A stretch of 36,608 nucleotides of DNA from Desulfobacteraceae bacterium (GTDB lineage: Bacteria > Desulfobacterota > Desulfobacteria > Desulfobacterales > Desulfosalsimonadaceae). Positions within the stretch are counted from its first letter, which is position 1, and every line of letters begins with the position of its first letter. Positions 1 to 36,608 of this stretch are shown one piece after another. The notes beneath the pieces are model-generated. The model was not told the DNA's origin. It saw only the letters and a program-made list of their open reading frames with translations, and did no database searches. The DNA is taken from the NCBI GenBank assembly GCA_021737225.1, contig JAIPEJ010000006.1:1-36608 (forward strand), in the 5' to 3' direction. Position numbers and translations under genes: made by a program.

Positions 1-150
1 ATTTTCAGGTGTTAAAATTTGAAACCCTCCGGGATTTCCAATTTTGCCGCATCTACTGCGTCAGATGCAGTCTCGCATAGTCCACTATAGCTTGTCTGCA
101 TCTTCCTTGTATCTGCGGCAAACTTGAAAATCGCTCAAATTAGGTTACAT
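1..150 (+). repeat. ~150-bp palindromic repeat element, copy 1 (may extend beyond the left edge of the window)
   Basis: Reverse complement matches 16735-16885 with about 3 differences (two substitutions, one T indel). Nested inverted repeats: TTTGCCGCA 43-51 / TGCGGCAAA 114-122; GATGCAG 64-70 / CTGCATC 96-102; ATAGT 77-81 / ACTAT 84-88. Confidence 0.93.
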
Positions 151-182
151 AAAAACGCATGAAACAGGAAAGATTCAAACCA

Positions 183-1574
183 ATGGATATCGGCGAGCAC
201 TGGAAGACGATTTTTAACACCCTGCATGACGGACTGATCGTGGTGGATATCTCGGGCCGGATTGTGGCGGTCAACCCGGCGGCCGAGCAGATCACGGGAT
301 ATGCGGCAGATGAGATCGAAGGGCGGACATGCCGGATTTTAAACTGCACGGGATGCAAGTTCGTGGGAAAGGGGGCTGGCGAGAACTGGTGCCGGATGTT
401 TGCGGCAGGTACGGTCCGGGACAAGAAGTGCCTGATTACCAAGAAGGACCGGCGAACCGTGCATATTTTAAAAAGCGCCCGGGTACTGCGCGACGAGGCC
501 GGGGAAATGATCGGGGCGGTTGAGACCCTCACCGACATTTCCCAGATTATCCGCCAGCAGCGGGAAATCCAGTCCCTGAGGCAGACCTACCAGCTCGATG
601 AGGGCTTTCATGGGATTCTGGGCAAATCTCCGGTGATGACCAACCTTTTTGAAATGATCGACAACGTGGCCAGATCGGATGCGCCGGTCATGATCTCCGG
701 GGAAAGCGGAACCGGCAAGGAAATGGTGGCAAGAGCGGTGCATGATGCCGGCCCCCGTAAGGACAAGCCGTTTATCAAGGTCAATTGTGCCGCCTTGAAT
801 GAAAACCTGCTGGAAAGCGAGCTGTTCGGCCATGTCAAGGGTGCCTTTACCGGGGCGGACCGCTCGCGGCTGGGGCGGTTTGAAGCCGCCCACGAGGGCA
901 CCATCCTGCTCGATGAAATCGGGGATATTCCGCTGTCCACGCAGGTCAAGCTCCTCCGGGTCATAGAGGAAAAAAAGATCGAGCGCGTGGGCGAGCACGA
1001 CCAGATTCCGGTCGATGTGCGCATCATCACCGCCACCAACAAGAACCTGGAGCAGCTCGTGCAGGCGGGCGGGTTCAGGGAAGACCTCTATTTCCGGATA
1101 AACGTGTTTCCCATTCACTGCCCCCGTCTGGCCGATCGGAGCGAAGATATCCCCATGCTCGTGCGGCACTTTATCCAGCGCAACACGGTCAATTCGGAAA
1201 AAAAGATTCTCGGCGTCACGCCCGAGGCCCTCGATTTGCTCACGAGCTATGCCTGGCCCGGCAATATCCGGGAATTGCGCAATACCATTGAATATGCCTT
1301 TGTGCTGTGTCCGGGCGGAAGCATTGACGTGGATCACTTGCCGCCACGGGTTGCCGCGGGACAGTCGGAAGGGTTTGCAGAAGGGGAAGGTGCGGATGAC
1401 ACCGCCAACGGCACAGCGGATCGGGCGCTTCTGGAGCGCACACTGCGGCAGACCGGGTGGAATCAGTCCGAAACTGCCAGGATTCTGGGGGTCAGCCGGG
1501 TGACCGTGTGGAAGAAGATTAAAAAGTATGACATTGCACGCCCCTGGGCTGAACAAGGCGGAGCGGGCCTGTGA
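183..1574 (+). CDS. PAS domain sigma54-interacting transcriptional regulator (AAA+ and Fis-type HTH)
   Basis: PAS N-terminus; AAA+ motifs GESGTGKE and GAFTGA, WPGNIREL; C-terminal HTH NQSETARILGVSRVTVWKKIKKY. ORF opens at 159, but AGGAAAG precedes the ATG at 183. Confidence 0.93.
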   Translation: MDIGEHWKTIFNTLHDGLIVVDISGRIVAVNPAAEQITGYAADEIEGRTCRILNCTGCKFVGKGAGENWCRMFAAGTVRDKKCLITKKDRRTVHILKSARVLRDEAGEMIGAVETLTDISQIIRQQREIQSLRQTYQLDEGFHGILGKSPVMTNLFEMIDNVARSDAPVMISGESGTGKEMVARAVHDAGPRKDKPFIKVNCAALNENLLESELFGHVKGAFTGADRSRLGRFEAAHEGTILLDEIGDIPLSTQVKLLRVIEEKKIERVGEHDQIPVDVRIITATNKNLEQLVQAGGFREDLYFRINVFPIHCPRLADRSEDIPMLVRHFIQRNTVNSEKKILGVTPEALDLLTSYAWPGNIRELRNTIEYAFVLCPGGSIDVDHLPPRVAAGQSEGFAEGEGADDTANGTADRALLERTLRQTGWNQSETARILGVSRVTVWKKIKKYDIARPWAEQGGAGL

Positions 1575-1647
1575 TGCCGGTTTTAAGAAAGGGGGCGCTG
1601 ATTGTCGCCGGCTTTATCCGCAGCTTTTTTAAATAAACGGATTGAGG

Positions 1648-1713
1648 ACCACGAATTTCACTAAGAAAAATCATGCATCAAATCCCTTCTTGCCCTTCGC
1701 GTGCTTCGTGGTT
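1648..1713. repeat. CCACGAA..CTTCGTGG intergenic palindromic repeat, copy A (diverged)
   Basis: accacgaatttcactaag ... cccttcgcgtgcttcgtggt; same family as 2957-3034, 21177-21252 and 32459-32543. Confidence 0.7.
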
Positions 1714-1747
1714 CTATCAGGTTGCCCGGATCGTTCAAACGGGCGGG

Positions 1748-2923
1748 CTACCGGTGCACGGTCATGGCCACGGCTTCTCCGCCGCCCAGGCACAGGGATG
1801 CCAGGCCGGTTTTGACATCCCGCCGCGTCATTTCGTATAAAAGCGTGGTCAGCACACGGGTCCCGCTGGCGCCGATGGGGTGGCCCAGTGCCACGCTGCC
1901 GCCGTTAACGTTGACAATATCCGGATCCAGCCCCAGTTCGCGTATGACCGCCACCGTGGATCCGGAAAAGGCCTCGTTGATTTCATAAAGGTCCACGTCC
2001 TGGGTTTTCATTCCGGCCTTGTCCAGGCACTTGGGAATGGCCAGGATCGGGGCAACCAGTACGTATTTCATGTCCAGGCCGGCAGATGCCTGGGCGCCGA
2101 TACGGGCAATGGGCGTGATGCCCAGTTCCGCGGCTTTTGTATCAGACATCACCACCACGGCCGAGGCGCCGTCGCTGATAATCGAGGCATTGCCGGCCGT
2201 GCCTTTGCCGTCTTTTTGAAATGCCGGCTTCATTTTGGCCAGGGTCTCATACGGGGTGGGCTTCGGGGCCTCATCCCGGTTAAATTCCGTGGTGCCGCCT
2301 TTGCGGCCCGGGATGGTCACCGGTGCGATTTCTTCGTCAAACCGGCCGGATTCCACGGCATCTATGGCCCGGCTGTAGGACATTTCCGCGTAGCGATCCT
2401 GGTCTTCCCGGCTGACGCCGTATTTTTCGGAACACAGCTCGTTGGATACCCCCATGTGAAAATCATTGACAATATCCCACAATCCGTCGTGGAGCATGTG
2501 GTCCTGCAGGGTCCCGGCGCCCATGCGGTAGCCGAACCGGGCTTTTTCCAGGTAATAGGGCGCCATGCTCATGGTCTCCATGCCGCCGGCCACGACCACC
2601 TCGGCATCGCCGCACATAATGGCCTGTGCGGCAAGCATCACCGATTTCAACCCGGATCCGCAGACCTTGTTTATGGTCAGGCATTCGGCTTCCCAGGGCA
2701 GGCCGGCCCTGACCGCTGCCTGGCGGGCCGGGTTCTGACCGTATCCCAGCGGCAGCACCATGCCCATGATGACCTCGTTTACCACTTGCCCGGAGATGTT
2801 TGCCCGGCCAAGGGCCTGGCTTATCACGTGGGCGCCCAGATCCGTGGCGCCCGTGTTTGCCAGGCTGCCGTTGAATGTGCCTAGCGGGGTTCTTACTGCA
2901 CTGACAATAACCGGTGTTGCCAT
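1748..2923 (-). CDS. Acetyl-CoA acetyltransferase / thiolase
   Basis: 391 aa; [11 protein letters not shown] active-site Cys motif, [30 protein letters not shown]-terminal motif. Confidence 0.95.
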
Positions 2924-2956
2924 ATTTTCTCCTTGTGGTTATGAGCAGTTTTTGTC

Positions 2957-3034
2957 ACCACGAAGTCCACGAAGCAAACGAAGAAAAATAAATTAAAAAT
3001 CAAAACCTTCGTGATCTTCGTGCCCTTTGTGGTT
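2957..3034. repeat. CCACGAAG..CTTCGTG intergenic palindromic repeat, copy B
   Basis: accacgaagtccacgaagcaaacgaag ... ccttcgtgatcttcgtgccctttgtggt. Confidence 0.8.
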
Positions 3035-3047
3035 GTTCCTGAATCTG

Positions 3048-6000
3048 TTACATGTTGCGCCTGTACTTGCCGCCCACTTCGTAGAGCGCCCGGGTGATCT
3101 GGCCCAGGGTGCAGTAGCGCACGGTATGCATCAGCTCGGCAAAGATGTTGTCGCCTGCCAGCACGGTGTCCTTGAGCCTGCGCATGGCCTCGGGGGCCTT
3201 GTCGCGGTTTCTTTCGGCAAAGTCGTTGCGGCGCGCAAGCTGGGACTGCTTTTCTTCCTCCGTGGCCCGGGAAAGCTCCAGGTCGCAGATGGCTTCTTCG
3301 GCGTCCGCCTCCGGGTTGGTAAACGTGTTGACCCCGATAATGGGCATCTCCCCGGAGTGCTTGAGGTGCTCGTAGTACATGGATTCTTCCTGAATCTTGC
3401 TGCGCTGGTATCCCCGCTCCATGGCGCCCTGGACCCCGCCCCGGGCCGTGATCCGGTCGAACTCGCAGAGTACGGCCTCCTCGACCAGGTCGGTCAGGGT
3501 TTCGATGATAAAGCTGCCCTGGTTGAAGTTTTCGTTCTTGGTGGTGCCCAGTTCCCGGTTGATGATCATCTGGATGGCCAGCGAGCGCCGCACGGATTCG
3601 GCCGAAGGCGTGGTCACCGCCTCGTCGTATGCGTTGGTGTGCAGGCTGTTGCAGTTGTCATAAATGGCATACAGGGCCTGCAGGGTGGTCCGGATATCGT
3701 TGAACTGGATGTCCTGGCTGTGCAGCGAGCGGCCCGAGGTCTGGATGTGGTATTTGAGCATCTGGGAGCGGGCCGAGCCGCCGTACTTGTGATACATGGC
3801 CACCGACCAGATGCGCCGGGCCACCCGGCCGATCACGCTGTATTCCGGATCCATGCCCGAGGAGAAAAAGTAGGAGAGATTCGGCGCAAAACTGTCAATG
3901 GGCATGCCCCGGGACAGGTAGTATTCCACGTAGGTAAACCCGTTTGCCAGGGTAAATGCCAGCTGCGAGATCGGGTTTGCCCCGGCCTCTGCGATGTGGT
4001 AGCCGGAGATTGAAACCGAGTAGAAGTTCCTGACATTGTAGTCAATAAAGTACTGCTGGATATCGCCCATCATTTTCAGGGCGAAATCAATGGAAAAAAT
4101 GCAGGTGTTCTGGCCCTGGTCTTCTTTTAATATATCGGCCTGCACCGTGCCCCGGATATTGGAGAGCACTTCGGCTTCGATTTCGCGGGCTTCGGCGTCA
4201 TTCGGGGCGCGCCCGTTGTCCGCGGTAAAGCGGTCAATGCGCTGGTCAATGGCGGTGTTGAAAAACATGGCCAGCATCATGGGCGCCGGGCCGTTGATGG
4301 TCATGGACACGGAGGTGTTTTCCGCGGCCAGGTCAAAGCCGGCATACAGGGCCTTGACATCGTCAAGGTTGCATACGCTCACACCCGAGGTCCCCACCTT
4401 TCCGTAGACATCCGGCCGGGTTTCCGGGTCGAATCCGTACAGGGTCACCGAGTCAAACGCCGTGGAAAGTCGTTTTGCCGGGTAGGCCTCGGAGAGCATC
4501 TTAAATCTCCGGTTGGTGCGTTCCGGATCGCCTTCGCCGGCAAACATCCGGGTGGGTTCTTCTTCCTTGCGTTTTAAGGGAAACACGCCCGCGGTATACG
4601 GAAACCGGCCCGGGATGTTTTCTTTTCGCATCCAGGTGTAGATGTCCCCGGGGTCATGAAAGTCGGGTAGGGCAATGCGGGGGATCCGGCTGCCGGAAAG
4701 GCTCTCGGTATACAGGGGCTGGCGGATTTCCCGGTCCCGCACCTGGTATACCAGTTCGTCCCCGGTGTATGTGGTCTTGATTTCCTCCCATTGTTCCAGA
4801 AGCCGGGTGCTTTCCGGCTCAATTTGCGAGTCCGCGGCCTCGATTTCCTTTTTCAGCCGGGCCATCAGGTCGTCTGCATCCCCGGACAGGTTTTCGCCCG
4901 ACAGGCGTTGTGCGGTCTGCTTGACGTGCCAGGCGCTGCGGATGGCCTCGGCCTGGTTCCGGGTGTGATGGTGGTATTCCCGCACCATCTCTGAAATTTC
5001 CGATAAATAGCGGTTCCTGTCCGGCGGCACGATAATGGTCTTGGAAGAAGAGGTCTTGCCCTCGGGCCTGGGCAGTTCGGAGCGCAGTTTGACCCCGGTC
5101 TTTTCGGAAAGCTGCTCTATGAGAAAATGGTACATGGCGGTTACGCCGTCGTCGTTGAACTTGGAGGCGATGGTGCCGAATACCGGCATGTCATCGGGCC
5201 TGGCATCAAATGCCTTGCGGTTTCGCTGGACCTGTTTGCGGATGTCGCGCACCGCGTCCTCGCTGCCCTGCTTGTCAAACTTGTTGACCACGATCACGTC
5301 TGCATAGTCGAGCATGTCGATTTTTTCGAGCTGGGTGGCAGCCCCGTAATCACTGGTCATGACGTATGCCGAAAGGTCCGTGAGGTCGAAGATGCTGGAG
5401 GCACCCTGGCCGATGCCCGCGGTTTCGATGATCACCAGGTCCATGCCCGCGGCTTTCAGGATGTCGGCGGCATCCGGCAGAACCGCGGGCAGTTCCAGGC
5501 TGCTGCGTCGCACGGCCATGCTGCGCATGTAAACCCGGGGGGAATCGATGGCGTTCATGCGGATGCGGTCTCCGAGAAGGGCGCCGCCGGTTTTTCTGCG
5601 CGACGGGTCGCAGCACAGCAGACCGATGTTGATGTCCGGATTGTCGTGCAGCAGCCGGAGCACGATTTCGTCAGTAAGCGAGGACTTACCCGCACCGCCG
5701 GTTCCGGTCAGGCCGATGACCGGGATGTCCTTTTTGGGGAGTTTCTGTTTTATCGTCTGTCGCAGAGCGTCGATGGTGCCGTCATCTGCCGCCACTGCCA
5801 ATTCGGCATAGGAAATCAGGCGTGCGATGTCCAGGGGATTGTCTGCCGACAGTGCGTCCGTGTCAGCCGGGGCCACGGATACGGGTGAAAAATCCATGTT
5901 TTGAATCATGTGGTTGATCATTCCCTGTAGGCCCATTTTTGCGCCGTCGGACGGGGAATAGATCTTGGTGATGCCGTAGTCTTCAAGCTCCTTGATCTCC

Positions 6001-6341
6001 TGGGGCACGATCACGCCGCCGCCGCCGCCGAATATCCGGATGTGATCGGCGCCCTTTTCCCGCAGGGTGTCGGCCATGTATTTGAAAAACTCCATGTGCC
6101 CGCCCTGGTAGCTGGATACGGCAATGCCCTGGACATCTTCTTCAATGGCTGCCTGCACGATTTCATCCACGGACCGGTTGTGGCCGAGGTGGATGACTTC
6201 CGCGCCCGTGTCCTGCAGGATGCGCCGCATGATGTTGATTGCCGCATCATGGCCGTCAAACAGGGACGTGGCGGTTGCCACGCGCACGGGGTTTGCAGCC
6301 TGGTATGTTTGCGTGTCAGCACCCATGAAACCTCCTTGCAC
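3048..6341 (-). CDS. icmF: Fused isobutyryl-CoA-type acyl-CoA mutase (B12-binding + G-protein chaperone + mutase domain)
   Basis: 1097 aa in IcmF order: N-terminal B12 domain (SLFDGHDAAINIM...SSYQGGH), P-loop GLTGTGGAGKSSLTDE, then mutase domain (FPYTAGVFP..TRMFAGEGDPERTNRRF). Confidence 0.93.
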   Translation of the reverse strand: MQGGFMGADTQTYQAANPVRVATATSLFDGHDAAINIMRRILQDTGAEVIHLGHNRSVDEIVQAAIEEDVQGIAVSSYQGGHMEFFKYMADTLREKGADHIRIFGGGGGVIVPQEIKELEDYGITKIYSPSDGAKMGLQGMINHMIQNMDFSPVSVAPADTDALSADNPLDIARLISYAELAVAADDGTIDALRQTIKQKLPKKDIPVIGLTGTGGAGKSSLTDEIVLRLLHDNPDINIGLLCCDPSRRKTGGALLGDRIRMNAIDSPRVYMRSMAVRRSSLELPAVLPDAADILKAAGMDLVIIETAGIGQGASSIFDLTDLSAYVMTSDYGAATQLEKIDMLDYADVIVVNKFDKQGSEDAVRDIRKQVQRNRKAFDARPDDMPVFGTIASKFNDDGVTAMYHFLIEQLSEKTGVKLRSELPRPEGKTSSSKTIIVPPDRNRYLSEISEMVREYHHHTRNQAEAIRSAWHVKQTAQRLSGENLSGDADDLMARLKKEIEAADSQIEPESTRLLEQWEEIKTTYTGDELVYQVRDREIRQPLYTESLSGSRIPRIALPDFHDPGDIYTWMRKENIPGRFPYTAGVFPLKRKEEEPTRMFAGEGDPERTNRRFKMLSEAYPAKRLSTAFDSVTLYGFDPETRPDVYGKVGTSGVSVCNLDDVKALYAGFDLAAENTSVSMTINGPAPMMLAMFFNTAIDQRIDRFTADNGRAPNDAEAREIEAEVLSNIRGTVQADILKEDQGQNTCIFSIDFALKMMGDIQQYFIDYNVRNFYSVSISGYHIAEAGANPISQLAFTLANGFTYVEYYLSRGMPIDSFAPNLSYFFSSGMDPEYSVIGRVARRIWSVAMYHKYGGSARSQMLKYHIQTSGRSLHSQDIQFNDIRTTLQALYAIYDNCNSLHTNAYDEAVTTPSAESVRRSLAIQMIINRELGTTKNENFNQGSFIIETLTDLVEEAVLCEFDRITARGGVQGAMERGYQRSKIQEESMYYEHLKHSGEMPIIGVNTFTNPEADAEEAICDLELSRATEEEKQSQLARRNDFAERNRDKAPEAMRRLKDTVLAGDNIFAELMHTVRYCTLGQITRALYEVGGKYRRNM

Positions 6342-6349
6342 CGCCTGGA

Positions 6350-6784
6350 TTATTGTTCCGGGGGATATTGTCCCGGGGAGAACCAGAAATCGTTTGCAGA
6401 GACCGGGTCATTATATCTCCACTTTCCGTTAACTGGAATTTTTGGGGCATATGCCAACTCTTCCCGGCCGCACCGGATCAGCCGGTCACAGGCCATCATC
6501 GAGCCCAGCAGGGGGCCGTGTTTTTCAATGGCCGCCTGCGCATAATGCGAACAGGACGGATACATCGGGCAGCGTCCGGTTCGAACGGCACTCAGGTGAT
6601 CCAGCGGCCCCCGGTAAATCCGGATCAGCAGGTTAAGCGGCCCGGTTTCCGGATTTATCGGTCCGGCTGTCCGGGGCGCCCCGGCACACGCGGCAAGCAG
6701 GATCATGCACAGCAAAAGCGCCATTGGCATTCTGACCCAGATTTTTTTTATCATATAATACAGGCTGGCGCAAAAATCGAGCAT
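6350..6784 (-). CDS. YidD family (membrane protein insertion efficiency factor) protein with N-terminal lipoprotein signal
   Basis: YidD-like core IRIYRGPLDHLSAVRTGRCPMYPSCSHYAQAAIEKHGPLLGSMMACDRLIRCG preceded by MPMALLLCMILLAAC, a plausible lipobox. Start uncertain (6784 or 6754). The longer ORF to 6991 runs through a palindromic repeat. Confidence 0.8.
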   Translation of the reverse strand: MLDFCASLYYMIKKIWVRMPMALLLCMILLAACAGAPRTAGPINPETGPLNLLIRIYRGPLDHLSAVRTGRCPMYPSCSHYAQAAIEKHGPLLGSMMACDRLIRCGREELAYAPKIPVNGKWRYNDPVSANDFWFSPGQYPPEQ

Positions 6785-6825
6785 AATTTTTTCCCGGTCT
6801 TTCAGATTCTTTCGCGTTTTTCCGC

Positions 6826-6907
6826 GTCGGGACGGCGGGGAAGTTTGCGCATATGCCCTCCGCTGTCGCGCCCGATGCATCTGCGCAAACCACCCCGCCG
6901 TCCCGAC
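6826..6907. repeat. 82-bp palindromic repeat, copy 1
   Basis: Perfect 15-bp outer arms GTCGGGACGGCGGGG / CCCCGCCGTCCCGAC; inner arms GTTTGCGCATATGC / GCATCTGCGCAAAC. Same-orientation copy at 16159-16240. Confidence 0.9.
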
Positions 6908-6978
6908 GGCCACCACCACGGAAAGCTTTCCCGAACCTGTTTCCTCAAAAATCCAATATCTCCGATTCCCGCCTTTTT

Positions 6979-7848
6979 TCACAACCCGCACCCGCAGGCC
7001 GGGGCGTTTTCGGTGCGGCTCCGGGCGACTGCGCGTTTGCGCCGGCGGGAGATCAGAAGATCAATTGCCAGGGAGATGAAAAATCCCGCGGCCGCCACCA
7101 GGATAATGCTGGCCCCGGAAGTGAGGTCGAGCATGTATGCCACCCACAGCCCGGTAATATTGAACACGGCCGACAGGATGACGGCGATGACCATCATCGC
7201 GCCCAGGGATTTGGCGTATTTTTCCGCAATATACGGCGGAATGGACAAAAGCGCAATAACCAGGATCAGCCCGACCACCCGGATGATAAACACAATGGAG
7301 ACCGCCACCAACGCCATGAACAGAAAGTAGAGGAGGTTGACCGGGACGCCGCGGAGCCGGGCAAATTCCACGTCATAGGAAATGGCGATCATGTCCCGGT
7401 AAAAATAGATCGTCACCGCCAGGGTCACAGCCCCCATGGCGGTCATCCACCAGACATCCCCTGCGGGTACGGCCAGGATGCTGCCGAACAGGTAGCTCAT
7501 CAGGTCCACGTTGTAGCCCGGGCTCAGGTCGATGAGAATGATACCGATGGCCATGCCCACGGCCCACAATACCCCGATAAAGGTATCGGAACGCTCTGGG
7601 GTCCTCATGGTCACCGCAGTCATGATCAGGGCCGCGCCCAGGGAAAATCCCAGCGTGCCGAAGATGTAGGGGATGCCGAAAAACAGGGCCGTCCCGATTC
7701 CGCCGTAGGCGGCATGGGCGATCCCGCCGGTGAGGAAAACCAGCCGGTTGACCACCACGAAAGTGCCGATCACGCCGCAGATCAGGCTGGCAAAAAGGCC
7801 GGCAAAAAGCGCGTTGCGCATGAACTCGAACTGCAGTGCTTCAATCAT
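6979..7848 (-). CDS. Metal (Zn/Mn-type) ABC transporter permease
   Basis: Polytopic ABC-3 family permease (FVVVNRLVFLTGGIAHAAYGGIG...). The ATG at 7848 overlaps the stop of the upstream ATPase gene (ATGA). Confidence 0.9.
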   Translation of the reverse strand: MIEALQFEFMRNALFAGLFASLICGVIGTFVVVNRLVFLTGGIAHAAYGGIGTALFFGIPYIFGTLGFSLGAALIMTAVTMRTPERSDTFIGVLWAVGMAIGIILIDLSPGYNVDLMSYLFGSILAVPAGDVWWMTAMGAVTLAVTIYFYRDMIAISYDVEFARLRGVPVNLLYFLFMALVAVSIVFIIRVVGLILVIALLSIPPYIAEKYAKSLGAMMVIAVILSAVFNITGLWVAYMLDLTSGASIILVAAAGFFISLAIDLLISRRRKRAVARSRTENAPACGCGL

Positions 7849-8606
7849 GATTCGTCCTCGTGGGTCTTTAAAATCCGGTGGGGCTGGCCGTGGGCGATGA
7901 GTTCCACCGGGCACTGATATCCCATGTCCAGCATATCCTGGGTGATTTCCCCCTGGTCATGGTAATAGACCTGCCGGTTGACACAGGCCACGGCGGTCAC
8001 GGACGAGGACATGACCATCAGGTCGTGGCTGACAATGATAATGGTCTTTGTGCGGTTGAGTTCCTGCAGCAGGGAATAGAGCTCGGCCTGGCCGCCGGTG
8101 TCCACGCTGGCGGTGGGTTCGTCCAGGATCAGGATGTCTGGATCCGTGGTCAGGGCCCGGGCGATAAATACCCGTTCCCGCTGACCCCCGGAAAGATCGT
8201 CGATCTTGCGATTCTCGTATCCGGCCATGCCCATTTGTTCAAGCGACGCTGCGGCCGCTTTCCGGTCACGATCCCGGATACGGGAGCTTCCGCGGTGGCG
8301 CAGCCGGCCCATTAATACCACGTCGATCACGGAAATGGGAAAGGAGCGGTTAATGGCCACATCCTGGGGCACGTAACCGAAGCAGTGGGAAATTTTTTGC
8401 GGAGCCTTGCCGAAAATGCGGATTTTTCCGGAATCCGGTCTTAAAAGCCCGAGCATGAGCTTGACCAGCGTGGACTTGCCACTGCCGTTGGGACCGATAA
8501 TGGCCAGAAATTCCCGCTCCGCCACGCTGAAGCTGGCGTTTTCGATTACAGGTACCCCGTCATAGGAGAAGAAGACTTCCTCGGCAGTAATCACCGGCTC
8601 GCCCAT
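7845..8606 (-). CDS. Metal ABC transporter ATP-binding protein
   Basis: Walker A GPNGSGKSTL, signature LSGGQRER, Walker B ILILDEPTASVD. Confidence 0.94.
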   Translation of the reverse strand: MGEPVITAEEVFFSYDGVPVIENASFSVAEREFLAIIGPNGSGKSTLVKLMLGLLRPDSGKIRIFGKAPQKISHCFGYVPQDVAINRSFPISVIDVVLMGRLRHRGSSRIRDRDRKAAAASLEQMGMAGYENRKIDDLSGGQRERVFIARALTTDPDILILDEPTASVDTGGQAELYSLLQELNRTKTIIIVSHDLMVMSSSVTAVACVNRQVYYHDQGEITQDMLDMGYQCPVELIAHGQPHRILKTHEDES

Positions 8607-8611
8607 TTCGC

Positions 8612-9484
8612 TTACCTCGCTGCCTGACGGATTTTTTCGGCCACGGAAAGAAGATTTTCCCGCCAGTTTGCAGCCAGCGGGTCCGCGTCAACCACGCTTC
8701 CGTCAATGGCCCGGGCAATCACTTCGGCGGCGCGGCTTGAAACCTGCGGCTGCACCAGCACCGTCTGAATTTTTTTCTGCCGGGCATGCTTGATAAGTCG
8801 TTGGATTTCCGCGGACTTCGGGGACTTGCCCGCTTTTTCCACAGGGATTTGTTTTAAGCCGTAGGCATCTGCAAAATATCCCCAGGAGGGATGGAAAACC
8901 AGGAATTCCGGGGTCTTTTTACCGGGCGGAAAAAGGCTGCGCAGTTTTGCATCCAGTTCGTCCAGGGCGGATACGAACTGCCGGTACCGGGAGTTGTAGA
9001 ATTCAGCGTGCTGCGGGTCGGCTGCAATAAATGCCGTTACCATATGTCTGGCCTGGAGCATGACCAGCGGCGGGCAGAGCCATATGTGCGGATCTTTCCC
9101 ACCGTGGGCGTGCTTTTCGGATGCTGTCGGGTCAATGGGCTGTTTTTCGATCCAGGCATCGGTATGGACAATGGCCAGATCCGGGTTTGCCTTGCGGATT
9201 TTGTCCATCCAGGCGGATTCAAACGGCACGCCGACAGCAAGGTAAATGTCTGACTCGGCCAGGGCGGTCATCTGCCGGGGCGTTGGTTCGTATGTGGCCG
9301 GATGGGCGCCCGGGGGCACCATGACCCGGATATCGGCCCGGTCTCCGGCGATCTGTTTGACGAAATATTTCTGGGGCGGGATGCTGACAAATACCTTGAG
9401 CCCGGGGGCGCTGTTTTCCGCTTGCGCCGATGCTGCCGCGGCGATCAGAAGGATTGTGCCGATTACCGTAAAAATCCGTTTCAT
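8612..9484 (-). CDS. Metal ABC transporter substrate-binding protein (ZnuA/TroA family)
   Basis: Signal peptide MKRIFTVIGTILLIAAAASAQA; VSIPPQKYFVKQIAGD, PGAHPATYEPTPRQM, KDPHIWLCP, FHPSWGYFADAYGL. Confidence 0.93.
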   Translation of the reverse strand: MKRIFTVIGTILLIAAAASAQAENSAPGLKVFVSIPPQKYFVKQIAGDRADIRVMVPPGAHPATYEPTPRQMTALAESDIYLAVGVPFESAWMDKIRKANPDLAIVHTDAWIEKQPIDPTASEKHAHGGKDPHIWLCPPLVMLQARHMVTAFIAADPQHAEFYNSRYRQFVSALDELDAKLRSLFPPGKKTPEFLVFHPSWGYFADAYGLKQIPVEKAGKSPKSAEIQRLIKHARQKKIQTVLVQPQVSSRAAEVIARAIDGSVVDADPLAANWRENLLSVAEKIRQAAR

Positions 9485-9613
9485 GTCTCTGCACTCCGGC
9501 CCGTGGGTGGGGATGAAATCCATGTATCTGTCGGCTGATGTAATCTCTAAGAAGTATGCCGGTTTTCCGGCACGTGTCAAGCAGGTTTCCCGGAAAATCG
9601 GAATGCGGCCTCC

Positions 9614-11827
9614 TCAGGATTCGTCCGGTACGCCTTTGGTGAAGTTGTATTTCCGGATACCTTCCAGGATGCCACCGGCGCAGGGCTTGCCGGCAAAATA
9701 GATTTTGCTCACGCCCTTGAGGTGTTCGAGCTCCGGGCTGTAATTTCCCACGACAACGCCGTACTGCTCGCCGCGGAGCATTTCCTCGTCGTTGCCGGAA
9801 TCCCCGCTTACCAGGAAATTCGTTATCGGCATTTCCCACTTATAGCTCAGGTACCGGATCGCCTTGCCCTTGGATGCCCGGTAGGGAATAATGTCCAGGT
9901 ATTGTTCGTGGGAGTAGATCAGGGTATAGCGCAGCCGGCTTTTGGCCAGCTTGTTGTGGATTTTGGCAATCCGGTCCTTGCCGGGCTCCATGTTATAGCT
10001 GAGCTTGTATTTCTGCTGGGCGGATTCGTCCTGGAGTTCCAGAAAATTAAATTCCGCGAGCAGTTCCATGATTTTTTCCCGGTTCCAGCGGCTGGCGATA
10101 TGCGCATCCCATCCCTTGTCGTACTGGAGATCGCTGCCGTAGTAGATTTCCGTGCCCACATCCGAGATGACCACGTCCGGCCGGGGAAACCCGTGTTCTT
10201 CAAGCACGCTGATGGCCGAATGGGACCGGCGGCCCGTGGCCACGCCAAAACCCACTTTTTGCTGGTTCTCCCGGAGCCATTGGATCAACTCCTCCTTATG
10301 GCCGGTATCTTTTCGGCTGTCATCGTCGCAGATCAGGGTGTTGTCGATATCGCTTATCAGGAAGCGCTGCACTTTCGACAGGCGCTTGCCTACCGGGTTT
10401 GCGGTTCCCGCTGCAGCGGGGCGTGCCGTGGCGGTTTTTTCGATAATCTGCCGGATTTCTTTTGTGTAGGTATCTGCATGGCTTTCCCACGTATAATACC
10501 TGCGCACGTTCATGATCCCCTTTTTGGAGTAATCCTCCCACAGTTGTTCGTCTATGAGGATTTTTTTAATGGCATCGGCGATTTCGGTGGTTTTGTTGGG
10601 GTCAATCAGGATGCCGTTTTCGCAGGTGCCGATGATGTCGTGCGGGCCGCCGTCATTGGTGGCTACAAGCGGCAGGCCGGTGGCCGCGGCTTCCAGCAGG
10701 GTCAGGCCGAAGGGTTCGGTCAGTGCCGGGTTGACAAACACCCCCCGTTTTTCCGCAGTGATCCGGTATAACTCCGGCACTTCGTATTCCGGGTCGTGCT
10801 TCTTGGGGATGGCCATTTTGCCGTAAAGGTCATAGCGGTCCATCATCAGCAGCATCCGGGTGAGCACGTCTTTTTCGTTTTCCTCCATTTCATTGATGTC
10901 CCTTCGGATGCCGGCAAAAATGGCCAGGTTGGCCATGGTCCGAAGCTCCCGGTCCTCGCCGTAGGCCTGGATCAATCCGGAAATGTTTTTGCGTTTGTCC
11001 GGCCGGGAAAGCGCCAGTATCAGTGGCTTGTCCGGATACATAAAGAAGCGTTCCAATTGCGCGAGCATGTTGGCCTGGGCGTACTTGGCAAATTCGGTTT
11101 TTTCCGCCTCCGGCAGCCGGTCGTGGTAATAGGGATGAAAGCGCTCCACGTCGATACCCGGCGGGATGACCTTGTATTCCGGGAACTCGGAGTTTGTATA
11201 GATGCCGTATTGTTCCGTGATTTCCTGGTTCGTGCTGGTCACCACCAGGTCAGCGTTTTTCAGGATCTCTTCCTCGGTGTCGATGCGGACATCGATCCTG
11301 TATTTCTTGACAATGTCGGATTCTTTCATTCCGTCATTTAAAAGCTTCTGCTTTTTTGGGATCCCCATGGAATGCCCGGTGAAAACAAACGGGAGATCGT
11401 AGAGCTCGGCAAGATTCATGGCCACGTATCCCGCATCCGGGTAATGCCCGTGAAACACCTCGGGGCATTCTTTATCCTTCTTGATGAACTTGATGGTCTT
11501 GTCGATGTATTCATCCAGATACGGCCAGAGCAGTTCCTTGCGGATATATTTCTTGCCGCCGCATTGAATGCGCACAATCCGGCACTTGTCATTGTATTGT
11601 TCAACGGGCCGCGCGTAGTCGTCAGATACCCTTGGATCGTCGATAAGACGGGTGAAAAGATCCACCCTGCGGATATCATCGCGGCTGCTCAGGTGCTTGG
11701 CCAGTTCGGTCACGTAAAGTACCTGGCCGCCGGTATCTGCATCTCTGCCCAGTTCCGGGTTTTCAAATCGAACCAGGCCGTGAATGCTGAACATTTGAAT
11801 GTATAGCGGTTTTCCCGTTTCAGGCAT
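9614..11827 (-). CDS. Sucrose-phosphate synthase with C-terminal HAD (sucrose-phosphatase-like) domain
   Basis: 737 aa; SPS-type GT-B (SIHGLVRFENPELGRDADTGGQVLYV, PPGIDVERFHPY, EPFGLTLLEAAATGLP) then HAD motifs LISDIDNTL and VSGDSGNDEEML. Confidence 0.92.
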   Translation of the reverse strand: MPETGKPLYIQMFSIHGLVRFENPELGRDADTGGQVLYVTELAKHLSSRDDIRRVDLFTRLIDDPRVSDDYARPVEQYNDKCRIVRIQCGGKKYIRKELLWPYLDEYIDKTIKFIKKDKECPEVFHGHYPDAGYVAMNLAELYDLPFVFTGHSMGIPKKQKLLNDGMKESDIVKKYRIDVRIDTEEEILKNADLVVTSTNQEITEQYGIYTNSEFPEYKVIPPGIDVERFHPYYHDRLPEAEKTEFAKYAQANMLAQLERFFMYPDKPLILALSRPDKRKNISGLIQAYGEDRELRTMANLAIFAGIRRDINEMEENEKDVLTRMLLMMDRYDLYGKMAIPKKHDPEYEVPELYRITAEKRGVFVNPALTEPFGLTLLEAAATGLPLVATNDGGPHDIIGTCENGILIDPNKTTEIADAIKKILIDEQLWEDYSKKGIMNVRRYYTWESHADTYTKEIRQIIEKTATARPAAAGTANPVGKRLSKVQRFLISDIDNTLICDDDSRKDTGHKEELIQWLRENQQKVGFGVATGRRSHSAISVLEEHGFPRPDVVISDVGTEIYYGSDLQYDKGWDAHIASRWNREKIMELLAEFNFLELQDESAQQKYKLSYNMEPGKDRIAKIHNKLAKSRLRYTLIYSHEQYLDIIPYRASKGKAIRYLSYKWEMPITNFLVSGDSGNDEEMLRGEQYGVVVGNYSPELEHLKGVSKIYFAGKPCAGGILEGIRKYNFTKGVPDES

Positions 11828-12725
11828 GCTTTTCTCCTGTGATTCGATCTATAAACGCGTCATAAAAGGATTGGTCATCGGGTATTGCGCCCTGTATTTG
11901 ACAAATCCGGGCCGAAAACGCCGAGGCTTCAGTGAGAATGCGTTCCGGGGACCAGTCGTTGAGATACCCCCAGGCCAGCACAGCCGCATATGCATCCCCG
12001 GCGCCCACCGAATCGACCACCGGGCCGAACTCGGGCACCTCCGATTTATTCCGCGATTGCGGGGTAAACAATTCACTGCCCGCGCTTCCGCGGGTCAGGG
12101 AGACCTTCTCGATTTTGTATTCCCGCATGAGCCAATCGATGAACCGGTCTTCCGACAGCGGGCTGTTGAGCATATCGCGAACCATGGTGACTTCCGCGTC
12201 ATTGATTTTAAGGATATCGGTCTGCCAAAGCGAGTTGCGCACGATTTCCGTGTTGTAGCAGCCGGGGCGAAGGTTTATATCGTAGAGGCACCGGGTCTCC
12301 GGGCTCCGGCTTTCCAGAAAATCCTGGAGGCGCCCGAAAGCAGCGGAAGTGCGCTGAACCAGGGTTCCAAAATAAATCAGGGCAGGGGGGCTGCCTGTAA
12401 TTGCCTCGGGAGAACCGGGCAGTTCGATGTGATCATATGCAACATCCCGCAGGATCTCGAATTCGTGGTTGCCAGAACCGTCAGGATGCACCAGCACCTT
12501 GCCGGTGGGATGCCGGGCGTCGACCTGTACATGGTCGGCGCCAAATTTGCGGCGCTTTAACAGGTCCAGGATCTCCCGGCCGGTTTCATCTTCGCCGATG
12601 CGGGAGACGAGCTTTACCGGCCAGCCGAACTGGTGCAGGTGATATGAAAAATTAAACGGTGCACCGCCAATACGGCGGTACTCCGGAAAAATATCCACCA
12701 GGATTTCGCCGATTACCAGAATCAA
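11820..12725 (-). CDS. PfkB family carbohydrate kinase (probable fructokinase)
   Basis: GGAPFNFSYHLHQFG N-terminal motif and DSVGAGDAYAAVLAWG C-terminal motif; overlaps the SPS gene by 8 bp. Confidence 0.9.
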   Translation of the reverse strand: MILVIGEILVDIFPEYRRIGGAPFNFSYHLHQFGWPVKLVSRIGEDETGREILDLLKRRKFGADHVQVDARHPTGKVLVHPDGSGNHEFEILRDVAYDHIELPGSPEAITGSPPALIYFGTLVQRTSAAFGRLQDFLESRSPETRCLYDINLRPGCYNTEIVRNSLWQTDILKINDAEVTMVRDMLNSPLSEDRFIDWLMREYKIEKVSLTRGSAGSELFTPQSRNKSEVPEFGPVVDSVGAGDAYAAVLAWGYLNDWSPERILTEASAFSARICQIQGAIPDDQSFYDAFIDRITGEKHA

Positions 12726-12787
12726 CCTTTCCTCCGAGCAAAGGATTACTATCCAAAGATATTTGAAATTTCATCGTGTAAAGAATT

Positions 12788-12840
12788 CAGAATCCAGGAG
12801 TCAGGAGTCAGAATTCAGGAGTCAGGGGTCAGGGGTCAGA
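12788..12840. repeat. Short tandem AGGAGTC/AGGGGTC repeats (left flank of S23-type remnant)
   Basis: agaatccaggagtcaggagtcagaattcaggagtcaggggtcaggggtcaga. Confidence 0.9.
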
Positions 12841-12858
12841 ATGAAATGAGCGCCTGCA

Positions 12859-13102
<244 letters not shown>

Positions 13103-13182
13103 ATTTCAATAGGTTATAAATCGTGAGAGATGAGCTCTCAGAATGATCGCGTAAGAATCTATACGCAAATAATTTAAACGCC

Positions 13183-13199
13183 TTGACAAAAATTGTCAA
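13183..13199. promoter_or_regulatory. Perfect short palindrome, possible operator
   Basis: TTGACAA-AAA-TTGTCAA, perfect 7-bp arms, upstream of the arsR-like gene. Confidence 0.4.
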
Positions 13200-13266
13200 A
13201 TTCCGGGCAGTTTTCTTTGCGGCCGACTGGATTTGATATACTCCGGCGCGTTACCGGAAAAATCGT

Positions 13267-13317
13267 TTGACAAATCCCGTGTAGATTACATATTAATGTG
13301 TGTTCATATGATAATAT
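13267..13317 (+). promoter_or_regulatory. Putative sigma70-like promoter and overlapping operator of the arsR-cadA genes
   Basis: TTGACA (13267-13272), 18-bp spacer, TATTAA (13291-13296), overlapping imperfect palindrome ATATTAATGTGTGTTCATATGATAATAT just upstream of the ATG at 13337. Confidence 0.5.
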
Positions 13318-13336
13318 AAAAAAGGGATTTTGCATA

Positions 13337-13723
13337 ATGCCGTCAAAAGCCGGGATTCAAAACGAAACCGAAGAAACCGTGGAGGTCTGCAGTGCCCGGA
13401 TCATTCACCGGGAAACCCTGGCGGCCGTGCAGGCCGCCATGCCCGGAGATGCAAGGATCTGCGATCTGGCTGATTTTTTCAAAATATTCGGGGATCGCAC
13501 CCGCATTTCGATTCTATGGGCCCTGTCAGAATCCGAGATGTGCGTGTGCGACCTGTGCGCCCTGCTGGATATGAAGCAGTCCGCGGTTTCGCACCAGTTG
13601 AAACTGCTGAAGCAATCCCGTATCGTCAAGTATCGGCGGGAAGGCAAGGTGGTTTACTATTCCCTGGATGACGAACATATCCGCCGGGTGCTCAACCTCG
13701 GCTTGCAGCATGTTTGCGAGTAG
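13337..13723 (+). CDS. ArsR/SmtB family metal-responsive repressor (CadC-like)
   Basis: Winged HTH FKIFGDRTRISILWALSESEMCVCDLCALLDMKQSAVSHQLKLLK...; C-terminal DDEHIRRVLNLGLQHVCE; adjacent to a metal P-type ATPase. Confidence 0.92.
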   Translation: MPSKAGIQNETEETVEVCSARIIHRETLAAVQAAMPGDARICDLADFFKIFGDRTRISILWALSESEMCVCDLCALLDMKQSAVSHQLKLLKQSRIVKYRREGKVVYYSLDDEHIRRVLNLGLQHVCE

Positions 13724-13745
13724 AGAAAACCAGGAAGTTAAATTC

Positions 13746-15863
13746 ATGCAGAAATACCGGGTGAATAATCTGGATTGCGCGGTTTGCGCCCAGAAGCTTG
13801 AAGATGCACTCAATAACACGCAGGGCGTCAGTTCTGCCTCAATTGATTTCGGCACGTTGACGCTTCATCTGGATGCCGATGACACGGATGCAGCCAGGCG
13901 CGTGGTAAAGGAATTGGAGCCGGGGGTGGAGCTTGAACCCTTGTCCCGGACGGGCCGGCGGGAAGACGCCGGTGCAGGCAAAACCTTCCGCCTGAAAGCC
14001 GAGATTGCCAAGATCACTGCGGCCGCGGTGCTGTTCGCGCTGGTGCTGGTGTGCGATTATTATGAAGGCCTTGGTGTGCCGCCGGTCTTGTTTGCCGTGC
14101 TTTTGGCTGCTGCCTACCTTGCCGCCGGCGGGCGCGTGCTGGCGGCCGCCGGGCGAACCGTGGCAAAACGCGATTTTTTTGACGAAAATGTGCTCATGGC
14201 CATTGCCACCATCGGGGCCATTGCCATCGGGGCTTTTTCCGAGGCCGTGGGCGTGATGATTTTTTACCGGGCCGGGGAGTTTCTGCAGAACCTGGCCGTA
14301 TCCCGATCCAGGCGCTCAATTGCCTCCCTGCTGGAGCAGCGTCCGGAGTTCGCCAATTTAAGGACCTCTGCGGGCGTATCCCGGGTGGCCCCGGAAAGTG
14401 TTTCCGCGGGTGATGTCATCGTGGTTAAGCCCGGGGAAAAAATTGCCCTGGACGGCAGTATTCTGGAAGGCGACTCCCAGGTCGATACCTCGGTGCTCAC
14501 CGGTGAGTCCGTGCCGCGCCGGGTGGAGGCCGGTGATGCGGTAATGGCCGGCGGCATTAACATGTACGGCACCATCCTGGTGGAAGTGACAAAGCCGTTT
14601 GAGCAGTCCTCCATTGCCAAAATGGTGGAACTGGTGGAAAATGCCGCTGCGCGCAAGTCCACCACCGAAAACTTCATTACCGTGTTTGCCCGTTATTACA
14701 CGCCTGCCGTGGTGCTTGCAGCCATGGCAGTCGCGTTTGTCCCCCCGCTTTTCATAACGGGCGCCTCCCTTGAGCAATGGGTGTACCGGGCCCTGGTGCT
14801 GCTGGTGATCTCGTGTCCGTGCGCACTGGTCATCAGTATTCCCCTGGGTTATTTCGGCGGTATCGGCCGGGCCTCCAGGCACGGGATCCTGGTCAAGGGC
14901 TCCAATTTTATTGACGCACTGGCCGGCCTCAAAACCGTAATCTTTGATAAAACCGGCACCCTGACAGAGGGGGTTTTTCAAGTGGAGCAGGTGGTGCATC
15001 AGAACGGATATACCCCGGAGCAGGTACTTGAATTTGCCGCCATGGCAGAGCAGCATTCCAATCACCCCATTGCCCGGGCCATCGTGGCGGCTTACGAAAA
15101 CAAGGGACACCGGGTGGCCCCCGAACGGGTCAACGGTCACGTGGAAACCTCCGGAAGCGGGGTTCGGGTGGAATTCGACGGTAAAGCGGTGATCGTGGGA
15201 AACGATCGCTACATGCACAGCCATGGCATCCCGCATGATCAGTGCATGATCGAGGGGACCGTGGCGCACGTGGCCGTGGGGGGAAATTACGCGGGCTACA
15301 TCCTCATCGGTGACCGCATCCGGGAAGATGCCGGCCCGGCCATCGCATCGCTGCGGGCAAGCGGAATTGACCGCATCCTCATGCTCACCGGGGACAATCA
15401 GTGCGCCGCGGATTATATTGCCGATCGCCTGGAGCTGGACGGTCATTTTGCCGACCTGCTGCCCGAAGACAAGGTTGCCGCCCTGGAGCGGATTCAGGCG
15501 AAAAATACGGGCCGCGGGCGCATCGCATTTGTGGGCGACGGGATCAATGACGCCCCGGTCATTGCACGGGCGGATGTGGGAGTGGCCATGGGCGGACTCG
15601 GTTCGGATGTGGCCATTGAGACCGCAGACGTGGTGCTCATGACCGACTCCCCGGGAAAAATGGCCGAAGCCGTGACCATTGCCAGGCAAACCCGGGTCAT
15701 TGTGTGGCAGAACATTTTTATCGCCCTATCGGTCAAGGGCGCGGTTATTGCACTTGGAATTGCGGGCCTGGCCACCATGTGGGCGGCCGTGTTTGCCGAT
15801 GTGGGCACGGCCCTGATCGCAGTTATCAACTCCACCCGGATTCTGGGAAAGAAAATTCGATAG
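13746..15863 (+). CDS. Heavy-metal-translocating P1B-type ATPase (Cd/Zn/Pb exporter)
   Basis: N-terminal HMA-like NLDCAVC; SCPCALVISIPLGYFGGIGRAS; FDKTGTLTEG; SNHPIARAI; GDGINDAPVIARADVGVAMG. Confidence 0.95.
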   Translation: MQKYRVNNLDCAVCAQKLEDALNNTQGVSSASIDFGTLTLHLDADDTDAARRVVKELEPGVELEPLSRTGRREDAGAGKTFRLKAEIAKITAAAVLFALVLVCDYYEGLGVPPVLFAVLLAAAYLAAGGRVLAAAGRTVAKRDFFDENVLMAIATIGAIAIGAFSEAVGVMIFYRAGEFLQNLAVSRSRRSIASLLEQRPEFANLRTSAGVSRVAPESVSAGDVIVVKPGEKIALDGSILEGDSQVDTSVLTGESVPRRVEAGDAVMAGGINMYGTILVEVTKPFEQSSIAKMVELVENAAARKSTTENFITVFARYYTPAVVLAAMAVAFVPPLFITGASLEQWVYRALVLLVISCPCALVISIPLGYFGGIGRASRHGILVKGSNFIDALAGLKTVIFDKTGTLTEGVFQVEQVVHQNGYTPEQVLEFAAMAEQHSNHPIARAIVAAYENKGHRVAPERVNGHVETSGSGVRVEFDGKAVIVGNDRYMHSHGIPHDQCMIEGTVAHVAVGGNYAGYILIGDRIREDAGPAIASLRASGIDRILMLTGDNQCAADYIADRLELDGHFADLLPEDKVAALERIQAKNTGRGRIAFVGDGINDAPVIARADVGVAMGGLGSDVAIETADVVLMTDSPGKMAEAVTIARQTRVIVWQNIFIALSVKGAVIALGIAGLATMWAAVFADVGTALIAVINSTRILGKKIR

Positions 15864-16158
15864 TGGGCGTCGGGAAAGTCGCCGTTTCCGGGTAAACACG
15901 GATTCATGCGGGTCTGAAGCAGAGGCAGCGGAGATGAAAAAATGGGCAGCAGCCGCCCGGCTCTGTTTGAGCCGAAAGGCGAGTTTGCCGAGCCGCCGCG
16001 AAGCAAGCCTTAGAGATGCCCGGCCCGAGTGCAGCGACATGCGGCAGTCCCGGCAAGCGAAGCACGCGGATAAACTTTGAAGACCGGGGTTTTCCCCGGA
16101 AACTTTCAATCTTGCAAGGCTCTGCAAAAAAACATCAGGCTTCCCGGGTTTTCGCAGG

Positions 16159-16240
16159 GTCGGGCCGGCGGTGAAGTTTGCGCATCTGCCGTCCGCTGTC
16201 GCGCCCGATGCATCTGCGCAAACCACCCCGCCGTCCCGAC
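16159..16240. repeat. 82-bp palindromic repeat, copy 2
   Basis: gtcgggccggcggtgaagtttgcgcatctgccgtccgctgtcgcgcccgatgcatctgcgcaaaccaccccgccgtcccgac; highly similar to 6826-6907, same orientation. Partial similarity continues to about 16277. Confidence 0.9.
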
Positions 16241-16392
16241 CTGTCCTGACACTTCGGAAAGCTTCCCGGGCCTGTTTCCGGCAATAGTGGAAGTTCCTCG
16301 GAACAACTTTAAAGCAGTGGCCTTTTGTCCAGAAGGTTGTCCGGCCGCGAGAAATGATTATATTATGATATTCTTTTCAGGAGGGCGTATCC

Positions 16393-16596
16393 ATGAGTGA
16401 CAGGCAAAAAGATCTGGAAGCGGAACTCGGCCGCATCGAAAAGGAGATTGCCGCGTTAAACGAGCGCATCCCGCCGCATTCGGTAAAACCCGTTTTTATC
16501 CAGGAGCTCGATGAACTCGAGGCGCGGCGGGACGAAATCCTTGGCGATCTGGAAATGCGCGACCGGCCCGGTGACAACTCCGGGCAAGGGGAATGA
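16393..16596 (+). CDS. Small conserved-looking coiled-coil protein, unknown function
   Basis: 67 aa, AGGAGGG Shine-Dalgarno at 16379-16385; acidic heptad-like sequence around a central PPHSVKPVFIQELDELE. Confidence 0.78.
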   Translation: MSDRQKDLEAELGRIEKEIAALNERIPPHSVKPVFIQELDELEARRDEILGDLEMRDRPGDNSGQGE

Positions 16597-16734
16597 TCCC
16601 GGGGACGCGAACAAAAATCAAAGGAAACATCTGCGTGCCATAAGTCAATAGGTTCATCAAAAGCCTCCTGCATAAATCAGGGCGTGGTTTGAATCAGGCA
16701 ACCTTGTATACAAAACGGGCAGCGATCAACATGA

Positions 16735-16885
16735 ATGTTACCTAATTTGAGCGATTTTCAAGTTTGCCGCAGATACCAGGAAGATGCAGACAAGCTATAG
16801 TGGACTATGCGAGACTGCATCTGACGCAGTAGATGCGGCAAAATTGGAAATCCCGGAGGGTTTCAAATTTTTAACACCTGAAAAT
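16735..16885 (-). repeat. ~150-bp palindromic repeat element, copy 2 (inverted relative to copy 1)
   Basis: Near-identical reverse complement of 1-150. Confidence 0.95.
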
Positions 16886-16921
16886 GACTTAATTCCTTAA
16901 AAAAATACAAAATATTGATCC

Positions 16922-16956
16922 GTGTAAAAATTTGAAACGCTCAATTTAGGTGTCAT
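16922..16956 (+). repeat. Minimal (ends-only) version of the 150-bp element
   Basis: gtgtaaaaatttgaaac joined to gctcaatttaggtgtcat; compare left end gtgttaaaatttgaaac and right end gctcaaattaggttacat of copy 1. Confidence 0.65.
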
Positions 16957-17054
16957 GCAGATGGTGCTTGAACAAACTGCAAATCTTCCATATATTATTT
17001 TTATTCGTATACGGCTCCTTCAACCACCTTTTACCTGTGAGCGGAAACCGGCCC

Positions 17055-19382
17055 ATGCAGACACAGCAACTGAGCGTACTTGAAGACATTTTCCAGACCA
17101 TAACCGACTCCGGGGATCCGGAAACCACCCTGAACCAGATTGTTCAAAAGGTCGCCGGGCGCCTGGAGATCGATGTTTGTTCGGTTTATGTATACGACCC
17201 CTCTGAGAACAAGCTGGTTCTCAAGGCAACCCACGGACTTGACCCTTCGGCTGTGGACGTCATTGAAATGGATATCAGCGAGGGCCTGACCGGGCTGGCC
17301 CTGGAGCAGATGAAGCCGGTTCTTGTCGTCCATCCGAGCCGTCATTCCAGATTCAAGTATTATGCCGAAAGCGGGGAGGAAAAGTATGCCACCTTCCTGG
17401 GGCTCCCCCTGATTTACCATCAGAAGGTGCTCGGCGTGCTGGTGATTCAAACGGTTGCGGAAAACGGGATCAGTGAAGATGATATCCCTCTATTTGCCAA
17501 TATCGCCAGCCAGATCTCGGCCACCGTGGCCTATACCGGCCTTCTCGAGGATCTGTCGTACCGCAGGAGTTCTCCTTCCCGGCAAATTCATGCAGATGAA
17601 GGCCGGAAACAAGGCCTTCGTTCCGTCGGTCCGACGCATCTTAGCGGCGACCCGGTCTCCGAGCAGGTGGCCGAGGGATACGCCCATTATCTCCCTGAAA
17701 ACATAGATTTTGATCAGGTGCAATGCTTGCTTTCCGAATCGCCGGACTCGGACATGGAGCGGTTGAACCGGGCCTTTAAACAGGCAGCCGCCCAAATCCG
17801 GTGGGTGGCCCAGAGCGGGCTGGGCATTTCCGAGCAGGAGTCGGCCATCCTGGATGCGCACCTGATGTTTCTGGAGGACGAGGGGCTCAAGAGCAAAATC
17901 ATTTCCCATATCCGGTCGGGAAGGTGCGCGGAATTCGCCCTCAAGCAGGTGATTCTCGATTACGTGGAAACATTCCGCAACATGGATGACGCCTACCTGA
18001 GCGAGCGCGCCGCGGATGTGCTCGATATTGGCAGGCGCGTGCTGGGGCACCTGATGGGCGTCACAGGGGATCCCCACGAGCCCATGACTGGTCCCACGAT
18101 CGTGGTTGCATCGGATATCTCCCCGGTGGACCTGCTGGCCATCCGCCAGCCGAATCTCCGGGCCATTGTCACAGCCCGCGGCGGCCGGACTTCGCATACG
18201 GTCATTCTGGCCAAGTCCCTGGAAATCCCGATTGTCATCGGCGTGGAAGGTTTGTTCGAAAACGTGCGGGAACGCGACTACCTGATCGTGGACGGCGCCT
18301 CCGGCTTTGTGTTTGTCAATCCCGATTCGGTGGTGCAGGAAGAATACACGCGCAGGCAGCAGGAAAACCAGAAAATCCGGCGCCAGCTCTCAACGATCCG
18401 GGACCTGCCGGCTGTAACCATGGACGGGGTCAGCATCCGACTGGGGGCCAATATAGGTCTGCTTTCCGATATCCCGCATGTCAAGGAATACGGCGCAGAC
18501 CACATCGGCCTGTACCGGACCGAGTTTCCGTTCCTGTTGCGCCGGAGTTTTCCCACGGAAGAAGAACAGGTCTTGCTTTATACAAAGATGCTGCAGAAGG
18601 CCGAGGGCCGCACCGTGACCATTCGCACCTTTGACGTGGGCGGGGACAAGTTTCTTTCCTACCTGGACTATCCCAGGGAGGACAATCCTTTTCTGGGCTG
18701 GCGTTCCATCCGGATCAGCCTGGAGATAGAGGAGGAATTCCGCAGGCAGATCCGGGCCATCCTGCGCGCATCCGCCCACGGCCCCATACACCTGCTTTTC
18801 CCCATGATTTCCGGGGTGGAGGAAATCCGGCAGGTGATTTCCCTGCTTGAATCGGAAAAGCGGGTGCTCGATGAAAAGGGTATTGATTATGACCGGGAAA
18901 TTGCCACCGGCATCATGATCGAGGTCCCGGGCGCGGTGGCCATTCTTGATCGCCTGCTCAAGTACGTGGACTTTGTCAGCATCGGGACAAATGACCTGAT
19001 TCAGTATCTGCTGGCCGTGGACCGCAACAACAAGAAGGTGGCCAATCTGTATAATGCCCTGCATCCCTCGGTGGTCGCCACGATTGCCGACATTGTCAGT
19101 ATTTGCAAGAGCCGGGGCAAACCGGTCAGTATTTGCGGGGAAGCCGCGGCCAAGCCCGCATGCCTGCTTTTGTACATCGGCATGGCCGCAGACCGGCTCA
19201 GCATGACGCCTTCTGCAATTCCGTCGGCAAAACAGTTTATTCGAAACGTCCGCCAGGCCGATGCCCGGCGGGTGCTGGATGCGGTGCTGGAAATGGAGGA
19301 TGTGCAAAGCGTAAACGAGTTCTTAACCGAATACATCCAGGAAACCCTGCCCGTGCTGGCGGGTCGGGAGATTTCAGGCTGA
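17055..19382 (+). CDS. ptsP: Phosphoenolpyruvate-protein phosphotransferase PtsP (GAF + PEP-utilizer domains)
   Basis: N-terminal GAF domain, ARGGRTSHTVILAKSLEIPIVIG phospho-His region, YRTEFPFLLR, GGDKFLSYL, EVPGAV, SIGTNDLIQYLLAVDR. Start set at 17055; upstream in-frame GTG at 16950 thought unlikely. Confidence 0.93.
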   Translation: MQTQQLSVLEDIFQTITDSGDPETTLNQIVQKVAGRLEIDVCSVYVYDPSENKLVLKATHGLDPSAVDVIEMDISEGLTGLALEQMKPVLVVHPSRHSRFKYYAESGEEKYATFLGLPLIYHQKVLGVLVIQTVAENGISEDDIPLFANIASQISATVAYTGLLEDLSYRRSSPSRQIHADEGRKQGLRSVGPTHLSGDPVSEQVAEGYAHYLPENIDFDQVQCLLSESPDSDMERLNRAFKQAAAQIRWVAQSGLGISEQESAILDAHLMFLEDEGLKSKIISHIRSGRCAEFALKQVILDYVETFRNMDDAYLSERAADVLDIGRRVLGHLMGVTGDPHEPMTGPTIVVASDISPVDLLAIRQPNLRAIVTARGGRTSHTVILAKSLEIPIVIGVEGLFENVRERDYLIVDGASGFVFVNPDSVVQEEYTRRQQENQKIRRQLSTIRDLPAVTMDGVSIRLGANIGLLSDIPHVKEYGADHIGLYRTEFPFLLRRSFPTEEEQVLLYTKMLQKAEGRTVTIRTFDVGGDKFLSYLDYPREDNPFLGWRSIRISLEIEEEFRRQIRAILRASAHGPIHLLFPMISGVEEIRQVISLLESEKRVLDEKGIDYDREIATGIMIEVPGAVAILDRLLKYVDFVSIGTNDLIQYLLAVDRNNKKVANLYNALHPSVVATIADIVSICKSRGKPVSICGEAAAKPACLLLYIGMAADRLSMTPSAIPSAKQFIRNVRQADARRVLDAVLEMEDVQSVNEFLTEYIQETLPVLAGREISG

Positions 19383-19410
19383 GATAGCGGAATTCAGACA
19401 GGGATAATTC

Positions 19411-20088
19411 ATGACAGACAGCGCCAAAGACGGGGAAAACCCGTACGTGTTCTGCGATTTTGACGGCACCATCACCGCACAGGAGAGCCTGCAGGCGGTG
19501 TTTGAACATTTTGTGCCGGATCAGTGGGCGGATGTGAAGGAGCGGCTGGTATCCGGAGAACTCACCCTGCGTCGCGGGGTGCGGCAGGTGATTGAGACCA
19601 TCCCTTCTGCCCACTACCCGGCCGTGCTCTCATTTGTCCGGGAAATTCCGCTGCGCCCTGGACTTGCGGAATTTTTGGATTACCTGGAGGCCTGCGGCAT
19701 TGCCTTTGTTATTGTGTCCGGCGGCGTGCGCGGCATGGTGGAAGCCGGGTTGGGTTCCTTGATTTCCCGGGTGCACAGGGTTTTTGCCGCGGACGCCGAT
19801 TACAGCGGGCCGTATCTCAGGGTGCATTCCGAGTTCGAGGGCGGCACCGAGCTGGTGGACAAGGTGGCGGTGATGAACCGTTTTCCGGCCAATCCGCGGA
19901 TCGTGATCGGCGACGGCATGACCGATCAGAACATGGCACGCAGCGCGGATCTGGTTTTTGCCCGCGGCAGGCTGGTCCGATATCTTGAAGATGCCGGGTG
20001 TAGCTACATCAAATGGGGGGATTTTTTTGACATCCGGGATTATCTACAGCAACAAAAGGAAGAGGTGGTACGATGTCGAAAGTCATGA
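19411..20088 (+). CDS. HAD-IB family phosphatase, MtnX-like
   Basis: VFCDFDGTITAQESLQAVFEHF; GDGMTDQNMARSADLVFARG. Confidence 0.87.
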   Translation: MTDSAKDGENPYVFCDFDGTITAQESLQAVFEHFVPDQWADVKERLVSGELTLRRGVRQVIETIPSAHYPAVLSFVREIPLRPGLAEFLDYLEACGIAFVIVSGGVRGMVEAGLGSLISRVHRVFAADADYSGPYLRVHSEFEGGTELVDKVAVMNRFPANPRIVIGDGMTDQNMARSADLVFARGRLVRYLEDAGCSYIKWGDFFDIRDYLQQQKEEVVRCRKS

Positions 20089-21146
20089 TTCAACCGGCGG
20101 ACTACGGCAATGTCGACCAGGCGGTGCAGCGCGCCTTTGAGCTTTTCTCTGTTGACCTGGCGGGGAAAAAGGTCCTGATCAAGCCCAATGTCCTCAGGTC
20201 ATCAAAGGCGGATGAAGGCATTGTGACCCACCCGGCCGTGCTTTCGGCCGTGGTCAGACAGGTCGAATCTCAGAATCCCGCCTCAATTGTGGTTGGCGAC
20301 AATCCGGGACTTCACAATTACGGGGACAACCAGGCCTGCTTTGAAGAAACCGGATTGATGGCCGCAGCCGGCGGATATTACGAAAATATCGGCGACGATC
20401 CGGTCCAGAAATCTTTTAATCCGGACTTTTTGCCCACAGTGGGGGTTTCCCGAGCCGTGCTGGAGGCAGATGTCGTGATCAGCCTGCCCAAGTTCAAGAC
20501 TCACGGGCTCACCGTTGTCACCGGTGCGGTCAAGAACAGCTACGGCATTCTGCCCGGGGCTATCAAGGCCCGGATCCACAAGGCGGCCGGATCCCCGGAG
20601 CGTTTCCACGAAGCCGTGGTCGATGTTTTTGCCCTGCGTGTACCGGATCTGTTTATCGTGGACGCCGTGGTGGGCATGGAAGGCAACGGCCCGGCCTCAC
20701 CGGAGCTGCGGGATATCGGATGCATCATTGCCGGGGATAACGCCGTGGCCGTGGATTCGGTGATCGCCCAGATGATGGGGCTTGAACCGGCCCGTCTGCG
20801 GTTTCTCCAGTATGCAAGGGAAAAGGGGCTGGGTGATTTTGATCCGGAAACAATAGAAGTATCCGGAAAACTCGAAACCATCCCGGACTTCAAGGTCCCG
20901 CCGTTGGGCGGCGAAGCGCTCCTGCATAACGAATCGATCCAGGACTTAATCACCCGGCGCATAGAGGTACGCCCCAGGCCGGATCCCGAGCTGTGCACCG
21001 GGTGCGGGACATGCGTGGAGCAATGCCCGGTTTCCGCCTTGAGTATGGATGACGCGGATAATCTGCCGGTGGTTGATGATGAAACCTGCATTGCCTGCTT
21101 CTGCTGCCAGGAGATGTGCCCGGAAAAGGCTATTCAGCTGGCATAG
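20073..21146 (+). CDS. DUF362 domain protein with C-terminal 2x[4Fe-4S] ferredoxin domain
   Basis: VLIKPNVL, LPKFKTHGLTVVTGAVKNSYGILPGAIKARIHKA; CTGCGTCVEQCPVSAL and CIACFCCQEMCPEKAI. Overlaps the preceding gene by 16 bp. Confidence 0.92.
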   Translation: MSKVMIQPADYGNVDQAVQRAFELFSVDLAGKKVLIKPNVLRSSKADEGIVTHPAVLSAVVRQVESQNPASIVVGDNPGLHNYGDNQACFEETGLMAAAGGYYENIGDDPVQKSFNPDFLPTVGVSRAVLEADVVISLPKFKTHGLTVVTGAVKNSYGILPGAIKARIHKAAGSPERFHEAVVDVFALRVPDLFIVDAVVGMEGNGPASPELRDIGCIIAGDNAVAVDSVIAQMMGLEPARLRFLQYAREKGLGDFDPETIEVSGKLETIPDFKVPPLGGEALLHNESIQDLITRRIEVRPRPDPELCTGCGTCVEQCPVSALSMDDADNLPVVDDETCIACFCCQEMCPEKAIQLA

Positions 21147-21176
21147 CCAGCGGTTAAGCATCCGCACAAATTTTTC

Positions 21177-21252
21177 CCACGAAGATCACGAAGAATTCGA
21201 AGAAATATAATTTTACTGTTTTTCTTCGTGGCCTTCGTGTGCTTTGTGGTTT
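21177..21252. repeat. CCACGAAG..CTTCGTGG intergenic palindromic repeat, copy C
   Basis: cccacgaagatcacgaagaattcgaag ... ttcttcgtggccttcgtgtgctttgtggtt. Confidence 0.8.
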
Positions 21253-21286
21253 GAATTGACTGTTGGAAGAATAAAGGATAGCGATC

Positions 21287-22936
21287 ATGAGCATACACGA
21301 ACTGGCCGGCAAAAAGGCGCCCGCAGATATCCTGGTAAACGTGCCGCGGCTGGTTTCGGCCTATTACACCCATCGCCCGGACCCTGCGGATCCGGCCCAG
21401 CAGGTGGCCTTCGGTACATCCGGGCACCGGGGATCGGCGTTTCGCAAAAGCTTTAACGAGGATCATATCCTGGCGGTCAGCCGGGCCATTGTGGATTACC
21501 GCAAGTCGCAGGATATCACCGGTCCGCTGTTTATGGGCATGGACACCCACGCATTGTCCGAGCCGGCCCTGGCCACAGCCCTGGAGGTGTTTGCCGCGGA
21601 AGATGTCGAGGTAATGATCCAGGCGGGCCGAGGCTATACGCCGACCCCGGTGATCTCACATGCGATTTTAAGCCATAACCGCGGCAGAAGCCGGGGACTT
21701 GCAGACGGGGTCGTGATCACCCCTTCGCACAACCCGCCGGAGGACGGGGGGTTCAAGTACAACCCGCCCCACGGGGGGCCCGCGGGGACAGATGTTACAT
21801 CCATGATTGCGGAACGGGCCAATGCCCTGCTGCGGGAGGGGGCGGATAAAATTTCCCGCGTACCTTTTGAACGGGCCCTGAAGGCGGATACCACGCATGA
21901 ATATGACTATATCGCCCCGTATGTCAACGACCTGGAAAACGTCGTGGACATGCGCGCCATTGCCGCTGCCGGCCTGAAAATCGGGGTGGATCCCATGGGC
22001 GGGGCAGGTGTTTATTTCTGGGAGCCCATAGCGGAAAGATACGGCCTGTCCCTGGAGGTGGTCAACAAAGCGGTGGATGCGACCTTTGGTTTCATGCACG
22101 TGGACAAGGACGGCAAGGTCCGCATGGACTGCTCTTCTGCCTGGGCCATGCAGGGGCTGATCGAATTAAAGGACCGTTTTGACATTGCATTTGCCAATGA
22201 CCCGGACGTGGACCGCCACGGGATCGTCACGCGCAGTGCCGGGCTGCTCAACCCGAACCATTACCTGGCTGCGGCGGTGTGGTATCTTTTCGAAAACCGG
22301 CGCGGGTGGCCGGAAACCGCCGCAGTTGGAAAAACCCTGGTTTCCACATCCATGATCGACCGGGTTGCCGCGCATTTGAAAAGGCCGTTGGCTGAAGTGC
22401 CGGTGGGGTTTAAATGGTTCGTGGACGGGCTTTTAAACGGTGCCTATGGCTTTGGCGGCGAGGAAAGCGCCGGTGCCTCGTTTCTGCGAAAAGACGGGGG
22501 CGCCTGGGCCACGGACAAGGACGGGATCATCATGAACCTGCTGGCCGCGGAGATCATGGCGGCCACAGGCAAGGATCCCGGCGAATTGTACCGCGGGCTT
22601 GAAGACCGGTTCGGGACCTGCGTATACGAGCGAATGGATGCCCCGGCCACGCATGAACAAAAGCAGATTCTCAAGAACCTTTCCCCGGATAATATTTCCG
22701 CAAAGCAACTGGCGGGCGAACCCATCGTGCAGGTTCTGACAAAAGCCCCGGCAAACCAGGCCCCTATCGGCGGATTAAAGGTGGTGACCGAAAACGGCTG
22801 GTTTGCCGCCCGGCCGTCGGGCACCGAGGAAATCTACAAGATTTATGCGGAAAGTTTCAGGGGAACCGATCACCTGCATCAGATCCGGGACGAGGCCCGG
22901 GCCATCGTAGCCGAAGCGTTTAAAAATGGAAATTGA
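21287..22936 (+). CDS. pgm: Phosphoglucomutase (alpha-D-glucose phosphate-specific)
   Basis: FGTSGHRGSAF, TPSHNPPEDGGFKYNPPHGGPA, DPDVDRHGIVT, GFGGEESAGASFLR, RPSGTEEIYKIYAESF. Confidence 0.95.
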   Translation: MSIHELAGKKAPADILVNVPRLVSAYYTHRPDPADPAQQVAFGTSGHRGSAFRKSFNEDHILAVSRAIVDYRKSQDITGPLFMGMDTHALSEPALATALEVFAAEDVEVMIQAGRGYTPTPVISHAILSHNRGRSRGLADGVVITPSHNPPEDGGFKYNPPHGGPAGTDVTSMIAERANALLREGADKISRVPFERALKADTTHEYDYIAPYVNDLENVVDMRAIAAAGLKIGVDPMGGAGVYFWEPIAERYGLSLEVVNKAVDATFGFMHVDKDGKVRMDCSSAWAMQGLIELKDRFDIAFANDPDVDRHGIVTRSAGLLNPNHYLAAAVWYLFENRRGWPETAAVGKTLVSTSMIDRVAAHLKRPLAEVPVGFKWFVDGLLNGAYGFGGEESAGASFLRKDGGAWATDKDGIIMNLLAAEIMAATGKDPGELYRGLEDRFGTCVYERMDAPATHEQKQILKNLSPDNISAKQLAGEPIVQVLTKAPANQAPIGGLKVVTENGWFAARPSGTEEIYKIYAESFRGTDHLHQIRDEARAIVAEAFKNGN

Positions 22937-23579
22937 TCCGGAAATTATCGAAAATACCAGAGGCTTTCTGGACTCGGAAGAAGGCGGCCGGCTCTATGAA
23001 CTGGCACTTTCGGCCTCCCGGCGCGGGCCCTGCCTGGAAATCGGCAGTTATTGCGGAAAATCAAGCCTTTACCTGGGTGCGGGATGCCGGAAAAACAGCG
23101 GCATTCTTTTTTCCATTGATCACCACCGGGGATCCGAGGACCAGCAGCCCGGGGAGGGGTATTTTGCCCCGGATGCTTATGATCCCAGGGCCGGGAGGGT
23201 GGACACATTCCCCCTGTTTCGCGATACCCTGGCCCGGCCGGAGCTGGAGCAGACCGTGGTCCCCATTGTTTCCACCTCAGAGGCGGTTGCCCGCATGTGG
23301 TCGATTCCGCTTGCCCTGGTCTTTATTGACGGCGGGCATACGGATGCGGCCGCTTTTACCGATTACAACGCCTGGGCCACCCACGTGATGCCCGGGGGAT
23401 ACCTGGCCATCCACGATATTTTTCAAACCGAAGAACAAGGCGGGCAGGCGCCGCATCGCATATACCGGCTGGCCCTGGCTTCCGGGCTTTTTGCCGAACT
23501 GTCCATGACAAAAACCCTGGGGGTGCTCAGGCGGATTTCCGGAAATAAAGCACCAGGCTTTTGCCCAGCACCGGATTAA
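22926..23579 (+). CDS. Class I SAM-dependent methyltransferase (Methyltransf_24-like)
   Basis: CLEIGSYCGKSSLYLGAG; LALVFIDGGHTDAAAFTDYNAWATHVMPGGYLAIHDIF. Confidence 0.82.
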   Translation: MEIDPEIIENTRGFLDSEEGGRLYELALSASRRGPCLEIGSYCGKSSLYLGAGCRKNSGILFSIDHHRGSEDQQPGEGYFAPDAYDPRAGRVDTFPLFRDTLARPELEQTVVPIVSTSEAVARMWSIPLALVFIDGGHTDAAAFTDYNAWATHVMPGGYLAIHDIFQTEEQGGQAPHRIYRLALASGLFAELSMTKTLGVLRRISGNKAPGFCPAPD

Positions 23580-24240
23580 ACAGCCTGTCGAGAAATCGGG
23601 TCATGCGGGGTTTTTTCATCATGTCCCACGTCAGAAACTTGTGGTAAGCGGCAACCGCCGGAGCCTGATCATTGTCCGGACCCGCCAGGCACTTGAGCCA
23701 CCAGTAGGGCGAATGCAGGCTGTGGGCCCAGTGGTAATGCCGCAGGTGCAGGCCCAGCCTTTCAAACAGGCCGATGACCTGTTTTTTTTGGTAGACGCGC
23801 ACGTGGCCGCCCTCGGTGTTGGCATATTCGCTGGAAAGCGCCCAGCAGACGCGCTCCGGGAAATAGCGCGGCACGCTGACTGCCAGGGTGCCGCCCGGCT
23901 TGAGCACCCGGTCGAGTTCCCGGGCCGCGCGCCGATGATCATGGATATGCTCCATGACCTCGGAGCAGATCACATGATCGAAAAAATGGTCGGCAAACGG
24001 CAGTTCCAGGATACTTGCCGCATATAGCGCCCATCGCCCCACATACGGCCGGCCGTATTGTTCATGGACGCGGATCTGCTCCCTGGCAGCAGCCAGGTCT
24101 TTGGTGTTGATATCCGCGCCTGCCACGGTTACATCCGGATATGCACAGGCCCCGCACACATGCCGACCCAAGCCGCATCCCATGTCCAGTATGCGGTCTT
24201 CCGCCTTTATCTGCATTCGGTTATAATCTATGGTAATCAT
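23527..24240 (-). CDS. Class I SAM-dependent methyltransferase (Methyltransf_11-like)
   Basis: ILDMGCGLGRHVCG; DHVICSEVMEHIHDHRRAARELDRVLKPGGTLAVSVPR. Convergent overlap with the preceding gene. Confidence 0.88.
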   Translation of the reverse strand: MITIDYNRMQIKAEDRILDMGCGLGRHVCGACAYPDVTVAGADINTKDLAAAREQIRVHEQYGRPYVGRWALYAASILELPFADHFFDHVICSEVMEHIHDHRRAARELDRVLKPGGTLAVSVPRYFPERVCWALSSEYANTEGGHVRVYQKKQVIGLFERLGLHLRHYHWAHSLHSPYWWLKCLAGPDNDQAPAVAAYHKFLTWDMMKKPRMTRFLDRLFNPVLGKSLVLYFRKSA

Positions 24241-25474
24241 GGATCGTTTCCTGGTAGGCCTCCACGGTTTTTTGCGCCACTGCCGTCCAAGTCAGGTGTC
24301 GGTGCACGCGTCTATATCCGGCTTCCCCAAGCTGCCGGGCCTTTTCCGGATGATCCAGCAGGTCCGTGATCGCCCGGCCAAGGGCGGCCGAATTTTCCGG
24401 CGGCACCAGAATACCTGCATCCCCCACAACCTCGGGCAGTGCCCCGCCGGTGGTGCTGATCACCGGTACGCCGCATGCCATGGCTTCGCCTGCGGGCAGC
24501 CCGAAGCCTTCATAAACCGAGGGCACCACCGCCATGGTTGCCCGGGCATACTGGCGCACGAACTCGGCATACGAGATCCGGCCCGTAAATGTCACAATGT
24601 GGCCGATGCCCAGTTTTTTTATCAGCCTCACAACCATGCCGTTTTTCTTGGGCGTGCCCACCACGATGAGCCGGATATCGCGTTTTTGCGCGATGTCCGC
24701 CACTGCGGGCAGCAGGTGGTGCAGTCCTTTTAGCGGCGTGTCCGCGCTGTTTGTTACGATGATCCGGTTGGTATCCCGGGGGATTTCGGGAACCGGGTAA
24801 AACAAGTCCGTGTTAATGCCGTTTGGAATGACGGAAAACCGGCTTTCCGGAATTCCGAATTCCCGGCTGATATGGGAGCGGGTGAAGCTTGAAACCGTGA
24901 TCAGCCGGGCCAGGGTCCGCGAGACCTGCTTCTGCATGGCAACAAACGAGTACCAGCGCAGAGACTTGAGTTTACGCCAGAAGGCCGATTCGGTCTTCAC
25001 CGCCACGTCCCGGTCCACGGTAATGGGATGGTGAATGGTGGCAATTGTGGGCATTTTCCGCTTAATTGACCATATGCCGTAGGACAGGCTCTGGTTGTCA
25101 TGGATGATGTCGTAATCGCCGCCCCGGGCTTTTAGGAAATGCCGGGCCCGGATGCCGAAGGTAAACGGCTCCGGAAAACCCATGGTCGATGTTCCCAGCC
25201 ATTCGATGAGATTGGCGGGGTCTGCCAGTTCACTGGCTTCGGGCACCCGGAACAGGTTTTCCGGGTTGTAGAGATCCAGGCCGGGCAGCTTGATAAGCCG
25301 GACACCGTTGTCGATTTCCGGATATTCCGGCCCGGAAACTACGTCCACCCGGTGGCCCAGGCGGCTTAAAGCACAGCTCAGATTGCGCACGTATACGCCC
25401 TGGCCGCCGCAATGGGGATTGCTTCGATAGCTCAGCAGGCAGATGTGCAGCGGGCTTTTGGGCTGGTGTGTCAT
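24221..25474 (-). CDS. Glycosyltransferase family 4
   Basis: GGQGVYVRNLSCALSRLGHRVDVVSG; VIPNGINTDLFYP; VVPSVYEGFGLPAGEAMACGVPVISTTGGALPEVVGDAGILV. Start set at the ATG at 25474. Confidence 0.92.
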   Translation of the reverse strand: MTHQPKSPLHICLLSYRSNPHCGGQGVYVRNLSCALSRLGHRVDVVSGPEYPEIDNGVRLIKLPGLDLYNPENLFRVPEASELADPANLIEWLGTSTMGFPEPFTFGIRARHFLKARGGDYDIIHDNQSLSYGIWSIKRKMPTIATIHHPITVDRDVAVKTESAFWRKLKSLRWYSFVAMQKQVSRTLARLITVSSFTRSHISREFGIPESRFSVIPNGINTDLFYPVPEIPRDTNRIIVTNSADTPLKGLHHLLPAVADIAQKRDIRLIVVGTPKKNGMVVRLIKKLGIGHIVTFTGRISYAEFVRQYARATMAVVPSVYEGFGLPAGEAMACGVPVISTTGGALPEVVGDAGILVPPENSAALGRAITDLLDHPEKARQLGEAGYRRVHRHLTWTAVAQKTVEAYQETIHDYHRL

Positions 25475-25599
25475 CGGCGGTAGAAAATGTTTTGCCAAGT
25501 TGGTCAGCTGTGTATTGGTTGATGAACTCGTAAAAAGCGGTTTATCCCGCCAGGGCGGTATTTTTGCAACAAAGGAAATCCATAAGCATCTTGGCTGAT

Positions 25600-25685
25600 C
25601 GGCGGTGCGAAAAAGGAGTTTCCTCGCTCCAGGAGCCTCTTCGAGCCTCGATTTCCGCTCGGAAACCCGCTTTTCCGCACCGCCG
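25600..25685. repeat. Long imperfect inverted repeat (hairpin-like intergenic element)
   Basis: cggcggtgcgaaaaaggagtttcc (25600-25623) pairs with ggaaacccgcttttccgcaccgccg (25661-25685). Confidence 0.75.
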
Positions 25686-25725
25686 TCAGGGCAACGAAGA
25701 GCACTTTCGCAAGAGCGCAAAAAAG

Positions 25726-25741
25726 GACTTCCTTGGAAGTC
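25726..25741. repeat. Perfect short hairpin flanked by A-runs
   Basis: GACTTCC-TT-GGAAGTC, flanked by aaaaaag and taaaaaa. Confidence 0.55.
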
Positions 25742-25823
25742 TAAAAAATGTGCCGTCCGCCAAGCAACGAAAATATAAGATTTTGATTTTACTTAATCAC
25801 TTAATCACTTAAAACTTAACACT

Positions 25824-25849
25824 GCCTGTAAAAAGGACTTTTTACAGGC
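25824..25849. repeat. Perfect 11-bp-stem hairpin
   Basis: GCCTGTAAAAA-GGAC-TTTTTACAGGC. Confidence 0.75.
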
Positions 25850-25925
25850 TCAGGCATTGCCGCGTCAAGTCGTTTTTCAAAAGCGGGTGCCGTCTTGTCA
25901 CGGGTGCGCCCGGGTGTGGCATGCG

Positions 25926-26474
25926 TTATCGCAGCACCTTTTTCAGCCACTTGAGCATATTTCCGTATGGCGGCAGGCGAAACGGGTTTTCAAACGGGGA
26001 AAGATTTTTCAGGACGCTTTTCTCATGGCAAAAAGTGTCAAAACTGGCCTTGCCGTGATAGTTTCCCATGCCGCTTTGCCCGATGCCGCCGAAGGGCAGG
26101 TAGGGCGTGGCAATGTGGATCAGCGTGTCATTGATGCAGCCCCCGCCAAAGGAAATTTCATTTCATTTAATATCCGGTTCTGGAGGTTTTTGTTCCTGGT
26201 AAAAAGGTACAGGGAAAGGCGGGGACGTGCCCACTTGGGGGGTGTGTTTGACAATATGTCGGATTTCATCGTAAATGATGCCGACTTCGGTTAAATAGCC
26301 TTCGTATTCGCTTTTTTTCAAATCCGCGTGCAGGGCGGATAAAATTTGCTTTTCATTTTGCGCAATGGCATTGCGAAGAACCCGGAGCTGCTGCTGTCGA
26401 AAGGCGATGCTCCGGGTCCGGCCGCTGGCAAAAAACAAGCGCTGATCCGCGACAATGGATTCGATGTCGTCCAT
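25926..26474 (-). pseudogene. Aldehyde dehydrogenase remnant (catalytic core deleted, plus frameshift)
   Basis: N-terminal part MDDIESIVADQRLFFASGRTRSIAFRQQQLRVLRNAI...YEGYLTEVGIIYDEIRHIVKHTP; C-terminal part [66 protein letters not shown]...KKVLR*. The central NAD-binding/catalytic region is absent. Confidence 0.9.
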
Positions 26475-26693
26475 GGTTTTTCCTCCCGGGATTTGGGTAA
26501 ACAAATTCAATATAGCGCTGATTGTGCGTGGGTCAAGCCGCTTTTCAAGGCGGTATGGCGCCGGATTTCCAGGCAGATTCATTTTCCCGGTTTGCAGTGG
26601 TCCGATTTTTCAGTTGAATCCTGAAGCATGATATGATTTAATTGATATTATTTAATAATCTTCATCTTTAAGACCGGTGCGAATGGAATCCGC

Positions 26694-27620
26694 ATGTTGA
26701 GCGAAAATCCGGACTTGGCCGTGGACATCGGCGGCATTTGCCTGAAAAATCCAGTCCTGACTGCATCCGGCACCTTCGGGTACGGCGTGGAGTTCGAAGA
26801 GCTTGTGGATTTGAATCGGCTCGGGGGCATTATTGTAAAGGGTCTTTCCCTGTCACCGGCCGCGGGCAACCCGCCGCCGCGGATTGTGGAAACCGCCTCC
26901 GGAATGTTGAATGCCATTGGCCTTGAAAACATCGGTATCGATGCCTTTATCCGGGACAAACTGCCCCGCTTGAGCGGTTATGAAACGCCGGTGATTGTCA
27001 ATACTTATGCCACAACCGAGGAGGCCTACGCCGAGCTGGCAGCCCGGATTGACAGAGAGGATCAAATCGCCGGTATCGAGGTCAATATCTCGTGTCCGAA
27101 TGTCAAGGCCGGAGGGTCGGCTTTTGGCGTTGATCCGCAGGCAGCCGGACGTGTGGTGACAGCGGTTCGCCGGAATACGAAAAAACCCTTGATTGTCAAA
27201 CTTTCTCCGAATGTGACCGATATCGTGTGCGTGGCCCGCCGGGTGGAGGACAGCGGCGCGGATGCCGTTTCCCTGATCAATACCATCACCGGCATGGCCG
27301 TTGATATCCACACCCGCCGGCCGAAGCTGGGCAATGTCACGGGCGGTCTTTCCGGACCGGCCATCAAGCCCGTGGCCCTGCGCATGGTCTGGCAGGTTGC
27401 AGAAGCGGTGAAAATCCCGGTGATCGGCATCGGCGGCATTCTGTCCGCAGAGGATGTGCTTGAATTTATGATTGCCGGTGCAACGGCCGTGGAAATCGGT
27501 ACCGCCAATTTCGCGAACCCGCAGGTGACCATGGAAATCATTGACGGTCTTGTGCAATATATGAAGACAAACAATGTTGAACGCATTCAAGATATTGTGA
27601 AGACTTTGACCAATTGTTAA
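26694..27620 (+). CDS. pyrD: Dihydroorotate dehydrogenase, class 1B-like catalytic subunit
   Basis: [80 protein letters not shown]. Confidence 0.94.
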
Positions 27621-27643
27621 CTGCAAAGCAAAGGAGTCAGGCC

Positions 27644-29089
27644 ATGCTGAAAAAACTCGTTGTCACAGTGCTGGCTGTATTACTGGCTGCGTCGCTGTGT
27701 CCGGCCCGCACGATTGAAAACGTGGATCTTCCGGAAACAATGGAGATCGGGGACAAAACGGTCGCGTTAAACGGCGGGGGCGTTCGCACGTCAATGTATC
27801 TGAAGACATACGTGGGCGGGCTCTATGTGCGCGAGGCCAAAACCGGGGCCGATGCCGTGATCAATGCAGACCAACCCATGGCGATCCGGCTCCATATGAT
27901 CGAGGATGTGGGCCAGCAAACCATGAAAACCGCAATTCATAATGGTTTTCGGAGTGCGACCGGCGATAATATCGAGCCGATTGAATCGGAGATTGACACA
28001 TTTATGGAGTGTTTTTCAGACCCCATCAAAAAAGGCGAGGTTTTTGAATTTGCCTATCTGCCGGGTAAGGGGACTGAAATTTACAAGCAGGGCGAACTCC
28101 GATCAACTATAGAAGGCCTTGAGTTTAAAAAAGCCATGTTCGGCATCTGGTTTTCCGATAAGCCGGCGGATAAGAAATTAAAGAAAGGAATGCTGGCCGG
28201 CGACATTCGCGTGTCCCCGGAAAAGCTCGCACCGGAGGGCGAAACCGCCGTGGCAACGGCTGAAAAATCGGCCGAAGAAAAGGCTGTTGCAGAAAAGGCG
28301 GCAGCAGAAAAGAAAGCCAAGGAAAAGGCCGCAGCAGCAAAGGCTGCGGCAGAGAAGGAAGCAGCAGACAAGGCGAAGGCCGCAGAGGAAAAAGCCGTTG
28401 CCGCGGCAGAAAAACAGCCGGATGCCCCGGCTGCAGGATCCGGGGCTGAGGCAAAGGCGGCAGGTGAAACGGCTGCCGCGGCCGGGGCTGCTGCAGGAAA
28501 GGCCGCATCCGGAAAGAAAAAAGACCAGCAGGTTGCTGTAAAAAAGTCTCCCGAGAAAAATCTGCCCGCGTCGGCAACTGTACAGGAAGCAGCCGCGGAA
28601 GAAACGGCTGCCCGGTCAAAGACGGAAAAACCTGAAAAAGAAAAGGCCGGGGAAAAGGCTGAGGAAAAGGCCGCGGCAGCGGCCGAAAAGCAGCCTGCGG
28701 AAAAAGCCGAAAAGCAGGCCGGGAAAAAGGAACAAAAGGTGCCGGGCACCTCGGTTACCCGCGCCCAGGTGGTTGAAGAGGATATCTATTTTGACGTAAA
28801 TGATGCTTCCCTGTCGGATCAGGCCTTGGACCGGCTGGCCCGGAAAAAAGAGTGGCTCAGTGCCAATCCGGATACTTCGGTATACGTGGAGGTATATTGC
28901 GATTCCCGGGGCTCGGAGGATTACAACACCTGGCTGGCGCACAAAAGGGGCCGCAGTGTCAAGACGTACCTGGTCAACAAAGGCGTTGCCCCCGCCCGGA
29001 TCCGCGTCAAGATCCGGGGCGAAGAAAAGTCTTCAGGCGGGGAAAACATGGACAAGAGCCGTCGGGCACATTTCGAGATCAAAGAATAG
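27644..29089 (+). CDS. Chalcone-isomerase-like domain + Ala/Glu/Lys-rich linker + C-terminal OmpA-like domain, secreted
   Basis: Signal peptide MLKKLVVTVLAVLLAASLCPA; CHI-like segment MYLKTYVGGLYV...AIRLHMIEDVGQQTM...FSDPIKKGEVFEFAYLPGKGTEIY...FKKAMFGIWFSDKP; low-complexity AEKAAAEKK linker; OmpA-like FDVNDASLSDQALDRL...YCDSRGSEDYNTWLAHKRGRSVKTYLVNKGV. Confidence 0.87.
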   Translation: MLKKLVVTVLAVLLAASLCPARTIENVDLPETMEIGDKTVALNGGGVRTSMYLKTYVGGLYVREAKTGADAVINADQPMAIRLHMIEDVGQQTMKTAIHNGFRSATGDNIEPIESEIDTFMECFSDPIKKGEVFEFAYLPGKGTEIYKQGELRSTIEGLEFKKAMFGIWFSDKPADKKLKKGMLAGDIRVSPEKLAPEGETAVATAEKSAEEKAVAEKAAAEKKAKEKAAAAKAAAEKEAADKAKAAEEKAVAAAEKQPDAPAAGSGAEAKAAGETAAAAGAAAGKAASGKKKDQQVAVKKSPEKNLPASATVQEAAAEETAARSKTEKPEKEKAGEKAEEKAAAAAEKQPAEKAEKQAGKKEQKVPGTSVTRAQVVEEDIYFDVNDASLSDQALDRLARKKEWLSANPDTSVYVEVYCDSRGSEDYNTWLAHKRGRSVKTYLVNKGVAPARIRVKIRGEEKSSGGENMDKSRRAHFEIKE

Positions 29090-29111
29090 CAGGGCAGGAA
29101 AAGACCAGGAC

Positions 29112-29144
29112 CCGGGCGGGCGGAAAAGCCCGCCCGGATTTTTT
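29112..29144 (+). terminator. Rho-independent terminator
   Basis: CCGGGCGGGC-GGAAAA-GCCCGCCCGG followed by ATTTTTT, downstream of the OmpA-fusion CDS. Confidence 0.92.
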
Positions 29145-29158
29145 GGGGAAAACGGCGG

Positions 29159-30697
29159 CTATACAGACTCGGCCTTGCGCGGCGGGTGGCTTTTGAGATA
29201 TTCCAGCCGGTTTAAGCCGTTGATATAAGCAAACGCGCTGGCAGTGATAATATCCGGGTCCGCCCCGCGGCCCAGCGCGATCACGTCGCTTTCCTTCAGA
29301 CGAACCGAGACCTCGCCCTGGGCGTCGGTGCCGCCTGTAAGGGCGTTTACCGAAAAGCGCATCAGCTGGGATTCGGTTCCCGTGAGCTCCGAAATGGCGT
29401 TGAACACCGCGTCAATCGGACCGTTGCCGCTTCCCGTGCAAAACGTTTCATTGCCGTTGATCACCATCTTCACCGTTGCCGTGGGCATCACAGTGGTGCC
29501 GGCGGTAACGTGCAGGTAGGTCAGCGAATAGATATCCGCGGTCCGCAGCACCCCTTCGTTGACAAGGGCTTCGAGGTCCTCGTCGAGCACGACCTTTTTC
29601 TTGTCCGCCAGTTCCTTGAATTTCTTGAAAACCAGCTTGAGCTCCTCTTCGGAGAGATCATAGCCGATATTCTGGAGGTGCTTGTGCAGCGCGTGCTTTC
29701 CGGAATGCTTGCCCATGACCATTCGGCTCGTTGTCAGGCCGATGGTCTCGGGTTTCATGATTTCATAGGTCATGGGGTTCTGGAGCACGCCGTGCTGGTG
29801 AATTCCCGCTTCGTGAGCAAATGCGTTGGCCCCCACTACCGCCTTGTTGGGCTGCACCATAAGCCCGGTAATCATGCTTACCAGCCGGCTGACACGGTAG
29901 ATGCGCGTGGTCTCGATCCCGGTGGTCACCGGCAGATAAGTGGGCCGGGTGTTTAACGTCATGACCAGCTCTTCCAGCGAAGTGTTGCCGGCCCGCTCAC
30001 CGATTCCGTTGATGGTGACCTCTGCCTGCCGGGCCCCGTTTTCGATTGCCGCCAGTGTATTGGCGGTGGCCAGCCCCAGGTCGTTGTGGCAGTGCACGCT
30101 CAGAATCGCTTTGTCCATATTCGGCGTGTTTTTCCGGACATAGGCCACCAGTTCCCCGAATTCATGGGGAATCGCATAGCCCACCGTGTCCGGGAGATTG
30201 ACGGTTTTGGCTCCGGCGTCAATAACGGCTTCAAATACCCGGCAGAGAAAATCCGGGTCGGTTCGGGAGCCGTCTTCAGCGGAAAATTCGATGTTCCCGG
30301 TCAGGCTGTTGGCATATTTTACCGCGTCAACAGCGCTTTTGACCACCTCCTCCCGGGACATATTGAGCTTGTACTGCATATGAATATCCGAGGTGGCCAG
30401 GAAAATGTGGATTCTCGGGTGGGCTGCATGGCTGATCGCCTTCCAGGCCCGGTCAATGTCGTGCACCGAGGCCCGGGCCAGGGCAACCACTTCAGAGTTG
30501 ACCACCTTCTGGGCCACTTCCGAGACCGCTTCAAAATCGCCTTCAGAGGCAGCGGGAAATCCGGCTTCCAGGGCGTCCACGCCCAGTTTTTCGAGCTGGG
30601 TGGCAATCCGTACCTTTTCGGCCTTGTTCATGCTCGCCCCGGGCGACTGCTCTCCGTCGCGCAGGGTGGTGTCAAATATATATACCTTCTCTTTCAT
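29159..30697 (-). CDS. leuA: 2-isopropylmalate synthase
   Basis: FDTTLRDGEQSPGASMN; LSVHCHNDLGLATANTLAAIENGARQAEVTINGIGERAGN; C-terminal regulatory domain. aggagt Shine-Dalgarno upstream. Confidence 0.95.
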   Translation of the reverse strand: MKEKVYIFDTTLRDGEQSPGASMNKAEKVRIATQLEKLGVDALEAGFPAASEGDFEAVSEVAQKVVNSEVVALARASVHDIDRAWKAISHAAHPRIHIFLATSDIHMQYKLNMSREEVVKSAVDAVKYANSLTGNIEFSAEDGSRTDPDFLCRVFEAVIDAGAKTVNLPDTVGYAIPHEFGELVAYVRKNTPNMDKAILSVHCHNDLGLATANTLAAIENGARQAEVTINGIGERAGNTSLEELVMTLNTRPTYLPVTTGIETTRIYRVSRLVSMITGLMVQPNKAVVGANAFAHEAGIHQHGVLQNPMTYEIMKPETIGLTTSRMVMGKHSGKHALHKHLQNIGYDLSEEELKLVFKKFKELADKKKVVLDEDLEALVNEGVLRTADIYSLTYLHVTAGTTVMPTATVKMVINGNETFCTGSGNGPIDAVFNAISELTGTESQLMRFSVNALTGGTDAQGEVSVRLKESDVIALGRGADPDIITASAFAYINGLNRLEYLKSHPPRKAESV

Positions 30698-30785
30698 ACG
30701 GGTACTCCTGGGTCGATATCATCCGTTAAAATGCGTTTTCCCGGGTTCACTTCATGCGCTTTGCGGTTTGAAATCAGCATGTGCG

Positions 30786-32393
30786 CTATTGCTGCGTCTG
30801 CCCGTTGCCGTTGGTGACCTTTGCCAGCTTGTACTGGAAGCTGTCTGCCAGGGCCTGCCAACTGGCCTCGATAATGTCTTCCGAGACCCCGATGGTGCTC
30901 CAGATGGCCTCTTCATCCCGGGATTCAATGAGCACCCGGACCTTGGATCCTGTGCCATCGCGGCCGTCAAGTACCCGGACCTTGAAGTCCACCAGGTGTA
31001 CGGGATCGAGCACGTTGCGATAGACGTTGTTCAGCGCTTTGCGAAGGGAATTGTCCAGCGCGCTGACCGGTCCGTGGCCTTCGGCTGCCGTGATTTCCTC
31101 GATTCCGTCCACGTTGATCTTTATCAGGGCATTGGAATAGCAGGGCCGGTCTTTTTCCTTTTCTACGGTCACCCGGAAGGACTCGAGGTCAAAGCACGGT
31201 TTGAACTGATCTGTGAGTTTTTCCATCAGAATGCGCAGAGAGCCGTCTGCCACGTCATACTGGTATCCCTCCTGTTCCAGGCGTTTGACCGTGTTGACGA
31301 TCTCGGCATAGTCATATCCGTTTTCATCGACCGGAAATCCGAGTTCCCGGGCCTTGTACTTGATATTGCCCTTGCCTGCCATGTCAGAGATCAGCACCCG
31401 GCGTTTGTTGCCCACCAGTTCAGGGTCAATGTGCTCGTAGGAACGGGATTCCTTCATAATGGCATCCACGTGCAGGCCGCCTTTGTGGGTAAAGGCGCTT
31501 TTGCCCACAAATGGCCGGCTGTTAACCGGCGTCATATTTGCCGTCTCGCTGACAAACAGGGAAACTTTCTGCAGCTTAGCCAGGTTTTCATCAGAGACGC
31601 ACGGATGCCCCATCTTCAGTTTGAGAATCGGGATGATCGAGGTCAGGTCCGCATTGCCGCATCTTTCTCCGTACCCGTTGATGGTGCCCTGCACGATCGT
31701 GGCCCCGGCGCGCACTGCCGTGATGCTGTTTGCCACGGCCAGGTTGGAATCGTTGTGGGTATGGATCCCGATGTGCACCGGCCTGTCGGCGGTCTTTTCT
31801 ATCACCGCGCGGACATCACCGATAATCTCCTCGATTTCGTGGGGCAGGGCACCGCCGTTGGTGTCGCAGAGCACCACGGCATCGGCGCCGCCCTTTACCG
31901 CGGCCTCAATGGTCTGGGCCGCGTATTCGGGGTTTTCCTTGTAGCCGTCAAAGAAATGCTCGGCATCATAGTGGACCTCGATTCCGTTGTCCTTCAGGTA
32001 GGCCACGGAATTGCGAATCATTTCGAGGTTGGCCTCCATGGGAACGCCAAGGATTTTGGTTACATGCAGATCCCAGCTTTTGCCGACAATCGTGCCCACC
32101 TGCGCCGAGCTTTCAAGGATGGCCTTGAGATGGACGTCGTCTTTGGGTGCCACGCCGTGCTTGTGCGTGGATCCGAAGGCCGCCATCCGGGCATGCTCAA
32201 AAGGCTCTTTTGCGGCCATCTGAAAGAATTCCCAATCCTTGGCCGAAGCCCCGGGCCATCCGCCCTCGATATAGTGGATGCCCAATTCATCCAGCTTTCT
32301 GGCAATCTTGAGCTTGTCCTGGGCCGTGAAATTGATCTTTTCGCCCTGGGTGCCGTCTCTTAATGTGGTGTCGTAGAGCAGTATGGATTCCAT
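30786..32393 (-). CDS. cimA: Citramalate synthase
   Basis: YDTTLRDGTQGEKINFTAQDKLKIARKLDELGIHYIEGGWPGASAKDWEFF; IGIHTHNDSNLAVANSITAVRAGA..GTINGYGERCGNADL. ORF opens at 32459; start set at 32393. Confidence 0.93.
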   Translation of the reverse strand: MESILLYDTTLRDGTQGEKINFTAQDKLKIARKLDELGIHYIEGGWPGASAKDWEFFQMAAKEPFEHARMAAFGSTHKHGVAPKDDVHLKAILESSAQVGTIVGKSWDLHVTKILGVPMEANLEMIRNSVAYLKDNGIEVHYDAEHFFDGYKENPEYAAQTIEAAVKGGADAVVLCDTNGGALPHEIEEIIGDVRAVIEKTADRPVHIGIHTHNDSNLAVANSITAVRAGATIVQGTINGYGERCGNADLTSIIPILKLKMGHPCVSDENLAKLQKVSLFVSETANMTPVNSRPFVGKSAFTHKGGLHVDAIMKESRSYEHIDPELVGNKRRVLISDMAGKGNIKYKARELGFPVDENGYDYAEIVNTVKRLEQEGYQYDVADGSLRILMEKLTDQFKPCFDLESFRVTVEKEKDRPCYSNALIKINVDGIEEITAAEGHGPVSALDNSLRKALNNVYRNVLDPVHLVDFKVRVLDGRDGTGSKVRVLIESRDEEAIWSTIGVSEDIIEASWQALADSFQYKLAKVTNGNGQTQQ

Positions 32394-32458
32394 GGGAACC
32401 TTCTTTTCTTCTGCTGAGGGTTTCGGGGAAATCACCGTTTTCCCGGTTACTTTTGTCA

Positions 32459-32543
32459 ACCACGAAGCGCACGAAGCGCACGAAGAATAAACTCATGAAT
32501 ACAGCAATGAAATTCTTCGTTAACTTCGTGTGCTTCGTGGTGA
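32459..32543. repeat. CCACGAAG..CTTCGTGG intergenic palindromic repeat, copy D
   Basis: accacgaagcgcacgaagcgcacgaag ... ttcttcgttaacttcgtgtgcttcgtggtg, between ilvC and cimA. Confidence 0.85.
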
Positions 32544-32566
32544 TTCATTTTTAAAATCCGGTGAAG

Positions 32567-33622
32567 CTATTTCTTGCCGCGGCGCTCCGGGCGCAGCGAA
32601 CGGACCGTGGCACCGGTGGTCCACATCTCGGAGTTCTTGATGACATCGAGTTCCCGGGTCAGCTTTTCACGGTAATCCGGGGTGCTGTTGGCCTCCAGTA
32701 CCCGTTGGGTCTCTTTTCCGGAGGCAACGCTCTGGTACAGCTCTTCAAACAGCGGTTCCACCTGGTCCCGGAACCTGGGTGCCCAGTCCAGGGCGCCGCG
32801 TTGAGCCGTGGTGCTGCAGTTGGAAAACATCCAGTCCATGCCGTTTTCATCCACCAGCCGGATCAGGCTCTGGGTGAGCTCCTCAACGGTCTCGTTAAAG
32901 GCCTCGCTGGGGCTGTGGCCGTGCTTGCGCAGTGTGTTGTACTGGGCTTCCATGACCCCGGCCAGGCATCCCATGAGCACGCCGCGCTCGCCGGTAAGAT
33001 CGCTGAAGACCTCTTTTTCAAAAGTCGTTGGAAACAGGTATCCCGACCCCACGGCAATGCCCAGGGCCAGCGTCCGCTGCCTTGCGCGGCCGGTGTAATC
33101 CTGGTGGATGGCAAAGCTGGAATTAATCCCGCGGCCTTCCAGGAAGTTTTTCCGCACGCTGGTGCCCGAGCCCTTGGGGGCGACCAGGATCACGTCCGTG
33201 AATTCCGGCGGGATTACCTTGGTCTGATCCTTGTACACAATGGAAAATCCGTGGGAGAAATAAAGGGCGTCGCCTTCGTTTAAGCACTCCTTGATCTGCG
33301 GCCACGTGGCGACCTGGCCGGCATCGGACATCAGTTCCAGGATAATGGTGCCGCGTTTGGCCGCCTCTTCTAAGGGGAAAAGGGTTTCACCGGGCACAAA
33401 GCCGTCGGAAACCGCTTTTTGCCAGTATTCATCGCCTTCTAGCTGGCCCACGATGACCGAAAGGCCGTTTTCCTTGAGATTCAGCGCCTGGGCGGGCCCC
33501 TGCACCCCGTAGCCGAGCACCACGATGGTTTCGTCCTTCAAGACTTCCCGGGCCTTTTCCATGGTAAATTCATCTGATGTTATAACCTCTTCCTCTACAC
33601 CGCCAAAATTCAGCTTTGCCAT
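32567..33622 (-). CDS. ilvC: Ketol-acid reductoisomerase
   Basis: VLGYGVQGPAQALNLKENGLSVIVG; LVAPKGSGTSVRKNFLEGRGINSSFAIHQDYTGRA; DLTGERGVLMGCLAGVMEAQYNTL. Confidence 0.95.
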   Translation of the reverse strand: MAKLNFGGVEEEVITSDEFTMEKAREVLKDETIVVLGYGVQGPAQALNLKENGLSVIVGQLEGDEYWQKAVSDGFVPGETLFPLEEAAKRGTIILELMSDAGQVATWPQIKECLNEGDALYFSHGFSIVYKDQTKVIPPEFTDVILVAPKGSGTSVRKNFLEGRGINSSFAIHQDYTGRARQRTLALGIAVGSGYLFPTTFEKEVFSDLTGERGVLMGCLAGVMEAQYNTLRKHGHSPSEAFNETVEELTQSLIRLVDENGMDWMFSNCSTTAQRGALDWAPRFRDQVEPLFEELYQSVASGKETQRVLEANSTPDYREKLTRELDVIKNSEMWTTGATVRSLRPERRGKK

Positions 33623-33713
33623 TTTACATTCCTCCCTTGTATTCAGTTGTTGAAATTTTGTCCTCTGGGCTGGCCATGGGGAATTCGGCCAAGCCCTTGA
33701 TATCCTTCAGCCA

Positions 33714-33772
33714 TAAATCCGAAGCACGAAATTCGAAACGATTCCGAATGATACAAATTCAAATGTTCGTTA
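33714..33772. repeat. Dispersed AAATCCGAA-type intergenic repeat
   Basis: ataaatccgaagcacgaaattcgaaacgattccgaatgatacaaattcaaatg; related to 36090-36150 and, inverted, to 36205-36232. Confidence 0.6.
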
Positions 33773-34267
33773 TTATTTGTTTTCCCGGGGCAGGGCCACG
33801 CCGCCGGTGCGTGCGATTTCCCGGATGCCGAAAGGCTTGAACAGGTTCAGAACCGCGTTGATTTTCTCCGTGTCCCCCTCGACCTTGACGGTAAAATGTT
33901 CAACCCCCACGTCCACCACCTGGCCGCGGAAAATATCGGATATCCGGAGGATTTCCGCCCGGTGCTCGGATCTGGCGTTTACCTTGATCAGGGCCATTTC
34001 CCGCTGTACGTATTTCGTGCCTGTCAGGTCGCTGACCTTGATGACGTTGATGAGTTTGTTGAGCTGTTTGTTGATCTGCTCGATAATCATCGGGCTGCCC
34101 TTGGTGACCATCGTAATGCGGGATATGGACGGATCCACGGTTTCAGCCACGCTCAGGCTTTCAATGTTATATCCCCGTCCGGAAAACAAGCCGGTAATCC
34201 GGGAGAGCACCCCTGGTTCGTTGTCCACGAGAATGGAGAGCAAATGTCTTTTTTCGGTCATGGTCAA
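33773..34267 (-). CDS. ilvN: Acetolactate synthase small subunit
   Basis: [49 protein letters not shown]-terminal [13 protein letters not shown]. Confidence 0.94.
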
Positions 34268-34307
34268 ATCCTTTTCAACCCGCGTTCACTGTTTCAGGCA
34301 AGCTGTT

Positions 34308-35996
34308 TTAAACCAGCAGCATCTTCTTGATGGGCGCCCCTGCGGGCACCATGGGGTAGACGCTTTCCTCGGGCTCCACGATAAAGTCCATGATCACCGG
34401 GCCCTCGCACTTGATTCCCTCGGCGAGCACCGCGGAAACTTCCTCGGGCTTGGAAGCGCGCAGGCCGGTGGCGCCGTAGGCCTCTGCAAGCTTGACAAAA
34501 TCGGGTGTATGGACAAACTTGGTCGAGGAATATCGGCGCTCGTAAAACAGTTCCTGCCACTGGCGCACCATCCCCAGAAACCCGTTGTTTAAGATCACCA
34601 CCTTGACCGGCAGCTTGTACTGCACCGCAGTGGCCAGTTCCTGAATGTTCATCTGGATGCTGCCGTCGCCCGCGATATCCACCACCAGAACGCCGGGCGC
34701 GCCCGCCTGGGCGCCGATGGCCGCCGGCAGGCCGAATCCCATGGCCCCCAGGCCGCCGGAGGTGATGAAGTGCCCCGGCTCCTTTAAGTGATAGTACTGG
34801 GCCGCCCACATCTGGTTCTGCCCGACCTCGGTGGCAATGATCGCATCGCCCTTTGTGAGATCGTAAAGGGTCTCGATCACGTATTGCGGCTTGATTACGT
34901 CCCCCTGCTTATAGGCCAGCGGGGTTGTCTCTTTCCATTGCTCGATCTGATCCAGCCAGGATTTGCGTTGATCTTCCACCCCGCTGAGATCTTCCTTGTC
35001 CAGAAGGCTGTTTAACTGGGAAAGCGAGATTTTGCAGTCCCCAACCACCGGCACGTGTACCGGGATGTTTTTCTGGATGGAGGTCGGATCAATGTCGATC
35101 TGCACGATCTTGGCATGCGGGGCGAACTCGTCGACTTTGCCGGTGACCCGGTCGTCAAAGCGCACGCCCGCGGAAATGAGCAGGTCGCATTCGGACACGG
35201 CCATGTTGGCCCGGAAGGTGCCGTGCATGCCGAGCATGCCGAGCCACAGCGAATCCGTGCCCGGAAATCCGCCAAGGCCCATCAGCGAACTGGTCACCGG
35301 GATCTGTGCCTTGCGGGCCAGCTCGGTCAATTCATGGTGCCCATGAGACAGGCTTACCCCGCCGCCGGAGAAGATCACCGGTTTTTTCGCCTTTTGGATC
35401 AGGTCCACCACCTTGTTCAACTGCTTGATGTTGGGCTTGTAGGTGGGATTGTAGGACTTGAGCCTGACCTCGCCGGGCACCTTGAACTGCGCGGTTGCAT
35501 TGATCACATCCTTTGGCAGGTCCACCAGCACCGGTCCGGGCCGGCCCGAGCGGGCGATATGGAATGCCTCCTTGATGGTCCGGGCCAGTTGCCGCACGTC
35601 CTTGACCAGATAATTGTGTTTGGTGCAGGGACGGGTAATGCCAACGATATCGACTTCCTGGAACGCATCGTTTCCGATCAGCGCGGTGGGCACCTGCCCG
35701 GTAAAAATCACCACCGGAATCGAGTCCATGTAGGCCGAGGCAATCCCGGTGACAGTGTTGGTGGCGCCCGGCCCCGAGGTCACCAGGCACACGCCCACTT
35801 TGCCGCTGGCACGGGCATAGCCGTCTGCGGCATGGATGGCCCCTTGTTCGTGACGTACCAGGATGTGATTGATATCCCCGGCTTCCATGAGTGCATCGTA
35901 AATGTCGATCACCGCTCCGCCCGGATAGCCGAAGACCGTGTCAACGCCTTCCTCCTGCAGCATCTTCAACAGAATATGTGCACCTTTGAGCTCCAT
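34308..35996 (-). CDS. ilvB: Acetolactate synthase large subunit (biosynthetic)
   Basis: TPP enzyme: [77 protein letters not shown]. Confidence 0.95.
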
Positions 35997-36089
35997 TGTC
36001 CTTCCTCGCTGTCTTTAGTCGGTTTTCAAAAACCTCCGGCCGTATACCCGCTAATATGATTTTTGCGGATTCACGGAAAATATTGCACT

Positions 36090-36232
36090 CACAAATCCGA
36101 AATCCGAAATCCGAATATCGAAACTCGAAACAAATTCGACATTCAAATTTTCCAAACATTGGCTCCTGAGTTTGTATATGTTTGTGTCAATTGATATTGT
36201 TTAGAATTTCGGATTTCGTGCTTTGGATTTAT
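36090..36232. repeat. AAATCCGAA-type repeats with inverted arms
   Basis: caaatccgaaatccgaaatccgaatatcgaaactcgaaacaaattcgacattcaaat ... tagaatttcggatttcgtgctttggattta. Confidence 0.65.
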
Positions 36233-36608
36233 CCCTTTAGTACTGCTCCCTTGTCCGCCGAAGTCACCTGTCTGGCATATCGGGCCATGTAGCCCCTGGT
36301 GATTTTCGGCGCAGGTGCCTGCCACCCGGAGAACCGCTTTTCGATTTCCGCGTTTTCCAGTTTCAGTGTAATGGTTTTGCCGGGGATGTCTATGGCAATG
36401 GGGTCGCCTTCCTCGACGATCGCCAGCGGACCTTTCTGCATGGCCTCCGGGGATATGTGCCCGATGGCCGCGCCGCGGGTTCCGCCGGAAAACCGGCCGT
36501 CCGTGATCAGTGCTACGTCTCCGTCCAGGCCCATTCCGGCAATGGCCGAGGTGGGGGCAAGCATCTCCCGCATGCCCGGTCCGCCCATGGGACCCTCGTA
36601 GCGGATCA
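36229..36608 (-). CDS. ilvD: Dihydroxy-acid dehydratase, C-terminal part (gene truncated by window edge)
   Basis: [55 protein letters not shown]; frame open through the window end. Confidence 0.95.

Follow-up and report, generated by a model that had tools for sequence, protein, structure and literature searches.

A gene in the window, that is, the whole 36,608-nucleotide stretch of Desulfobacteraceae bacterium DNA analysed here, encodes a chalcone isomerase (CHI)-like domain joined by a long Ala/Glu/Lys-rich linker to a Pal-like OmpA domain, and the same fusion recurs across one Desulfobacterales family, whose members are uncultured and related to sulfate reducers. On balance, we lean towards regarding the product as a periplasmic protein that uses a CHI fold to carry or buffer a hydrophobic ligand and would be held on peptidoglycan by its Pal-type anchor.

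As the earlier note had proposed, the predicted secreted CHI-like and OmpA domains belong to a single ORF beginning with a signal peptide (Table 1). Both were detected by Pfam well above the cut-offs: PF16036 with E 2.2e-50 and 171.4 bits (cut-off 27), and PF00691 at aa 382–469 with E 2e-13 and 50.9 bits (cut-off 27.2). The ASLC motif of the signal peptide has Leu at −1, hence there is no lipobox, and the alignment of the fusion proteins showed mostly (S)xA-R at the same cleavage position in the relatives. The missing lipobox suggests that the fusion product is a soluble secreted protein. It also argued against identifying the protein as a Pal lipoprotein, as did its TIGR02802 score of 64.6 bits against a cut-off of 125.35. 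On the same strand, 23 nt separate the end of pyrD from the fusion gene. This gap is 23–25 nt in the window's genus, where co-transcription of the two genes is likely, and 89–118 nt in most relatives, where it is less certain. The strong terminator noticed earlier at the end of the gene was found again as a bidirectional terminator-like hairpin between the fusion gene and the convergent leuA-like gene.

Table 1. Position of the fusion gene, its parts and its neighbours in the window
Feature	Position	Strand	Description and basis
CHI–linker–OmpA fusion gene	27644..29089	+	481 aa; single uninterrupted ORF, ATG at 27644, stop at 29089
Shine–Dalgarno-like AAAGGAG	27630..27636	+	7 nt before the ATG of the fusion gene; sequence
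Signal peptide, ~aa 1–21	27644..27706	+	no lipobox; cleavage near CPA/RTI; read from sequence
Chalcone_3 (PF16036) CHI-fold domain, aa 21–184	27704..28195	+	Pfam, conservation, structure comparison
Predicted linker helix, aa 198–254	28235..28405	+	AlphaFold model
Ala/Glu/Lys linker, probably disordered, aa 257–369	28412..28750	+	pLDDT about 30–43; composition
Pal-like OmpA (PF00691) domain	28787..29056	+	Pfam, D420/R435 conservation, structure comparison
Bidirectional intrinsic-terminator-like hairpin	29112..29137	.	10 G-C pairs and T-run; between fusion gene and convergent leuA
pyrD (dihydroorotate dehydrogenase, class 1 family)	26694..27620	+	conserved upstream neighbour
leuA-like gene	29159..30697	-	conserved convergent neighbour; named by eye

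The CHI homology of the N-terminus, claimed earlier from the letters, was supported. Modelled alone, the domain gave a pLDDT of 93.1 and a pTM of 0.90 (AlphaFold), and the same region reached a pLDDT of about 89–96 in the full-length model. Foldseek matched the CHI model to CHI-family structures (E 4e-10), namely CHI enzymes including plant CHI, CHIL, AtFAP3, AtFAP1 and Aim18p, so that a CHI fold is supported for the model, at about 12–19% identity to the solved structures. When the CHI profile was compared with the sequences of PDB structures, AtFAP1 (4doo, E 8.8e-5) scored best. R48 and Y56 are invariant in 19 of 19 aligned fusion proteins, and a second, separate HMMER segment, which is very weak (−3.1 bits), pairs them in AtFAP1 with an Arg and, 13 residues further on, a Tyr, which we take to be its fatty-acid-binding Arg103/Tyr116 pair. 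R48 and Y56 probably occupy the positions of the fatty-acid-binding Arg and Tyr of AtFAP1.

The OmpA region was modelled with a pLDDT mostly of 83–93, and its nearest relative was E. coli Pal both by sequence (E 3e-10) and by structure (Foldseek, TM 0.82). Five of its residues, D420, G423, N428, L431 and R435, are invariant in the 19-row alignment of the fusions. D420 and R435 align with an Asp and an Arg in E. coli Pal and are 15 residues apart, as are the diaminopimelate-binding residues Asp271 and Arg286 of Acinetobacter baumannii OmpA (PMC5974059). The Asp and Arg are therefore at the places expected for diaminopimelate binding, as had been suggested before.

The description of the linker as an Ala/Glu/Lys-rich, probably helical, TolA-like segment of ~210 residues stood in part. 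The composition was right (33% A, 16% E and 18% K), while the two HMM matches are separated by 185 aa, a little less than the length given earlier. In the AlphaFold2 full-length model, built on the 19 fusion proteins, helicity holds for about the first third of the linker, which forms one helix of ~57 residues, and the low-confidence stretch that follows is probably disordered. The likeness to TolA is one of composition; no TolA family was found among the Pfam or NCBIfam matches. Linker length ranges between 68 and 185 aa across the fusions, and every protein except one retains the Ala/Glu/Lys bias; variable length combined with kept composition fits a tether rather than a fixed-length spacer.

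The census, which covered genomes sampled across the family, order and phylum, detected PF16036 in 90 of 395 genomes of the phylum, in 176 of 390 of the order and in 28 of 36 of the window's Desulfobacterales family. The census bore out the previous view that the stand-alone protein is the usual form. The architecture itself proved not to be special to one genome: translation of the loci revealed an OmpA domain after the CHI domain in 19 genes from 18 of the 36 family genomes and 7 of its 10 genera. Outside this family, no CHI–OmpA fusion was found among the order and phylum frames in the matches listed (for the order, all but the weakest). The conservation of the fusion proteins in 18 genomes at 30–93% identity ruled out chance or a frame artefact. 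The named relatives recovered by a contig scan with subfamily alignment A2 are metagenome genomes that carry labels such as Desulfobacteraceae, Desulfococcaceae and Desulfobacterales. Plasmids contributed four PF16036 relatives, and both of the two inspected were stand-alone.

Several variant loci were seen along the way. A tandem pair of CHI–OmpA fusion genes lies behind pyrD in G427 (L080, 4066–6875). Two further genera have a long linker followed by a different short C-terminus (L089, 4535–5635, in G417; L091, 4358–5302, in G411); these C-termini resemble each other around AAFLVNA.K and in an MW-containing helix-like end, with no Pfam match. The one other long frame listed for the order (G517, 458 aa) has no OmpA domain, and its N-terminal part overlaps pyrD in another frame. 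The long frames of the phylum (599, 835, 805, 543, 596 and 516 aa) were likewise rejected as fusions: their CHI domain is C-terminal, and they lack OmpA. At four phylum loci (L064, L067, L068 and L070), a C-terminal CHI domain is preceded by 200–430 residues of unidentified sequence, which may be a real extension or merely an open frame. The genome of the window has a second, stand-alone CHI gene (L002; G000:C162:29153–29668), flanked by nitronate-monooxygenase/FabK-like and LexA-like genes, both named by eye.

A tree of 74 CHI domains placed the 19 fusions in one clade (99/97), which also contains the two forms with a long linker and a different C-terminus, as well as a CHI-only gene from one congener. 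This clustering of the fusions with a few derived relatives makes a single origin likely. Three changes of the fusion label were counted on the tree, which fits one gain and two losses. The simplest reading is that the linker and OmpA domain were gained once and later lost or replaced, the order of events not being proven. Most fusion genes, including that of the window, are located between pyrD and leuA; three fusion genes of the genus g246 (L083, L086 and L087) lack this neighbourhood in the stretch covered. Stand-alone CHI genes from other families of the order also adjoin pyrD, often together with leuA: both neighbours were seen at L114, L119, L132 and L133, leuA at L109, L112 and L127, and pyrD at L111, L113, L116, L121, L125, L129 and L131. 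Consequently, the pyrD neighbourhood is probably older than the fusion, and its adjacency was discounted as a sign of joint function. In three genomes of the window's genus (G402, G406 and G407), pyrD and leuA adjoin each other and the intervening CHI gene is missing, and in a fourth (G408) a CHI domain alone occupies the place of the fusion. These congeners indicate that the fusion is dispensable and its role not central. Several of the other matchless genomes also lack pyrD in the assembly, thus absence is uninformative there.

According to the reading we favour, the N-terminal CHI domain would act not as an enzyme but as a pocket for a hydrophobic ligand with a carboxylate, such as a fatty acid, a lysolipid or haem, while the C-terminal Pal-type domain would clamp the protein to the diaminopimelate of peptidoglycan. 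Being long and variable in length, the linker could let the pocket sweep the periplasm between the wall and the membranes, and the anchored protein would serve as a ligand buffer or carrier unable to diffuse away. The protein probably arose once, when a stand-alone CHI gene, which was older and lay beside pyrD beforehand, acquired the linker and OmpA domain. The analysis established the domain content, the predicted folds, the conserved residues, the grouping in one clade and the distribution, whereas export, peptidoglycan binding, the class of ligand and the carrier role are inferred. Lipid or ligand binding by the CHI domain is a reasonable inference; its plant relatives bind fatty acids and its fungal relatives haem (PMC9996372). 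On a Burkholderia plasmid (L134, NZ_CP071828.1, 211928–220272), a stand-alone PF16036 gene lies in a row of genes that includes lipocalin, FAD oxidoreductase, DUF1365 and CFA-synthase-like genes. This setting hints weakly at lipid chemistry for the family, the plasmid protein being a distant relative (27% identity over 114 aa). The more specific proposal of a wall-tethered shuttle, which would move or buffer fatty acids, lysolipids or haem between the membranes, is offered tentatively.

The ligand cannot be told from the Arg/Tyr pair, since the yeast proteins Aim18p and Aim46p share the Arg and four of the five FAP1 pocket residues and bind haem, not fatty acids (PMC9996372). This leads to the first alternative, which amounts to the favoured explanation narrowed to one ligand: the CHI domain could be a haem-binding module for sensing, buffering or electron handling, held at peptidoglycan. 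Mutation of the conserved CHI Arg reduced haem binding in the fungal proteins (PMC9996372), R48 is invariant in the fusions, and Aim18p (8ew8) is among the Foldseek matches. We nevertheless regard this as rather unlikely, as the plant CHI/FAP matches are stronger than Aim18p by both sequence and fold, and not every aligned fusion retains the His that the window protein has at position 85. The lineage of the host bacteria is rich in periplasmic cytochromes, which counts in favour of haem.

That the CHI domain is a structural or protein–protein module without a ligand of its own, like plant CHIL, and the fusion mainly serves envelope structure, seems improbable. CHIL proteins associate with chalcone synthase in complexes (9kah and 9wbe are among the fold matches), and the dispensability of the gene within the genus would suit such a role. 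However, the invariance of the Arg and Tyr, both candidate pocket residues, points to a ligand site that has been retained, and a soluble N-terminus would provide no second anchor joining the wall to a membrane, unlike in OmpA or Pal. An enzymatic function as chalcone isomerase or a related lyase can hardly be entertained: of the catalytic Arg, Thr and Tyr of CHI, the Arg position is kept as R48, and CHI enzymes occur among the fold matches, but the position of the catalytic Thr48 appears in the weak alignment segment to read Tyr (Y56), as in FAP1, identity to the solved CHI-family structures is low, and no flavonoid genes were seen around the fusion gene.

CHI-fold proteins have been studied mainly in plants and lately in fungi. 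Both domains of the fusion are of known kinds, and their lineage-specific combination is not described in the open-access literature searched, where neither a CHI–OmpA protein nor a function of a bacterial CHI-like protein was found. A wall-anchor fusion kept across a family places a bacterial CHI domain probably in the periplasm, at the wall, and offers a testable protein bearing on the ancestral CHI function, whether fatty-acid or haem binding. Should the tentative shuttle proposal be true, a bacterial CHI-fold protein would be assigned a specific location and task in the envelope.

Among the closest known systems, the stand-alone Chalcone_3 proteins of Desulfobacterales have the same domain; they are about 190–220 aa long and often encoded directly 3′ of pyrD and convergent with leuA, but are without the linker and OmpA domain. 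AtFAP1 and AtFAP3 (4doo and 4dol) share the fold, and AtFAP1 probably has its Arg and Tyr at matching places; these plant proteins have no peptidoglycan anchor and show 17–19% identity to the CHI domain of the fusion. Aim18p and Aim46p have the CHI fold and the conserved Arg in common with it, whereas they reside in the mitochondrial inner membrane, contain a fungal loop and match more weakly than plant CHI/FAP. TolA has a linker of similar Ala/Glu/Lys-rich composition; in contrast, the only membrane helix of the fusion is the signal peptide and much of its linker is predicted to be disordered. With Pal and OmpA-family proteins the fusion shares the C-terminal domain and the diaminopimelate-binding Asp and Arg, yet Pal is itself a lipoprotein and OmpA contains a barrel, while the fusion, with no membrane anchor seen, pairs this domain with a CHI fold.
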